Shown here one piece after another: positions 1 to 64,000 of a stretch of DNA of 64,000 nucleotides. The notes beneath the pieces were generated by a model, which was not told the DNA's origin, ran no database searches, and saw nothing but the letters and a program-made list of their open reading frames with translations. Origin of the DNA: Nocardia transvalensis NBRC 15921 (GTDB lineage: Bacteria > Actinomycetota > Actinomycetes > Mycobacteriales > Mycobacteriaceae). Where the stretch lies: contig NZ_BAGL01000064.1 of NCBI RefSeq assembly GCF_000308875.1, positions 1 through 64,000 on the forward strand, read 5' to 3'. Each line of letters opens with the position of its first letter. Positions within the stretch are counted from its first letter, which is position 1. The translations under genes and the position numbers were made by a program.

Positions 1-2
1 CG

Positions 3-1022
3 GCCCTGTCCGCCTTCGCGGGCGCCGCCGGTCGCATGCAGGCGATCAGCACGAGCATGCTGGCGGAACTGCGCGAGATGGAACACCGCCACGGGGATCC
101 CAAGGTGCTGGCCGATCTGCTGCACCTGGACCACCGCACCGCTCAGGCGGGACGGCTGGCCGACAGCATCGCCGTCCTCAGCGGCGCGCGCACCGGCCGC
201 CGCTGGGCGAAACCCATTGCCATGGAATCGATCCTGCGCGGCGCCATGGGCCGGGTCGCCGGATATCAGCGCGTGCGGCTGCGGGCCGTCGCCGGTGTCG
301 GGATCGCCGGGCACGCCGCGGAGGGCGTCATGCACGCGCTCGCGGAACTGCTCGACAACGCGTGCAATTTCTCCCCGCCCACCACCGAGGTCCACGTCTA
401 CGCCGCCGAGGTACCGGCCGGCGTGGTGATCACCATCGAGGACAGCGGCCTGGTGATGAGCGACTCCGCGCTGCGGCGGGCCGAGCGCGCCATCTCCGGT
501 GCTGATGCCGAAGGCCGTGGGGGAGTGGATCTTTCGTCACTGAGCGGTACCCGGCTGGGGCTCGCGGTGGTCGGGCATCTGGCGCGCAAGCACGGGCTCA
601 CGGTGTCTTACCGGCCCTCCGCGATCGGCGGCACGGCCGTCGTCGTGATCGTGCCGCGCGACCTGATCACCCGGGTCGAACGCGCCGCCGCGCCCGTCGA
701 AGCGCCGCGCGAGGAGACTCGCGGGCTGCCCGCCGCGCCGCCGGAGGAGACTCCCGCCGACGAGGACCGGTTCGTGAAAGCCATGACCGGCGGGCCCCGT
801 CCCGGATCCCGCCTGCCCAAGCGGCGCCGGGGCGACACGCTGGCGGCGGTCCATCCGGACGGACTGTCGCCCTCCGGCGGCCTGTCCGGCTCAGGCGGTC
901 CGGGGCAGCACGCGGCGCCGCCACCGGCGAAATCGTCCGCGTTGGGCGCCTTCCAGCGCGCCATGTCCGGACGAGAAGCCGTGTCCGAGATCCCTTCCGC
1001 GACGATGGAGAACGATCTATGA
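3..1022 (+). CDS. cvnA: Conservon sensor-kinase-like ATPase CvnA (5' truncated by window edge)
   Basis: C-terminal part of a CvnA-type histidine-kinase-like protein; the frame is open to the first bases, so the N-terminal membrane/sensor part lies outside. A DHp-like helix with LLHLDHRTAQAGR is followed by a HATPase_c domain: N box ALAELLDNACNFSPP, G1-like EDSGLVMSD and G2-like GTRLGLAVVGHLARKHG. The last ~110 residues are Pro/Ala/Gly-rich low complexity, usual for this family. In streptomycete conservons CvnA associates with CvnB-D in a membrane complex compared to eukaryotic GPCR signalling. The stop overlaps the next start as ATGA. Family confidence is high; its signal is unknown. Confidence 0.9.
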   Translation, partial: ALSAFAGAAGRMQAISTSMLAELREMEHRHGDPKVLADLLHLDHRTAQAGRLADSIAVLSGARTGRRWAKPIAMESILRGAMGRVAGYQRVRLRAVAGVGIAGHAAEGVMHALAELLDNACNFSPPTTEVHVYAAEVPAGVVITIEDSGLVMSDSALRRAERAISGADAEGRGGVDLSSLSGTRLGLAVVGHLARKHGLTVSYRPSAIGGTAVVVIVPRDLITRVERAAAPVEAPREETRGLPAAPPEETPADEDRFVKAMTGGPRPGSRLPKRRRGDTLAAVHPDGLSPSGGLSGSGGPGQHAAPPPAKSSALGAFQRAMSGREAVSEIPSATMENDL

Positions 1023-1447
1023 CAACCTCCGCACCGGCGCAGCTCGGCTGGTTGCTCGAGCAGCTGCTCGCCCGCACCCCGCAGACCCGGCACGCCCTCC
1101 TGCTGTCCAGCGACGGTTTGAAGATCTGCCATACCCCCGAACTGTCGATCGACAAGGCCGATCAACTGGCCGCCATCGCCGCCGGAATCCAGAGCCTCTC
1201 GCACGGCGCGAGCGCCGAATTCGGTTCGGGCCGTGCGGGTGTGCGCCAGTCCATGATCGAGTACTACGGCGGCATCCTGTTCATCGTCGAGGCGGGCATG
1301 GGCGCGCATATCGCGGTCGTCGCCTCCGAGGACGCCGACGCCGGCCTGGTCGGCCACAACATGAGCGAACTGGTGGAGCAGGTGGGCGAATACCTGGCGG
1401 CCGCGCCGCGCGGCGGGGGTGTGCCGCGTGGCGGAGGCGCGCCGTGA
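1019..1447 (+). CDS. cvnB: Roadblock/LC7-domain protein CvnB
   Basis: 142-residue Roadblock/LC7 protein (typical for CvnB), N-terminal QLGWLLEQLLARTPQTRHALLLSSDG then a compact alpha/beta fold, with a short Gly/Arg/Pro-rich tail. Roadblock proteins are non-enzymatic partners of small GTPases; in conservons CvnB is thought to modulate the CvnD GTPase. ATGA overlap with cvnA and GTGA overlap with cvnC imply translational coupling. Confidence 0.92.
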   Translation: MTTSAPAQLGWLLEQLLARTPQTRHALLLSSDGLKICHTPELSIDKADQLAAIAAGIQSLSHGASAEFGSGRAGVRQSMIEYYGGILFIVEAGMGAHIAVVASEDADAGLVGHNMSELVEQVGEYLAAAPRGGGVPRGGGAP

Positions 1448-1812
1448 CCAGGGCGGTCCGCGACGAGGATCCGGACCGGCTCTACACGCTCACCGGCGGC
1501 CGCAGCGCACCGGACTCCGACGCGTTCGATCTGGTGACTCTCGTGGTGAGCGAATGTGATCCGGCCCCCGGGATGCAGTCGGAGCTGGCCGCGATCCTGG
1601 ACATGTGCCGGGCCCCGACCGCCGTCGTGGAGATCGCGGCCGAACTGCGGCTGCCCGTCGGTATCACCACGATCCTGCTCGCGGATCTGCTGCATACGGG
1701 CAGGGTCACCGTGCGTCACCCGCAACCCGCCGCCGACCTACCCGGCGAGTGGGCCTCGGTCACGGATGCTGCCACCCTGGAGAAGGTGCTCGTTGGACTT
1801 CGTAAGCTCTGA
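1444..1812 (+). CDS. cvnC: DUF742 protein CvnC
   Basis: 122-residue DUF742 protein with the characteristic opening VRDEDPDRLYTLTGGRSAP and a winged-helix-like centre (VVEIAAELRLPVGITTILLADLLHTGRVTV). GTG start overlaps the cvnB stop; its 3' end overlaps the start of cvnD by 20 bp. DUF742 proteins are the third conserved member of conservons; the molecular role is unclear, although the fold suggests nucleic-acid or protein binding. Confidence 0.92.
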   Translation: MTRAVRDEDPDRLYTLTGGRSAPDSDAFDLVTLVVSECDPAPGMQSELAAILDMCRAPTAVVEIAAELRLPVGITTILLADLLHTGRVTVRHPQPAADLPGEWASVTDAATLEKVLVGLRKL

Positions 1813-2410
1813 TTCCCCGCCCGCCCGGGCCGACGCGCCGCTGCGGCACACCGTGCAGCAGGGCCTGAAGATCGTCATCGTCGGCGGCTTCGGCGTCGGC
1901 AAGACGACCATGGTCCGCTCGGTCAGCGAGATCCGGCCGCTCGACACCGAGGCGACCATGACGAATATCGGTGTAGGCGTGGATGATCCGGCCGGTGCGC
2001 CGGGGAAGTCGACGACCACGGTCGCGTTCGACTTCGGGCGCATCACCCTCGACGCCGAGAACGTCCTGTACCTGTTCGGCGCGCCCGGCCAGGAGCGGTT
2101 CTGGTTCCTGTGGGACCGCCTGTTCGGCGGTGCGCTGGGCGCCATCGTGCTGGTCGACCCGCGGCGCATCGAGGACTGCTGGTACGCCGTCGACCGCCTC
2201 GAACATCAGGGCACCCGATTCGCGGTGGCGTGCAACGACTTCGGCGGCGAGTCCTTCCATCCGCAGGAGATCCGCGACGCGCTTGACCTCGATCCCCATG
2301 TGCCCCTGCTGGATTGCGACGCCCGCTCGCGCGAGTCGTGTAAACGCGTGCTGATCGGCCTGGTCGAATATCTCTACGCCGCCGCCCGTACCCCGGAGAC
2401 CGCGTCATGA
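1793..2410 (+). CDS. cvnD: Conservon small GTPase CvnD
   Basis: 205-residue ATP/GTP-binding protein with P-loop GGFGVGKTT near residue 30 and a G3-like LFGAPGQERFWFLWD. TTG at 1793 is chosen because it gives MDFVSSDSPP, the usual CvnD N-terminus, and no ATG or GTG precedes the P-loop in this frame without running deep into cvnC. The gene starts inside cvnC and its stop overlaps the P450 start (ATGA). Expected to be the switch GTPase of the conservon. Confidence 0.9.
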   Translation: MDFVSSDSPPARADAPLRHTVQQGLKIVIVGGFGVGKTTMVRSVSEIRPLDTEATMTNIGVGVDDPAGAPGKSTTTVAFDFGRITLDAENVLYLFGAPGQERFWFLWDRLFGGALGAIVLVDPRRIEDCWYAVDRLEHQGTRFAVACNDFGGESFHPQEIRDALDLDPHVPLLDCDARSRESCKRVLIGLVEYLYAAARTPETAS

Positions 2411-3681
2411 CCCTGCCCGAGATCGAGACCAACGGTTCCGGCTGCCCCGTGCGCACCGAAGCGCTGGTGCCGCTGACCGGCCCGCGTTTCCACACCGATC
2501 CGCACCACCTCTACAACGAGATGCGCCGCGACCACGGCCCGGTCGTCGCGGTCGAGCTGACCGGCGGCATCCCGGCGTGGCTGGTCATCGGCTACCGGGA
2601 ACTGCACCAGGTGACCAGTGATCCGGTGCTGTTCCCCCGGGACGTGGGGCTGTGGAACCAGTGGCCGAACATCCCCGAGGACTGGCCGCTGCTGCCGATG
2701 GTGGGGCAGCCCATGCCGTCGATCTATTTCACCGCCGGCGCCGAGCACCGCCGCCACGTGGCCATGGTCGAGCCTGCCCTCGAGACGGTGGATCCGTTCG
2801 AATTGCGCCGCAGCTGTGAGGATTTGGCGGACGGATTGATCGACGCGTTCTGCGGCCGCGGCGAGGCCGACCTGATGGCCGAATTCGCCGAGGTGCTCCC
2901 GGCGCTGGCCCTGGGCCGCGTGCTGGGCATTCCCGACGAGGAAACCCCGGAACTCGCGTGGACGATGAAGGTGCTGTGCGACGGCGGCGCCGACGCGCAG
3001 GCGGCCTACCAGCGCTTCAACGAGCTGATGGCGCGGCTGGTGGCGATCAAGCGGGAGCGGCCTGGCGCGGATCTGACCTCGGAGATGCTGCGCTCGCCGG
3101 AGCCGTTCACCGACGAGGAGTACGGGCTCGACCTGCAAGCCGTCGTCGCCGCCGGATATCTCCCGACCGCCGACTGGCTGGTGAACTCGCTGCGGCTGAT
3201 GCTCACCGACGACCGGTTCGCGGCGGCCTTCGGCGGCGGGCGGCGCAGCGTCGGGCAGGCCATGAACGAGGCGCTGTGGGAGGACACCCCCACCCAGATC
3301 CTCGCCGGGCGGTGGGCGTCGCGCGATACGCGGTTGGCGGACAAGGTGGTTCGCGGCGGCGATATGCTGCTGCTGGGCCTCGCGGCGGCCAACGGCGACC
3401 CGCACGTGCGCCAGCACATCACCGATTCCGAACCGGCACATTCCGGCAACAGCGCGCACTTCGCGTTCAGTCACGGCGAATACCGCTGCCCGTTCCCGGC
3501 GCAGCAGATCGCCGAGATCATCGCCCGCACCGGCATCGAGGTGCTGCTGGACCGGCTGCCCGATATCGATCTCGCGGTGCCGGCCCGCAACCTGGTGCGG
3601 CGGCCCTCGCCGTTCCTGCGCGGAATGACTTCTCTCCCAGTTCGTTTCACTCCCGTTCGCGCGGTCGGAGGTATGCCGTGA
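2407..3681 (+). CDS. Conservon cytochrome P450, CYP157-like
   Basis: 424-residue P450. The heme loop is FSHGEYRCPFP with Cys361 as the presumed thiolate ligand. Two hallmarks are degenerate: the K-helix ExxR motif reads E288-A-L-W291, and the I helix (VVAAGYLPTADWLVN) lacks the AGxxT proton-relay motif. Loss of the ExxR arginine is documented for CYP157C1 of Streptomyces coelicolor, which also sits in a conservon beside a CYP154, so CYP157-like is the best assignment. Substrate and activity are unknown. Translationally coupled on both sides. Confidence 0.88.
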   Translation: MTLPEIETNGSGCPVRTEALVPLTGPRFHTDPHHLYNEMRRDHGPVVAVELTGGIPAWLVIGYRELHQVTSDPVLFPRDVGLWNQWPNIPEDWPLLPMVGQPMPSIYFTAGAEHRRHVAMVEPALETVDPFELRRSCEDLADGLIDAFCGRGEADLMAEFAEVLPALALGRVLGIPDEETPELAWTMKVLCDGGADAQAAYQRFNELMARLVAIKRERPGADLTSEMLRSPEPFTDEEYGLDLQAVVAAGYLPTADWLVNSLRLMLTDDRFAAAFGGGRRSVGQAMNEALWEDTPTQILAGRWASRDTRLADKVVRGGDMLLLGLAAANGDPHVRQHITDSEPAHSGNSAHFAFSHGEYRCPFPAQQIAEIIARTGIEVLLDRLPDIDLAVPARNLVRRPSPFLRGMTSLPVRFTPVRAVGGMP

Positions 3682-4898
3682 CTGCTCAATGTCCCCTTGT
3701 CGTCGACCCGATGATCGGTGATCTGGCCGGGGAGACCGCCCGGCTCCGCGACGAGGGCCCGGTCACGCGGCTCGAGCTGCTGGGCGTGCCGGCCTGGACG
3801 ATCACCGATCACGCGCTCGCCCGGCAGCTGCTCGTGGATCCCCGGCTGGTCAAGGACATCGGGGCCTGGTCGCTGTGGAACACCGGCGTGGTGACGCGGC
3901 AGTGGCCGCTGATCGGCATGATCGACGCGGGGCGCTCGATGTTCACCGTCGACGGCGCCGAGCACCGCCGATTACGGATCAAGACCACGCAGGCGCTGAC
4001 GCCGCGGCGGTTGGAAGCGCTGCGGCCCATGATCGAACGGTTCACCGCGGAGCTGCTGGACGATCTCGCCGCGGCGGGGGAGAGCGGCGAGCCGGTGGAT
4101 CTGAAGGCCGTCTTCGCCTATCCGCTGCCGATGCGGGTGGTCAGCGAGCTGATGGGGGTGCCGCGCTCGGACCACGCGATGCTGCTGGAGTCCTACAAGA
4201 AGTTCTTCTCCATGCTGACCCCGCAGGACGAGCGGCTGCGGGTGATCGCCGACCTGGACGTGTACTACGCGGATATGGTGCGCGAGAAGACCGCCCGCCC
4301 CGGCGACGACCTCACCTCCGCGCTCATCCAGGCCGACGAAGGCGGGGAGCCGCTGACCGAGGAGGAGGTGGTCGGCAATCTGAAGGCGCTGGTCGCCGCC
4401 GGGCACGAGACGACCGTCAGCCTCATCCTCACCACCATCCGGGCGCTGCTCACCCACCCCGACCAGTTCGACAAGGTCCGCTCCGGCGAGATCGGCTGGA
4501 AGCAGGCGATCGAGGAGACGCTGCGCTGGGACGGGCCCGTCATCCACCTGCTGATGCGCTTCGCGACCGAGGACATCACCCTCGGCGACACCGTGATCGA
4601 GAAGGGTGAGGGCGTGGTGATGTCCTATCGCACCATCGGCCGCGACACCACCGTGCACGGCGCCGACGCCGACGAATTCGACATCACCCGCCCGACCGCC
4701 AGCCGCAATATCTCCTTCGGCTACGGCCCGCACGTCTGCCCGGGAGCCGCCCTGGCCCGCCTCGAAGCGGCCATCGCCCTGCCCGCCCTCTTCGACCGCT
4801 TCCCCGGCCTGCGCCTGGCGGTCCCCGTCGAGGAGATCGGCAACCTCCCGGTCCTCACCCAGAACGACCTGGCCTCATTTCCGGTACATGTGCGCTGA
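3678..4898 (+). CDS. Conservon cytochrome P450, CYP154-like
   Basis: 406-residue P450 starting at GTG 3678, which overlaps the preceding stop as GTGA; longer upstream starts would run through the other P450. Motifs are complete: I-helix VAAGHETTVS, K-helix ETLRWDG and heme loop FGYGPHVCPGAA with Cys354. CYP154 members often oxidise small hydrophobic or macrolide-like molecules, and CYP157/CYP154 pairs recur in streptomycete conservons. Last gene of the six-gene overlapping conservon. The redox partner is not encoded here. Confidence 0.88.
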   Translation: MTAQCPLVVDPMIGDLAGETARLRDEGPVTRLELLGVPAWTITDHALARQLLVDPRLVKDIGAWSLWNTGVVTRQWPLIGMIDAGRSMFTVDGAEHRRLRIKTTQALTPRRLEALRPMIERFTAELLDDLAAAGESGEPVDLKAVFAYPLPMRVVSELMGVPRSDHAMLLESYKKFFSMLTPQDERLRVIADLDVYYADMVREKTARPGDDLTSALIQADEGGEPLTEEEVVGNLKALVAAGHETTVSLILTTIRALLTHPDQFDKVRSGEIGWKQAIEETLRWDGPVIHLLMRFATEDITLGDTVIEKGEGVVMSYRTIGRDTTVHGADADEFDITRPTASRNISFGYGPHVCPGAALARLEAAIALPALFDRFPGLRLAVPVEEIGNLPVLTQNDLASFPVHVR

Positions 4899-4947
4899 GC
4901 TGGTTTCGCGCCGCGGCGGGCGGCCGGTCCCATGACAGACTGGGGCC

Positions 4948-6108
4948 GTGAGTGAGATCGTGAATCGTTCTGCCGAGAACGGCGATCCGGCGCCGTCGGC
5001 TACCGACCGCGGCACCGTGATCGGTGAAGGCCTGTTCTGGATGGCCAAGTGGTCGCTGTGCCTCGTGGCCGTGGCGGCGGGCGCCTGGGTGCTGGCGTTT
5101 CTCATCGCGAAGATGTGGGTGGTGTTGCTGCCGGTGCTGTTGGCGCTGGTCGTCGCCACCGTGCTGTGGCCGCCCACCCGCTGGCTCACCAGTCACCGCT
5201 TCCCGCCCGCGGCGGCCGCCGCGACCACCGTGATCGGATTCCTGGCGCTGTTCGCGGGCGTCATCGCGCTGATCGTGCCGTCGGTGGTGGGCCAGGCGCC
5301 GGAGCTGGCCGACCGGTCCAGCGAGGGCGTCCACCAGGTTCAGGACTGGTTGCAGGGCCCGCCGCTGAATATTCGGCAGGAGCAACTGGATTCGGCGGTG
5401 GACGCGATCGTCAGCCGGTTGCAGTCGAGTTCCGACCGGATCGCCTCCGGGGTCTTCAGCGGCGTGACCACCGCGACCTCGGTGATCGTGACTCTGTTCC
5501 TGGTGCTGATCCTGACGTTCTTCTTCATCAAGGACGGGCCGCGTTTCCTGCCGTGGCTGCACGGCGTGCTCGGCACCCGCGGCGGGCGGCACTTCGAGGA
5601 GGTGCTGAGCCGGATCTGGGTGACGCTGGGCGGATTCATCCGCACCCAGGCGCTGGTGAGCCTGATCGACGCGGTATTCATCGGCGCCGGTCTGGTCATC
5701 CTGCACGTGCCGCTCGCGATGGTGCTGGCCGTGATCACCTTCATCGGCGGATTCGTCCCGATGGTCGGCGCGTTCGTCGCCGGGGCGCTGGCGGTCCTGG
5801 TCGCCCTGGTGGCCAACGGATTCACCACCGCGCTGATCGTGCTCGGCATCATCATCGCGGTGCAGCAGATCGAAGGCAATGTGCTGCAACCGGTTCTGCA
5901 GAGCCGCAGCATGAAACTGCACGCCGTCATCGTCCTGCTCGCCGTCACCGCGGGCGGATCGCTGTTCGGCATCATCGGCGCGTTCCTCTCGGTCCCCATC
6001 GCCGCCGTGGCCGCCGTCGTGCTCCGCTACATCGGCGAGCAGATCGACAACGCCACAGCCCCGCCGCCGCCCCTGGAATCGGATCAGCCGGTGCCGGGCA
6101 CCGACTGA
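4948..6108 (+). CDS. AI-2E family membrane transporter
   Basis: 386-residue polytopic membrane protein of the AI-2E transporter family (PF01594): paired N-terminal helices, a soluble linker (residues ~115-180), then helices including VIVTLFLVLILTFFFIKDGP and the family-typical GGFIRTQALVSLIDAVFIG and IEGNVLQPVLQSRSMKLHA. Despite the name, substrates of most actinobacterial members are unknown. GTG start 49 bp after the P450. Two segments of this gene recur as a mosaic remnant near 9.2 kb. Confidence 0.9.
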   Translation: MSEIVNRSAENGDPAPSATDRGTVIGEGLFWMAKWSLCLVAVAAGAWVLAFLIAKMWVVLLPVLLALVVATVLWPPTRWLTSHRFPPAAAAATTVIGFLALFAGVIALIVPSVVGQAPELADRSSEGVHQVQDWLQGPPLNIRQEQLDSAVDAIVSRLQSSSDRIASGVFSGVTTATSVIVTLFLVLILTFFFIKDGPRFLPWLHGVLGTRGGRHFEEVLSRIWVTLGGFIRTQALVSLIDAVFIGAGLVILHVPLAMVLAVITFIGGFVPMVGAFVAGALAVLVALVANGFTTALIVLGIIIAVQQIEGNVLQPVLQSRSMKLHAVIVLLAVTAGGSLFGIIGAFLSVPIAAVAAVVLRYIGEQIDNATAPPPPLESDQPVPGTD

Positions 6109-6203
6109 TCTGCCTGTCAGGCGTGGGTGACGCCGGGCGCGGCACCGACTGATTCGTCTGTCAGGGGTTGGCGACGCCGGGCGCGGCACCGATTGATTTG
6201 CCC

Positions 6204-7382
6204 TCAGGCGCTGGCGAAGTCGGGAATTCGCAGTGCGGTGTGGGCGGGACGGCCCGCGTCGGCGGGCAGGGCGGTGAGGGTGCGCAGGGCCGTATTGCGT
6301 TGTGCCAGCGCCTCGTCCGTGGCGGGGAACAGCACGGCGTCGCCCTCGGTGACCAGGGCCTGGTTCTGCTCGACGAACGGCCGGGTGGCCTGCTCGTAGG
6401 CGGTGAACGCGCTCGTGTGATCGGGGGCGGTGGCCAGTTCGCCGGCGAGCATGTACGCGCCGACGAGGGCGATGCTCGAGCCCTGGCCGGTCAGGAACGA
6501 CGGGGCGTAGCCGGCATCGCCGACGAGGGCGACGCGTCCGGCCGACCAGCGGGGCAGGTGGATCTGGCTGACGACATCGAAGAACAGGTCGTCGTCGGCC
6601 CGCATCGCGGCGACCATGCGGGGGATCTCCCAGCCGGCGTCGGCGAAGACGGAGGCGACCAGATCGCGCTGGGTCGCCGGGTCGCGGAAGGCGTCGAACG
6701 GGGGCTCGGGCCGGGTGAAGTTGAGGAAGCCGTGGATGTACTCGCTGTCGCCCACGGCGTAGAGGGCGGCCCCGCGGCCCGGGGTGTTCCAGATGACGCC
6801 CTCGTGGGACAGGCCGAAGTCGTTGCGCATGGTGAAGCCGGCGAAGCAGTAGCCGAGGTAGCGGTGGAACCGTTCCTCGGGTCCGAATACGAGACCCCGC
6901 ACGCCGGAGTGCAGGCCGTCCGCGCCGATGACGAGGTCGAACGTGCGCCGTGCGCCGCTGCGGAAGGTCACGTCGACGCCACCCGCGTGGTCGTCGAGGG
7001 CCGTCACGATGTCGGTGAAGAGGAATTCGACATCGTCGCGGATGGCGTCGTAGAGAACCCGGGCGAGGTCGCCGCGGCGCACCTCCAGATCGCGGCCTTC
7101 GACCCCGCCGACGATCGCGTCCGGGCGGAGCGAGGTGATCGGGCTGCCGTCGGGGTGCAGGAACGTCAGCAGGCGGGTATTGATGTGCGCGTCCCGCAAC
7201 TGCGGCAGGAGGCCCATCCGCTCGACGACATCCAGGGCCGTGCCGCGGATGTCGATGGGGTATCCGCCGCCGCGCAGGGCGTCGGCCTTCTCCACCACCG
7301 TGACCTCGAAGCCGTAGCGATGCAGCCAATAGGCCAGCGCGGGACCCGCGATGCTGGCGCCGGAGATCAGAACCGTGCTCAT
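6204..7382 (-). CDS. FAD-dependent monooxygenase (UbiH/PHBH-type)
   Basis: 392-residue class A flavoprotein monooxygenase. N-terminal FAD Rossmann fold LISGASIAGPALAYWLHRYG followed by VVEKA; the second FAD motif is GRVALVGDAGYAPSFLTGQG near residue 280. ATG at 7382 is preferred over an in-frame GTG at 7388 because GAGGAG lies 5 nt before it. Relatives hydroxylate aromatics or inactivate tetracyclines and rifamycins; the substrate cannot be read here. Divergent from a MarR regulator, with one operator copy just upstream, so control by that regulator is likely. Confidence 0.85.
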   Translation of the reverse strand: MSTVLISGASIAGPALAYWLHRYGFEVTVVEKADALRGGGYPIDIRGTALDVVERMGLLPQLRDAHINTRLLTFLHPDGSPITSLRPDAIVGGVEGRDLEVRRGDLARVLYDAIRDDVEFLFTDIVTALDDHAGGVDVTFRSGARRTFDLVIGADGLHSGVRGLVFGPEERFHRYLGYCFAGFTMRNDFGLSHEGVIWNTPGRGAALYAVGDSEYIHGFLNFTRPEPPFDAFRDPATQRDLVASVFADAGWEIPRMVAAMRADDDLFFDVVSQIHLPRWSAGRVALVGDAGYAPSFLTGQGSSIALVGAYMLAGELATAPDHTSAFTAYEQATRPFVEQNQALVTEGDAVLFPATDEALAQRNTALRTLTALPADAGRPAHTALRIPDFASA

Positions 7383-7418
7383 ATCCACTCCTCGGGACGG
7401 GTGGCCATCCTGTCGGAT

Positions 7419-7501
7419 AGCTAACTTAGGTATGCTTTTCTGGACCGGTAGGGCCTGAGGGACATTCCGGGACCAAGGCCAACTATATACCTAAGTTAGG
7501 T
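7419..7501. promoter_or_regulatory. Paired 13-bp operators between FAD monooxygenase and marR
   Basis: ACCTAAGTTAGGT at 7489-7501 is a perfect palindrome around a central G. Its reverse complement recurs with one mismatch as AGCTAACTTAGGT at 7419-7431. The copies lie close to the two divergent starts, so one MarR dimer per site could control both genes. Binding is inferred from symmetry and position. Confidence 0.75.
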
Positions 7502-7515
7502 AGATAAGAGGTGTG

Positions 7516-8001
7516 ATGAGCGACACGGACGACGGCCGGCTCGACCCGTCGACGGTGCTGCCGCACGTGATGCAGCTGAGTTCCGTGCTCAACCGCAGCC
7601 AGCTGGCGGACCGGGCCATGAACTCCCTCGGCATCCCGATGGACCGGCCGGCGCTGACAGTGCTCGTCACGCTGCGCACGGCCGGCCACCCGCTGCGGGT
7701 CGGTGAGATCGCCACGCGAATGAATGTCGTCGGGCCGCACGTCACGCGGCACCTGAACGAACTCGAGCGGCGCGGGCTGGTGCGCCGGGTCGCCGACCCG
7801 CATGACCAGCGCGCCCGGCTCATCGAACTCACGCCGGAGGGTGGCGAGGTGGCCGGCCGCTACCTGTCGACGGTGCTGGGGTGGTTCACCGACGCCCTGG
7901 CCGACTGGTCGGAGGAGGACCGGCAGGTCTTCGGAACCTTGCTCACCCGGTTCGTGGGCGACCTGACCACCCGGTTGGCGGATCTCGATGAGCCGAACTG
8001 A
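7516..8001 (+). CDS. MarR family transcriptional regulator
   Basis: 161-residue winged-helix MarR protein; wHTH RVGEIATRMNVVGPHVTRHLNELERRGLVRRV and wing DPHDQRARLIELTP at residues ~60-110. ATG 7516 is taken; a GTG directly before it (7513) is possible. AAGAGG precedes at 4-nt spacing. Divergent from the FAD monooxygenase and very likely its repressor, released by a small aromatic ligand as in most MarR systems. Confidence 0.88.
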   Translation: MSDTDDGRLDPSTVLPHVMQLSSVLNRSQLADRAMNSLGIPMDRPALTVLVTLRTAGHPLRVGEIATRMNVVGPHVTRHLNELERRGLVRRVADPHDQRARLIELTPEGGEVAGRYLSTVLGWFTDALADWSEEDRQVFGTLLTRFVGDLTTRLADLDEPN

Positions 8002-8080
8002 CCGATGGTGAGACCGATGAAATTTTCCGGCGGGTTCGAGTCGGTATTCAGAAGGCGCATAGAGCTACAGGAGGGCGCGA

Positions 8081-9157
8081 GTGCAGCAGAAGGTCCGAAG
8101 CGTTCTCGACGAACTCATCGATACCGGGGTCGAAACCGGATTGCAGGTTGCTGTCTTTCATCGTGGTGCTCTCGTTGTCGATGCCGTGGCCGGGATGGCC
8201 GACCGCCGGACCGGGCGTGAGATATCCTCGGAGACGCCCGTTTTCAGCTTCTCCTCCGGCAAGGCCTTGGCGTCGGTCATCGCACACGTGCTTGTCGGGA
8301 CCGGTGCCGTCTCGTATGGCACTCCGGTGGTCGATCTGTGGCCGGAGTTCGGTGCTCGGGGTAAGAAGGGCGTGACCCTTCGGCATGTGCTCACGCATTC
8401 GGCCGGGGTGCCTGCGATGCCACGCGACATCGGTCCTGCCGACTTGCCCGACTGGTCGCGGGTCTGTGCCGCGATCGCCGATGCCGAACCGTTGTGGTGT
8501 CCCGGGACCGAGACCGGTTACCACTCATTCACTTTCGGGTTTCTCGTCGGCGAGATCGCGCGGCGGGCGACGGGTAAACCGATGCGGCAGTTGCTGCACG
8601 AGTGGGTTGCTGTACCTCTGGGGCTCGAGGGTGAGCTGTATTTCGGTGTGCCCGAACCCGACCTGGCCCGGTTGGCGCATCTCGAAGACGCCGCACCTCC
8701 GGTGGCGCTATCCGACCTCGATTCCGTTCTCGCGCCTTGGGAAATGCAGCCGACCGCGGCTATGGGCAACAGTGCCGAGATCTTGCGGGCGGACATTCCG
8801 TCGGTGGGCACCTTCACCGCGCGGGGAATGGCTTCCGTGAACGCCGCGTTCCTCGATGGCAGGCTTATCGATCCTGGACAGCTCGAAGAGGTCACGGCGG
8901 TGGCTTTCGAGGGGACCGACCAGGTCTTCGGCAATCCCGCGCGCCTGGCCTTGGGGTATCCGCTCGGCCGTCTGGGCGCTTCGCCGGACCAGTCGTCGAC
9001 CGCGTTCGGCTGGGTCGGGGGTGGTGGCAGCTACGTCTATGCCGACCTCGTCGCCGGAATCTCCTTCGCCCTGACCAAGACCCGCCTCACTCCCAATTTC
9101 GATACCGCACAACGACTCGCCGACTTGATCACGGCCGAACTCGATCCCCGCGGTTGA
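8081..9157 (+). CDS. Serine beta-lactamase-fold hydrolase/esterase
   Basis: 358-residue class C beta-lactamase-like protein (PF00144). SxxK is S58-S-G-K61; the second motif reads Y-H-S in GTETGYHSFTFGF rather than YxN, pointing to an EstB-like esterase rather than a true beta-lactamase. FGWVGGGGSYVYAD near the C-terminus is in the usual place of the HxG/KTG strand. GTG start has GGAGG about 9 nt upstream. No signal peptide, so cytoplasmic. Probably a single-gene unit. Confidence 0.85.
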   Translation: MQQKVRSVLDELIDTGVETGLQVAVFHRGALVVDAVAGMADRRTGREISSETPVFSFSSGKALASVIAHVLVGTGAVSYGTPVVDLWPEFGARGKKGVTLRHVLTHSAGVPAMPRDIGPADLPDWSRVCAAIADAEPLWCPGTETGYHSFTFGFLVGEIARRATGKPMRQLLHEWVAVPLGLEGELYFGVPEPDLARLAHLEDAAPPVALSDLDSVLAPWEMQPTAAMGNSAEILRADIPSVGTFTARGMASVNAAFLDGRLIDPGQLEEVTAVAFEGTDQVFGNPARLALGYPLGRLGASPDQSSTAFGWVGGGGSYVYADLVAGISFALTKTRLTPNFDTAQRLADLITAELDPRG

Positions 9158-9168
9158 ACGCCAGATGT

Positions 9169-9280
9169 TTCGAGGAGGTGCTGAGCCGGATCCGGGTGAC
9201 GTTGGGCGGGTTCATCCGCACCCAGGCGCTGGTGAGCCTGATCGGCGCGTTCCTCTCGGTCCCCATCGCGGCCGTGGCCG
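9169..9280 (+). pseudogene. Mosaic remnant of the AI-2E transporter gene
   Basis: 9169-9244 matches 5593-5668 with 3 mismatches in 76 bp, and 9241-9280 matches 5974-6013 with 1 mismatch in 40 bp. The two blocks are joined at a shared ATCG, deleting the 305 bp that separate them in the intact gene. The frame is open across the join but no start or complete domain exists, so this is non-functional. High identity suggests recent duplication or exchange with the intact copy 3.5 kb upstream. Confidence 0.85.
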
Positions 9281-9342
9281 ATGGGTGAGCCCGGAGTTCG
9301 TGGAGGTCCCAGCTCTCGTCGTTGAGGCGTGGCCCGAGCCGA

Positions 9343-9675
9343 TCACATCAGCTCGGCAGCGGTGTCGAGAATCGCGTTGAGCAGTCCTGGGAAATGGGTG
9401 TCGAGATCGTCTCGGCGGAGGCTGAGCATGCGGCGAGCCCCACGCACACGCGCCTGAATTACCCCTGCCTCTCGCAGTACCCGCTGGTGATAGGAGAACG
9501 TCGAACGGCTGATGGTCAAGCCGGCGCGTTGCTGTAACTCGGTGCACGCCACCTCACCGGCGGTCGCCAGCGCCCGCACCGCCGCCAGTCGCGCTGGGTC
9601 CGACAGTGCCGCGAGCACTGCCGACAGCCGTAGTTGTTCCGCGGCCGGATGTGTTTCGTCGATGACCATGCCCAT
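9343..9675 (-). CDS. ArsR family HTH regulator
   Basis: 110-residue ArsR-type winged helix: ALSDPARLAAVRALATAG, recognition helix ISRSTFSYHQRVLREAGVI and wing RVRGARRMLSLRR. No ELCVCD-type metal site, so probably a metal-independent member. ATG 9675 is used; an ATG two codons further in (9669) is an alternative. Divergent from an SDR/MDR gene pair with palindromes between the starts, so it likely represses that operon and itself. Confidence 0.87.
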   Translation of the reverse strand: MGMVIDETHPAAEQLRLSAVLAALSDPARLAAVRALATAGEVACTELQQRAGLTISRSTFSYHQRVLREAGVIQARVRGARRMLSLRRDDLDTHFPGLLNAILDTAAELM

Positions 9676-9695
9676 GCCCGCAGCCTAGCGACATC

Positions 9696-9731
9696 TTGTC
9701 GACAAACGTAGTACTGTTCGATAAATATCGA
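9696..9731. promoter_or_regulatory. Candidate ArsR operators
   Basis: TTGTCGACAA at 9696-9705 is a perfect 10-bp palindrome; TCGATAAATATCGA at 9718-9731 has 6-bp inverted arms around AA. Both lie between divergent starts at 9675 and 9746, suitable for a winged-helix dimer. Confidence 0.6.
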
Positions 9732-9745
9732 CATAATCGACAGGC

Positions 9746-10492
9746 ATGAAAGTAGCACCGGTCATGAACGAACGTCGCGTTGCCCTGGTCACAGGGGGTT
9801 CACGAGGCATCGGAGCAGGTATCGCCCGTCGGCTCGCCGAGGACGGAATGCGCGTGGCGGTCACCTACACCAGCACGCCTGAACGGGCCGAAGCGATTGT
9901 CACCGAGTTCGGGCCGGACAGCGTTGTCGCGATCCGCGCCGACAGCAGCGACCCCGAAGCCGTAGACACCGCGGTCGAGCACACAGTGGCGTCGTTCGGG
10001 CGTCTGGACGTCGTGGTCGCGAATGCGGGTGTGGCGACCGTCGGGCGATTCGATCAGCTCGTATCCGACCAGATCGACCGGATGCTGCGGGTGAATATCC
10101 ACGGGGTGCTGCACACACTCCGTGCGGCGCTGCGCCATCTGCCCGACGATGGGTGCATCATCACCATCGGCAGTGTCAACGCCGATCGCGCGCCGTTTCC
10201 CGGCGGCGCGGTGTATTCCATGACCAAGGCCGCGCTGCAGGGACTCGTCCGCGGGCTGGCTCGCGACCTCGGCTCACGCGGTATCACGGTGAACAACATT
10301 CAGCCCGGACCCACCGCCAACGATCGCATGCCCGCCGACAGCCCCGCAGCCGCCCGTCTCACCGAACATATGGCCGTGCGGCGCTTGGGAACCCCCGGCG
10401 AAATCGGCGCCATGGTCAGCTACCTCACCGGCCCTGACGCGCGCTTCATCACCGGCGCCAACATCACTATCGATGGAGGATTCACCGCATGA
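9746..10492 (+). CDS. Short-chain dehydrogenase/reductase (FabG-like)
   Basis: 248-residue classical SDR: NAD(P)-binding TGGSRGIGAGIARRL, NAG motif VVANAGV, catalytic Ser in TIGSVN and Y-x-x-x-K in VYSMTK, C-terminal ITGANITIDGG. Start could also be ATG 9764 (MNERRVALV). The stop overlaps the following reductase (ATGA). Substrate unknown; pairing with a quinone-reductase-type MDR under an ArsR regulator suggests detoxification of a carbonyl or quinone. Confidence 0.87.
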   Translation: MKVAPVMNERRVALVTGGSRGIGAGIARRLAEDGMRVAVTYTSTPERAEAIVTEFGPDSVVAIRADSSDPEAVDTAVEHTVASFGRLDVVVANAGVATVGRFDQLVSDQIDRMLRVNIHGVLHTLRAALRHLPDDGCIITIGSVNADRAPFPGGAVYSMTKAALQGLVRGLARDLGSRGITVNNIQPGPTANDRMPADSPAAARLTEHMAVRRLGTPGEIGAMVSYLTGPDARFITGANITIDGGFTA

Positions 10493-11427
10493 CCACAACA
10501 GCCACCGTGCGCGGATTCATCACCGACTCAACAGTTTCCGATGGCCTGCGACTTGCCGACGATCTACCCGAACGCCCTCCGAAACCTGACGAGGCCGTGC
10601 TCGACGTGCGGGCCTACGCCGTCAACTACGGAGAGACCCGCCTGATCGAGCAACGCCCCAACGGATTCCGGCCGGGCCAGGACGTCGCCGGGGTGATCGT
10701 CACCGCCGCCGGCGACGGCAGTGGCCCCCCGGTCGGCACTCGGGTGGTCGCCCGGCTGGACTGGGAGGGCTGGGCCGAACGGGTGCCCGCGCCGACCGGC
10801 CGACTCGCCGAAATACCCGAGGGCGTCGGCTTCGAACAAGCGGCCACCCTGCCGGTTTCCGGTCTCACCGCACTACGTGCGTTGCGTGTCGGCGGGTCGG
10901 TGCTCGGGCGGCAGGTCTTGGTCACCGGAGCCACCGGCGGCGTGGGTCAGTTCGCCGTCCAACTCGCCGCCGCCGCGGGCGCGACCGTGACCGCGCAGGT
11001 CAGTGGCCCCGAACGGGCCGCCGAAGCGCGGGAACTCGGTGCACACCGCGTGGTCACACGCCTGGACGACGATGCCCTCGGCCCCTTTCATCTGGTGCTG
11101 GACGCGGTCGGCGGAAACCAACTCGCCCATGCGGTGCACAGGATGGCCGCGGGCGGAAAACTCGCTCTCTACGGCAATGTCGGCGGCCCGGCCCAGCTCA
11201 CCCTGGCCGATTTCTACTCCCAGGCATGGAACGCCGAGCTGATCGGGTTCATCAGCGACACCGAGCGCGACAACTTCGCCGAGGACCTGGCCTTGCTGTG
11301 TGGTCTGATCGCCGAGGACCGCCTTCGCCCGCGCATAGGGCTGCGCCTGGACTGGACCCGCACCCCCGAGGCACTACGCGCGTTGACCGACCGAAAAGTG
11401 CGCGGCAAGGCTGTGCTCACCCGCTGA
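10489..11427 (+). CDS. Zinc-independent MDR alcohol dehydrogenase / quinone reductase
   Basis: 312-residue medium-chain reductase. GroES-like N-terminus (AYAVNYGETRLIE, GQDVAGVIV), then Rossmann motif VLVTGATGGVGQFAVQLAAAAGA near residue 140. Catalytic zinc ligands are absent, as in quinone oxidoreductases. ATGA overlap with the SDR shows coupling. Electron donor presumably NADPH. Confidence 0.86.
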   Translation: MTTTATVRGFITDSTVSDGLRLADDLPERPPKPDEAVLDVRAYAVNYGETRLIEQRPNGFRPGQDVAGVIVTAAGDGSGPPVGTRVVARLDWEGWAERVPAPTGRLAEIPEGVGFEQAATLPVSGLTALRALRVGGSVLGRQVLVTGATGGVGQFAVQLAAAAGATVTAQVSGPERAAEARELGAHRVVTRLDDDALGPFHLVLDAVGGNQLAHAVHRMAAGGKLALYGNVGGPAQLTLADFYSQAWNAELIGFISDTERDNFAEDLALLCGLIAEDRLRPRIGLRLDWTRTPEALRALTDRKVRGKAVLTR

Positions 11428-11474
11428 CCCGACCGCGCCGTGGCAAGCCAGGCGGGACAGCCGCGCGGGCCTGA

Positions 11475-12434
11475 TCACGGCCGAACTCGGCCCTCGTCCT
11501 CGAGGGCCGCGGCGCGGTAGCGGCCCGGGGCCATGTCGTATTCGCGTTTGAAGGCCTTGGCGAAGGCGAATTCCGAGGTGTATCCGACGCGTTGGGCGAC
11601 GGCGCGCAGCGGAATGTCGTCGGCGCGCAGCAGGCGTCCGGCGAGGGTCATGCGCCACCAGGTGAGGTAGGCGAGGGGGGAGCGGCCGACCAGCGTGGTG
11701 AAGCGGCGGGCGAAGGCGGCGCGGGAGAGGCCGCCCGCGGAACCGAGTTCTTCTACCGTCCAAGGGTGTTCGGGGTTGGTGTGTATCGCGCGCAGGGCGG
11801 TGGCGACGGGGCGGTCGACCAGGGCGGCGGCCCAGCCGTTGTGCGGGGTCCCGTCGTCCTGGGCGCCCAGCCACCAGGCGCGCAGGATGTAGAGCAGCAG
11901 GGTGTCCAGCAGTGAGGTCACGATGGCGTCCGAACCCGGTTGGGCCTCTTCGAGTTCGGTGCCGAGCAGTTCCACCGCCGCGCGCAGGGAGCGGTGCGTA
12001 CCGACCCGAGGGGTCAGGTGGACCACATCCGGCAGGTCGGCGAGCAGGGGATGGGCGCGGCGGTGATCGAGTTGATATGCGCCGCACAGCAATACGGTAG
12101 ACGGCGCGTCGGGTGAGTGCGGTTCGGAGACGGGCGGCGGCCAGGATCCGTCCGGTAGCCGCCGCACCTCGCGCAGCGGTGCGGAGAGATCGCTGGCCAG
12201 CGCGTGACCACGGCCGTGCGCCAGGAAGACGATATCGCCCGGACCCAGCGCGATCGGCTCGCCGTCCTCACCCGACGGGATCAGCCACGCCGAACCCTGG
12301 AGCACCACATGGAAACCCGCGCCGTCCGAGCCGGCGAAGCGCATCCCCCACGGGGCGACCCGGTGCTGGCGCGAGGAGTGGGGACGGCCGGTGCGCATGG
12401 ACGCGACCGCGCCGCTGAGAACATCCAAACCCAT
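11475..12434 (-). CDS. AraC family transcriptional regulator (cupin-type)
   Basis: 319-residue regulator with an N-terminal cupin-like domain (GFHVVLQGSAWLI, ALGPGDIVFLAHGRGH) and a C-terminal double HTH (LSRAAFARRFTTLVGRSPLA and VAQRVGYTSEFAFAKAF). ATG 12434 gives a family-typical length; longer starts would cross the promoter region of the divergent dehydrogenase. Likely an effector-responsive activator of that gene. Confidence 0.85.
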   Translation of the reverse strand: MGLDVLSGAVASMRTGRPHSSRQHRVAPWGMRFAGSDGAGFHVVLQGSAWLIPSGEDGEPIALGPGDIVFLAHGRGHALASDLSAPLREVRRLPDGSWPPPVSEPHSPDAPSTVLLCGAYQLDHRRAHPLLADLPDVVHLTPRVGTHRSLRAAVELLGTELEEAQPGSDAIVTSLLDTLLLYILRAWWLGAQDDGTPHNGWAAALVDRPVATALRAIHTNPEHPWTVEELGSAGGLSRAAFARRFTTLVGRSPLAYLTWWRMTLAGRLLRADDIPLRAVAQRVGYTSEFAFAKAFKREYDMAPGRYRAAALEDEGRVRP

Positions 12435-12534
12435 CTCCGCACGATACCTGTCGTCACCTTGGCGAGACGAATGGATATTTTTGGGAGACGTCAGCGCATA
12501 GATCATCTCTCGACCTGTGCCTACCGTCGATGGC

Positions 12535-13536
12535 ATGACAACCGGCACGATCACCGCCCGCACCGTCGTCTTCCACGAACTCGGCGACCCCGACGTCCTG
12601 ACCATCGAGAACCGCGAACTGCGCGCACCCGGACCGAGGGAGGTCCGCATCCGCGTCGAGGCGCTCGGCCTCAACCGCGCGGAGGCCCTGTTCCGGGCGG
12701 GCACCTACTACTACCTGCCCACGCTGCCGGACTCCCGGCTCGGCTACGAATCATCCGGCGTAATCGAGGAGATCGGCAAGGATGTCACCGAATTCACTGT
12801 GGGACAGAATGTTTCGACCGGACCCAATATCGAGATGAGCGCGGCGGGTGTGTACGCCGAGCGCGTCGTGCTGCCGGTCGAATCCGTCGTCCCGCGCCCG
12901 GAAGGTCTCGACGCCGTCACCGGCGCGGCGACCTGGCTGACCTACTCCACCGCCTACGGGGGAATGGTCGAAACCGGCGGCCTGCACCCCGGAGACCATG
13001 TGCTGATCACCGCCGCCTCCAGCGGAGTGGGCATCGCCGCGCTCCAGACCGCGGCCCGCATCGGCGCCATCCCGATCGCGGTGACCCGGACCGGCGAGAA
13101 GCGACAGCACCTTCTCGACAACGGGGCCGCCCACGTCCTCGCCTCGTCGGAGACCGATGTGGTGGCCGAGACCCGCCGCATCACCGGCGGTGCCGGCGCG
13201 CAGCTGATCTTCGACGCCGTCGGCGGTCCCGGCCTGGCCGAATTGAGCACCGCGGCAACGCACAACGGCACGATCGTCGTCTACGGCTGGCTCGACCAGC
13301 GCCCGATGGCCATGCCCATGAACTGGCCCCTCCGCATCCTCGGCTACGCCAACATGGAACTGTCGGCCACCGCCGCCGGACGCCGCCGCCTCGACCACTG
13401 GATAGCCTCCGGCATCCGCGACGGCGTCCTCCGCCCCCACGTAGGCGCGGTCTTCGAGGGCCTCGACAGCATCCGAGAAGCCCACCGCCTCATGGAATCC
13501 AGCACCCACACCGGCAAGATCGTCGTGAAGCTCTGA
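12535..13536 (+). CDS. Zinc-type alcohol dehydrogenase family protein (quinone-reductase-like)
   Basis: 333-residue MDR. GroES-like region RVEALGLNRAEALFRAGTYY, Rossmann motif VLITAASSGVGIAALQTAARIGA, substrate-side GGAGAQLIFDAVGG. ATG 12535 is preferred to GTG 12517 because it gives the usual MTTGTITARTVVF opening. It lies 100 bp from the divergent AraC gene, its likely regulator. Substrate unknown. Confidence 0.85.
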   Translation: MTTGTITARTVVFHELGDPDVLTIENRELRAPGPREVRIRVEALGLNRAEALFRAGTYYYLPTLPDSRLGYESSGVIEEIGKDVTEFTVGQNVSTGPNIEMSAAGVYAERVVLPVESVVPRPEGLDAVTGAATWLTYSTAYGGMVETGGLHPGDHVLITAASSGVGIAALQTAARIGAIPIAVTRTGEKRQHLLDNGAAHVLASSETDVVAETRRITGGAGAQLIFDAVGGPGLAELSTAATHNGTIVVYGWLDQRPMAMPMNWPLRILGYANMELSATAAGRRRLDHWIASGIRDGVLRPHVGAVFEGLDSIREAHRLMESSTHTGKIVVKL

Positions 13537-13542
13537 CGGCCG

Positions 13543-13749
13543 CTATGCCGGGTTGAATCCGCCGCTTCGGATATCGGTGGTGAAGGCGTCCCACTCGCTC
13601 GGGGTGAAGATGAGTGCTGGGCCGTCCGGGTTCTTGGAGTCGCGGACTCCGACCTTGCCTTCGGGCAGGTGCGCGACCTCGACGCAATCCCGGCCGGTGG
13701 CGCTCCGGCTGCTCTTGAACCATCTCGCAGCGGATAGGTCCACACTCAT
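13543..13749 (-). CDS. DUF397 protein (copy 1)
   Basis: 68-residue DUF397 protein with all hallmarks: WFKSSRS, CVEVAHL, VGVRDSKNPDGPAL and EWDAFT. DUF397 genes sit downstream of HTH-DUF5753 regulators in actinomycetes and form pairs described as Scr1-type antitoxin/toxin-like. Here the stop of the upstream DUF5753 remnant overlaps its start, but that partner is decayed, so this copy may be orphaned. Very similar to copy 2 at 14136-14348, including at the nucleotide level. Confidence 0.85.
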   Translation of the reverse strand: MSVDLSAARWFKSSRSATGRDCVEVAHLPEGKVGVRDSKNPDGPALIFTPSEWDAFTTDIRSGGFNPA

Positions 13750-14025
13750 GCTTCGTGCTCCTCGGCGATCTTCGTCAGCAATGCCCTGGACTTGGACTGA
13801 CTGAGGGCGACGTTCTCGATTGCGGACAACGCGGTGCGGTACTGCTCGATCTCATCGGGCCTGTCCAGGTACAGGGCCCCAGTGTATCCCTCGACATAGA
13901 CCACGGGCGGTTCGCTGAGCACAGGTTGAGGTTCTTCGGGAACTCCAGAAATACGAAGGGACTTGGGATTTGACACGCCTAATCGTCCAGTCCGACAGGG
14001 ACGCGGTCAATACGTACACACGCCA
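13746..14025 (-). pseudogene. Decayed HTH/DUF5753 regulator (C-terminal remnant)
   Basis: Encodes only the last ~60 residues of a DUF5753 regulator (EPPVVYVEGYTGALYLDRPD... to the C-terminus), nearly identical to the intact gene at 14345-15226. Before this the match continues in another frame (FVFLEFPK) because one base is missing after the CCGAAG at the Pro-Lys codons. Further upstream VRIDRVPVG-like residues resembling VSIRIVPLAVGG are followed by a TAG. The N-terminal HTH is absent. A 76-residue reading frame starting at 13976 remains open but is unlikely to be functional. Confidence 0.82.
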
Positions 14026-14135
14026 CCGCTTCGTAACGTCCTCCGACCGTCGCACGCAGAACCCCCGAATATCGAGGGATACGCTGAGGTCCGGTAGTTG
14101 GCGGCAGTGTCGTGCCGCCGGGACTCGGGCCGGTC

Positions 14136-14348
14136 TTATGTCGAGGGGCCGTTGAATCTGTGCCTCTTGACGTCAGCATTGAAGGCGTCCCACTCGCTTG
14201 GGGAGAAGACCAGTGCCGGGCCGTTCGGGTTCTTGGAGTCGCGGACTCCGACCATGCCTTCGGCAAGGTGTGCGACCTCGACGCAATCTCCGCCGGTGCT
14301 GCTACGGCTGCTCTTGAACCACTCGGCGGCGGATAGGTCGAACGTCAC
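14136..14348 (-). CDS. DUF397 protein (copy 2)
   Basis: 70-residue DUF397 protein (WFKSSRS, CVEVAHLAEG, VGVRDSKNPNGPALVF, EWDAFN). Its start overlaps the stop of the intact HTH-DUF5753 gene (ATGA), the arrangement typical of these pairs. Proposed to act with the regulator as a toxin/antitoxin-like or developmental switch; the biochemical role is not established. Confidence 0.87.
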   Translation of the reverse strand: MTFDLSAAEWFKSSRSSTGGDCVEVAHLAEGMVGVRDSKNPNGPALVFSPSEWDAFNADVKRHRFNGPST

Positions 14349-15226
14349 GCTTCGTACTCCTCTGCGATCTTCACTAGCAATGCCCTGGACTCCGATTGAT
14401 TGAGCGCTGCACGATCGATGGCCGACAACGCTGTTCGGTACTGCTCGATCTCATCGGGTTTGTCCAGGTACAGCGCCCCAGTGTAGCCCTCGACATACAC
14501 CACGGGCGGTTCGGTGAGTGCGGGGTTGGGGTGCTTCGGGAACTCCAGAAGAACGAAGGAACCAACCTGTAGTCCGAGGTGGCCGCCAACCGCGAGCGGA
14601 ACGATCCTGATCGAGACATTTCCACGCTTGCTCAACTTCACGAGGTTGCGTACCTGATCGGCCATGACCGCAGCGCCGCCGATTCGATGGTGTAGCGCCG
14701 CCTCGCTGAGCAAGACCTCGAGGACGAAGCTGTCGGATGCCTCTTCGTGGCGCGCTTGACGTTTGGTGAGCAGTTCGATGCGCCGATCGATCTCCTCATC
14801 GTTCAGTGGTGGTTCGTAGGTCTGAGCCATCGCGCGTCGGTAGTCGGCTGTCTGCACCAGGCCCGGCAACAGCGTCAACTGAAACGATGTGACCCGGCGG
14901 GCGGACTGTTCGAGCACGACGAACAGGTCCTTGTTGTCGAACATCGCGTCGCTGTAGGACTGCCACCACCCGGTCTTGCGGGCCTCCTCCGTCAGCCAGA
15001 GCAGTGCCTCCCGGTCGTTGTCGCTCGCACTGTAGACATCGCACAGTGCCCTGACCACCATCTTCTTGACGTTTGCTACCTGTCCGTTCTCCAGCCGCCA
15101 CAGGGTCTGTGAACTGATCTCGGCGAGCTTCGCTGCCTTGTCTCGGGTGAGTTTGGCGGCCTCGCGCAACGCGAGCAGTCGTCGAGCGAGCAACCTGCGG
15201 GGGAGTGTCGTTGTCTGCGCTGTCAT
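14345..15226 (-). CDS. XRE-type HTH / DUF5753 regulator (Scr1-type antitoxin-like)
   Basis: 293 residues: N-terminal HTH_31 (RRLLALREAAKLTRDKAAKL, ISSQTLWRLENGQ) and a DUF5753 ligand-binding-like domain (LPGLVQTADYRRAM, VVYVEGYTGALYLDKPDEIE). ATG 15226 puts the HTH ~10 residues from the N-terminus; an upstream start giving 400 residues would include intergenic sequence. Coupled to DUF397 copy 2. An inverted repeat precedes it and may be its operator. Confidence 0.87.
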   Translation of the reverse strand: MTAQTTTLPRRLLARRLLALREAAKLTRDKAAKLAEISSQTLWRLENGQVANVKKMVVRALCDVYSASDNDREALLWLTEEARKTGWWQSYSDAMFDNKDLFVVLEQSARRVTSFQLTLLPGLVQTADYRRAMAQTYEPPLNDEEIDRRIELLTKRQARHEEASDSFVLEVLLSEAALHHRIGGAAVMADQVRNLVKLSKRGNVSIRIVPLAVGGHLGLQVGSFVLLEFPKHPNPALTEPPVVYVEGYTGALYLDKPDEIEQYRTALSAIDRAALNQSESRALLVKIAEEYEA

Positions 15227-15260
15227 GATTCCGCCCCGATCGTCAGTGGTCTCAGCTGAA

Positions 15261-15303
15261 CCTTCCATTTGTTTTGGAAGGATTCTGCGTGCGGTCGATT
15301 GTA
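15261..15303 (-). promoter_or_regulatory. Inverted repeat and -10 upstream of the DUF5753 regulator
   Basis: CCTTCC (15261-15266) and GGAAGG (15276-15281) are perfect 6-bp arms around 9 nt. On the minus strand TACAAT (15303-15298) is a good -10; no convincing -35 precedes it. The repeat would lie in the 5' leader, suiting autoregulation by roadblock or a leader hairpin. Confidence 0.45.
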
Positions 15304-15431
15304 GTGTTATTACTCCATTTTGGCTTCCATCGGTGATGTACTCGGAGTGTGCCGAGCGACCGGAGACAGCGTGCACCGGGCCGCTTTTCGCATGACAGGA
15401 CTGGATCGCACCGACAAGCGGCGGGATAGCC

Positions 15432-15920
15432 ATGAATGTACAGGTGAAGCTCCCTTCGAAAGATGAACTCCTCGGCGCCTGCGCGGGCGCGATTTCCCTC
15501 ACCTCCCATCCGGTGCTGGGCGCAGCCCGTGAACTAGCCGCGCTGCACACGGCGCATCGCGCGATCGATGAAGGAGAGTGTGGTGAAAACCGCTATGCCC
15601 GTCTGTGTTTAGTCAGTGAGATCGATCGCTGGGTCTCCCGGCACACGACACCACCGTCAAGCGCTGCCTACCTGCACACCGAGTCGGTGGGCATGGTGGT
15701 GGATCGGTTCGCACGGTACTTTCTCGAGGCGCATACGGCGTTGGATGATGCCGGGGCCAGCGAACTGCATCGGCGTTTTCTCTGGCAGCGACTTGCGCAG
15801 CTTGCGGTTGCTTACACCGATCTGTCCGCCGAGATCGGTGCCGGTCGGCGGGAGTTGCCGATCGTCACATATAAAGTGGGACAGCATTATTCGGATGATC
15901 GCGCGGGTGGCGGTGGGTAG
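15432..15920 (+). CDS. DUF4254 protein
   Basis: 162 residues matching actinobacterial DUF4254: LPSKDELLGAC, HPVLGAARELAALH, SEIDRWVSRHTTPP, AAYLHTESVGMVVDRFARY and WQRLAQLAVAYTDLSAEI. All-helical, cytoplasmic, function unknown; family members often neighbour DUF397/DUF5753 genes. It reads away from the regulator at 15226 and overlaps the next frame by 26 bp. Confidence 0.85.
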   Translation: MNVQVKLPSKDELLGACAGAISLTSHPVLGAARELAALHTAHRAIDEGECGENRYARLCLVSEIDRWVSRHTTPPSSAAYLHTESVGMVVDRFARYFLEAHTALDDAGASELHRRFLWQRLAQLAVAYTDLSAEIGAGRRELPIVTYKVGQHYSDDRAGGGG

Positions 15921-16521
15921 CCCGGCGGGCTGGGGTGAGCTGCTGGAGGAGATCCGGCGGCTCAGTTCGTGTGAGCATGCGGCGCTGGATGCGGCGACGG
16001 GGCTGTTGTCTGAGGGGGAGCGGGCGTATCTGGCTGATCGGCTGACGCAGGTTGCGGTGCATATCGCGACGCGGGCGGGGGTCGGGCGGGGGCTGCCGCC
16101 GCCCGGGACGCTGCCGGGTGCGGGGACCGATCGTATCGATCTGTCGGTTCAGTGCACGGCGATACTCGTCGCGGGAATGTTCCTGCGCAACACCCTGTTT
16201 CGCTGGGGCTGGATGGATGTGCTGACCGACGCCGGTCGTGCTGTCCACGATCTCACCACGGCGTTCGTGGCGGCGATGGAGGACTCTCCGGTGCGGTATC
16301 CGACGCGGATGACCGTCCGGCTGCGGGCGGTGTCGGCGGCGCGGCTGGTGGTCGAGGTGCAGGATTCGCCGGAGAATGCGGGTGTCATCGCCGAAGCCGG
16401 TCGGCTGATCAGTGCGGACATTGAGCGGAATAGTGTCCGGTGCGGTCAGCACACGATCGGCGGGCGGACTGTTGTGTGGGCCGAGCTGTCGCGTCCGGAA
16501 CCGTCGACGCGCTGGATCTGA
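15895..16521 (+). CDS. Unrecognised protein with a possible ATPase-like C-terminus
   Basis: 208 residues from ATG 15895, overlapping the DUF4254 gene. The N-terminal half is helical (WGELLEEIRRLSSCEHAALD, ERAYLADRLTQVAVHIA). The C-terminal part (MTVRLRAVSAARLVVEVQDSPENAG ending GGRTVVWAELSRPE) looks like strands of a sensor-ATPase fold but lacks clear N, G1 or G2 boxes. I do not recognise the family. Position suggests co-expression with DUF4254. Confidence 0.6.
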   Translation: MIARVAVGSPAGWGELLEEIRRLSSCEHAALDAATGLLSEGERAYLADRLTQVAVHIATRAGVGRGLPPPGTLPGAGTDRIDLSVQCTAILVAGMFLRNTLFRWGWMDVLTDAGRAVHDLTTAFVAAMEDSPVRYPTRMTVRLRAVSAARLVVEVQDSPENAGVIAEAGRLISADIERNSVRCGQHTIGGRTVVWAELSRPEPSTRWI

Positions 16522-16546
16522 TCCCAGGTGTCGACGGTCTCGCCGT

Positions 16547-17296
16547 TCAGCGTTGCGGCGGGAGGCCGCGGAGGAATATGTCGAAGGCCTCGGGTTCCAC
16601 CGCCATCACACCCGCAAACGGTTGGTCGAGCATCAGGATGAGTATCAGGGCCAAGGCTACGAGGGTGGCGAGAGAGCCCGCGATCATCAGGTGGGACCAG
16701 AATCTCGGCAGGCCGAACAGGAAGGTGAAGCCGACGGTCACCACCGCGCCGACCGCGAGCGCCACCCACAGCGTCGCGGAGACGTTGTGCCCGTTCTCGC
16801 TCAGGCGCTCCCGGCGCGCGGACTCCAGGTCGTTGACCTTGGTCAGCGCGTGTTCGAAGACGGACTGCGCGCGAGGCGAATCCGCGGGCAGCGCGTTGAT
16901 CTCGTCCCGCATGCGATAGACGAGTTCCGTGGCGCGGGGGCTGTACCCGCCGTCGCCCAGCAGTGGCCACTCCTGATCGATGACCACGCGGGCGTACTGC
17001 TTGGTTGTCGCCTCCAGATCGCGCCCGAGGTCCGGCGGCAGCGCCCGGGCGTCCCAGTACAGGGCTCCGAGATCGTTGGCCTCGGCGAAGGTGTTGGTAC
17101 TCGCCTCCTGCAGCGAATTCCATTCGTTGACAACGATGAACGCCAGCAGCACCGCGTACAGCCCGCCGATCCCCTGGAACACCGACCCGGCCACGTCGTT
17201 GTGCTCCGCGCCGCGTTTCATCCAGCGCCGCAATACGGTAGCCCCGACGATCAGCACTATCGCCGGAATGAACACGGCCGTCCACGCCCACACCAC
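16547..17296 (-). CDS. DUF4239 (bestrophin-like) membrane protein, copy 1
   Basis: 249-residue membrane protein: one or two N-terminal helices (VFIPAIVLIVGATVL; GIGGLYAVLLAFIVVNEWNS), a soluble central domain with QEASTNTFAEANDLGALYWDARALPP, and two C-terminal helices, ending FLRGLPPQR. Fits DUF4239. GTG 17296 is chosen because AGGGGG precedes by 7 nt. Highly similar in sequence and layout to the gene at 17515-18270; a tandem duplication. Confidence 0.8.
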   Translation of the reverse strand: MVWAWTAVFIPAIVLIVGATVLRRWMKRGAEHNDVAGSVFQGIGGLYAVLLAFIVVNEWNSLQEASTNTFAEANDLGALYWDARALPPDLGRDLEATTKQYARVVIDQEWPLLGDGGYSPRATELVYRMRDEINALPADSPRAQSVFEHALTKVNDLESARRERLSENGHNVSATLWVALAVGAVVTVGFTFLFGLPRFWSHLMIAGSLATLVALALILILMLDQPFAGVMAVEPEAFDIFLRGLPPQR

Positions 17297-17514
17297 AGCA
17301 GACCCCCTGCCCGATCGAGATGCCTCGTCCCTGACGCGGGCAGCGTATCGGCCGGTCGGCGCCGGGATCCGTGAGATCGCCCTACTGGTCGCTCGAGCGC
17401 GGCGCGTCGCCGATCCAGGCGTGTTGATGCGCCTCCCGGGAAAACGCGGGCTCGGTGCATGGCGAGGTGTGGACGGAATTCCCTGCGCGACACTCTGTTT
17501 CGCGGTAAGCGAGG

Positions 17515-18270
17515 TCAGCGTTGCGGCGGGAGTCCGCGCAGGAAGATCTCGAAGGCGTCGGGTTCGACCGCGATGGCGCCGACGAACGGCTGGTCCAGCG
17601 TCATGATCAATCCCAGGGACAAGACGACCAGGACCGCCAGCGAGCCCCCGAGCAGCAGGTGGGTCCAGAATTTGGGGAGACTGAAGACGAAGGTGAAGCC
17701 GACGGTCACGGCCGCGCCGACCGCCAGCGCGATCCACAGCACTGTCGGCACATTGTGACCGCTCTGGCTGAGCCGCTCGCGCCGGGCGGCCGCGAGGTCG
17801 TTGACGGTCGACAGCGAATTCTCGAAGACCGCCTGGCTGCGCGGGGTGTCGGTGGGCAGGGCGTTGATCTCGTCGCGCATGCGGTAGACGAGTCGGGTGG
17901 CCTCGGGGCTGTACCCGCCGTCGCCCAGCAGCGGCCACTCCGTGCCGATCACGACCCGCGCGTACTCCTGGGTGGTCGCCTCCAGATCGCGGCCCACCTC
18001 CGGCGGCAGCGCCCGCGCATCCCAGTACAGCGACCCTAGATGGTTGGCCTCGGTGAAGGTGTTGGTGCTCGCCTCCTGCAGCGAATTCCATTCGTTGACG
18101 ACGATGAAGGCCAGCAGCACGGCATACAGCGCGCCGATCGCCTGGAACACCGTGCCGGCGACCTCGTTGTGGTCCGTGGGAGCGCCGCGCCGCAGCGATC
18201 TCCGCAGGACCACGACCCCCGCGACCACCGTCAGGACCGGTACGAACATCGCGACCCACGCCCATGACAT
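17515..18270 (-). CDS. DUF4239 (bestrophin-like) membrane protein, copy 2
   Basis: 251-residue paralogue of the preceding protein with identical central blocks (VVNEWNSLQEASTNTF, WDARALPP, EWPLLGDGGYSP) and C-terminus FLRGLPPQR. ATG 18270 has GAGGAGG at good spacing. Transcribed toward copy 1 with a 218-bp gap. Function unknown; members are sometimes compared with bestrophin channels. Confidence 0.82.
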   Translation of the reverse strand: MSWAWVAMFVPVLTVVAGVVVLRRSLRRGAPTDHNEVAGTVFQAIGALYAVLLAFIVVNEWNSLQEASTNTFTEANHLGSLYWDARALPPEVGRDLEATTQEYARVVIGTEWPLLGDGGYSPEATRLVYRMRDEINALPTDTPRSQAVFENSLSTVNDLAAARRERLSQSGHNVPTVLWIALAVGAAVTVGFTFVFSLPKFWTHLLLGGSLAVLVVLSLGLIMTLDQPFVGAIAVEPDAFEIFLRGLPPQR

Positions 18271-18417
18271 CGATGGCCTCCTCGAGCCGGGATAACCCGT
18301 GTGTTGCTGCGCCTGCTGTCGTCGGAGGACAGTACCCGTGCGGCGGGCGTGGCCGTGGACGGCGCATCCGGCGTGCCGCAACTCGCCGTGATCACCGGCG
18401 GATCCCGATGACGCCTG

Positions 18418-18447
18418 TTGACACCCCACGAACAGCCTCCATATCGT
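18418..18447 (+). promoter_or_regulatory. Candidate sigma-70-type promoter for the lipase/EF-hand operon
   Basis: TTGACA (18418-18423), 18-nt spacer, TATCGT (18442-18447), about 60 bp before the GTG at 18508, in the region divergent from DUF4239 copy 2. Confidence 0.5.
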
Positions 18448-18507
18448 CGGAAGCAGTTCGTCGCACGCCTCGAGTGCTCAGCCTTCCGCCGCATACCGGA
18501 GGTAGAC

Positions 18508-20115
18508 GTGACTTCTGTGGTCGACTGTTCGGAGACCGAAACCGGCTCTTTGCTGAGGGTGGATCCGCTCCCGCGATCGCTGTGGCCGGACGGAGCCGCG
18601 CAGGGCTACCGGATCGAATACGTGGCCCCGAACTTCAGCGGCGGCAAACGCGCGGTCGGCGGGTCGGTCTTCGTGCCCGAACCCACGGGCGGGACCGCGC
18701 CCGTGCTCACCTGGGCCCACTGCACAGTGGGGCTGAACGAGCGGAACGCGCCGTCGAGGGTGGGTTTGATCCCGGAGGAGCGGGCTCACCTCGCACACTG
18801 GCTGGCAGCCGGTTTCGTGGTCGCCGCAACGGATTACGAGGGCCTGGGCACCACCGAGCCGCATCCGTACCTCGACGGCGAAGCGATCGCGGACGACATC
18901 ATCGATATCGTGCGCGCGGTCCACGAGATGGACGTCGCCGTCGACAACCGGACGGTGATCGCGGGATTCTCGCAGGGCGGCCACGGCTCGCTGTTCGCGG
19001 CGGCGCTGTGCACCGCCTACGCGCCGGAACTGGACCTGCTGGGGACGGTATCGCTGGCGCCGCCGATCCGGTTCCTGGATTTCGTCCGCCAGTTCACCGA
19101 GGACGGCGCCCAATCCGTGCACGCGCTGATTCCCACGATCCTCGCCGGATTGCACACACGGAGGCCGGAATTCGTGCCCGCGGACCGGCTCACCCCCGCC
19201 GGAGCCGACCTGGTCGACGCGGCGACGCGCGTCTCGATGCAGGAACTCGACGCGATGTGTTCCGGCCGCACCAACGACGCGGCCGGAATCACGGGCATCG
19301 CGTCCTGGCGGCCCTTCGCCGAGGCGCTGGAATCGACCAGCCCGCCGGAGACGCGGTACGACCGGCCGATCTTCCTCTGCGCCGGGGGAGCCGATCCGGT
19401 TTTCACGCCGGCGCAGGGGCGCGCCTTCTCAGACGAGATCGCCACTGCCGGAACGGCTGTCACGTTCCACGACTTCGGCACCCTGGATCACGTGGGACTG
19501 CTGGAACCGGCGGCGCGGCGGGCCACGGCCTGGGCCGCCGGCCTGGTCGCCTCCGAAACGCCTGCCGGCTCCCGGCCCGCCGAGCACTCGTCGTCCGATG
19601 GCGACATCCGGTTCCGCATCCTCGACGCCACCGGCGACGGCCGGATCGGGCTGGACGACTTCCGCGCCCACGCGCTGCGGCTGATCCAGAGCTTCGGGCG
19701 CCCGCTGGGAGATCCGGTCGCCACCCGGGTGCGGTCCGGTTACGAACGGCTCGCCCGGCAGCTCATCGCGCACTACGACGCGGACGGCGACGGGACGATC
19801 GATGTGGAGGAGTTCCTCGGCAGCCGCGCCGGGGGCGTGCCCGAGTCGATCGCGACCGGTGCGCGCGACCTGGTGCGGGCGGTCCTTGCGCTGATCGATA
19901 CCGGTGGCGAGGACGGAATCTCCCGTACGCGGTTCCGGGAGGTGACCCGGGGCCTGGGAATCGCGGCCGACGAATCCGACGCCATTTTCGATCTGACGGA
20001 CACCGACGGGAGCGGGCAGCTCGACGAGGACGAATTCGCGTCCGGCGTAGTCGAATTCCTGACCGGCAGCGACCCGCGGGCGCCCGGCTACTGGCTGTTC
20101 GGCCGGATGCGGTGA
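18508..20115 (+). CDS. Lipase-family alpha/beta hydrolase fused to a calerythrin-like EF-hand module
   Basis: 535 residues. GTG 18508 is preceded by GGAGG at 5-nt spacing. Residues ~1-350 form a secretory-lipase-type hydrolase: nucleophile elbow GFSQGG with Ser155, a late Asp/His region (CAGGADPVFTPAQG; FGTLDHVGLLEP). Residues ~365-530 carry EF-hand loops DATGDGRIGLDDF (373), DADGDGTIDVEEF (424) and DTDGSGQLDEDEF (498) plus a degenerate loop DTGGEDGISRTRF (464), spaced as in calerythrin. No signal peptide, so an intracellular Ca2+-responsive esterase is the simplest inference. Coupled to the next gene by GTGA. Confidence 0.82.
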   Translation: MTSVVDCSETETGSLLRVDPLPRSLWPDGAAQGYRIEYVAPNFSGGKRAVGGSVFVPEPTGGTAPVLTWAHCTVGLNERNAPSRVGLIPEERAHLAHWLAAGFVVAATDYEGLGTTEPHPYLDGEAIADDIIDIVRAVHEMDVAVDNRTVIAGFSQGGHGSLFAAALCTAYAPELDLLGTVSLAPPIRFLDFVRQFTEDGAQSVHALIPTILAGLHTRRPEFVPADRLTPAGADLVDAATRVSMQELDAMCSGRTNDAAGITGIASWRPFAEALESTSPPETRYDRPIFLCAGGADPVFTPAQGRAFSDEIATAGTAVTFHDFGTLDHVGLLEPAARRATAWAAGLVASETPAGSRPAEHSSSDGDIRFRILDATGDGRIGLDDFRAHALRLIQSFGRPLGDPVATRVRSGYERLARQLIAHYDADGDGTIDVEEFLGSRAGGVPESIATGARDLVRAVLALIDTGGEDGISRTRFREVTRGLGIAADESDAIFDLTDTDGSGQLDEDEFASGVVEFLTGSDPRAPGYWLFGRMR

Positions 20116-21107
20116 CGATCTCGGCGGCAGTGACCGCCTTGGTGGAGGCGGCCCCGAGCGCGCCGGGACTGTGGCCGCGGGGCGCGGTCGACGGTTACCG
20201 GATTCGTTTCCGCAGCGGCGATCGGACGACCTCGGGCTCGGTCTTCCTGCCGCCGCCCGTGCGCGGGGAGAGCTGTCCGCTGATGACGTGGGCGCACTGC
20301 TTCGTCGGGCTGGACCGCACCAACGCGCCGTCGCTGCGCGGCCTGCCCGGAGCCGAGCTGAAACATCTGTCCGCCTGGCTGCGCGACGGTTTCGCGGTGG
20401 CCGTGGCGGACTATGCGGGGCTCGACGGGCACGGGCTGGCTCCGTTCCCCGGAACCGATTCCATCGCGCGCGATATCGCCGGGATATGCTCGGCAGCAAG
20501 GGAACTCGATGGCTCGATCGGTACGGACGTGATCGCGGCGGGGTTCTGCCAAGGAGCCTCGGCCGTGCTGCGCGTCGGTGTTCCCGTCGTGGCGCTGGCA
20601 CCGCCCGACTATCTGTCCTACTTCGACGGGGTGACCCGCGATCCGGACGTCCCGGCCGACGCGCTGATCCTGGTGCTGCTCGCCGCACTGCGTGCCGAGG
20701 ATCCCGATTTCCGTCCCGACGAGTTCCTGACGGACGCGGGAAATACACTGCTGGACACCATAGTTCCGCTGTCGATGCGGGAGATGCGGCGGTTGGTCGC
20801 CTCCGTTACGGTGCGCGATCTGGGCGTGCGCGACGTGACCGACCGGACACGGGTCGCCGGGCAGCTGGCGCATCCCGCGCCGTCCCCGGCCGATTCGACG
20901 CCGGTCCTGCTGTGCACGGTCGACGGGGATCCGCTGACCCCGGCTCCGAGCGTCCGCCGCTACCGCGCGGAACTCGCCGCGCGGGGATCCGAGACCAGCT
21001 ACCGCTCGTATCCCGGACAGCACATGGACATCCTGTCGTCGGCCGCCGCGGACGCGGTGGCGTGGGCGAACGACATTCTCGAGCGTGCGGGGACCGCTGG
21101 CCGATGA
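20112..21107 (+). CDS. Lipase-like alpha/beta hydrolase with Cys at the nucleophile position
   Basis: 331 residues, start GTG 20112 overlapping the previous stop. Paralogous to the catalytic half of the preceding protein (LWPRGAVDGYRI, MTWAHCFVGLDRTNAPS, DSIARDIAGI) but the elbow reads GFCQGA: Cys146 replaces Ser. The His region YPGQHMDIL is retained. No EF-hands. May be a thiol hydrolase, a weak esterase or a regulatory partner of the coupled enzyme. Confidence 0.75.
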   Translation: MTISAAVTALVEAAPSAPGLWPRGAVDGYRIRFRSGDRTTSGSVFLPPPVRGESCPLMTWAHCFVGLDRTNAPSLRGLPGAELKHLSAWLRDGFAVAVADYAGLDGHGLAPFPGTDSIARDIAGICSAARELDGSIGTDVIAAGFCQGASAVLRVGVPVVALAPPDYLSYFDGVTRDPDVPADALILVLLAALRAEDPDFRPDEFLTDAGNTLLDTIVPLSMREMRRLVASVTVRDLGVRDVTDRTRVAGQLAHPAPSPADSTPVLLCTVDGDPLTPAPSVRRYRAELAARGSETSYRSYPGQHMDILSSAAADAVAWANDILERAGTAGR

Positions 21108-21183
21108 TGAAGGGCCGATGAATCCCATACGAGCACAGCCGAATCCGGCCTGGTGACCGGTCGGGACCTTCTACACTCGCGGC

Positions 21184-22248
21184 GTGAGCATTCCCACGGA
21201 ACCCATCGGCAGTATTCCCCGGCCCTCCGATCTGCTCGACGCCCTGGCGGCCCACGCCGCCGGCGACCTGGACGCCGCCGCCCTGGCCGAGCGGCAGCGG
21301 ACCGCGGTCGCCGACACCATAGCTACGCTGATTTCCCTCGGATCGCCCGTGGTCACCGACGGTGAGCAGGCGAAGCCGAGTTTCGCCACCTATCCGATCG
21401 CCGGGCCGGCGGGGCTCGCGCCGGACGGCGCGGTGATCCCGTTCGCCGACGGGCATCAGCGGCAGCTGCCGCGGCTCACCGCCGGGCCCTTCCGGTACCA
21501 GGTGTACGCGGACAGTTATCTCACTGTGGCGCAACAACATTCCACCGCGCCGGTCAAGCAGGCGGTGATCGCGCCCTCCGCGCTGAGCCTGCTGTATCCG
21601 GCCGACGGGATCGACGGCTACTCGCGCGCGGACTTCCTGGCCGACCTGGCCGACGAGGCCGAGAAGGACATCCGCCGGTGCCTCGAGGCGGGGGCGCACC
21701 TGGTACAGCTGGACTTCACCGAGGGCCGGCTGTCGCTGAAGCTGGATCCGAGCGGCGGCGTGCTGGACAGCTTCATCGAACTGAACAACGCTGTCCTGCA
21801 ACGGTTCTCCGATGCGGAGCGGGCGCGGATCGGCGTGCACACCTGCCCGGGCGGCGACCAGGATTCCACCCACAGCCTCGATGTCGACTACGCCGCGCTG
21901 CTGCCGAAGCTGTTGCAGCTGCGGGCCGGTGCGTTCTACGTGCAACTCGCCAGCGAGGCGGACCCGGACAAGGTCCTGGCGATCATCGCCGAGCACCTCC
22001 CCGCCGACGCCCGCGTCTTCGTCGGCGTCATCGACCCCATCGATCCGCGCGTGGAAACCCCGGAGGAGGTCCGCGACCGCATCCTCACCGCCGCCCGCTA
22101 CCTCCCCGCCGACCGCCTCGGCACCTGCGACGACTGCGGTTTCGCCCCCTTCGCCGACGACACCTCCACCTCCCGCGACACCGCCTTCGCCAAGATCCGC
22201 GCGCGCATCGCGGGCACCGCCCTGGCCGCCGAGGCCCTGGGTATCTGA
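21184..22248 (+). CDS. MetE-like cobalamin-independent methionine synthase family protein
   Basis: 354 residues corresponding to the C-terminal catalytic barrel of MetE: GSIPRP start, HLVQLDFTEGRL, GVHTCPGGD with the zinc His/Cys pair, and LGTCDDCGFAPF with the later Cys. The N-terminal MetE domain is missing, as in core-MetS proteins, so the methyl donor may not be polyglutamyl methyltetrahydrofolate. GTG start; 77 bp after the hydrolase gene. Confidence 0.82.
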   Translation: MSIPTEPIGSIPRPSDLLDALAAHAAGDLDAAALAERQRTAVADTIATLISLGSPVVTDGEQAKPSFATYPIAGPAGLAPDGAVIPFADGHQRQLPRLTAGPFRYQVYADSYLTVAQQHSTAPVKQAVIAPSALSLLYPADGIDGYSRADFLADLADEAEKDIRRCLEAGAHLVQLDFTEGRLSLKLDPSGGVLDSFIELNNAVLQRFSDAERARIGVHTCPGGDQDSTHSLDVDYAALLPKLLQLRAGAFYVQLASEADPDKVLAIIAEHLPADARVFVGVIDPIDPRVETPEEVRDRILTAARYLPADRLGTCDDCGFAPFADDTSTSRDTAFAKIRARIAGTALAAEALGI

Positions 22249-22256
22249 GGCGCGCG

Positions 22257-24479
22257 TCAGCCCCGGGAACCGGTCTCCACCGGCGTCGGCTGCGTCTCCC
22301 TCGCGGGGATGCCGGCGGGCCCGGTGCGGGCCGGTTCGGTGCGGGGCTCGGCGGGGCGGCGTCGCAACCAGGACGGGGCCCACCAGCCGAACTCGCCGAG
22401 CAGGCGCATGGCCGCGGGGACCAGCAGCATGCGCAGGATGGTGGCGTCGATGAACAGGGCCGTGACCATGCCGAAGGCGATGTACTGCATCATCACCAGA
22501 TCGGAGAGCGCGAACGCGCCGGTGACCACGATCAGGATCAGGGCGGCCGCGGTGATGATCCAGCCGGTGCGGGAGATTCCGGAGCGGACGGCGTCGGTGG
22601 TCGAGGCGCCGGCATTGCGCGCCTCGACCACGCGGGCGAGCAGGAACACCTCGTAGTCGGTCGACAGGCCGTAGATCACCGAGACGATCAGCACCAGCAC
22701 CAGCGACATGATGGGCTGCGGCGTGAAACCCAGCACCCCGGCCCCGTGCCCCTCCACGAAGATCCACGTCAGCACCCCGAGCGTGGATCCCAGGCCGAGC
22801 AGATTCAGCAGCGCCGCCTTGAGCGGCAGGATCAGCGACCCGAAGCTCAGCAGCATCAGCACGGTGGTGGCGAGGAAGACGAACGCGATCATCGCCGGCA
22901 TGCGCGCCAGCAGCGCGTCGACGCTGTCCTTCTCCACGGCCGGCTGCCCGCCCACCATCAGCACGGCCCCCGTCGGCAGCGGCATGGACCGCAGATAGTC
23001 GATCGTCGCGTCCTTGTCGGCGGATCCGGCGAGCACGGTGCTCGTGGTCGAGACATACGGCTGCGCGGGGCGTTTGAACGGTTCGGGGAACGGCGCGACG
23101 AGCCCGGGCGCCTGATTGGCCCGCTCCAGCACCGTCTCGGTATCGGCCGCGCTGTAGGTGATCATGACCAGATCCACCGGATCGATCTGGCGCAGCGGGA
23201 AAATCTCGTCGAAATGCTGCTGCGCCAGCCGGGCCGGATGCTCCGGCGGCAGGAACTTCTCGGTGATGGTGCCGAAGACGATGTGCTGCACCGGCGCGAT
23301 GAGCAACACCAGGGCGGCGCAGACCGGGATCAGCACCGCGAGCGGCCGCCGCATCACCGCGTCCGCGATGCGGCCCCAGATGTTGTTGTCCCGCACCGCG
23401 TTCGCGGCCGGGCGGGCGCGGCGGAAGCCCAGCCAGTCCACGCGGTGACCGAGAACGGCCAGCATCGCGGGCAGGACGGTGACGGCGGTCAGTGCGGCGA
23501 GCGCGACCGTCACCATTGACCCGTAGGCGAACGAGCGCAGGAATCCCTGGGGGAACAACAGGATTCCGGCCGCGGCGGTGATGACGATCGTCGCGGAGAA
23601 GACCACGGTACGGCCCGCAGTCTGCACCGATCGCCGGACGGCCGCGGGCACGTCGCGGCCGTCGGCGAGTTCCTCGCGGAAACGGCTGACGATGAACAGC
23701 CCGTAATCGATGGCCAGGCCGAGCCCGATCATCGACACCACGGGGGAGACGAACGAGTTCACCTCGGTGACGGTGGTGAGCGCCCGGATGATCCCCCACG
23801 CGCCGATCACGGTGAGCCCGCCGATGATCAGGGGCAGCGCCGCGGCGATCACGCCCCCGAAGACGAAGAACAGCAGCACCGCGACCGCCGGAATCGCGAA
23901 CAGCTCCATCCGCTGCTGATCGTGGGTCATGGTGTCGTTGAGCGCGCCGCCGACCGACTGCGCGCCCGCGACCTCCAGATCGATACCGGGTATCTCGAAG
24001 GCCGACTCGACCTTCCGGAAGTTCCGCATCCGCTCGGTATCGTCGTTACCCGTGACGGCGATGGACGCGAAGGCGTGTTTGTGGTCCGCGGAGCCGAACA
24101 GTTCGGGCAGCGTCATCCCGGTGTCGGTCGGCCAATACGTGCCGTTGATCCCGGCGATCTCCGCGGGATAGCGCTGCGGCAGCGAGTTCAGGTTGTCGAC
24201 GATCGCCCGGGAGAACTCCGGATCGTCGATGGTCCCGCCCTCGGGCGCGTTATACAGCACGACCACGTCGGCGCTGTGGTCGTGGCCGAACACCTGATCC
24301 TTCACCCGGGACGCCTGGGCCGATTCGGACGTCGGATCGTCCCATCCGCTGGAGCTGAGCCGGTCCGCCAGGCCGAGGCCGTACGCGCCGAGGGCGAGCA
24401 GGCCCACCACCGTCACGCCGATCACCGTGAATCGCCGGCGGACCACGGTGTCTGCCCAATGCCTGAACTCGGCGAACAA
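22257..24479 (-). CDS. MmpL/RND family lipid transporter
   Basis: 740-residue MMPL protein with twelve predicted helices in two repeats. Each repeat carries the proton-relay Asp-Tyr: GLAIDYGLFIVSRFREE and GLSTDYEVFLLARVVE. A large extracytoplasmic domain follows the first helix. TTG 24479 has GGGAGG 7 nt upstream and places MFAEFRHWADTVVRRR before helix 1, the usual MmpL opening. Divergent from the mas-like PKS; by analogy with mycobacterial loci it probably exports the PKS/PapA lipid. The C-terminal tail is short, so no large D2-type extension. Confidence 0.88.
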   Translation of the reverse strand: MFAEFRHWADTVVRRRFTVIGVTVVGLLALGAYGLGLADRLSSSGWDDPTSESAQASRVKDQVFGHDHSADVVVLYNAPEGGTIDDPEFSRAIVDNLNSLPQRYPAEIAGINGTYWPTDTGMTLPELFGSADHKHAFASIAVTGNDDTERMRNFRKVESAFEIPGIDLEVAGAQSVGGALNDTMTHDQQRMELFAIPAVAVLLFFVFGGVIAAALPLIIGGLTVIGAWGIIRALTTVTEVNSFVSPVVSMIGLGLAIDYGLFIVSRFREELADGRDVPAAVRRSVQTAGRTVVFSATIVITAAAGILLFPQGFLRSFAYGSMVTVALAALTAVTVLPAMLAVLGHRVDWLGFRRARPAANAVRDNNIWGRIADAVMRRPLAVLIPVCAALVLLIAPVQHIVFGTITEKFLPPEHPARLAQQHFDEIFPLRQIDPVDLVMITYSAADTETVLERANQAPGLVAPFPEPFKRPAQPYVSTTSTVLAGSADKDATIDYLRSMPLPTGAVLMVGGQPAVEKDSVDALLARMPAMIAFVFLATTVLMLLSFGSLILPLKAALLNLLGLGSTLGVLTWIFVEGHGAGVLGFTPQPIMSLVLVLIVSVIYGLSTDYEVFLLARVVEARNAGASTTDAVRSGISRTGWIITAAALILIVVTGAFALSDLVMMQYIAFGMVTALFIDATILRMLLVPAAMRLLGEFGWWAPSWLRRRPAEPRTEPARTGPAGIPARETQPTPVETGSRG

Positions 24480-24919
24480 TCGTCGCCTCCCTAACTGCCG
24501 TGCGCGGATCGGATTGTCACCCTCGTGAATTCATGCGGCAATGTCACATTTCGGGACGACGGTAGGAGTCCGTAGTGCGGGCGAGGGCCGCTCGAATCCT
24601 ACCGGCGTCGCGACGGCGGTGGTCCGGGACGGCCGAGGATACCGAAACGCCACAATCGGGCCGGTCGAATATTGTGACCCGTACCTGATGATGCACCGGT
24701 GTCGGATCCAACTCGCTTGTGCCGGAACATGTTCAGAGACTGGGTAGGTTCACAGTTCGGGCCATCGGTATTAAGCAGAGTCTACAAATCTGCCCGCCGG
24801 GCGTGACTGTCCCGTAATAGATCCACCATGCTTGGGTAAGATAGGTCCATTGCGGGACCACTGATACGAGCGTATCGCCTAATCAGCGATCACTAATACC
24901 CGAGCTCGGGAGGATATGC
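24480..24919. other. 440-bp intergenic region between mmpL and pks
   Basis: Lower GC than the flanking genes and no convincing gene; a 68-codon frame at 24541 lacks homology and an SD. The right end holds GATACG-AG-CGTATC (24863-24876) and the PKS Shine-Dalgarno GGGAGG (24908-24913). TAAGAT at 24837-24842 is a possible -10 but has no good -35. Confidence 0.6.
24863..24876. promoter_or_regulatory. Palindrome upstream of the PKS gene
   Basis: GATACG and CGTATC arms are perfect around AG, 44 bp before the PKS start. Candidate operator for the lipid locus; the regulator is not identified in the window. Confidence 0.45.
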
Positions 24920-27900
24920 GTGTCGGATATCGCAATTGTGGGTATCGGCTGTCGCTTTGCGGGTGGAATCGATTCGCCCGACACGTTCTGGGATTTCGTC
25001 GTCGACAAACGCGACGGTGTGGTGGAGATTCCCGCGGACCGCTGGGACTACCGCCGCTACTACGACCCGGAGCCACGCACCCCTGGCCGCGCCTACACCA
25101 AGCACGGCGCGTTCATGACCGTCGATCCGTGGGAGTTCGACCCCGACTTCTTCGGTATCTCGCCGCGCGAGGCGACCGTGCTGGATCCGCAGCAGCGACT
25201 GATGCTCGAGGTCACGTGGGAGGCGCTCGACGACGCCGGGATCGCGGGTCGCGCGGCCGGTAGCGAGGTCGGCGTCTACGTCGGCGGTTTCGTGGTGGAC
25301 CAGTCGGTCATCGGCGTGGTCGGACCGGCGCTGTTCCACACCGATATGCACACCCCCGCCAGCGCGTCCTACACGATGCTGTCGAACCGGATCGCCTACG
25401 CGCTCAACCTGGTCGGACCCGCTATCACCGTGGATACGGCGTGCTCGTCGTCGCTCGTGGCGTTCCATCTGGCCTGCCAGGCGCTGGAGAACGAGGACTG
25501 CTCCGTGGCGCTCGCGGGCGGCGTGAACGTCATGCTGCAGCCGGAGACGTTCGTGCTGATGTGCAAGGGCAGCTTCCTGGCCGCCGACGGCCGGTGCAAA
25601 TCCTTCGACGCCGCCGCCGACGGTTACGGCCGCGGCGAGGGTGCGGGCATGGTGGTGCTGAAGCGGCTCGAGGACGCGGTGCGCGACGGCGACCGCATCT
25701 ATTCCGTGGTCAAGGCGACCGGTTCCAATCAGGACGGGCGCACCACCGCGATCACCGTGCCGAACGTCGACTCGCAGGCCGCGCTGGCCCAAACCGTGTG
25801 CACGCGTGCGGGTCTCGCGCCGGAGTCGATCACCTATCTGGAGGCGCACGGCACCGGGACCCTGGTCGGCGACCCGGTCGAGCTGCGCGCGCTGGGCCGC
25901 GTCTTCGGCGCGTCCACCGGGCGCGCCGGCACCATCGGCGTCGGCTCGGTGAAGGCGACCATCGGCCACACCGAGGCCGCGGCCGGCGTGGCCAGCGTGA
26001 TCAAGGCGGCGCTGGCCATCCACCACCGCACCATCCCGCCGCAGGGCTGGCTGGACAAGCCCAACCCGGACATCCCGTTCGACGAGCTGGGGTTGCACGT
26101 CCAAACCGACGCCGAACCGCTGCCGCCCGGCGGGGATCCGATGACCATCGCCGTCAACGGTTTCGGCTACGGCGGCACCAACGCGCACGCCATCCTCCAG
26201 GAGTATCGCCCCGAACCCGCGCCGATCACGGCCGAGCCGCCGCGCCACTTCGGCGTGCTGCCCATCTCGGGCCGCAGCACCGCCGCCGCCCGCGCGCTGG
26301 CCGGGCGCTTCGCCGACCTCATCACCGCCGGCGCCGACCCCGAGCATCTGGCCGAGGCCGCGTGGACCCGCATGGCCCACCACCACTTCCGCACCGGCGT
26401 CCTGGTCGGCGAGCGGGACGACCTCATCCACGATCTGCGGGCGTACGCCGGCGGCGAGGGCCGTGACGCGGTGCGCACCATCGTCTCCCGCGCCGACGAG
26501 CCGGTCTTCGTGTTCTCCGGCATGGGACCGCAGCACTGGCGCATGGGCCGCGAATTGCTCGAAGCCGGTGGGGTTTTCGCGGAGACCGCCCAGGAGATCG
26601 ATCGGGAGTTCCGCAAGCTCGCCGGCTGGTCGATCGTCGACGAGCTGTTGAAGCCCGAGGAGGAGTCGCGGGTCACCAGCACCGAGGTGGCGCAGCCCGC
26701 CAACTTCCTGGTCCAGGTGGGCCTGGTGCGCGAACTGGCCGAGTACGGCGTCAAGCCCGCCGCGATCGTCGGCCACAGCGTGGGTGAGGTGTCCGCGGCG
26801 TACGTGAGCGGCATGCTGTCGCTGTCGGATGCCGTGCTGGTCGCCTATCACCGGGCCCGGCTCCAGGCCACCACCGCCGGATCCGGCGGCATGCTCGCGG
26901 TCGGCCTCACGCAGGAGAAGGCGCAGGAACTCGTCGCCGACGATCCCGGCGTGGATATCGCGGCGATCAACAGCGCGAGCGGCGTCACCCTCTCCGGCGA
27001 CGAGGCGCGCTTGGACGAGATCGCCGAAAAGCTCACCGAGGAAGGCGTTTTCGCGCGCCGCCTGCGGGTCGAGGTGCCCTACCACAGCCGTCTGATGGAT
27101 CCGATCCTGGACGAGCTGCGCGAGGTGCTGGCGCCGCTGGAGACGCGGATGCCCACCGTGCCGCTGTACTCGACGGTCGTCGGCGGTCAGGTCAGCGAGG
27201 GCGACTGGGACGCCGACTACTGGTGCGCGAACGTGCGGCAGCCGGTGCGATTCGCCTCCGCGATCACCGAACTGATCGGCGCGGGCAGCCGCGTATTCCT
27301 GGAGATCGGCCCGCATCCGGTGCTGTCGGGCAATATTCGCGAGGCGCTGCTGAACGCCGACGTCACCGGCACCACGGTGGCGACGCTCGAGCGCGAGCAG
27401 CCCGATACCGACAGCATCCGGCGCACGCTGATCGGGCTGAACGCCGCCGGCGTCCTCGATCGCGACTTCCTGTTCCCGCCCGACCGCCCGGCCACCCCGC
27501 ACGTGCCGGTGCCGCGCTACCCGTGGCAGCGGACCCGGCTGCACGCGCCGCTGCCGCTGTTCGAGCAGGCGCGGCTGGGCTCGCCGGACGCCTACACCAT
27601 GCTGGGCGATCCGGACGTGGAGGGGCGGCCGGACTGGCTGCTCCAAGTCGGCACCGAACTGCTGCCCTGGCTGGCCGATCACGTCGTGAACGGCATCAAG
27701 ATCATGCCGGGCGCCGCCTACCTGGATGCCGCGCTCAGCGCGACCGCCACCCGGCTGGGTGTCAAACGCGTTGCGGTGGAACAGGTCCGGTTCGTCGCGC
27801 CGCTCATCATGGGCGCGCCGGACGTGCCGCTCGTCGCGCTGACGGTCGAGGAGGCCAGCGGGCGCTTCCTGCTCCGCTCCCGCAGCGCCACCGGCACGGC

Positions 27901-30900
27901 GTGGACGGTGCACGCGTACGGCCGGACGCTGACCGGCAGCCACGAGCCGGTCAAGGCGACGGTCCCGACGATCGATGTCGGCATCGATATCGACCCCGAG
28001 ATGTTCTACTCCGGCCTGGCCGCGGCGGGCCTGCAGTACGGCCCGTCGTTCCAGCGGGTGACCCAGGTGCGCGTCGGGCGGGACACCGTGTTGGCCACGG
28101 TCGACGGCACCATCGCCGCCGGCTCCGGCCATCTCGCGCATCCCGCGGTGGTCGACGCGGCCATGCAGAGCGCGGCACTGCTGTTCGCCGACGAGCGGAT
28201 CAACGAGGGCGTCATGGTGCCCGTCGGCGTGGGCGCGGTGCGGCTGCTCGCCGACCTGCCCGAGAAGATCACCGTGGTGGCCCGGCGCAGCACGCACGCC
28301 CGGCTGCGCGCCGACGTGGACCTCCTCGACGAGGAGCAGAACCTGGTGATGCGGCTGAGCGGGCTGCAGATCGGCGCCCTGAATCCGGGCAACGATCCGC
28401 TGCACCGGATGGCCGACTTCTACTACAGCGAGACGATGGAGCAGCGCGACCCGATCGACCGGGACGCACTGCGCGACGCCGGTTCGGTGTCGACCATCGT
28501 CGTGGCGCTCGGAAGTGGCGGGCGCGCAGGACAACTCGCGTCCGCGATCCCCGGTTCGCGGCTGTACGCCGTCGACCCCTCCGGCGACCTCGAGGGCGGG
28601 CTGGTCGAGACGCTGCGCGCGGCCAAGGAGGACGGCACCCAGCGGGTGCACGTCTGTGTCGTCGCCGGGACGCCCGAGAGCCAGACGGCCGACGATCTGG
28701 GCGATCTGTGGACGCTCAAGCGGATCGCGGTCGCCGTGGACGAATTCGCCAACCCGCCGGTGGAGGGCGAGTCGCCGCAGAGCGTCTTCGGCGACGGGTC
28801 CGTGCACGCCACACTCGTCACCGAGCGGGCATTCACGTTGCCGGACAGCACGATTCCGCCGAATACGTATCACTCTGCCCTGGCGGGCGCGCGCCGCGTG
28901 CTGTTGAACGAGCAGACCCCGCTGCGCTGGCGGCTGATCGATGTCGAACCCGCCACCTCGACGGCCGACCTGATCGCGGAACTGGCCGTCCCGGGCGCGT
29001 TCACCCTCGACAACACCGACGAGGTGCTGCTGCGGGACGGCGTGCGCTGGGCGCCGATGGTGACCAAGCCGCTGGGCGACCGGCTCGAAGAACTCGACAC
29101 TCCCGCACCGCTGACCGACCCCGAGAAGAACTTCACGCTCGAGATGCCGCGCACCCGGCTGCTGTCGGCGCTGGCCTGGCGCGAATGCCCGCGGGTGGCG
29201 CCCGGCGCGGGTCAGATCGAGGTCCGGATGCAGGTCATCGGCCTGAACTACAAGGACCCGCTGAAGGTCATCGGCCTGCTCGGCGAACGCGAACTGGCGC
29301 CGACCTACTTCGGCACCGTCCCCGGTATGGAGGGCATGGGCACGGTCGTGCGGGTCGGTGACGGCGTCACGGACGTGGCGGTCGGCGACCTGGTGGCCGT
29401 GGCCGAGAAGGGCATGATGCGGCGCTACGCCGTCGTCGATCGCGAACTGGTGATCCCGGTGCCGCCGGATACCGATCCCGGTCACTGCACCAGCACGATC
29501 GCCTTCGGCACCGCCGAATACGCCCTGCTCGACCTGGCCCGCCTGGAACCCGGCGAGACGGTGCTCATCCACGGCGCCGCCGGCGGCGTCGGGACGGCCG
29601 CGATCCAGGTCGCGAAGTCGATCGGGGCCCGCATCATCGGCACCGCCAGCACCGACGAGCGGCGCGCCCACGTCCTCGCGCTGGGCGCCGACCACGCGGT
29701 GAACTCGCGCTCGCTCAACTTCGTCGACGACGTGATGGAACTGACCGGCGGCAAGGGCGTCGAGGTGATCATCAGCAGCGCGCCCGGCGAGATCCTGCGC
29801 CAGAACTTCAACGCCGCGGCCGAATTCGGGCGCATCGTCGAGGTGGGCAAGGCCGACATCTACACCGGCGGCGTGCTGGAACTGTCCAACTTCGACAAGA
29901 ACCTGGCCTACTTCTCGATGGATCTCGACCGCTTGGTCGCGGTGCACCCGCAGCGGCTGGCGAGACTGCTGCAGCGCGTGCACCAGAAGGTCACCGAGGG
30001 GACCTACAAGCCGCTGCCGTACCGGATGTTCGAGACCGAGGAGGTCGGCCGGGCGTTCGAGGAGACCATCCGGTCCACCGGACTCACCCGCATCGCGCTG
30101 CGCATCGACTCCCCGGAACCGCCCGTCCGGCCGTACCTGCCGGAGGTCGAGATCCACGGCGACGCAACGTATCTCATCACCGGCGGCTTCGGCGGGTTCG
30201 GGCTGGCGACCGGCCGCTGGCTGGCGCTGCGCGGCGCGCGGCGGCTGGTCCTGCTGGGCCGCAGCGGGCCCACCACCGACGAGGCCCGGCGGCAGATCGA
30301 GGCGTGGCGCACCGTCGGCGTCGAGATCGTCGAGGAGCGCGTGGACGTCACCGATGCCGCCGCGATCGCGGACATGGTGGCGCGCATCCACAGCGACGAG
30401 CACCCGCTGCGCGGCGTGTTCCACGCGGCCGGCGCCGTCGCCGACAACCGCATCAGCAAGATGGAATTCGACCAGCTGGACCGGGTGTACCGGCCGAAGG
30501 TGCACGGAGCCCGGATCGTCCACGACGCCGTCGCGGCGGCCGGTATCGAACTGGACATGTTCGTGCTGTGCTCCTCCGGCGGCACCATGTACGGCATCTA
30601 CGGGCAGTACAGCTACTGCTCCGCCAATATGGCGGTGGAGCAGCTGGCCGAGCAGTGGTCCCGCGCGGGCGAGCGGGCGCTGTGCATCGGCTGGGGCCAC
30701 TTGTCCGGCGCCACCGGCGGTATGGCCGCGGACGAGACCGCGCTGAAGTATCTCGATCTCGTGGGCTTCGGGCCGATCGATATGTCCGATGCCACCGCGT
30801 ACATGGAGCAGACGCTGCGGCTGGGCGTGAGCACGGCGGCCATCATCCCGACCGACTGGGGCAAGCTGACCGGCACCTTCCCGCAGCTGACCCGGACCGG

Positions 30901-31408
30901 CCGCACCGTCGCGCTGGCCCAGGCCTCCGCCAAGGACACCTCCGAACTGGCCCAGCTGCGCGCGGAGGTGGCGGCGCTGGAGGAGAGCAAGCGCGGGCCG
31001 TTCATCGCCCGCAAGATGGCCGAGGAGCTGGCCGTCGTCATGGGCGTCCCGGTCGAGTCGATCGACATGACGGTTCCGGTCCCCGAACTGGGCCTGGACT
31101 CGCTGATGGCGGTCGAACTCGGCGCCCGCGTCACCAAGGCCCTCGGCATCGATCTCATGTCGCTGCAGATGGGCCGGTCGTTCAGCCTCGAACAGGCCGG
31201 GCCGAAGGTGGCCGAGCTGATCCTGGCCCACGAGCCGGGTCAGTCGCAGCCGGATCCGGCTGCGGTGGCGGCCGCGATGGATTCCGGGGGCGGCGAGGCG
31301 GCCGCCCCGGCGAACGGATCCGGTGCGGCCAACGGATCCGCGGCGCACGCCGCGGGCGCCAACGGGTCGGCCTCGACCGCGACGGAGGCGGAGCCGGCAC
31401 TGCGATAG
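24920..31408 (+). CDS. Type I reducing polyketide synthase, mas/pks2-like
   Basis: 2162 residues in one module KS-AT-DH-ER-KR-ACP, the layout of mycobacterial methyl-branched lipid synthases. KS: DTACSSS with Cys175, EAHGTGT and IGHTEAAAG. AT: GHSVGE with Ser620. DH: H921-VVNG-IKIM-P and DAAMQ. ER: VLIHGAAGGVGTAAIQV. KR: GGFGGFG, catalytic Tyr1899 and Asn1903 in YCSAN. ACP: LGLDSLMAVELG with Ser2061. No loading or thioesterase domain, so it probably extends an activated fatty acid iteratively and hands over to PapA. The AT specificity loop reads VPYHSRLMD, neither YASH nor HAFH. Ends in an Ala/Gly/Ser/Asn-rich tail. GTG start with GGGAGG. Confidence 0.92.
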   Translation: MSDIAIVGIGCRFAGGIDSPDTFWDFVVDKRDGVVEIPADRWDYRRYYDPEPRTPGRAYTKHGAFMTVDPWEFDPDFFGISPREATVLDPQQRLMLEVTWEALDDAGIAGRAAGSEVGVYVGGFVVDQSVIGVVGPALFHTDMHTPASASYTMLSNRIAYALNLVGPAITVDTACSSSLVAFHLACQALENEDCSVALAGGVNVMLQPETFVLMCKGSFLAADGRCKSFDAAADGYGRGEGAGMVVLKRLEDAVRDGDRIYSVVKATGSNQDGRTTAITVPNVDSQAALAQTVCTRAGLAPESITYLEAHGTGTLVGDPVELRALGRVFGASTGRAGTIGVGSVKATIGHTEAAAGVASVIKAALAIHHRTIPPQGWLDKPNPDIPFDELGLHVQTDAEPLPPGGDPMTIAVNGFGYGGTNAHAILQEYRPEPAPITAEPPRHFGVLPISGRSTAAARALAGRFADLITAGADPEHLAEAAWTRMAHHHFRTGVLVGERDDLIHDLRAYAGGEGRDAVRTIVSRADEPVFVFSGMGPQHWRMGRELLEAGGVFAETAQEIDREFRKLAGWSIVDELLKPEEESRVTSTEVAQPANFLVQVGLVRELAEYGVKPAAIVGHSVGEVSAAYVSGMLSLSDAVLVAYHRARLQATTAGSGGMLAVGLTQEKAQELVADDPGVDIAAINSASGVTLSGDEARLDEIAEKLTEEGVFARRLRVEVPYHSRLMDPILDELREVLAPLETRMPTVPLYSTVVGGQVSEGDWDADYWCANVRQPVRFASAITELIGAGSRVFLEIGPHPVLSGNIREALLNADVTGTTVATLEREQPDTDSIRRTLIGLNAAGVLDRDFLFPPDRPATPHVPVPRYPWQRTRLHAPLPLFEQARLGSPDAYTMLGDPDVEGRPDWLLQVGTELLPWLADHVVNGIKIMPGAAYLDAALSATATRLGVKRVAVEQVRFVAPLIMGAPDVPLVALTVEEASGRFLLRSRSATGTAWTVHAYGRTLTGSHEPVKATVPTIDVGIDIDPEMFYSGLAAAGLQYGPSFQRVTQVRVGRDTVLATVDGTIAAGSGHLAHPAVVDAAMQSAALLFADERINEGVMVPVGVGAVRLLADLPEKITVVARRSTHARLRADVDLLDEEQNLVMRLSGLQIGALNPGNDPLHRMADFYYSETMEQRDPIDRDALRDAGSVSTIVVALGSGGRAGQLASAIPGSRLYAVDPSGDLEGGLVETLRAAKEDGTQRVHVCVVAGTPESQTADDLGDLWTLKRIAVAVDEFANPPVEGESPQSVFGDGSVHATLVTERAFTLPDSTIPPNTYHSALAGARRVLLNEQTPLRWRLIDVEPATSTADLIAELAVPGAFTLDNTDEVLLRDGVRWAPMVTKPLGDRLEELDTPAPLTDPEKNFTLEMPRTRLLSALAWRECPRVAPGAGQIEVRMQVIGLNYKDPLKVIGLLGERELAPTYFGTVPGMEGMGTVVRVGDGVTDVAVGDLVAVAEKGMMRRYAVVDRELVIPVPPDTDPGHCTSTIAFGTAEYALLDLARLEPGETVLIHGAAGGVGTAAIQVAKSIGARIIGTASTDERRAHVLALGADHAVNSRSLNFVDDVMELTGGKGVEVIISSAPGEILRQNFNAAAEFGRIVEVGKADIYTGGVLELSNFDKNLAYFSMDLDRLVAVHPQRLARLLQRVHQKVTEGTYKPLPYRMFETEEVGRAFEETIRSTGLTRIALRIDSPEPPVRPYLPEVEIHGDATYLITGGFGGFGLATGRWLALRGARRLVLLGRSGPTTDEARRQIEAWRTVGVEIVEERVDVTDAAAIADMVARIHSDEHPLRGVFHAAGAVADNRISKMEFDQLDRVYRPKVHGARIVHDAVAAAGIELDMFVLCSSGGTMYGIYGQYSYCSANMAVEQLAEQWSRAGERALCIGWGHLSGATGGMAADETALKYLDLVGFGPIDMSDATAYMEQTLRLGVSTAAIIPTDWGKLTGTFPQLTRTGRTVALAQASAKDTSELAQLRAEVAALEESKRGPFIARKMAEELAVVMGVPVESIDMTVPVPELGLDSLMAVELGARVTKALGIDLMSLQMGRSFSLEQAGPKVAELILAHEPGQSQPDPAAVAAAMDSGGGEAAAPANGSGAANGSAAHAAGANGSASTATEAEPALR

Positions 31409-31477
31409 GGGGCGCCCGGGATCGACCGGACGGCACAGTAATTCGTTTCAGGGGTATCAACGAATCGAGGTATCGCC

Positions 31478-32887
31478 GTGGTCAGTTTCGGGCTGATCGA
31501 CGAATGGGAGCCGGCCGGTGGCCGGCTGACCACCTGGGTCGCCGCACCGGAATCGGTGCGGCGGGCCGCGCAGGCGCCGGTCCACCCGGCGCCACCGTCG
31601 CACCAGCAGGAACAGTATCTCCGGCTGGCCGACCGGCACTCCGCGGCCGAGTTCCGTTTCTCGGGGCTGTGCCTGGTGACCGCCGAGATCCCCACCGGGG
31701 ATCTCGACCGGGAGGCGATGACGCGCGTCATCAACGCATTCCTGTTGCGGCACGACACCTTCCGCACGTGGTTCGACATCGACGGCCAGGGTGCGGTGCG
31801 CCGCCACCTGGTGCCGGCGGAGGATGTCGACTTCGTCCCCGTCGAATACGGCCGCATCGACGACGCCGAATCCATCCGCGAGCACGTCCAGAAGACGACT
31901 CCCGGCCCGTTCCAATGGGATTGCTTCACCTTCGGCGTGATCGAGCACGGCGAGTCGACCACGGTGTACCTCGCCGTCGACCACCTGCACACCGACGGGC
32001 TGGGCCAGTACCTGTCCTGTTACGACCTCGCCCAGCTGTACGCGCGCGAAGTGTGGGAGGAGTCCGACGAATTACCGCCCGCAGCAAGCTATCTCGACTA
32101 CTGCGTAATGGAGCGGGCATTCACCGGCGCGATGACCCTGGCGTCGTCCGGGGTGCGCAAGTGGATGGAGCTGCTGCGCGGCAACGACGGCGAACTCCCC
32201 TCGTTCCCTTTGGATCTCGGTAAGCGCACCGACGGGTACAACCGCAGCGCGCACCGCAGCGTGATGCTGCTCGATCCGGACGAGTGCGATCGGTTCGAGG
32301 CGATCTGCCGCGAGAACGACGCCGAATTCGTCGGCGGGGCGTTCGCGGCGGCCGCCCTGGCCGAGCGCGAACTCGTCGGCAGCGACTACTACTTCGGCAT
32401 GACGCCGGTCAGCACCCGCACCTCCGCGGCGGAACGCGCGTCGGTCGGCTGGTACGTGACACTGGTTCCGGTGGCGTTCCCGCTCGGCCCGACCACGCCG
32501 CTGACCCGCGTCCTGACGATCGCGCAGCGGGCCTACGAGAACGGAATCCGGCTGGCGCCCACGTCGTTCCATCGCGTGGTGGAGCTGCTGCCCGCCGATT
32601 CGGAGATCAAGGCCCGGGCGGGGTGGTCGACGCCGATGATCTCCTACGTGGACGCCCGCGACTTCGTCGGCAACGAGCTGTTCGGCGAGGTGACCGCCGG
32701 CGTGTACGCCAATCGCGCGGCGTCGGAGGAGGTCCTCATCTGGATCAACCGGCTGCCGGAGGGCACGTCGCTCAGCGTCATCTATCCGGATACACCGGTG
32801 GCGCACGATTCGGTGGAACGCTATGTGACGGCGATGAAGTCGGTGTTCGACTCGGCGCTACGCGATCAGCTCGACAAGTCCGCGTAG
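31478..32887 (+). CDS. PapA-type polyketide acyltransferase (condensation-domain family)
   Basis: 469 residues. Condensation-domain motif HxxxD is H169-L-H-T-D173 in AVDHLHTDGLG; the N-terminus MVSFGLIDEWEPAGGRLTTW is typical of PapA1/2/3-like proteins that acylate trehalose or similar sugars. 69 bp downstream of the PKS, so probably co-transcribed, and expected to transfer the PKS product from the ACP to a glycolipid acceptor. The 3' end overlaps the convergent gene by 30 bp. Confidence 0.88.
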   Translation: MVSFGLIDEWEPAGGRLTTWVAAPESVRRAAQAPVHPAPPSHQQEQYLRLADRHSAAEFRFSGLCLVTAEIPTGDLDREAMTRVINAFLLRHDTFRTWFDIDGQGAVRRHLVPAEDVDFVPVEYGRIDDAESIREHVQKTTPGPFQWDCFTFGVIEHGESTTVYLAVDHLHTDGLGQYLSCYDLAQLYAREVWEESDELPPAASYLDYCVMERAFTGAMTLASSGVRKWMELLRGNDGELPSFPLDLGKRTDGYNRSAHRSVMLLDPDECDRFEAICRENDAEFVGGAFAAAALAERELVGSDYYFGMTPVSTRTSAAERASVGWYVTLVPVAFPLGPTTPLTRVLTIAQRAYENGIRLAPTSFHRVVELLPADSEIKARAGWSTPMISYVDARDFVGNELFGEVTAGVYANRAASEEVLIWINRLPEGTSLSVIYPDTPVAHDSVERYVTAMKSVFDSALRDQLDKSA

Positions 32888-33538
32888 GGACGAGGACATC
32901 GGCTCGGTCGGGAAACCGAACCGGACCAGCCGGTGCGGCGGCGCGACCTCGAAATGTGCCACCGATGGCGAGACGAGGCCGCCGAGCACCTTGTCCAGCA
33001 AGGTGTTCAGGTGCGCGAATCCGGGGCGGATGCGCACCTGCCAGGTGTCCACGCGGCCCGCCGGGACCTCCACCGTGGTCGGCTTGCCCACCCGGATCGT
33101 CACCGGCCAGCACATCGAGAACGCCAGCCATACGTCCACCGACTCCGCCGCGCCCTCGGCGAAGTCCAGGCCGCGCAGCAGGGTCAGGCCGGCGGCCAGC
33201 GGCATCACGTTCGCCGGGAACGGGGTGACGCCGTCGAGGCGCAGGTGAGTGGTGTCGATGAAGTGCGCCTCCTCGCGCGACACCACCTCCTCGCCCGAGC
33301 AGGTCTCGGCGCGGTAGTCCGCGGCCTGGAGCCAGCCGCCCGCGCGGCGGAAGGTCTGCTCGATCGTCATCGTCAGGTCTCCCGGGCCCAGCCGCGCCTC
33401 CACGAGCGAGTGATAGCCGTCGGCCGCGTGGCCCACCACGCTCGTCATCTCGAATCGCTCGGGCCGATCGGTGACGCCGACGGAGTACACGGACTTCTCG
33501 CCGTCGGGGATTCCCGGATCGCGGAACGCGGTGCGCAC
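32858..33538 (-). CDS. Unrecognised beta-rich protein convergent with papA
   Basis: 226 residues from GTG 33538, preceded by AGGAGG at 4 nt. Strand-rich with EVPAGRVDTWQVRIRPG, reminiscent of DUF3108-like proteins, and no signal peptide or TM helix. Overlaps the last 30 bp of papA tail to tail. Possible lipid-binding or lipid-modification partner of the PKS locus, from position only. Confidence 0.6.
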   Translation of the reverse strand: MRTAFRDPGIPDGEKSVYSVGVTDRPERFEMTSVVGHAADGYHSLVEARLGPGDLTMTIEQTFRRAGGWLQAADYRAETCSGEEVVSREEAHFIDTTHLRLDGVTPFPANVMPLAAGLTLLRGLDFAEGAAESVDVWLAFSMCWPVTIRVGKPTTVEVPAGRVDTWQVRIRPGFAHLNTLLDKVLGGLVSPSVAHFEVAPPHRLVRFGFPTEPMSSSLRGLVELIA

Positions 33539-33795
33539 AAGACCTCCTGTCGGCCGGTCCGGCCGGATTCGCCGCCCTTGTCGAGCCGTATTGAATCCGC
33601 CCGCGGCCCGGCGGGGCGACCGGTATCGAGGATGGTTACGACGGTTCACAAATCCGCGTCACCGGGGATTGGAGGTCGCACAGCACGAGTTGCGATGTGC
33701 GGCAGGCGGACCCGTACGGCTTGCGGTCCGGGGACGGGCGGCCGAGAATAGCGCTCTGACATGCCGGGTGGGGAGTCCGCGAGGAGAACGATTCG

Positions 33796-34173
33796 ATGCC
33801 GTATGCCGTGGTGGGCCTGATAACCCTGGTGCTGTGGGTGTATTGCCTGGTGGACGTGATCATGGCCCCCGAGGGCGACATCCGCCACGCTCCCAAGGGC
33901 CTGTGGCTGCTGATCGTGCTCGTGGTCCCGACCGTCGGCGCGATCCTGTGGCTCCTGCTGGGCCGCCCCGCGACCACCCCCACCCGCCGCTCGTCCTCGC
34001 CCGCCTACCCCGAATACGACCGCCCCGGCCGCTACGTCCCCCAGGACGCCGCCGCCGACGAGGAATTCCTCCGCGGCCTCCGCGAACGAGCCGAAGCCCA
34101 GCGCCGCGAGGCCAAGCGCCAGGAACTGGCGCGGCAGGAGGAAGAGCGGCGTCGCGGGGCAGGGGAGTTGTAG
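33796..34173 (+). CDS. PLDc_N domain membrane protein
   Basis: 125 residues: two TM helices separated by LVDVIMAPEGDIRHAPKGLW, the phospholipase-D N-terminal (PLDc_N) signature, then a charged Arg/Glu/Gln-rich coiled-coil-like tail (residues ~85-125). Common small actinobacterial membrane protein of unknown function. A dispersed hairpin/repeat element lies just downstream. Confidence 0.82.
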   Translation: MPYAVVGLITLVLWVYCLVDVIMAPEGDIRHAPKGLWLLIVLVVPTVGAILWLLLGRPATTPTRRSSSPAYPEYDRPGRYVPQDAAADEEFLRGLRERAEAQRREAKRQELARQEEERRRGAGEL

Positions 34174-34206
34174 CACCTCCACGCCTCCCCTTCGGACCAC
34201 CACGCG

Positions 34207-34277
34207 TTCACTCCAGGCAGCACGCCTTCATTCCAGGCCGCCACGTTTCTATTTTCCGGCGTGCTTTTGGCCGGAAA
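34207..34277 (+). repeat. Composite element: ~20-bp tandem units plus hairpin (copy A)
   Basis: Two ~20-bp units (34207-34226, 34227-34245; both begin TTCAyTCCAGGC) are followed by a hairpin with arms TTTCCGGC (34253-34260) and GCCGGAAA (34270-34277) around loop GTGCTTTTG. The same hairpin with loop ATGCTTTCG occurs on the other strand at 55379-55403 beside a 30-bp tandem repeat. May also terminate the upstream gene. Confidence 0.75.
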
Positions 34278-34304
34278 CCATGCCGCACCCCTCGACCAAT
34301 TTAA

Positions 34305-34335
34305 GTGCACAGCTGCGCACGTATTGTTGTATAGT
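34305..34335 (+). promoter_or_regulatory. Operator and -10 of the MFS-arsR operon
   Basis: GTGCACAGCTGCGCAC (34305-34320) is a 16-bp palindrome with one mismatched pair. TATAGT (34330-34335) is a good -10, placing the likely transcription start at or next to the GTG at 34344, so the mRNA may be leaderless. The downstream ArsR protein is the obvious ligand. Confidence 0.6.
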
Positions 34336-34343
34336 TACCGGGC

Positions 34344-35588
34344 GTGATCGATGTGTTGCGGCAGCGGGAGTTTCGGCATCTGTTCGTGGCGCAGGTGGTG
34401 GCGCTGGTGGGGACCGGGCTGTTGACCGTGGCGCTGGGGCTGCTGGCTTACCAGCTGGCCGGGAGTTCCGCGGGGGTCGTGCTCGGGACGGCGCTGGCGA
34501 TCAAGATGGTGGCGTACGTCGGTGTTGCGCCGGTGGTTTCGGCGCTGACGGAACGGGTGCCGCGGCGGGTCCTGCTGGTGTCGGCGGATGTGGTGCGCGC
34601 GGGGATCGCGGTGCTGCTGCCGTTCGTGAGCGAGGTGTGGCAGATCTACCTGCTCGTCTTCGTACTCCAGTCGGCGTCGGCGACGTTCACCCCGGCGTTC
34701 CAGGCGGTGATCCCGTCGATCCTGGTGGAGGAGCGGGACTACACCCGCGGGCTGTCGTTGTCGCGGCTGGCCTACGACCTGGAGTCGCTGGTGAGCCCGG
34801 CGCTGGCCGCGGCGCTGCTCACCGTTGTCGGGTACCACGTGCTGTTCGCGGGGACGGCGCTGGGATTTGTCGCGTCGGCGGCCCTGGTGGTCACCACCCG
34901 GCTGCCGCGTCCGGCCCCCGCCGATCGATCGGTCCCGCTACGCCTGCGGACGATCCGGGGCGTGCGGATCATGGCGGCGAGCCCCGTGCTGCGCGGCCTG
35001 CTGGCGATGAACCTCGCCGTCGCCGCGGCGACGGCTCTGGTCGTCGTGAATACCGTTGTGTACGTTCGCGATCTGCTCGGCGGTACCGATACCGGCGTCG
35101 CCCTGGCGCTGGGATGTTTCGGGGGTGGTTCGATGGCGGTGGCGGCGGCGCTGCCGCGGGTCGTCACGGCTGTGGCCGACCGGCCACTGATGCTCGCCGG
35201 CTGTGCCCTGCTACCGGCCGGACTGCTGGGCGCGGCCGCGCTGGCCGCGCTGCGCCCGCCGGTCGGTGCGAGCTGGGCGATCCTGGCCGCGGCCTGGATC
35301 GTGCTGGGCGCCGGGACTTCTCTGGTCAACACGCCGTCGGCCCGGCTGCTGCGGGCGCAGTCCACGGCGGACTCGCGGGCGGCGGTGTTCACCGCGCAGT
35401 TCTCGCTGTCGCACGCGTGCTTCCTGGTGACCTATCCGCTGGCGGGCGGGCTGGGCGCGATCGCCGGGCAGGCCGTCGCGGCGGGGGCGCTGGCGCTCGT
35501 CGCTACACTGGCAGCCACGGTGGCCGCCCGGGCCTGGCCCGCGGCGATCCCGGCAGAGCGCGTGACAGTGACGGCGAGAGGGCGGTGA
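34344..35588 (+). CDS. MFS transporter
   Basis: 414-residue 12-helix major facilitator: FLFVAQ-like helix 1 region FRHLFVAQVVALVGTGLLTV, loop 2-3 ALTERVPRRVLLVSADVVRAG, and LQSASATFTPAFQAVIPSIL typical of the MFS_3/EntS-like branch. GTG start close to the -10, no SD, consistent with leaderless translation. The stop overlaps arsR (GTGA). Probable exporter of a toxic compound or metal sensed by the ArsR. Confidence 0.85.
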   Translation: MIDVLRQREFRHLFVAQVVALVGTGLLTVALGLLAYQLAGSSAGVVLGTALAIKMVAYVGVAPVVSALTERVPRRVLLVSADVVRAGIAVLLPFVSEVWQIYLLVFVLQSASATFTPAFQAVIPSILVEERDYTRGLSLSRLAYDLESLVSPALAAALLTVVGYHVLFAGTALGFVASAALVVTTRLPRPAPADRSVPLRLRTIRGVRIMAASPVLRGLLAMNLAVAAATALVVVNTVVYVRDLLGGTDTGVALALGCFGGGSMAVAAALPRVVTAVADRPLMLAGCALLPAGLLGAAALAALRPPVGASWAILAAAWIVLGAGTSLVNTPSARLLRAQSTADSRAAVFTAQFSLSHACFLVTYPLAGGLGAIAGQAVAAGALALVATLAATVAARAWPAAIPAERVTVTARGR

Positions 35589-35959
35589 ATCGAATGGGCC
35601 GTGCATCCGCGGACCCGCCGCACACACCCAGCCTGGTCCACCCCGCCGCCCCCGACCAGGCCCATCTCGACGCCGCCACAGGCACTTTCCGCATGCTCTC
35701 CGACCCGACCCGGCTGCACATCCTGTGGCTCCTCGCCGACGCCGAGGCCGACGTCAGCGCCCTGATCGAGGCCGTGGGCGCCTCCCGCACCGCGGTCAGC
35801 CAGCACCTCGCGAAACTCCGCTTCACCGGCCTGGTGGAAACCCGCCGCGAGGGCCGCCGCATCATCTACCGCATCCGCGACGGCCACCTGGCCCGCCTGG
35901 TCCGCGAGGGCCTCAACCACGCCGACCACGTCGTCACGGGAGAGCCGCCACACTCCTGA
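35585..35959 (+). CDS. ArsR/SmtB family regulator
   Basis: 124 residues from GTG 35585 overlapping the MFS stop; ATG 35594 is an alternative. wHTH: FRMLSDPTRLHILWLLADAE, VGASRTAVSQHLAKLRFTGLV and wing RREGRRIIYRI. An Asp/His-containing tail (LNHADHVV) and AEADV before the recognition region could bind metal, as in NmtR/KmtR-like sensors, but no classical ELCVCD. Likely represses the operon through the 34305 palindrome. Confidence 0.87.
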   Translation: MNRMGRASADPPHTPSLVHPAAPDQAHLDAATGTFRMLSDPTRLHILWLLADAEADVSALIEAVGASRTAVSQHLAKLRFTGLVETRREGRRIIYRIRDGHLARLVREGLNHADHVVTGEPPHS

Positions 35960-35985
35960 CTCCTTGGGGTGCAGGGGGTTTCGCG

Positions 35986-37494
<1,509 letters not shown>

Positions 37495-37504
37495 CTAGGA
37501 CACG

Positions 37505-37543
37505 CACAATTAGATTGTGCACAACTAAGTTGCGTACTATATT
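37505..37543 (+). promoter_or_regulatory. ohrR-ohr promoter with tandem OhrR operators
   Basis: ACAAT-TAG-ATTGT (37506-37518) and CAACT-A-AGTTG (37522-37532) are adjacent inverted repeats. TTGTGC (37515-37520), 17-nt spacer and TATATT (37538-37543) form a promoter overlapping both. The start codon at 37551 is ~8 nt from the -10, implying a leaderless transcript. Repression by OhrR is inferred from the regulon type. Confidence 0.75.
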
Positions 37544-37550
37544 TACGGAT

Positions 37551-38003
37551 ATGACCGATCCGCTGGCCCTCGACGAGCAGGTGTGCTTCCCGCTCTACGC
37601 GGCGTCGCGGGCGATGACCGCCGCGTACCGGCCGAAGCTGGAGGCGCTCGGGCTGACCTATCCGCAGTACCTGGTGATGCTGGTGCTGTGGGAGCGGGAC
37701 GGTCGTAGCGTCGGGGAGCTGTGCGAGGCCCTGGCGCTGGATTCCGGAACGCTCTCCCCGCTGCTGAAACGCCTGCAGGCGAGTGGCCTGGTGGAGCGGA
37801 CCCGGTCCGCGGCCGACGAGCGCCGGGTCGAGATCCGGCTCACCGGCCGCGGGCGCGATATGCGCGAGCGGGCCTGCGAGATTCCGGCCGGTATGGCCGC
37901 GGCGACCGGTCTGCCGCTCGCCGAACTGATCTCGCTGCGGGAAACGCTGCGGCGCCTGACCCAGGCACTGAACGACCACACCCAGTCGAAGGAGACGACA
38001 TGA
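37551..38003 (+). CDS. ohrR: Organic hydroperoxide sensor OhrR (MarR family)
   Basis: 150-residue MarR protein with the OhrR sensing cysteine in QVCFPLYAASRAMTAAYRP, wHTH VGELCEALALDSGTLSPLLKRLQ and wing SAADERRVEIRLT. ATG 37551 follows the promoter directly; an upstream GTG would lie inside the operator. ATGA overlap with ohr. Oxidation of the Cys by organic peroxides releases DNA and induces the operon. Confidence 0.92.
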   Translation: MTDPLALDEQVCFPLYAASRAMTAAYRPKLEALGLTYPQYLVMLVLWERDGRSVGELCEALALDSGTLSPLLKRLQASGLVERTRSAADERRVEIRLTGRGRDMRERACEIPAGMAAATGLPLAELISLRETLRRLTQALNDHTQSKETT

Positions 38004-38422
38004 AGACGCTCTACACCGCCGAGGCCCTGGCCACCGGTGACGGCCGCAACGGCCACGCCCGCACCACCGACGGCAAGGTCGACGTCGCGCTGTCGGTGCC
38101 GAGCGAGATGGGCGGCAACGGCGAGGGCACCAATCCCGAGCAGCTGTTCGCGGCCGGATACGCCGCCTGCTTCCATTCCGCGCTGCGGCTGGTCGGCAAG
38201 CAGGACGGGGCGAATATCGACGACTCCGCCGTCGGTGCGAAGGTCGGCATCGGCCCGAACGACGCCGGCGGCTTCCAGCTGGCCGTCACCCTCGAGGTCT
38301 CCCTCCCGCACCTGACCCGCGACGAGGCCCAGACGCTGGCCGACAAGGCCCATCAGGTCTGCCCCTACTCCAACGCGACCCGCGGCAACATCGACGTCGA
38401 GGTGCTGGTCGCGGAGGACTGA
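38000..38422 (+). CDS. ohr: Organic hydroperoxide resistance protein Ohr
   Basis: 140-residue OsmC/Ohr peroxidase. Both catalytic cysteines are present: AACFHSAL and VCPYSNATRGN; Arg in the N-terminal part and Glu in NPEQLFAAGYAACF complete the site. Opening MKTLYTAEALATGDGRNGHA is diagnostic. AGGAGA precedes the ATG, which overlaps the ohrR stop. Reduces organic hydroperoxides with lipoyl-type thiols. Confidence 0.95.
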   Translation: MKTLYTAEALATGDGRNGHARTTDGKVDVALSVPSEMGGNGEGTNPEQLFAAGYAACFHSALRLVGKQDGANIDDSAVGAKVGIGPNDAGGFQLAVTLEVSLPHLTRDEAQTLADKAHQVCPYSNATRGNIDVEVLVAED

Positions 38423-38869
38423 CATATTCGCTACCGATTAGCCGACACACCATGAATTCCGGCGCGACCGGTCCGTCCGGGGTGTCGCGCCATGTCGGTG
38501 CGGCGTGTCACGTGTGGTGGCGGCCCTCGGGGGTAGACGCTGACCGTCTGGTGGTCCGATGGTCGCCACCGCGCGTTGTGGAGGCGACGAGGCTCTCCGC
38601 CCGCGTCGACGATGAAAGTTGCTGGTAATTAACACTTTACGTCCGGCGAGAGTGTGAAATATTATTGGTCAGGGTCACAGAGCGTTAGCTATTCGGTGTA
38701 ATCGCCCAAGTTCACACGTTTCGTCCGGCCGCGTATTCGGTGAATTCCGGCCGGAACAGATGTCATCGGCGGGATTCGGCACGAACAGCAGCATCGACAG
38801 GTGAAGCGCCACGCCGGCGGATATTCGGCGCGCGCGATCACGGGACGCTACGCAGGGGAGGACGGCCCC
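38423..38869. other. 447-bp region upstream of the terpenoid gene block
   Basis: No supported gene. An AT-richer stretch at 38620-38720 contains AACACTTT (38631), AGTGTGAA (38651-38658) and TTCACACG (38711-38718), related half-sites in mixed orientation, and TATTAT (38661 region) as a possible -10. GGGGAGG near 38855 is the SD of the first small gene. Confidence 0.55.
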
Positions 38870-39061
38870 ATGATCATGCCTCTGTACTTCGGCAAAACGC
38901 TCGATACGGCCGACGTTCCCGCCGTCTGGGCGGCCTGGGACGTGCCCGGCACACCCCTCGCGGACCTGGTGCGCCGCAACGACTTCGATTCGGCGCCGAC
39001 CCGCGCGCCGGCGCTGCCCCGCGGCCGGGACACCCCTGGTGCGGACGGGGCCGCCCGGTGA
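38870..39061 (+). CDS. Small protein heading the prenyl synthase/geosmin block
   Basis: 63 residues (MIMPLYFGKTLDTADVPAVW...), from ATG 38870 with GGGGAGG 8 nt upstream. The stop overlaps the GTG of the next gene (GTGA), which supports translation. Acidic/aromatic N-terminal half, Arg/Pro-rich C-terminal half; no TM helix, no family recognised. Confidence 0.6.
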   Translation: MIMPLYFGKTLDTADVPAVWAAWDVPGTPLADLVRRNDFDSAPTRAPALPRGRDTPGADGAAR

Positions 39062-40146
39062 GCCACCCGGACGTGACCGCACTGCCCGTGCTCCGCCGGC
39101 GCATCGATGCCGTTCTCGAGGGCTTCCTCCGAGACAAGGCGCGCGCCGCCGACGCTGCCCGCCTGCCACCGGATTACGTCGACGCGCTGCACGCGTTCGT
39201 CTTCGCCGGCGGCAAACGGGCCCGTCCGCTGCTGTGCGCGCTCGGCTGGCTCGCCGCGGGCGGTAGCGAGCGGATGCCCGCGCCGGTGTTCCGGGCGGCC
39301 GCCGCGCTGGAGATGCACCACGCCGCCGTCCTGATCCACGACGCGATCCTCACCGACGCGCCCGCCCAGCGCGGGGCGCCGCCGCTGCATCGCGCCATGG
39401 CGCAACGCTATTCGGACCGCACGCGCGCCGACGTCTTCGGCCGCCGCGCCGCGGGACTGCTCGGCACGCTCGCGCTCTCCTGGTCCGACGAGCTGCTCGG
39501 CACGGCGCACCTGACCGCGCGCCAGCGGGCCGCCGCGACGCCGGTGATCACGTCCATGCGCGACGACGTCGTCTACGGCCAGTTCCTCGAACTCCTCGCG
39601 CGCGGGCCCGCCCGGGAGGATCTCGGCGAGGCGATGCGTATCGTGCACTACCGCAGCGCGTCCCATACGTGCGAGCGTCCGCTCGAGCTGGGCGCGACGC
39701 TCGCCGGCGCCGATCCCGCGATGCGCGCGGCCCTGACCGGTTACGCGCGGCCGCTCGGCGAGGCGGTGCAGCTGGCGGCGGATCTGCGCGCGATATTCGG
39801 GGCGGGCACCGGGACCCGCGGGTGCCCGCCGCAGGACCTGCGCGGCGGCCGCAGCACCGCCCTGGTTTCCCTCGCTCTGGAGCGGGCCGATGCCCGTCGC
39901 CGCCGCGAATTGCTGGCGCTCGTCGGCGATCCCGGGCTCGACCGCGCGGGAGCCGACCGCTGCCGGGAACTGTTCGTCGAAACCGGGGCGCGGGCGGAGG
40001 TCGAGGAGATGGTGTCCGAGCGCCTAGGCGCGGCGCTGCGAGCCCTGGACCGGGCACGAATGCCCGGCTTCGCGGTGACCGCGCTGGGTGTGCTGGCACG
40101 CCGGATGACCTGCCGCGTCCTCGCCGACGAGGACGCCGGGCCGTGA
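39058..40146 (+). CDS. Polyprenyl synthetase homologue with degenerate Asp-rich motifs
   Basis: 362 residues, clearly homologous to the enzyme at 45672-46706 (shared [46 protein letters not shown]). However the first Asp-rich motif reads HDAILTDAPAQRG in place of [13 protein letters not shown], the second reads LAADLRAIFGAG in place of [11 protein letters not shown], and the allylic-site Lys-Thr is Arg-Ser (HYRSASHTCERPL). Metal-diphosphate binding should be lost, so a non-catalytic or partner role is likely. The frame is intact, so it is not an obvious pseudogene. GTG start coupled to the small upstream gene. Confidence 0.8.
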   Translation: MSHPDVTALPVLRRRIDAVLEGFLRDKARAADAARLPPDYVDALHAFVFAGGKRARPLLCALGWLAAGGSERMPAPVFRAAAALEMHHAAVLIHDAILTDAPAQRGAPPLHRAMAQRYSDRTRADVFGRRAAGLLGTLALSWSDELLGTAHLTARQRAAATPVITSMRDDVVYGQFLELLARGPAREDLGEAMRIVHYRSASHTCERPLELGATLAGADPAMRAALTGYARPLGEAVQLAADLRAIFGAGTGTRGCPPQDLRGGRSTALVSLALERADARRRRELLALVGDPGLDRAGADRCRELFVETGARAEVEEMVSERLGAALRALDRARMPGFAVTALGVLARRMTCRVLADEDAGP

Positions 40147-40202
40147 CCGCGCGCGAGATCCGGACGATGCCAGACATTTACTCCGACTCGCCTGGCGACT
40201 AA

Positions 40203-42590
<2,388 letters not shown>

Positions 42591-42640
42591 CCGCACCGTC
42601 GAGAGCATCCGAAAACCTGTGCCGCGAAGGAGTTCTCGCC

Positions 42641-43672
42641 ATGACCGCTGTGACCCCGGCGCACGCCGCGCACCACCCCGCCGACATCCTGGCCCGCGCC
42701 CGCGAGGTCGTCGACCCGATCCTGCGCGAGGCGGTGGACTCGTTGCCGGAACCGTTGTGCCGCATGGCCGGATACCACTTCGGCTGGTGGGACGAGCGCG
42801 GCCGCCCGGTCGGGGGGCGGCCGGGCAAGATGCTGCGCTCGGGGCTGGCGATCAGCGCCTGCGCGGCCTGCGGCGGGCCGCCGCGCGCGGCCGGACCCGC
42901 CGCGGCCGCCGTCGAACTCGTCCACAACTTCACACTCGTGCACGACGACGTCATGGACCGCGATGTCACCCGGCGCGGCCGCCCCGCCGTGTGGTCGGTG
43001 TGGGGCATCGCCGACGCGGTCCTGCTCGGCGACGCCCTGCACGCGCTGGCCACGGAGGTGCTGGCGACGCGGCTGCCGCGGACCGCGGCGGGCGTGGCGG
43101 TGCGGCGGCTGGAGAATACGGTCGTCGAGCTGTGCCGGGGGCAGCACGAGGACTGCCGGGCCGAATCCGCCGGACGTACCCGCATCGCGGACTGCGAGCG
43201 GATCGCCATGGGCAAGACCGGCGCGCTGATGGGCTGCGCGTGCGCGCTCGGCGCGCTGTGCGCGGGCGCCGGGGTCGCGGCCGTGGCCACCGCCGACCGC
43301 TTCGGCCGCGAACTCGGCCTGGCCTACCAGCTGACCGATGACCTCCTCGGGATCTGGGGCGACCCCGAGGCGGCCGGCAAACCGCCCGGCGACCTGGCCC
43401 GCCGCAAACGCTCGATGCCGGTCGTCGTCGCGCTCCTCTCGGACACCGCCGCGGCCACCGAACTCGGCGATCTCTACCGCGACGCCGACCGGCCGCTGTC
43501 GCCGCACGATATCGAGCGCGCGGCCCGGCTCGTGACGGAGGCGGGCGGGCGCGACGCGACCCGGCGCCGGGCCGAACGGCGGATCCGGGCGGCGCTGCGG
43601 GCGCTGCCCTCCGGCGCCGGCTCCGCCGACCTGCGCGCGCTGGTCCGGCTCGTCTCCGAAAGGAACAGGTGA
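42641..43672 (+). CDS. Polyprenyl synthetase, intact (FPP/GPP synthase-like)
   Basis: 343-residue trans-prenyltransferase: GGRPGKMLRSGLAI (Lys/Arg IPP site), first Asp-rich motif LVHDDVMDRDVTRRGRP, KTG in MGKTGALMG, second motif LTDDLLGIWGD. Resembles the polyprenyl transferases often annotated as family 2 encapsulin cargo, but lacks their long disordered N-terminus. Position after geosmin synthase suggests it supplies FPP. Confidence 0.88.
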   Translation: MTAVTPAHAAHHPADILARAREVVDPILREAVDSLPEPLCRMAGYHFGWWDERGRPVGGRPGKMLRSGLAISACAACGGPPRAAGPAAAAVELVHNFTLVHDDVMDRDVTRRGRPAVWSVWGIADAVLLGDALHALATEVLATRLPRTAAGVAVRRLENTVVELCRGQHEDCRAESAGRTRIADCERIAMGKTGALMGCACALGALCAGAGVAAVATADRFGRELGLAYQLTDDLLGIWGDPEAAGKPPGDLARRKRSMPVVVALLSDTAAATELGDLYRDADRPLSPHDIERAARLVTEAGGRDATRRRAERRIRAALRALPSGAGSADLRALVRLVSERNR

Positions 43673-43734
43673 GAAATACCGCGAGGCACGACAACTGAAT
43701 ATCCCCACCCGATTTCGCAGTGAGAGGTGCCGCC

Positions 43735-43848
43735 ATGACCGCAACGCCCGAAGCCGCCGCCCAGCCCGTCGGCGCCACCGATCCGTCCGCCGCGCCGTCG
43801 CCGAGTACCCCCGCCGGTGACGTGATCGTGTCCGGTCCGCGCGGTTAG
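43735..43848 (+). CDS. 37-residue Ala/Pro/Ser-rich peptide
   Basis: MTATPEAAAQPVGATDPSAA... ending VIVSGPRG, with GAGAGG about 7 nt before the ATG and the stop 9 nt before dxs. Composition is that of a disordered linker. Could be a translational-coupling leader for dxs or a detached remnant of a disordered cargo-type N-terminus; no family recognised. Confidence 0.45.
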   Translation: MTATPEAAAQPVGATDPSAAPSPSTPAGDVIVSGPRG

Positions 43849-43857
43849 CGGCCCGTC

Positions 43858-45675
43858 ATGTCCGTATCCTCCGCACCGTCCACCGACGTCCCGCCCGGGA
43901 CGAGCGCCTGCTCGCCGCTGGCGGATATCGACGGGCCCGACGACCTGCGTGGCCTGCCCGCCTCGCGACTGCCGGTGCTGGCCGCACAGATTCGCCGCCT
44001 GATCCTCGACACCGTGCGCGCCGGCGGCGGGCACCTGGGCCCGAACCTCGGCGTCGTCGAGCTGACCATCGCCCTGCACCGGGTGTTCCGCTCACCGCAC
44101 GACACACTGTTGTTCGACACCGGGCACCAGGCCTACGTGCACAAGATCCTCACCGGCCGGCGGGAGGCGTTCGCCCGGAGCCTGCGCCGGTCCGGCGGGC
44201 TGTCCGGCTATCCGAGCCGGGCCGAATCCGGCCACGACGTGATCGAGAACAGCCATGCCTCAACGGCGCTGAGTTATGCCGACGGAATCGCCAAAGCCTA
44301 TGCCCTCCAAGGTGTTCACGATCGGTCGGTGGTAGCGGTCGTGGGCGACGGCGCGCTCACCGGCGGCATGGCTCACGAGGCGTTGAACAATATCGGCGCC
44401 GCGCCCGAGCGACCGGTCATCGTGCTGCTCAACGACAACGGGCACTCCTACTCGCCGACCGCCGGGGCCGTCGCCGCGCATCTGGAACGACTGCGCGCGG
44501 GAGAATCCGGTTCGCCCACCGTATTCGAGCAGTTCGGCCTCGCCTATCTGGGCCCGGTGGACGGGCACGACGTCGCGGCGATCGAATCCGCGCTGTGCCG
44601 CGCGCGGGACCTGCGGCGTCCGGTGGTGGTGCATGTGGTCACGGTCAAAGGGCAGGGGTACGGCCCGGCGTGCGTGGACCCGGAACGGATGCACACCGCG
44701 GGCCCGCCGCCGCGGCCCGGCACCCGCGCGGTGTCCTGGACCGAGGTGTTCGCCGGCGAGCTGACCGCCCTCGGCGAGCGGCGGCCGGAGGTCGCGGCCG
44801 TCACCGCCGCCATGCCCGGCCCGACCGGGCTGGCCCGGTTCGCCGACCGCTTCCCCGGCCGCTGTTTCGACGTCGGCATCGCCGAACAGCACGCCGTAGC
44901 CTCCGCGGCCGGGCTCGCCACCGCGGGACTGCATCCGGTGGTGGCCGTGTACGCCACATTCCTCAACCGGGCCTTCGATCAGGTGCTGCTCGATGTGGCG
45001 CTGCATCGGCTGCCGGTGACGTTCGTGCTGGACCGCGCCGGGGTCACCGGACCGGACGGCCCGAGCCATCACGGCATGTGGGACCTCACCCTGCTGGCCA
45101 CCGTGCCGGGAATGCGGGTCGCCGCGCCGCGCGACGCCACCCGGCTGCGTGACCTGCTCGGCGAGGCGATCGCCTGGGACGGCGGGCCCACCGCACTGCG
45201 GTTTCCGAAAGCCGCCGTGGGCGAGGACATTCCGGCCGAGCAGCGGATCGACGGCGTGGATGTGCTGTACCGCGGCGCGCACCGGGACGTGCTGCTGGTC
45301 GCGGTCGGACCGCTGGCCGCGGCCTGTGTCGAGGCGGCCCGCGCGCTCGCGGCGGCCGGGATCGCGGTCACCGTCGTCGATCCGCGCTGGGTGCTGCCGA
45401 TTCCGGATCTCCTGGTCGGCGCCACGCTGCGGCACCGGCTCGTGGTCGTGGCCGAGGACGACGTCGGGACCGGCGCCGTCGCGGCCACGCTGGGCCGCGC
45501 GCTCACCGCGGCCGGGAGCCGGATTCCGGTGCGGGGACTGGGTTTACCGCATCGGTTCCTCGAACACGGCACGCGCGCGGACATACTCGCCGCGGCCGGG
45601 CTCACGGCCGACGGGATCGCGCGAGCCGTCCGCTCCGCCCGTACCGAACTCACCGACGCCGGGGAGGCGCGATGA
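43858..45675 (+). CDS. dxs: 1-deoxy-D-xylulose-5-phosphate synthase
   Basis: 605 residues, slightly shorter than housekeeping DXS (~640). TPP motif [18 protein letters not shown] through [12 protein letters not shown]; catalytic His regions [16 protein letters not shown] and the transketolase-like [15 protein letters not shown]; the C-terminal domain is complete. Catalyses the first step of the MEP pathway from pyruvate and glyceraldehyde-3-phosphate. ATGA overlap with the following prenyl synthase. Being embedded in a terpene block, this is probably an accessory copy, although a second dxs is not visible here. Confidence 0.93.
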
Positions 45676-46706
45676 CCACCACGACGACCTCGCCGTTCGC
45701 GGTGGATGTCGACGCCGCCCGCGAGCGGATCGATGCCGCCCTGCGAGACTTCTTGCGGGACAAGGCCTGTGGCGAAGCCGAGCTGCGGCTCCCGGCAGAT
45801 GTCACCGACGCGGTGCGCGAGTTCCTGGAGGCCGGGGGCAAGCGGGTCCGGCCGCTGTTCTGCGTGCTGGGCTGGCTGGCCGCCGGGGGCCGCGGGATAC
45901 CGCCGGAGGTGGTGCGGGTGGCCGCGGCGCTGGAGATGTTCCACGCCGCGGTGCTGATCCACGACGACATCATCGACGACAGCGACACCCGCCGCGATCG
46001 CCCCACCGTGCACCGCGCGGTGGGCACCGACGCCGCCATCCTCATCGGGGATTTCGCGCTCGCCTGGTCGGGGGAATTACTGCACACCGCCGGGTTGTCC
46101 GCCGAGCGGCTGGCCGGGGTGCTGCCGATCGTCGACGCCATGCGCTGCGAGGTCGACTACGGGCAGTACCTGGACCTGATCACCACGGGACGGCCCACGC
46201 GCGACCTGGATCGGGCCTTCGAGATCATCCGGTACAAGACCGCCGCGTACACGGTGGAACGCCCGCTGCAGGTGGGCGCCGCGGTAGCGCAGGCGGGGCC
46301 GGAGGTGCGGCGGGCCCTGTCCGGCTATGCCCGCCCGCTGGGGGAGGCGTTCCAGTTGCAGGACGATCTGCTCGGGGTGTTCGGCGATCCGGCGCGGACC
46401 GGCAAGTCCAATCTCGAGGATCTGCGGTCCGGTAAACACACGGTGCTCCTGGCGCTGGCGTTGCGCCGGGCGGACGCGCGGCAGGAGCAACGCCTGTGCG
46501 CGCTCGTCGGCGATCCCGAACTGGACGAGCGGGGTGCGGCGGAATGCCGGGACCTGCTCGCCACACTGGCCCGCGACCAGGTCGAGCAGATGATCCGGAA
46601 CCGGTGGCTGCGGGCGCAGCGCGCGCTCACCGAGGCGCCGTTCCCGCCCGCCGCCGCTGCCGCCCTGCGCCGTTTCGCCGACGCCCTCGCCGTGCGCAGC
46701 GTGTAG
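45672..46706 (+). CDS. Polyprenyl synthetase, intact (GGPP synthase-like)
   Basis: 344 residues: [19 protein letters not shown], first Asp-rich motif [21 protein letters not shown], Lys-Thr in [12 protein letters not shown], second motif [18 protein letters not shown]. Full catalytic set. Coupled to dxs. Chain length cannot be read with certainty; the region before the first Asp motif (ALEMFHAAV) is compatible with C15-C20. Confidence 0.88.
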
Positions 46707-46714
46707 CGAGTTCT

Positions 46715-46766
46715 GCGGACCGGCCGACCGGCCATTCCCCTCCAGAAGGCCGCGCGGCCGGTCCGC
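46715..46766. terminator. Stem-loop after the terpenoid block
   Basis: GCGGACCGGCC (46715-46725) and GGCCGGTCCGC (46756-46766) are perfect 11-bp arms with a 30-nt loop, 9 bp after the prenyl synthase stop and before a convergent gene. No U-run. The rest of the gap to 46943 holds no gene. Confidence 0.65.
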
Positions 46767-46943
46767 GATGGCGACACCGGCCGCTCGGAACCAGTGAACT
46801 TCCCGGGTGCTCGCGATGTCAATGCACACTGTGTGAAAACGCCTGATATTCGCGATGCCGGAAATCCGTTCCGGGTCTGCATAATTCGTGAACGGCACCG
46901 GTGAATTCAGCGGAGAACCGGCGGGTGAATCCGGACACCGTCG

Positions 46944-47747
46944 TCAGCGGCGGTGTCGCATATGGATTTCCGGGGGATACCGGCGGAGATATTTCGCGAG
47001 GTCGAACGGGGTGAGCGCCCAGTGCAGGAACGGGCTCTGGTCGCTCGACATCCGGAAATACATCTCGAATGCCGTGCCGTCGCCGACATCGCGGACCCAG
47101 ACCGTATCCCGCGATTCCCAGTGCGCGGGAAAAGGCGTATCCCACATGCCGTCGAAGTCCGGATTTCCGCGGAGACGGGATTTGACCTCCTCGATCCGGG
47201 GCTCGGGAACGAATCCGAGTACCTGCGCCCGGCACGCGCGCACGAGGTGGTGGGCGTCCTCCTCCCAGCGCACGAACACGTCCCGCGCCCGCGCCGCCAG
47301 CAGCTCGTATTCGACGACGCCCGCGCCCGGGGCCAGGCCGGGGAAGAACCGCTCGAACGCCTCGTTCGTCGCGACGATCCGGTGTAGCGCGCCCTCCAGC
47401 AGATCCCGGCCCGCGGGGGTCACCATGTAGCACGCCGGAAAGGGATCGGAGTCGAGCACGGTGAGTTCCCGGGGAGAGGGCGGGCGTCCCGCGTCCGGCG
47501 CGGCGACGGGCGCGTGCGCCGGATCGACGAGCAGCAGCAGCTGCTTGGTATCCGCGGCCGGAATCCGCAGGATCGAGGCGAGGGAGGTGACCGTGGCCCG
47601 GGTCGCGGGCCGATGGCCGGATTCGACCTTCCGCAACAGGGATTCCGAGAGATTGGCCTCGGCGGCCAGCTCGTCCACGGTCAGCGCGGCGTCCCGGCGC
47701 CACTGCTGGAGAATGCGGCCGACCGGCATGTAGTCGGGCGTATCCAC
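46944..47747 (-). CDS. XRE-HTH regulator with MmyB-like ligand-binding domain
   Basis: 267 residues. N-terminal HTH (GRILQQWRRDAALTVDELAAEANLSESLLRKVESGHRP) then a PAS-like MmyB domain (PACYMVTPAGRDLLEGALHRIVATNEAFERFFPG; HWALTPFDLAKYLRRYPPEIH). GTG 47747 is chosen for AAGGAGG at 5 nt. MmyB-like domains bind fatty-acid-like ligands. Divergent from the alpha-mannosidase and convergent with the terpene block; its target is not evident. Confidence 0.85.
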   Translation of the reverse strand: MDTPDYMPVGRILQQWRRDAALTVDELAAEANLSESLLRKVESGHRPATRATVTSLASILRIPAADTKQLLLLVDPAHAPVAAPDAGRPPSPRELTVLDSDPFPACYMVTPAGRDLLEGALHRIVATNEAFERFFPGLAPGAGVVEYELLAARARDVFVRWEEDAHHLVRACRAQVLGFVPEPRIEEVKSRLRGNPDFDGMWDTPFPAHWESRDTVWVRDVGDGTAFEMYFRMSSDQSPFLHWALTPFDLAKYLRRYPPEIHMRHRR

Positions 47748-47961
47748 CGTGCCTCCTTCGGTCGCTCGCACCCGTCAATGTACGTCGGCGACATCGGCTT
47801 CGATTCGTCGGGTTGCATGGCGAACCCTCGGATCGCCCGGCGGCTTCGCGTCGGCGTCGCTACCGTGGAATGGCGCACCAGTAAGCTTCCTCCGCAGCCA
47901 ACGCCCAACCGCCACACGTGAATACCGGGTCATGTCCCGGATTCTGATGGGAGCGACAGCT

Positions 47962-50900
47962 ATGCACGACGACCGCCGGCTGGTCGAAGAACGCCTCGGC
48001 CGGGTCCTCACCGAACGCATCGTCCCGGCGATCTATCCGGAGTCCGTCCCGCTGCGGGCCTCCCTCTGGACCGCGCCCGGCGAACCGGTCCCGGTCGCCG
48101 AGGGGCTGACCGCGCCGCGCACGCCGATCGAGCCCGGCGCCGCGTGGGGCGCGCCGTGGGGCACGAGCTGGCTGACGGTCGAGGGGACGGTGCCCGCGGC
48201 GTGGGCGGGGCGGACCGTCGAGGCGATCATCGACCTCGGATTCGATGCCGGCAGTACGGGTTTCCAGTGCGAGGGGCTGGTCTACCGGCCGGACGGATCG
48301 CCGGTGAAGGGTCTGCACCCGCGCAACCAGTGGGTGCGGGTGGGATCGCCGGCGGTGGGCGGCGAACGGGTGCTGCTGCACGTCGAGGCGGCGTCGAATC
48401 CGATGTTCTCGCTCTTCTCGCCGACCACCCTGGGCGATACGATCACCGCCGGTGACGCGCCCCTGTACCGGCTGGGCCGCATGGATCTCGCGATCTTCGA
48501 CGACGAGGTCTGGCAGCTGGTGCAGGATCTCGAGGTGCTGGGCGAGCTGATGCACGAGATGCCGGAGGAGCCCGCCCGCCGCTTCGACATCGTGCGCGCC
48601 CTCGACCGCGCCCTGGACGCTCTCGACCTGCAGGACGTGAACGCCACGGCCGCCGCGGCACGCGAATGCCTGGCCGAGGCGCTGTCCCGCCCGGCGATCC
48701 CGTCCGCGCATACGATCTCGGCGGTCGGCCACGCGCACATCGATACGGCCTGGCTGTGGCCGCTGCGGGAAACGGTGCGCAAGGTCGCGCGCACGACCGC
48801 GAATATGACCGCGCTACTGGCCGACGAACCCGAATTCGTCTACACGATGTCCCAAGCCGCACAATACGATTTCCTCAAACAGCACCGGCCCGAGGTCTAC
48901 GACCGGGTGAAACAGGCGGTGGCGGAGGGGCGATTCGTCCCGGCCGGCGGCATGTGGGTGGAGTCGGATACGAATATGCCGGGCTCCGAGGCGATGGCGC
49001 GGCAATTCGTGCACGGCAAGCGATTCTTCCTGGCGGAGTTCGGCATCGACAACGAGGAGGCGTGGCTGCCGGATACGTTCGGGTTCGCCGCCGGGCTGCC
49101 GCAGATCATCCGTGCCGCCGGATCGAAATGGCTGCTGACGCAGAAGATCTCCTGGAGTGCGATCAACCAGTTTCCGCATCACACGTTCCTGTGGGAGGGG
49201 ATCGACGGCACCCGGATCTTCACCCACTTCCCGCCGGTCGACACCTACAACTGTTCCATGCGCGGCAGCGAGATCGCGCACGCGGCACGGAATTTCAAGG
49301 AGAAGGGCCGCGCGTCGATGTCGCTGGCGCCGACCGGGTGGGGCGACGGCGGGGGCGGGACGACGCGGGAGATGATCGCCAAGGCCGCGCGGATGCGCAA
49401 CCTCGAGGGTTCGCCGAAGGTGCTGTGGGACAAGCCCGCCGACTTCTTCGCCCGTGCGGAGGCCGAGTACGAGAATCCGCCGGTGTGGGTGGGCGAGCTG
49501 TATCTCGAATTGCACCGCGGCACGCTCACCAGCCAGGCGCGGACCAAACAGGGCAACCGGCGCAGCGAGCACCTGCTGCGGGAGGCCGAGCTGTGGGCCG
49601 CCACCGCGGCGGTGCGCACCGGCGCCGACTACCCGTACGAGGAGCTGGACCGGCTCTGGAAGACGGTGCTGCTGCACCAGTTCCACGACATCCTGCCCGG
49701 TTCGTCGATCGCCTGGGTGCACCGCGAGGCGGAACGCACGTACGCGGCGGTCACCGAGGAACTGACGGCGATGATCGAGCGGGCGCAGTGGACGCTCGGC
49801 GGTGAGGAGACGGGGCCCAACGTCTTCAATTCCACGCCGCACGAACAGGGTTCGATTCCGGCCGGCGGCGCGGGCCCCGTGCAGACGGGAGCGGCGTGTT
49901 CGCTGAGCGAAGGCGCGGACGGCGCGGTGGTCCTGGACAACGGCCTGCTGCGGGTGGAGGTGGACGCGCACGGGCTGGTGGTGTCGGTGGTCGATCTCGC
50001 CAGTGGGCGCGAGACCCTGCCGCCGGGCGGCACGGCGAATCTTCCGCAGCTGCACCAGGATCTGCCGAACGCCTGGGACGCGTGGGATGTCGACGTGTTC
50101 TACCGCAACCGGGTCACCGACCTCACCGACGCGGAGTTCGTTGTGGCGGAAGAGGACTCGGCGGGCGCGGGCGTGGTGCGCATCGGCCGTTCGTTCGGAT
50201 CCTCCACTATCGAGCAGACGCTCACGCTGCGGGCGGGGGAGAAGCGCCTCGACATCGATACCGGCGTCGACTGGCACGAGACCGAGAAATTCCTGAAACT
50301 GGCGTTCCCCCTGGACATTCACGCGGACCGCTACGCGTCGGAGACCCAGTTCGGGCACCTGTTCCGCCCGACGCACACCAACACCAGCTGGGAGTACGCG
50401 AAGTTCGAGGCCTGCAACCACCGCTTCGTCCATATCGCCGAGCCCGGCTGGGGGGTGGCGCTGGTCAACGACTCCACCTACGGCCATGACGTCACCCGCA
50501 CGGTCCGCGACGACGGCGGGACCACGACGACCGTCCGGGCCTCCCTGCTGCGCGCTCCCCGCTTCCCGGATCCGGAAACCGACCACGGCCCCCACCGCTT
50601 CCGCCACGCCCTGATCCCCGGCGCCGAGATCGGTGACGCCGTCCGCGAGGGCTACCGCGTGAACCTCCCCCCGCGACCGACCGGCGTCGCCGCCGCCGTC
50701 GAGCCGCTGTTCACCGTCGACAACGACGCCGTGGTGACCAGCGCGGTCAAACTCGCCGACGACGGCACCGGCGACGTCGTCCTGCGAGTCTACGAAGCAC
50801 ACGGCGGCCGCGCCTCGGCCCTGGTCACCCCCCGCTTCCCCGTCTCCGGCTTCGCCGTCTGCGACCTCCTCGAACGCCACCTCCCCGCCACCACCGGCGT

Positions 50901-50988
50901 CACCCGAGAGGGCCCCGGCCTCCGCCTCCACCTCCGCCCCTTCCAACTCGTCACCTTGCGATTCGGTCGCCCCGAGGAAGAGGTATGA
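47962..50988 (+). CDS. GH38 alpha-mannosidase
   Basis: 1008 residues. Catalytic zinc/His region VGHAHIDTAWLWPLRET (H257, H259, D261) and nucleophile Asp371 in EAWLPDTFGFAAGLPQ; helical mid domain and C-terminal beta-sandwich follow. GGGAG lies 9 nt before ATG 47962. No signal peptide, so cytoplasmic, like bacterial and fungal Ams1-type enzymes that trim mannosides. May relate to turnover of mannosylated glycolipids or storage glycans. Confidence 0.9.
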   Translation: MHDDRRLVEERLGRVLTERIVPAIYPESVPLRASLWTAPGEPVPVAEGLTAPRTPIEPGAAWGAPWGTSWLTVEGTVPAAWAGRTVEAIIDLGFDAGSTGFQCEGLVYRPDGSPVKGLHPRNQWVRVGSPAVGGERVLLHVEAASNPMFSLFSPTTLGDTITAGDAPLYRLGRMDLAIFDDEVWQLVQDLEVLGELMHEMPEEPARRFDIVRALDRALDALDLQDVNATAAAARECLAEALSRPAIPSAHTISAVGHAHIDTAWLWPLRETVRKVARTTANMTALLADEPEFVYTMSQAAQYDFLKQHRPEVYDRVKQAVAEGRFVPAGGMWVESDTNMPGSEAMARQFVHGKRFFLAEFGIDNEEAWLPDTFGFAAGLPQIIRAAGSKWLLTQKISWSAINQFPHHTFLWEGIDGTRIFTHFPPVDTYNCSMRGSEIAHAARNFKEKGRASMSLAPTGWGDGGGGTTREMIAKAARMRNLEGSPKVLWDKPADFFARAEAEYENPPVWVGELYLELHRGTLTSQARTKQGNRRSEHLLREAELWAATAAVRTGADYPYEELDRLWKTVLLHQFHDILPGSSIAWVHREAERTYAAVTEELTAMIERAQWTLGGEETGPNVFNSTPHEQGSIPAGGAGPVQTGAACSLSEGADGAVVLDNGLLRVEVDAHGLVVSVVDLASGRETLPPGGTANLPQLHQDLPNAWDAWDVDVFYRNRVTDLTDAEFVVAEEDSAGAGVVRIGRSFGSSTIEQTLTLRAGEKRLDIDTGVDWHETEKFLKLAFPLDIHADRYASETQFGHLFRPTHTNTSWEYAKFEACNHRFVHIAEPGWGVALVNDSTYGHDVTRTVRDDGGTTTTVRASLLRAPRFPDPETDHGPHRFRHALIPGAEIGDAVREGYRVNLPPRPTGVAAAVEPLFTVDNDAVVTSAVKLADDGTGDVVLRVYEAHGGRASALVTPRFPVSGFAVCDLLERHLPATTGVTREGPGLRLHLRPFQLVTLRFGRPEEEV

Positions 50989-51045
50989 CCGGTTTGTTAT
51001 GCTCCCGCGGTCTGCCGGCGTGCACGAGAGGGGAGTACTGCACCC

Positions 51046-51672
51046 ATGGGACGAGTCTTCACGGTTACCTGCGCGTTGGTGGCGGTCGCGGCACTGGCAG
51101 GCTGTTCGAGCGACAGCTCCGACGATGCGCCGGCTCCCGGAACGTCGTCCACGCCATCCGCTGCTCCGAAAGCATCGATGGCGGTGTCGGTTCCGCCCCC
51201 GCAGGACCAGGGGGCGGCCAAGAGACCTGTGCGGTTCGATCCCTGCGTCGAGGTCGGCGACGACCTGGTGACGCAGGCGGGATTCAACCCGTCGACCCGC
51301 GAACGCAGCGTCGGCGACATGGTCACAGATCTCCTGATCACGGTCGGCTGCGATTTCAACCGCACCACGACCAACAACGGAGAGAAGGTCATCTCCGGAA
51401 GTACCTCCGTCTCGTCGAGCAACACGACCCTCGATGAGATCCGCACGAACGATATGCGCGAGGTCTTCAACTCCGACCCGATCCGAGGCCGCGAGGCTGT
51501 GCTGTACCGAACCCCGTCGCTGCCCGGAATGTGCTCGGCAGCGGTGGCGTCACCGGACGGGACGTTCAATGTCTCACTGACGGTCTTTCCGGGACCGGTG
51601 GCGGTCCCGGCACCCTGTGACCAGATTCGTGTGCTGGCCGAAATTTTCACGACAGCCTTGGGCGAGAAGTAG
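51046..51672 (+). CDS. DUF3558 lipoprotein
   Basis: 208 residues with signal peptide and lipobox LAGC (Cys20): MGRVFTVTCALVAVAALAGC. A Ser/Asp/Pro linker then DUF3558-like domain with FDPCVEVGDDLVTQAGFNP, GCDF and a later Cys (GMCSAAVA). Cell-surface lipoprotein of unknown role, frequent in Nocardia and Mycobacterium beside secretion-related genes. First of a run of four co-directional genes. Confidence 0.85.
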   Translation: MGRVFTVTCALVAVAALAGCSSDSSDDAPAPGTSSTPSAAPKASMAVSVPPPQDQGAAKRPVRFDPCVEVGDDLVTQAGFNPSTRERSVGDMVTDLLITVGCDFNRTTTNNGEKVISGSTSVSSSNTTLDEIRTNDMREVFNSDPIRGREAVLYRTPSLPGMCSAAVASPDGTFNVSLTVFPGPVAVPAPCDQIRVLAEIFTTALGEK

Positions 51673-51683
51673 CGGGACGGCTG

Positions 51684-52496
51684 TTGCGCTTCATCGAAAA
51701 CTTTCGTTCTCGCGATACCGTGGTACGACTCGGCAAGGCCGCGATCCTGCCGGTTGTGGTCTTCGTCATCGTCACGCTCGTCATGTGGGTCCACAATCCG
51801 CACCAGCGGGGATCCACCGCCCACGATCAGGCCCCGCCGGTGTGGCATGCGCCCCCCGGGATTTCGGGTTCGCCGGATCCTCCGCTGCCGTCCGGATTCC
51901 CGTCGATGGAACGTCCTCCGCCGATGATCGACGTGCCGAAGGGTGTTCCACACGTCATTCCCACCCGCTACGGACTGACCTACACCGTGCCCGCCGAAGG
52001 CGCGTGGCGGCCGAGTAATGACATGGTCGCGGGCTGGACCGACGAGGTCACCAACAGGACGATCGTGATGTACGGCTCCGTGAGCGATTACGGGTACGGC
52101 TATTGTCCGGAGACCGATGGTTCCGCACTGGCCAACGTGGGTGTCCGGGGCCGCAACGGGCTCGATGTCGATACGGCGGCCCGCGAAGAGATCGGCAAGG
52201 CCGAGCAGATATTCTCCGATTCCGCGACCGGCCGGAAAGCCACCGTTACGGTCGGCGAGCCCACGCGCTGGCAGATAGCCGACCGTACCGCGGTGCGCTA
52301 CAGCGCGAAGATCTCCGGAATTCCACGTAAGCATTCTTGTGACGCCACCGAAGCCGGATTCGACATCGTCGCCGTACCGGCGTATTCCTCGGCCGAAGTG
52401 GCGGTCTTCATGATCGAGCACGCAATCGGTCCGGTACGGTCCTTGACCGATGCCGATATCGATGCGACCGCTCGATCGATAAAGAGAACCGAATAA
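51684..52496 (+). CDS. Membrane-anchored extracytoplasmic protein
   Basis: 270 residues from TTG 51684, 11 nt after the lipoprotein gene. One TM helix near residues 18-35 (AAILPVVVFVIVTLVMWV), Pro-rich linker, then an extracytoplasmic domain with YGLTYTVPAEGAWRPS and two Cys that could pair (GYCPE, HSCDA). Resembles nocardial proteins with a DUF8017-like domain; function unknown. Confidence 0.7.
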   Translation: MRFIENFRSRDTVVRLGKAAILPVVVFVIVTLVMWVHNPHQRGSTAHDQAPPVWHAPPGISGSPDPPLPSGFPSMERPPPMIDVPKGVPHVIPTRYGLTYTVPAEGAWRPSNDMVAGWTDEVTNRTIVMYGSVSDYGYGYCPETDGSALANVGVRGRNGLDVDTAAREEIGKAEQIFSDSATGRKATVTVGEPTRWQIADRTAVRYSAKISGIPRKHSCDATEAGFDIVAVPAYSSAEVAVFMIEHAIGPVRSLTDADIDATARSIKRTE

Positions 52497-52515
52497 AGCG
52501 AGGGGGGCTCCCGAT

Positions 52516-53769
52516 ATGGTTGAAAATCTGAAAGCGATCCCCGGCGAGATAGCCGGGCTCAGTAAACTGCTCTCCGATATAGGGGACGACGCCACCAAGG
52601 CCGCCACCTTCATCGGGCAGGACGGCCAGCCCGCCGACTGGCTGCACGGACCCATCATCGACCAGGTGGTGACTCCCATCCGGGAGATGGCCTCGGCCAC
52701 CAAGGAGCGTATCGGCGACCTCGGAACCACCACCAGCGCAACCGGTGTGGAGCTGAACAAAGCGGCGTGGATGTACGCCGACCAGGACCAGAAGAACTAC
52801 GCGGCCCTGAACAATCACACTTTTCTCGGTCCGGTGGGGCCGGGACAGCCCAACACCACCGGCGCCGACGTCGAAGCGCAAGGCGCCACCGAGGCATTCA
52901 CGTCGCCCGTCACCTACCCCAAGCCCGAAGAGTTCAAGCTCGAGAAGCCACAGGTCAACAAGGAAGATACGGCGGCGCTGATCGCGGAGGTCGCTCCTGT
53001 CCTCGGGGATTTGAACGAGACCGTCAAGAGTATTACCCGGACGGCTGGCAACGAAATCGATCCCCTCGGCAAATGCCTGGAACCCATTCCGGGCAACTGG
53101 AACGAGTTCAGGCGAATCGGCGAGGCGTTCAAAGTGGTCGGCAACGCGCTCGAGGCCTGTGGCAAGAACCTCGAATCCGGGCTGAAGCGCGTCGATTCCG
53201 CGTGGGACGGAAGGGCCGCTATATCGTTCAACGATTGGGGCAACCGGCAGATTGCCGCCATGAAATGGGAAGGCCCTGTCGGCCGAGTTCTGGGCGATGT
53301 GTTCGGAGTGGTCGCCGACGAGATCAGGGCGGCGGTCAAGACGATCCTGCAGAAACTGTGGGACATTCTGAACGATCAGATCGACTTCACGAGCGTCAAA
53401 GGCATATTCAAGACGATCGGCAAGAAGATCCCGGTCGTGGGTCAGATCGCGGAGGTCGTGGATCTGGGCCGCAAACTGTTCGTCATCATCGACAACGCAA
53501 TTCAGCTCGTGAAGAAGATCCAGACGCTGGTCGACAAGATCAAGAAGCTCACCGATTTCTTCAAGGATCCGATGGGCCAGCTCAAGGACAAGGCGCAGCA
53601 GAAGCTGGACGAGACCATCGCGCCGTTCACCGAATCGCTGGAGAAGGCATCGAAGAAGGTCGCGGTCACGACGGACCTGGCTCAGATCGCCCAAGTGAAT
53701 CAGACATTGAACGCGCCCGGGACCGGCTATGACGTCGGAGCCGGGAATCGACCCTGGGACAACGGATGA
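52516..53769 (+). CDS. Large helical protein, possible type VII secretion substrate or partner
   Basis: 417 residues, nearly all helical. Residues 1-105 look like a WXG100/EspE-type hairpin (LGTTTSATGVELNKAAWMYADQDQKNYAAL); the middle has RVDSAWDGRAAISFNDWGNRQIAAM, a second W-x-G-like turn; the C-terminal third is Lys-rich amphipathic (AIQLVKKIQTLVDKIKKLTDFF). No signal peptide. Assignment to the ESX world is inferred from fold pattern and lipoprotein neighbours. ATGA overlap with the next gene. Confidence 0.6.
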   Translation: MVENLKAIPGEIAGLSKLLSDIGDDATKAATFIGQDGQPADWLHGPIIDQVVTPIREMASATKERIGDLGTTTSATGVELNKAAWMYADQDQKNYAALNNHTFLGPVGPGQPNTTGADVEAQGATEAFTSPVTYPKPEEFKLEKPQVNKEDTAALIAEVAPVLGDLNETVKSITRTAGNEIDPLGKCLEPIPGNWNEFRRIGEAFKVVGNALEACGKNLESGLKRVDSAWDGRAAISFNDWGNRQIAAMKWEGPVGRVLGDVFGVVADEIRAAVKTILQKLWDILNDQIDFTSVKGIFKTIGKKIPVVGQIAEVVDLGRKLFVIIDNAIQLVKKIQTLVDKIKKLTDFFKDPMGQLKDKAQQKLDETIAPFTESLEKASKKVAVTTDLAQIAQVNQTLNAPGTGYDVGAGNRPWDNG

Positions 53770-54224
53770 CACCACAGTGGGGCAGCATGCGCGAGCCGAA
53801 CCTGGACCCGACGGTCGAGGCGCTGGTTCGCGAGGTCATGGGTGCCGTCGACGACCTGCGTACCGCGCGGATTCGGCTGGAGAACCTCGACGTTTCCGAG
53901 ATCCTGCACGAACCGACCGTGGTCGACGACGAGTTCATGTCGAATCTCGCGGCGGCCGACGCGGCGTCGCCCGAACTGCGGGCCTACGCCGAGCGTGTCC
54001 GCGCGGGGGACTGTGAATGGCGCGATATCGAACGGCTCGCCCGACCGGTGCCGCCGGAGGTCGCGGGTTTGAAGGGCTCTCCCCACTTCGTCTGGCGCTG
54101 GGATTCCGCGCCGCCGCCGCCACCGGCGCCGCGTCCGAGGGCGGGCGACGATGTCGTCGGCCCGAGCGATTGGCCGGACGATTTCGATGATTACCCGACC
54201 GACAAGCCGTGGTGGGCCAGATGA
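53766..54224 (+). CDS. Small acidic protein of unknown function
   Basis: 152 residues: helical N-terminal part (VEALVREVMGAVDDLRTARIRLENLD), then a Pro-rich acidic tail ending DDFDDYPTDKPWWAR. No TM segment. Coupled to both neighbours by ATGA overlaps; likely a cytoplasmic partner or chaperone of the helical protein upstream. Confidence 0.65.
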   Translation: MTPQWGSMREPNLDPTVEALVREVMGAVDDLRTARIRLENLDVSEILHEPTVVDDEFMSNLAAADAASPELRAYAERVRAGDCEWRDIERLARPVPPEVAGLKGSPHFVWRWDSAPPPPPAPRPRAGDDVVGPSDWPDDFDDYPTDKPWWAR

Positions 54225-55663
54225 CGTGTTCTACTCAGCCGCAACGGGTTTGGCTGGTTTGGGTTGTTACTCGGGTGGTGATGGTGGTTTTTACCGGGGT
54301 TACGGCGTTGCCGCACAGTGTGTGGGACGGGGTGGCGGCGGATGTGGGGTTGTATCGGGAGTGGGCGGAGTTGATCGTGGGGCAGGGGGCCTTTCCGCTG
54401 CAGGATGAGCGGTGGCAGTATCCGCCGGGGACGGCGGGGCTGGTGGTGGCGCCGTGGTTGCTCGGTGGCGGGTACGGGTATCACTGGTTCTTCTACGGGA
54501 TGGTCGCGGCGGCGGATGCGGCGGTGCTGGCGTTGCTGATTCGGGCCGCGGGGCGGAAGGGGCATCCGGGCGCCTGGGCCGCGCCGTGGGTGTGGACGAT
54601 CGGGGTCGCGCTGCTGGGGCGGGTCTGTTACGGCCGGATCGATCTGATCGTGGCGGCCACCGCGGTCGCGGCGTTGCTGTGGGTGTCGGCGCGGCCGATC
54701 GCGGCCGGTGCGGCGGTGGCCGTGGGCGCGTTGCTGAAGCTGTGGCCGGTGGTGGTGTTGCTGGGGCTGCGGCGGCGGGCGCTGTGGCATGTGAGTGCGG
54801 CGGCGGCCGCGTTCGGTCTCGTGGCGGCCGCCGCGCTGACGGCGGTGGGGCCGGGCGCGTGGTCGTTCCTGCGGTTCCAGTCCGAGCGCGGGTTGCAGAT
54901 CGAATCCGCCGCGGCCACACCGTTTCTGATCGCGCGGCTGCTGAACGGCGGCTGGACCATTACGCATCGGTACGGGGCCGAGGAGCTGCTGGGGCCCGGA
55001 GTGTCGGCCGCCGCCCGCGGATGTGTGGTCGCCATGGTGGCGGGTGGGGCGATCCTGTTGCTGGCCTGGTGGCGCAGGCGGCCGCCGGCCGCGGATCTCG
55101 CCCTGGCGGCGGCATTGCTCGCCCTGGTGACCAGCCGGGTGCTCAGCCCGCAGTACGTGGTGTGGGCGGTGGCGCTGGCCGCGGTCTGCGCACTCGACGC
55201 GCACACCACACAGCGCCCGGTCGTGCGCCTGGTGCTGGCGACGGCGCTGCTGAGCCAGATCGAATTCCCGTTCGTATACGACCGGGTGGCGTCCGGAAGT
55301 TGGATCGGTGTCACGGTTCTGGTGTTGCGCAACGGGCTGTTGGTGTGTGCGACGGTGTGGTCTGTTGTGCGCCTGTGGTTTCCGGCCGAAAGCATGCCGG
55401 AAACAAGAGGGGGTTCGCCGCGCGGCGTGGAGGCAGGAGGGGGTTCGCCGCGCGGCGCGGAAACAAGAGAGGGTTCGCCGCGCGGCGCGGAGGCAGGAGA
55501 GGGTTCGGCGCGCGGCGCGGAGGCAGGCGGGGCTTTCGCGCGGGGTCCAGCGGTACGTGGAGATTCCGAGCGTGGTGTGGTGGCAACTGGGGATTCGGTG
55601 TGTGGTGTGGCGGCAAGTGAGAGTTCGGTGCGGGGTGCGGAGGTGGGTGTGCGTTCGGTGTAG
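54221..55663 (+). CDS. GT87-family mannosyltransferase with a repetitive C-terminal tail
   Basis: 480 residues. About 10-12 TM helices with GT87 features: a first loop containing DVGLYREWAELIVGQGAFPLQDERWQYPPG (Asp and the YPPG signature) and MLSPQY-like RVLSPQYVVWAVAL. GT87 enzymes use polyprenyl-phosphate mannose at the outer membrane face, as in mycobacterial PimE. ATG 54221 overlaps the previous stop. Residues ~397-480 are eight 10-residue units (GGSPRGVEAG, GGSPRGAETR, EGSPRGAEAG...) that become more divergent toward the end, encoded by a repeat element rather than by the enzyme fold. Confidence 0.85.
   Translation: MTCSTQPQRVWLVWVVTRVVMVVFTGVTALPHSVWDGVAADVGLYREWAELIVGQGAFPLQDERWQYPPGTAGLVVAPWLLGGGYGYHWFFYGMVAAADAAVLALLIRAAGRKGHPGAWAAPWVWTIGVALLGRVCYGRIDLIVAATAVAALLWVSARPIAAGAAVAVGALLKLWPVVVLLGLRRRALWHVSAAAAAFGLVAAAALTAVGPGAWSFLRFQSERGLQIESAAATPFLIARLLNGGWTITHRYGAEELLGPGVSAAARGCVVAMVAGGAILLLAWWRRRPPAADLALAAALLALVTSRVLSPQYVVWAVALAAVCALDAHTTQRPVVRLVLATALLSQIEFPFVYDRVASGSWIGVTVLVLRNGLLVCATVWSVVRLWFPAESMPETRGGSPRGVEAGGGSPRGAETREGSPRGAEAGEGSARGAEAGGAFARGPAVRGDSERGVVATGDSVCGVAASESSVRGAEVGVRSV
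55379..55660 (-). repeat. Composite element: hairpin plus 30-bp minisatellite (copy B)
   Basis: Hairpin arms TTTCCGGC (55379-55386) and GCCGGAAA (55396-55403), 9-nt loop, then 30-bp units at 55409, 55439, 55469 and 55499 (near-identical) and four diverged units to the stop codon. Same hairpin as 34253-34277 in the opposite orientation, again flanked on the same relative side by tandem units. Lies inside the GT87 frame. Confidence 0.85.
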
Positions 55664-55668
55664 TGGAG

Positions 55669-57303
55669 TCAGGGTGGTGGGGCGGTGAGGCGGGTGCGTA
55701 GGGCCTTCTTGTCGACCTTTCCCACGGCTGTGAGGGGGAGGGTGGTGATGGGTTCTACCTGGTCGGGGAGTTTGTGGGGGGCCAGGCCGCGGTGGTGGAG
55801 GAAGGTGCGGAGGTCGGTGCGGGACGGGGGGTCGGATTCGGGGACGATGAAGGCGCAGACGCGTTCGCCCAGGAGGTCGTCGGGGGCGGCGACCACGGCG
55901 GCGTCGCGGACGGCCGGGTGGAGGAGCAGGTGTTCCTCGACCTCCTCGGTCGGGACCTTTTCGCCGGCGCGGTTCACGACGTCCTTGGCGCGGTCGACGA
56001 CGATCAGGTCTCCGGAGGGCAGGCGGCGGACGATATCGCCGGTACGGTAGAAGCCGTCGGCGGTGAAGGAGCGTGAATTGTGTTCGGGGGCACGGTAATA
56101 GCCGCGAATCGTGTACGGGCCGCGGGTGAGGAGATGGCCGGGGGCGCCGTCGGGCACGGGCCGGTCCTCGTCGTCGACCACCCGGACCTCGTCTCCGGGT
56201 GACATGGGCCGGCCCTGGGTCTCGGTGACGATGTCGTCGGGATCGTCCAGGCGGGTGTAGTTCACCAGCCCCTCCGCCATGCCGAACACCTGTTGCAGCG
56301 TGCACCCGAGAACGGGGCGGACCCGCGCAGCGGCCGAGGGTTTGAACCGCGAGCCGCCGACCTGCAGCACGCGCAGGCTCGACAGGTCGTACGCCGTGTA
56401 CTCGGCCTCCTCGAGCCAGAGCATCGCCAACGTGGGCACCAGCGCGGCGACGGTGACCCGCTGCTTCTCGATCAGCGCGAACGCCTCGTCCACATCGGGC
56501 GTCGGCGCCAGCGCGACCGTCGCCCCCGCCGCCAGCGCGCCGAGAATGCCCGGCGAGCTGAGCGGGAAGTTGTGCGCCACCGGCAGCACGCCGAGGTACA
56601 CGTCGCCCGGACCCATCGGGCACACCTCGAGGCTCGCGCGCACGCTGTAGGCGTAGTCGTCGTGCGTGCGGGGAATCAGCTTCGGCACGGAGGTCGTCCC
56701 GCCCGACAGTTGCAGCAGCGCCATATCGCCGGGGTCGGCGTCGCCCAGCGGTATCGGGTCCGGATACAGATCCGCCAGCGCCACATGCCCACCCGCGTCG
56801 CCGTGCACGATCAGATGCCGCAGACTCGGGCACGCGGCCAGGATCCGTTCGCCCAGCCCGCGATAGTCGAAGCCCAGATGCCGGTCCGCGACGATATACG
56901 CCGCGGCCTCGCTCACCCGGCAGATGTGCTCGATCTCGCGCTCGCGGTGGGCGGGCTGGGCGAGGACCGGCAGCGCGCCGATCCGGAACAGCGCGAAGCA
57001 TACGACGGCGAATTCCCCGACGTTCGGCAGCTGCACGATCACGCGGTCGCCGCGCCGGACACCCAGCCCGTGCAACCCGGCCGCGAGCCGATGCGCCTGC
57101 TGGTCGAGGCGGGCGTAGGTCCACGTGCTCACCGCGTCGCGCAGCGCGATCCGGTCGGCATGGCGCGCGGCGCATTCGGTGAGCATGCCGCCGAACGTGG
57201 CGCCGTTCCACCACCCGGCCCGGCGATACCGCGCCGCGACGTCGCCGGGCCACGCGGTGAACCCGTCGGGGGAGGCGGCGCGCGCCGAGGTCGATGCGGT
57301 CAT
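55669..57303 (-). CDS. dhbE: 2,3-dihydroxybenzoate-AMP ligase
   Basis: 544-residue stand-alone adenylation enzyme. P-loop SGGTTSVPK, aryl-acid pocket signature PVAHNFPLSSPG, GMAEGLVNYTRLDDP, hinge FYRTGDIVRR and catalytic Lys in LTAVGKVDKK. Activates 2,3-dihydroxybenzoate (or salicylate) as the adenylate and loads an aryl carrier protein. Neighbouring DHB-forming enzymes favour DHB. Last gene of the operon; ATGA overlap with isochorismate synthase. Confidence 0.92.
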   Translation of the reverse strand: MTASTSARAASPDGFTAWPGDVAARYRRAGWWNGATFGGMLTECAARHADRIALRDAVSTWTYARLDQQAHRLAAGLHGLGVRRGDRVIVQLPNVGEFAVVCFALFRIGALPVLAQPAHREREIEHICRVSEAAAYIVADRHLGFDYRGLGERILAACPSLRHLIVHGDAGGHVALADLYPDPIPLGDADPGDMALLQLSGGTTSVPKLIPRTHDDYAYSVRASLEVCPMGPGDVYLGVLPVAHNFPLSSPGILGALAAGATVALAPTPDVDEAFALIEKQRVTVAALVPTLAMLWLEEAEYTAYDLSSLRVLQVGGSRFKPSAAARVRPVLGCTLQQVFGMAEGLVNYTRLDDPDDIVTETQGRPMSPGDEVRVVDDEDRPVPDGAPGHLLTRGPYTIRGYYRAPEHNSRSFTADGFYRTGDIVRRLPSGDLIVVDRAKDVVNRAGEKVPTEEVEEHLLLHPAVRDAAVVAAPDDLLGERVCAFIVPESDPPSRTDLRTFLHHRGLAPHKLPDQVEPITTLPLTAVGKVDKKALRTRLTAPPP

Positions 57304-58532
57304 CGTGATCTCTCCAGGGTATCGGAAACGTCAGCGGTACAGCGTGTTTCGAGATCCTCGAGGCCGAACACCGACAGCAGTGTCCGCAGTTTGCCCGAGG
57401 TCTCGGCCAGTTCCAGGCCGGGGTCGGAACCCGCGACGATCCCCGCGCCCGCGTACAGCCGGGCACCGGCGCCGGTGACCTCGGCGCAGCGCAGCGAGAG
57501 GATCCATTCGCCGTCGCCCGCGGCGTCCATCCAGCCGGTCAGCCCGGCGTAGAAGCGGCGGTCGAAGCCCTCGATCTCGGCGAGGAGTTCCCGCGCCGCG
57601 CCGGTCGGCGTGCCGCACACGGCCGGCGTCGGATGCAATGCGGCGGCCAGCTCCAGCGAACTCACGCCGGGGTCCGCGAGCGTTCCCTGAATCGGAGTCG
57701 ACAGATGCCACATGGTCCGGGTGCGAACGAGTTCCGGCTCGGGCACCCGCAGTTCGGCGCAGTAGGGGCGCAGCGCGTCGGCGACCGCCTCGATGACGAT
57801 GCGGTGCTCGTGCAGATCCTTGGCCGAACGCCGCAGCGCCCGGGCCCGGCGGCGATCCTCCGCCGGGTCGGCGCTGCGGCTCGCGGACCCCGCCAGCGGA
57901 TTGGTGACCACCTCCGGACCGGTCTTCCGGATCACCAGCTCTGGGCTGGCCCCGATCAGGGTGGGCCGCACGGCGCGGCCGGGCGGCGCGAGTTTCGTCG
58001 CGAAGACGTAGGCGTCCGGATTGCCCTGTGCCGCACGCAGAGCCAGGGCGGCGACCGGAATCGTTGTGCGCGTGCCGATATCGAGGGCCCGCGCGAGCAC
58101 CACCTTGCGGAGATCGGTGCGTGCGATCCGCTCCACCACCGTGCGCACCCCGTCGGCATAGGCCACGGGGCCGGGTGTCGACTCGGCGCGCTCGACTCCC
58201 GAGACAGGCGCGGGCAGAGCATCTTTCGGTAGCACCGACGACCGCTCCCACCGGACGCTCGCCGCGATCGCCAGCCGCGCACCGGCTACGTCGCCGAACG
58301 GCACGGCCCCGACCAGCAGCGGTCGCGGCGACACGGCCCGGGTGGTCAGCAGCCGGTGCGCGGCGCGAGCGAGATCGGCCAGGCGGGTGTGGCCCGAGGC
58401 GTCGATCTCGTGCACCGGATCCGCGGCGAGCAGCGTCCCGCGCGGCGTAGTGAGGAAGAACTCGCTCGCCTCGATATCCGAAATCCACTGCGGGAGCGCG
58501 CTGTCCGCGCACCGCGTCGTGTCGATGGTCAT
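57300..58532 (-). CDS. dhbC: Isochorismate synthase
   Basis: 410-residue chorismate-binding enzyme: LRKVVLARAL with the general base Lys, NPLAGSASR, HPTPAVCGTP, WILSLRCAEV and AGAGIVAGSDPGLELAET. These match EntC/DhbC rather than salicylate synthases of the MbtI type. GAGGAG lies 8 nt before ATG 58532. Converts chorismate to isochorismate. Confidence 0.92.
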   Translation of the reverse strand: MTIDTTRCADSALPQWISDIEASEFFLTTPRGTLLAADPVHEIDASGHTRLADLARAAHRLLTTRAVSPRPLLVGAVPFGDVAGARLAIAASVRWERSSVLPKDALPAPVSGVERAESTPGPVAYADGVRTVVERIARTDLRKVVLARALDIGTRTTIPVAALALRAAQGNPDAYVFATKLAPPGRAVRPTLIGASPELVIRKTGPEVVTNPLAGSASRSADPAEDRRRARALRRSAKDLHEHRIVIEAVADALRPYCAELRVPEPELVRTRTMWHLSTPIQGTLADPGVSSLELAAALHPTPAVCGTPTGAARELLAEIEGFDRRFYAGLTGWMDAAGDGEWILSLRCAEVTGAGARLYAGAGIVAGSDPGLELAETSGKLRTLLSVFGLEDLETRCTADVSDTLERSR

Positions 58533-58554
58533 AACCGGTCTCCTCGCGCCGCGG

Positions 58555-59349
58555 TCATCGCAGCGATGCGCCGCCGTCGACGTAGATGTTCTGCATGGTG
58601 ATGTGCCTCGCGTGCGCGGAGGCCAGGAAGGTGACCAGGTGCGCCACATCATCGGGCTCGGCGAGCCGCCCCAGCGGGATCCCGGTGCGGAAGGCGCCCG
58701 GATCGCCGGCGACCGTCCGGGCGTAGCCGTCGGCGCCGGACCACAGGGTGCGCTGCATCTCGGTGTTCGTCGAACCGGGCGAGACGACATTGCAGCGGAT
58801 GCCGTACGGCGCGAGCTCCAGGCCGAGGCATTTGGTGAACTGCGTGGCCGCCGCCTTCGACGCCGCGTACGCCGCCATCCCGACGCGCGGCACCTCGGCG
58901 GCATTCGACCCCACGGTGACGAATACGCCCGCACGGCGCGGCTTCATGGTGCGCGCGGCGTACCGGCCCAGGTGGAAGACCGCGGCCGTATTCACCGCGA
59001 ACGTCGCCGACCAGTCGGCATCGGAGAGATCGGCGACCGACGCGACCCGCAGCGTCCCGGCGACACTCACCAGGGCATGCACCGGACCCAGCTCGGATTC
59101 GACACGGCGGCAGAGTGTTTCGACCGCCTCCCGGTCCGCCACGTCGGCGGGATAGCAGTGCGCGCCGCGCCCGTCCGCTCGCAGCTTACCGACGGTATCG
59201 GCCAGCGCCGCCCCGTCCCGGTCCACGGCCGCCACCACGGCGCCCTGTTCGCTCAGCCGGTCCGCGACGGCGGCGCCGATGCCGCGCGCCGCGCCGGTCA
59301 CCAGGGCGACCCTGCCCGCGAGGCCCAGGGTGTCGATGCCGGTGGTCAC
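58555..59349 (-). CDS. dhbA: 2,3-dihydro-2,3-dihydroxybenzoate dehydrogenase
   Basis: 264-residue SDR: VTGAARGIGAAVADRL, YAASK with the catalytic Tyr and Lys (MAAYAASKAAATQF), NVVSPGSTNTEM. The last motif and neighbours identify EntA/DhbA. GTG 59349 overlaps the isochorismatase stop. NAD+-dependent oxidation to 2,3-dihydroxybenzoate. Confidence 0.92.
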   Translation of the reverse strand: MTTGIDTLGLAGRVALVTGAARGIGAAVADRLSEQGAVVAAVDRDGAALADTVGKLRADGRGAHCYPADVADREAVETLCRRVESELGPVHALVSVAGTLRVASVADLSDADWSATFAVNTAAVFHLGRYAARTMKPRRAGVFVTVGSNAAEVPRVGMAAYAASKAAATQFTKCLGLELAPYGIRCNVVSPGSTNTEMQRTLWSGADGYARTVAGDPGAFRTGIPLGRLAEPDDVAHLVTFLASAHARHITMQNIYVDGGASLR

Positions 59350-59975
59350 GCCGCCGGCTCCAGCGCGAGGCCGACCTCGCCCGCGGTGGTGACCACGCCG
59401 CACCGGGTGGCGATGTGCCGCAACGCGAACAGATGGTGGTCGAGGGAGAAGTCACCCATGGCGTCCGCGATGGCGAACGGCTGAATGTCGTTCATGAAGG
59501 CGTCGAGAACCGTTGCGAGGCAGCCGATATGGGCGTACACCCCGCACACCAGCAGCTGTTCGCGGCCGTCCGCGCGCAGGATCTCCAGCAGCCGCGTGCC
59601 GTGGAAGGCGCTGTAGCGGCGCTTGGTCAGCACGACGGCGCCCTCGATATCGAGGCCCTCGGGAATATCGGTGTGCCGGTCCGGTCCCGCGCCCCAGAAG
59701 TCGAACAGCAGCCCGCGTTCGGTGCGGCTCTGTAATTGCGGCTGCGCGGTGAAGATCACCGGAATGCCCTGTGCCTGGCACTGTTTCCGCACGGATTCGA
59801 TCCGCTCGACCAGCGTCGACCGCAGGTCCGCGTCCGCGAACGGGGCGAGGAAATACCGCTGCATATCGTGGATCAGCAGGGCGCAGCGCTCGGGTTCGAG
59901 CCGCCACTCGACCGTATTGGCGGGGATCTCGTCGTGTCCCGGGAGCGGATAGGGCCGGATCGTGGGCACGCCCAT
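59346..59975 (-). CDS. dhbB: Isochorismatase (no aryl carrier domain)
   Basis: 209 residues: ALLIHDMQRYFL (Asp), VLTKRRYSAFHGT (Lys), LLVCGVYAHIGC (Cys), MGDFSLDHHLFAL. Full isochorismatase domain, but it ends before any carrier protein, unlike EntB/DhbB, which are bifunctional. The ArCP must be encoded elsewhere. ATG 59975 used; GTG 59981 overlapping the GNAT stop is an alternative. Confidence 0.9.
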   Translation of the reverse strand: MGVPTIRPYPLPGHDEIPANTVEWRLEPERCALLIHDMQRYFLAPFADADLRSTLVERIESVRKQCQAQGIPVIFTAQPQLQSRTERGLLFDFWGAGPDRHTDIPEGLDIEGAVVLTKRRYSAFHGTRLLEILRADGREQLLVCGVYAHIGCLATVLDAFMNDIQPFAIADAMGDFSLDHHLFALRHIATRCGVVTTAGEVGLALEPAA

Positions 59976-59977
59976 GG

Positions 59978-60598
59978 TCACCACCCCAGCCGCCGGGTGA
60001 GGTCGGCGGCGACCGCGGGCCAGTCGTCGTCGATCATGGCGTACTGCACGGTGTCGCGCCAGCTGCCGTCGGGGCGTCGTTTGTGCTTGCGCAGCAACCC
60101 TTCCCGCTCGGCGCCGAGGGATTCGATCGCGCGCTGGGCGCGGATGTTGCGAATATCGGTGTGCCAGACGACGCGGACGGCGCCGAGGTCGTCGAACGCG
60201 CGCCGCAGCAGCAGCGCCTTCGACTCGAGATTCAGCCCCGTGCGCCACCACTGCCGCCCAAGCCACGTGAATCCGATGGCGACACAGCGGTTTCCGGGAC
60301 TGATCTCGTAGTAGGAGGTGGTGCCCGCGACCGGCCCGGGCCGGCCCTCGCGGATATCGCGCAGGATCCAGCAGACCCGGCTGCCCGCCGCGCGGCTGTC
60401 GAGGATCGACCGCACCATGGCGTCGGCCTCGTCGCGGTCGCGGGGCCGGGGGATCGACAGGTGCCGGAAGACCTGGTCGTCGGCGATGGCCAGCAGGTCG
60501 GGCGCGTGCTCGGCGGTGAGCGGCTCGAGCGACACCCGCGTGCCGGTCAAAGTGGCGGCCCGGTGCCAGTCGGTGGCGGCCGCGGTGGTGGTGGTCAT
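59978..60598 (-). CDS. GNAT acetyltransferase (RimJ/RimL-like)
   Basis: 206 residues, GNAT fold: LEPLTAEHAPDLLAIADD, GFTWLGRQWWRTGLNLESKALLLRRAF (acyl-CoA binding region, without a perfect Q/RxxGxG/A), WHTDIRNIRAQRAIESLGA. May N-acylate a siderophore intermediate or give self-resistance; substrate unknown. The stop overlaps the isochorismatase start region. Confidence 0.82.
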   Translation of the reverse strand: MTTTTAAATDWHRAATLTGTRVSLEPLTAEHAPDLLAIADDQVFRHLSIPRPRDRDEADAMVRSILDSRAAGSRVCWILRDIREGRPGPVAGTTSYYEISPGNRCVAIGFTWLGRQWWRTGLNLESKALLLRRAFDDLGAVRVVWHTDIRNIRAQRAIESLGAEREGLLRKHKRRPDGSWRDTVQYAMIDDDWPAVAADLTRRLGW

Positions 60599-60631
60599 GC
60601 GTCTTCGGCTCCTGGTTCTGCGTGGACGTGC

Positions 60632-61921
60632 TCACGCGGTGAGGTCGAGCTCCTGCAGGCGATGCAGGACGATCTCGTGATCGATCGGGAACTGGTCGGG
60701 CCGCAGCGTCTCGGCGGCGACCTCGACACCGCTGTCGGCGAGCGCGGTGCGGAAGTCGATGCCGTTCGCCGCGGCCCGGTCGGCCGCGGCCTGCACCGTG
60801 CGATAGGCCTGCTCGCGCTCGGTGCCCTGCCGCAGCAGGTCCGCGAGCACAGCGGAGCTGTAGATCGTGCCCCGGGTCAGGTCGAGCCCGGCGCGCATGC
60901 GCTCGCCGTCGACGGCGATGCCGTCGACCAGATCGGCGGCGAGCGCGGCCTGATAGTGGCCGATGCCGAGGATCTCCGGCAGCGCCACGCGTTCGACGGC
61001 CGCGTGCGCGAGGTCGCGCTCGTGCCAGAGTGCGACGTTCTCCAGCATCGGGGCGACCTGCCCGCGCAGCAGCCGCGCCAGCCCGCACAGCCGCTCGCTG
61101 CCGGTGGGATTGCGCTTGTGCGGCATGGCGCTCGACCCCTGGTAGGCGGCGCCGCGCCGCTCCTCGACCTCGCGGATCTCGGTGCGCTGCAACAGCCGCA
61201 GCTCCAGCGCGAGCTGTTCGACGCACGCCCCGAGCAGGGCGACCGCCGCGGCGAGTTCGGCGTGCCGGTCGCGCGCGACGACCTGGCTGGGCGCCTGCTC
61301 CACCGCGAGACCCAGTCTGCCGCACACGTATTGCTCGACCGCCGGATCGATCAGCGCGTAGGTGCCGACCGCGCCGGAGATGGTGCCGACGGCGACCGCG
61401 GCGCGGGCGGCGAGCAGCCGGCCGATCGAACGGTCGGCCGCGAAGGCGAATCCGGCCAGCTTGTGCCCGAATGTCGTCGGCTCCGCGTGGATGCCGTGGG
61501 TACGGCCCATGCACAGGGTGTCCCAGTGTTCGATCGCGCGGTCGGCGAGGTTGCGGCGCAGCCGGCGGGCCTGGCCGAGCAACAGGTCGGTGGCTCGGGC
61601 GAGGGTGTGGCCGAGGGCGGTGTCGACGAGGTCGTAGCTGGTCATGCCGAGATGCACCCAGCGCGCCGAATCGGCGGTGAGCGGTTCGCAGAACGCGCTG
61701 AGGAACGACAGGGTCTCGTGGTCGCGCTCGGCGATCAATTCGCGGACCCGGGCGGCGGGCGGCGCCGGGGCGCGGCGGATCTCGTCGAACGCCGCCATCG
61801 GCACGTGCCCGAGGAGGGCCTGCGCCTCGGTCACGAGAATCTCCACCCGCGTCCACGCGTCGTAGCGGCCCTGGTCGGTCCACAGCGCGGTCATCTCGGG
61901 CAGGGCGAAGGCCTGGGTCAT
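60632..61921 (-). CDS. Adenylosuccinate-lyase-like enzyme (fumarase/aspartase superfamily)
   Basis: 429 residues, length and motifs of PurB: TSYDLVDTALG, GRTHGIHAEPTTFGHKLAG and the signature loop GSSAMPHKRNP. Superfamily members cleave succinyl adducts to fumarate. A purB copy within a siderophore operon is out of place, so a specialised C-N lyase (amino-group donation from Asp) is possible; a relocated purB cannot be excluded. ATG overlaps the acylase stop. Confidence 0.82.
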   Translation of the reverse strand: MTQAFALPEMTALWTDQGRYDAWTRVEILVTEAQALLGHVPMAAFDEIRRAPAPPAARVRELIAERDHETLSFLSAFCEPLTADSARWVHLGMTSYDLVDTALGHTLARATDLLLGQARRLRRNLADRAIEHWDTLCMGRTHGIHAEPTTFGHKLAGFAFAADRSIGRLLAARAAVAVGTISGAVGTYALIDPAVEQYVCGRLGLAVEQAPSQVVARDRHAELAAAVALLGACVEQLALELRLLQRTEIREVEERRGAAYQGSSAMPHKRNPTGSERLCGLARLLRGQVAPMLENVALWHERDLAHAAVERVALPEILGIGHYQAALAADLVDGIAVDGERMRAGLDLTRGTIYSSAVLADLLRQGTEREQAYRTVQAAADRAAANGIDFRTALADSGVEVAAETLRPDQFPIDHEIVLHRLQELDLTA

Positions 61922-64000
61922 GACTGTGACCTCGGTTCGAGTCTGATGCGGTGGCCGGTGTGCCGCTCGACCGCCGCGCGGGTATAGAGCAGCGGCACGT
62001 ACTCGCCGGTGCGCCAGGTGTCGTGCAGGTCGCGATAGTGCGGGCTGCGCGGGTCGCCGGACTGTCCCGGTGTCGTCACGCATCGCGCCTCGTCCCACGC
62101 GCCGACGTCGACGACCATCCGGAACGACGCGCCCGTCACCGCCGACCAGTCCGGTGGAACGTAAGCGGCCGCCGCGACGGTCGACCCCGACCCGCCGATC
62201 GGTACCGGGCCGGTGGTCAGCGAATCATTTAGGTGCGCAAGCGGATGCGGCTGCGCGTTGCGATGCAGCGCGCCCCACGCCCAGGACGTCGGATCGCCGC
62301 CGAGCCGGGCGGACAGATCGGTCCAGGCCCGCCCCAGCGTGGCGGTGAGCAGATCGTCGCGGGCCGCGGTGACCGGATGATCGCGCAGCCACGCGGCGAT
62401 CGCCTGTGGATGCGGTTCGGGGATGAGCGGCACGGCGACGTGTCCGGCGGCGTCCGCCACGATCGCCGGGCCGAGATGCCTGGCGTACCAGACCTCGAAC
62501 AGCGCCGCCGCCGCGGAGTCGGCCGATTCGACCGCGTCCCAGGCGCACAGTAGGTCCCGCGCGCGCCGGGCATCGGGGTCGGCGGGTGGTGTGAGCGATC
62601 GCAGCAGGGCCGTGACGTCCCGGGCGACCACCGACAGCAGGTCGGTCTGGAGGCGGGCGCTGTCGTCGGGGGAGTGGCGGCCCGGACGGCCGAGCACCTC
62701 GACCACACGCCGATAGCGGGCGTCGTCCGGCCACTCGTAGGTGGGCAGCGGCAGATCGTCGGGAACGTCGAACTGGTTCGCGGTCGCCACATATCCCTGC
62801 GGCGGACTCACCGCCTGCGCGAAGTCCGCCGGGGCGAGGAATCCGTCGTCCCAGCCGCCCGTCTCGGCGAGGCGCGGGAGCAGGCCGTCGTCACGCCGGC
62901 GCGGCACGAGTCCGGCCGTGCGGCGGGCGATGGTGCCGTGCACGTCGGCGTAGACATGCGTTTCGCCGGGCAGCCGCCACGATTCGAGGGCCTTGTCGAA
63001 ATCCGTCCACGATCGCGCGGTGAGATAGTCGAGGCTCCCCAGATAGGGAGCCGTGCCCGGCAGCGCCCAGGTGGATCGCAGGACGTACGCGCGCCGACGG
63101 TCCGGGTCGGTGTGCAGCACCGGGCCGTGGCCGGTGAATCGCAGTGAGACCTGCTGCGGGGGAGCGTCTTTGACCGCCACGGTCTCGACCACCGTGGTGA
63201 TCGGCTCGCGGTCGAGGTCGCAGACCACCAGATCCTCGGTGGCGATCGGGCATACGGTGAAACCGAACGCGGCACAGTCGTTGTGGCCCAGCGCTATTCC
63301 CGGCAGCTGCGGCTCGCCCGCGCCGATCACATCGAGTCCCGGCGCACAGAGATGGGCGATGTAGCGCAGGGACGGCGTGCCGTAGCCGCGATGCGGATCC
63401 GCGGCCAGGATCGGGCGTCCCGTCGTGGTCCGATGTCCGGCGACCGCCCAGCAGTTGCTGCCGCCGGTATCCGAACTCGGCCGCTGTCCCGTGGCCAGGA
63501 GGTAGTCCCGCAGGACCTCGCCGGGGATATCGAGGACGCTGTCCGATCCGGCCCGCGCGCGGTGCCCCCGGGCGAGCGGCTGCCGCAGCAGATCGGCCTC
63601 GAGACCGGCCGCGGCGGCGACCAGGGCCCGGTGATGCTGTCCGAGCAGGCCGGCGACCGGCGCATGAGTGCGCGGCCGCACGATGTCCTCGGCCGACCAG
63701 CGGGCGGGGCGGTATCCGGCGAGCGCGAATTCCGGTGGGAGCAGGCCGGGCCGGTCGTCCAGCAGGTCGAGGTAGGCGTTCACACCCGCCGCGAACCGTT
63801 CCACCGCGGCGCGCGTGCGCGGGCCGTACGCCCGCCACTCGGCCTCTATATCGCCCCGGTACAGCAGCAGCCGGGCGGCCCGGTCGTGATCGACGTACTC
63901 CGCCCCGAACGCCTCCGACATCCGGCCCAGCGCCCGCCGCCGCCACAGATCGATCTGGAACAGCCGATCGCGGGCCGCATTGAACCCCTGCGTGAGAAAG
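61918..64000 (-). CDS. Penicillin acylase family Ntn-hydrolase (5' end beyond window)
   Basis: At least 693 residues; the frame stays open to the window edge. N-terminal alpha-subunit motif QGFNAARDRLFQIDLWRRRA; autoprocessing site GGSNCWAVAG with the nucleophile Ser near 63459; later ILAADPHRGYG and GHNDCAAFGFTV. Family enzymes cleave amides of hydrophobic acyl groups. In pseudomonads PvdQ of this family trims an acyl chain from a siderophore precursor, a role that would fit here by analogy. Signal peptide not visible because the start is missing. Confidence 0.85.
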   Translation of the reverse strand, partial: FLTQGFNAARDRLFQIDLWRRRALGRMSEAFGAEYVDHDRAARLLLYRGDIEAEWRAYGPRTRAAVERFAAGVNAYLDLLDDRPGLLPPEFALAGYRPARWSAEDIVRPRTHAPVAGLLGQHHRALVAAAAGLEADLLRQPLARGHRARAGSDSVLDIPGEVLRDYLLATGQRPSSDTGGSNCWAVAGHRTTTGRPILAADPHRGYGTPSLRYIAHLCAPGLDVIGAGEPQLPGIALGHNDCAAFGFTVCPIATEDLVVCDLDREPITTVVETVAVKDAPPQQVSLRFTGHGPVLHTDPDRRRAYVLRSTWALPGTAPYLGSLDYLTARSWTDFDKALESWRLPGETHVYADVHGTIARRTAGLVPRRRDDGLLPRLAETGGWDDGFLAPADFAQAVSPPQGYVATANQFDVPDDLPLPTYEWPDDARYRRVVEVLGRPGRHSPDDSARLQTDLLSVVARDVTALLRSLTPPADPDARRARDLLCAWDAVESADSAAAALFEVWYARHLGPAIVADAAGHVAVPLIPEPHPQAIAAWLRDHPVTAARDDLLTATLGRAWTDLSARLGGDPTSWAWGALHRNAQPHPLAHLNDSLTTGPVPIGGSGSTVAAAAYVPPDWSAVTGASFRMVVDVGAWDEARCVTTPGQSGDPRSPHYRDLHDTWRTGEYVPLLYTRAAVERHTGHRIRLEPRSQS

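What the first reader, a model, noticed from the sequence alone, without database searches (positions are those of the whole stretch)
55379..55660. A dispersed hairpin-minisatellite element has become the C-terminus of a GT87 enzyme
The last ~85 residues are eight decapeptide units encoded by a 30-bp tandem repeat, preceded by a perfect 8-bp-arm hairpin. The same hairpin (arms identical, loop 7/9) with tandem units on the same side occurs in the opposite orientation at 34207-34277. This suggests an unnamed interspersed repeat family able to insert near gene ends and extend reading frames. Units decay with distance from the hairpin, as if they are generated there.
Basis: partly seen in the sequence, partly recalled or inferred. 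Interest (0 to 1): 0.62.

Follow-up and report, generated by a model that had tools for sequence, protein, structure and literature searches.

The report
REP-like Nocardia hairpin with half-hairpin arrays
A short hairpin sequence scattered in hundreds of copies near gene ends in some Nocardia bacteria sometimes carries strings of repeats made from one half of itself, and here one such string has become the tail of a predicted sugar-transfer enzyme.

Summary
A perfect hairpin (55379-55403, minus strand) starts where conservation of the GT87 protein stops, and about eight 30-bp units follow in frame to the stop codon. The hairpin occurs 488 times in this Nocardia genome (up to 3 mismatches; reversed-pattern control 0). 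By covariance model, 28 of 148 Nocardia genomes have 8 or more copies; other Actinomycetota sampled have at most 1-2 weak matches.

It is REP-like: covarying stem, head-to-head dimers, positions just past stop codons, avoidance of divergent gaps, gain at a site that is empty in relatives, no Y1 (RAYT-type) transposase found in this genome. Copies in N. uniformis, N. concava and N. inohanensis carry the CGTC tag and mostly the CCA tail of published CGTC REPs; the window genome's copies lack the tag, and the loop is longer than published.

The unusual part is the array. About 19% of 5' flanks carry a minisatellite, while 3' flanks are at background; the unit is local sequence plus exactly the 5' half of the hairpin. 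Repetition stops sharply at one loop position (RYGC|TTTT), here and in loci of other Nocardia species, suggesting a fixed switch or break point. The GT87 tail looks incidental: no counterpart in 17 orthologues, codon composition not coding-like. Verdict: new variant of a known kind.

The parts
55379..55403 (-). REP-like hairpin, single (not dimer), flank CTTGT, no CGTC tag; on the plus strand it is read as part of FPAESMPET in the GT87 ORF
55404..55660 (-). 30-bp minisatellite on the 5' side of the hairpin, about 8 units; some units keep a decayed copy of the 5' half of the hairpin with its flank (CTCTTGTTTCCG...); read on the plus strand as the decapeptide tail
54209..55663 (+). GT87 glycosyltransferase ORF, 484 codons from the first possible start; conserved with orthologues only to about residue 390, i.e. 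up to the hairpin
34253..34277 (+). second hairpin copy, between two genes pointing the same way
34201..34252 (+). about two decayed tandem units on the 5' side of the second hairpin

Best explanation
A REP-like palindromic element (probably an actinobacterial offshoot of the CGTC-tagged REPs) that has spread in some Nocardia lineages, alone or as head-to-head dimers, and sits mostly just behind stop codons. After arrival the hairpin can seed tandem duplication of its own 5' half plus adjacent local DNA. Inferred mechanism: a strand that has copied the 5' arm is released, or the folded loop is nicked, between RYGC and TTTT; the freed 3' end re-anneals one step back and adds a unit; internal slippage then reshapes the array. 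At the GT87 gene the element lies at the end of the conserved coding region. Because the 30-bp unit is a multiple of three and has no stop in that frame, the ORF now runs through hairpin and array to a stop 5 bp from the convergent neighbour's stop. Shown: the family, stem covariation, placement, one clear site gain, one-sided arrays, sharp boundary, tail absent from orthologues. Inferred: the strand-switch or nick mechanism, the means of dispersal, and that the GT87 tail is neutral.
For: Family: 248 + 240 matches up to 3 mismatches in own genome, control 0; core in 21 of 118 Nocardia genomes, up to 679 per genome (reversed control: 1 match, in G060); covariance model: 28 of 148 Nocardia genomes with 8 or more matches. 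Stem: the pair outside the core is T-A 92, C-G 40, unpaired 1 of 133 (expected paired 76.7), and 159 of 163 paired in other species (expected 85.5); covariation score 0.230 against 0.095 shuffled. Dimers: 39 head-to-head in own sample, 52 in other species. Placement: gaps with hairpin convergent/tandem/divergent 32/40/3, gaps without 13/74/58; nearest stop at a median of 17 bp in 39 convergent gaps; in 44 tandem gaps medians 35 bp to the upstream stop and 140 bp to the next start (counted). Gain: an N. mexicana gap holds a dimer with arrays on both sides; the other 29 of 30 fetched loci align through this junction without such an insert. Arrays: 20 of 107 5' flanks against 1 of 52 3' flanks (own), 28 of 143 against 3 of 53 (others), 6 of 146 in hairpin-free gaps. 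Boundary: repeat match at hairpin offsets 0-10 0.64 and 0.67, at offset 11 0.19 and 0.17, period set from upstream sequence alone (21 own and 12 other arrays).
Against: The window genome's copies have no CGTC tag (0 of 132), the third stem pair outside the core forms in only 56 of 133 of them, and the loop is 9 nt, not the published 4-5. About 80% of 5' flanks show no array at the threshold used. The hairpin-proximal unit pair is not the most alike, so continued growth at the hairpin is not shown. Plain polymerase slippage should act on both strands and does not explain one-sidedness. Long gaps also arise without the hairpin: at the N. mexicana junction three other genomes (G116, G092, G171) have gaps of 263-408 bp with no convincing family hairpin. 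Presence/absence was seen between species, not strains. The gene finder was home-made and crude.
Confidence: 0.7

Rival explanations
1. The hairpins are transcription terminators kept by selection; the repeats beside them are ordinary minisatellites of 3' untranslated regions.
For: Position just past stop codons, excess between convergent genes, depletion in divergent gaps; stem maintained by covariation; some own-genome copies have locus-specific stem extensions (9 of 133 with 6 or more extra pairs, shuffled mean 1.2, largest of 200 shuffles 4; 0 of 163 in other species). Long repetitive gaps can exist without the hairpin.
Against: Arms and loop sequence are the same at hundreds of loci and the core is missing from 97 of 118 congeners, which selection for a terminator shape does not explain. 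No T-run follows the stem: 0 of 128 on either strand have 5 or more T in 8. At GT87 the hairpin lies upstream of the stop codon, where an efficient terminator would truncate the message. Arrays are in register with the hairpin. It may still be true as a secondary role.
Confidence: 0.16
2. The element is a RAYT-mobilised REP/REPIN of the GTAG kind.
For: High copy number, inverted dimers 10-45 bp apart, gene-end placement.
Against: No GTAG in the flank consensus of any species sampled. No Y1 transposase match (PF01797) in the window genome; of ten other hairpin-bearing genomes 3 have one, and G060 with 679 copies has none.
Confidence: 0.06
3. The GT87 tail is a selected protein feature (a repetitive charged C-terminal region) rather than a by-product.
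For: The frame is open through about 8.5 units, which a 30-bp period allows.
Against: No such tail in 17 orthologues, whose own tails differ in length and sequence; GC by codon position of the tail is 0.79/0.72/0.61 against 0.73/0.55/0.89 in the body, so codon usage has not adapted; the same kind of array occurs in non-coding gaps.
Confidence: 0.07

Closest known systems
CGTC-tagged REPs (Di Nocera et al. 2013, PMC3733652; abstract, sections 6, 14, 15 and passages read; includes Neisseria dRS3 and Rickettsia RPE-4/RPE-6)
   Same: 8-bp stem with A/T pairs at its base, CGTC/TGTC tag and CCA tail in N. uniformis, N. concava and N. inohanensis copies; mostly head-to-head dimers; convergent and unidirectional gaps close to stops; some copies inside ORFs; no dedicated transposase reported
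   Different: Published phyla are Proteobacteria, Chlorobi, Bacteroidetes, Spirochaetes, Thermotogae; loop 4-5 nt there as a rule, 9 nt here; tag absent in the window genome; half-hairpin arrays not found in the parts read
GTAG REPs / REPINs with RAYT (TnpA-REP) transposases (PMC3116915 listing only; PMC8266576 passages)
   Same: short palindromes, inverted dimers, hundreds of copies, gene-end placement
   Different: different tag; no Y1 transposase found in the window genome; published TnpA-REP cuts outside the stem-loop (CT, in one system also CA), not in the loop
BrickBuilt, a minisatellite-containing MITE of Porphyromonas gingivalis (PMC4596501, abstract and outline read)
   Same: interspersed intergenic element that contains a tandem array (23-nt unit)
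   Different: there the repeat unit is part of the element; here the unit is locus-specific local DNA plus half the hairpin
Rickettsia palindromic elements inserted in frame in genes (as described in PMC3733652 passages)
   Same: palindromic element read as part of a protein; seen here in Nocardia NRPS genes
   Different: the GT87 case is a C-terminal extension mostly by the array, not an internal insert

Membership tests
CGTC-tagged REP | unpaired CGTC (or TGTC, CCTC) tag at one end | tested here: inconclusive
   N. uniformis 61 of 66, N. concava 38 of 42, N. inohanensis 11 of 11, N. mexicana 6 of 18, N. wallacei (740803001) 0 of 11, window genome 0 of 132. Met by relatives' copies, not met by the window genome's own
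CGTC-tagged REP | stem 8-9 bp with A/T pairs at its base | tested here: met
   in other species the outermost (-3) pair forms in 133 of 163 and the next in 157 of 163; in the window genome the outermost forms in only 56 of 133 (7-bp stem otherwise)
CGTC-tagged REP | loop 4-5 nt in most families | tested here: not met
   9-nt loop RYGCTTTTG (the paper notes other loop lengths in a few species)
CGTC-tagged REP | unpaired CCA tail | tested here: met
   N. uniformis 61 of 66, N. concava 41 of 42, N. inohanensis 7 of 11; weaker in N. mexicana 5 of 18, N. wallacei 2 of 11, window genome 50 of 132
CGTC-tagged REP | mostly head-to-head dimers, tail-to-tail rare, head-to-tail negligible | tested here: met
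   neighbours within 250 bp: own 39 head-to-head, 13 tail-to-tail, 0 same-direction; others 52, 2, 2
CGTC-tagged REP | convergent/unidirectional gaps, close to 3' ends | tested here: met
CGTC-tagged REP | no dedicated transposase | tested here: inconclusive
   only Y1 (PF01797) was searched: absent in own genome, present in 3 of 10 other carriers; other transposase families not searched
GTAG REP / REPIN with RAYT | GTAG tag | tested here: not met
   flank consensus by species shows CGTCAT-like or T-rich flanks, no GTAG
GTAG REP / REPIN with RAYT | RAYT gene in the genome | tested here: not met
   (own genome); 7 of 10 other carriers without a match
Rho-independent terminator | GC hairpin followed by T-run | tested here: not met
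   0 of 128 hairpins have 5 or more T in the 8 nt after the stem, on either strand
Rho-independent terminator | RNA 3' ends at the hairpin | not testable with these tools
   no transcript data

The most novel reading that the evidence does not exclude
The hairpin is processed at one fixed point of its loop (between RYGC and TTTT), by a nuclease or a programmed polymerase release. The 3' end left there repeatedly copies half of the element and its flank, so a REP is both a dispersed element and a directional minisatellite generator. This may also be how CGTC-type REPs move without a transposase: template switching from the loop.
Probability: 0.25. Interest if true: 0.7.

Novelty: new variant of a known kind. 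Interest (0 to 1): 0.45.

Why it matters
CGTC-type REPs have no known enzyme for spreading, an open point stated in the 2013 paper. A family in Nocardia, with a copy gained between near relatives and arrays that end at the same base of the loop, offers a mark of a possible intermediate (a 3' end in the loop) and a place to test it. It also shows concretely how a REP-like element can lengthen a protein: a stop-proximal hairpin plus an array period divisible by three.

Tried and rejected
Rfam search of five hairpin loci (5 of the 60 stretches) gave only sub-threshold matches, mostly microRNA-type hairpins. RAYT mobilisation: no Y1 match in own genome, patchy elsewhere. The idea that arrays are youngest at the hairpin: tested on 22 own and 27 other arrays, not supported as a gradient. 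A first, strictly anchored array test found fewer arrays (own 12 of 127 and others 12 of 151 above the 99.9% null; 3' sides of singles 0 of 52 and 0 of 56) than the unanchored one. A simple count of half-hairpin motifs around hairpins was too noisy (background 54% of 300-bp pieces hold one). The GT87 array as a dispersed minisatellite: only itself found in the genome. Presence outside Nocardia: 396 Actinomycetota genomes (window genome and some Nocardia included, strict filters), 60 with a model match, each but the window genome with only 1-2, best 31.2 bits against 44.4; 0 of 24 other-genus genomes by pattern (G036-G059). Shewanella canadensis has one exact and two one-mismatch copies; I could not widen this to its genus. 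Literature: seven searches; in the listings shown (20 of 268, 15 of 57, 12 of 39, the others whole) I saw no paper on such a family in Nocardia; the library lacks most subscription journals. Papers seen in part: PMC5217627 (passages), PMC12306157 (one passage), PMC3733652 (abstract, sections 6, 14, 15, passages), PMC4596501 (abstract, outline), PMC8266576 (passages).

In one search, 12 of 30 loci were unreadable by the motif used and 18 were read (my notebook entry says 20, which is wrong); the 29-of-30 figure rests on the continuous matches and a hairpin scan of all 30 loci. In one search flanks overlapping another hairpin or a contig end were left out. G166 matched GT87 DNA but was not fetched, so it is not among the 17 orthologues.

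Full report
WHAT IS THERE. At 55379-55403 (minus strand) lies TTTCCGGCATGCTTTCGGCCGGAAA; at 34253-34277 (plus strand) TTTCCGGCGTGCTTTTGGCCGGAAA. No match is found in 100 shuffles of the window. The first lies inside the ORF 54209-55663, a GT87 family protein (PF09594), and is followed by about eight 30-bp units in frame. The ORF stops 5 bp short of the stop of the convergent neighbour 55669-57303, whose best NCBIfam match is (2,3-dihydroxybenzoyl)adenylate synthase (695.5 bits, below that model's cut-off of 723.55).

THE FAMILY. With up to 3 mismatches the hairpin pattern occurs 248 + 240 times in the genome and never reversed. The core CCGGCNNGCTTTTGGCCGG is in 21 of 118 Nocardia genomes: 430 copies here, 679 in G060, 267 in G019, none in 97; the reversed control has one match, in G060. 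A covariance model built from 42 hairpins finds 75 of 148 Nocardia genomes with at least one match; 28 of them have 8 or more (52 was the most scored per genome), the others 1-4. In 396 Actinomycetota genomes, the 60 with a match have, apart from the window genome, 1-2 weak ones each.

THE STEM IS MAINTAINED. In 133 cores from 60 fetched stretches plus the window, the pair just outside the core is T-A 92 times, C-G 40 times and unpaired once, where 76.7 pairs are expected from independent columns; in 82 loci of other species 159 of 163 pair (expected 85.5). On the 42-sequence alignment 31 cells change on both sides (shuffled mean 10.9, 0 of 500 shuffles as high); five of the eight pairs never vary and the outermost is unpaired in 13 of 42. 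Related copies inflate such counts, but the T-A/C-G swap is nearly exclusive.

ORGANISATION AND PLACE. Head-to-head pairs predominate: 39 here with 10-29 bp between cores and 52 in other species with 10-44 bp. With a home-made codon-usage gene finder, gaps of 60 bp or more that hold a hairpin are convergent 32, tandem 40, divergent 3; those without, in the same stretches, are 13, 74, 58. The nearest stop is at a median of 17 bp in 39 convergent gaps; in 44 tandem gaps the upstream stop is at a median of 35 bp and the next start at 140 bp. Of 90 elements (38 dimers, 52 singles; 3 unplaced at stretch ends) one is inside a predicted gene, GT87. This is the placement published for REPs (PMC3733652 section 15).

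GAIN AT AN EMPTY SITE. N. wallacei L052 and N. mexicana L079 share flanks 88-93% identical. In L052 the upstream gene ends at 1670 and the next can start inside its stop codon (ATGA, my reading); in L079 about 380 bp with a dimer and arrays on both sides begin within a few bases of the same stop. The two genes look like a GGPP synthase and a phytoene desaturase (read from the sequences, recalled, no family search). The junction was searched in 148 genomes. Of 30 loci fetched, 29 align through it in one piece; the exception is G093, which is N. mexicana (17 of 17 200-mers identical to L079), and it is the only one of the 30 loci with a hairpin. The window genome, with its 488 hairpins, is empty there. 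Three further genomes not among the 30 (G116, G092, G171) also have long gaps at this junction (408, 285, 263 bp); I fetched them and saw no convincing family hairpin, only chance-level matches to a very loose pattern. So gaps can lengthen in other ways too. In the Nocardia MAG RYN_116 (L057) two dimers lie in open frame in NRPS genes (Condensation, AMP-binding and PP-binding domains); N. acidivorans (L041) has a related dimer at one of the two places and none at the other.

THE ARRAYS. Self-repetition above the 99% null level is found in 20 of 107 5' flanks against 1 of 52 3' flanks here, in 28 of 143 against 3 of 53 in other species, and in 6 of 146 hairpin-free gaps (Fisher P 0.0023, 0.016, and 0.00024 for own 5' flanks against hairpin-free gaps). 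In the strongest arrays printed, periods run from 17 to 58 bp, mostly 20-36; units differ from locus to locus and are mostly in register with the hairpin. When the period is set from the upstream sequence alone, the repeat continues into the hairpin through TTCCGGCRYGC (mean match 0.64 here, 0.67 elsewhere, with a dip at the variable RY) and drops at the next base (0.19 and 0.17; 21 and 12 arrays). The unit therefore contains the 5' half of the hairpin and ends at one point of the loop. The hairpin-bearing unit is less like its neighbour (0.82) than the next two are to each other (0.90), so arrays also evolve internally, and continued growth at the hairpin is not shown.

THE GT87 TAIL. Seventeen orthologues from other genomes are conserved up to about ATVWSVVRLW and then have unrelated tails of 14 to 99 residues; none of the 17 loci has a hairpin. 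In the window genome the hairpin starts right after those residues. GC at codon positions is 0.79/0.72/0.61 in the tail and 0.73/0.55/0.89 in the body. The array finds no second place in the genome. I read the tail as a by-product of a stop-proximal hairpin whose array has a period divisible by three; whether it is translated is untested.

WHAT IT IS LIKE. In N. uniformis, N. concava and N. inohanensis the copies read CGTCAT(T/C)CCGGC-loop-GCCGG(A/G)ATCCA as a rule, which is the layout given for CGTC REPs: tag, 8-bp stem with A/T pairs at the base, CCA tail, head-to-head dimers, no dedicated transposase. The loop is 9 nt, longer than published, and the window genome's copies have no tag (0 of 132), so I do not file them as CGTC REPs without reservation. 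Actinobacteria are not among the five phyla listed there. Shewanella canadensis has one exact and two one-mismatch copies; the exact one is followed by a GGAATGACA flank, which hints at a common origin with proteobacterial elements but is a small sample.

HOW IT MAY WORK. Shown: family, stem, placement, one clear gain, one-sided arrays, fixed boundary. Inferred: the hairpin folds in single-stranded DNA; a 3' end is produced or released in the loop after RYGC; it re-anneals upstream and copies one more spacer plus half hairpin. Nothing here shows which enzyme, if any, makes that end, or how the element reaches new sites. Hairpin nucleases such as SbcCD are a natural suspect (PMC3733652 section 14 mentions SbcCD in removing such structures; not tested here).

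Noticed in passing
L057:4442-4518 and L057:6943-7019; L041:5884-5975: REP dimers lie in open frame inside NRPS genes of Nocardia MAG RYN_116 and N. acidivorans, read as peptides such as VIPARFRPGSTP...VDSGQKHAGMT.
   Followed up: partly
L079:5088-5470: In N. mexicana a dimer plus arrays separates two genes that are adjacent or overlapping in N. wallacei.
   Followed up: yes
L249:565-973: At the same junction G116 has a 408-bp gap made of degenerate short repeats (GTCATCCGCACCGGCCCGGC-like) without a clear hairpin; could be a decayed array or an unrelated minisatellite.
   Followed up: no
L021:6011-6033: Shewanella canadensis carries an exact copy of the Nocardia hairpin with a GGAATGACA flank, near a second palindrome (GTCATCCTGAA...TTCAGGATCCAG).
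   Followed up: partly
L126-L185 (60 stretches of the window genome): Some hairpins of the window genome have locus-specific stem extensions (9 of 133 with 6 or more extra pairs, shuffled mean 1.2); 0 of 163 in other species.
   Followed up: partly
hairpin loop, 133 own and 163 other cores: The two loop bases RY take the forms AC, AT, GT, GC, as if two CpG sites in GCGCGC were each free to mutate; proportions differ between the window genome and the others.
   Followed up: no
window 6097-6224: A 44-bp tandem repeat, 2.9 copies; no family hairpin there.
   Followed up: no
window 55669-58532: A DHB-AMP ligase-like and an isochorismate synthase gene, suggesting a catechol siderophore cluster next to the GT87 gene.
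   Followed up: no
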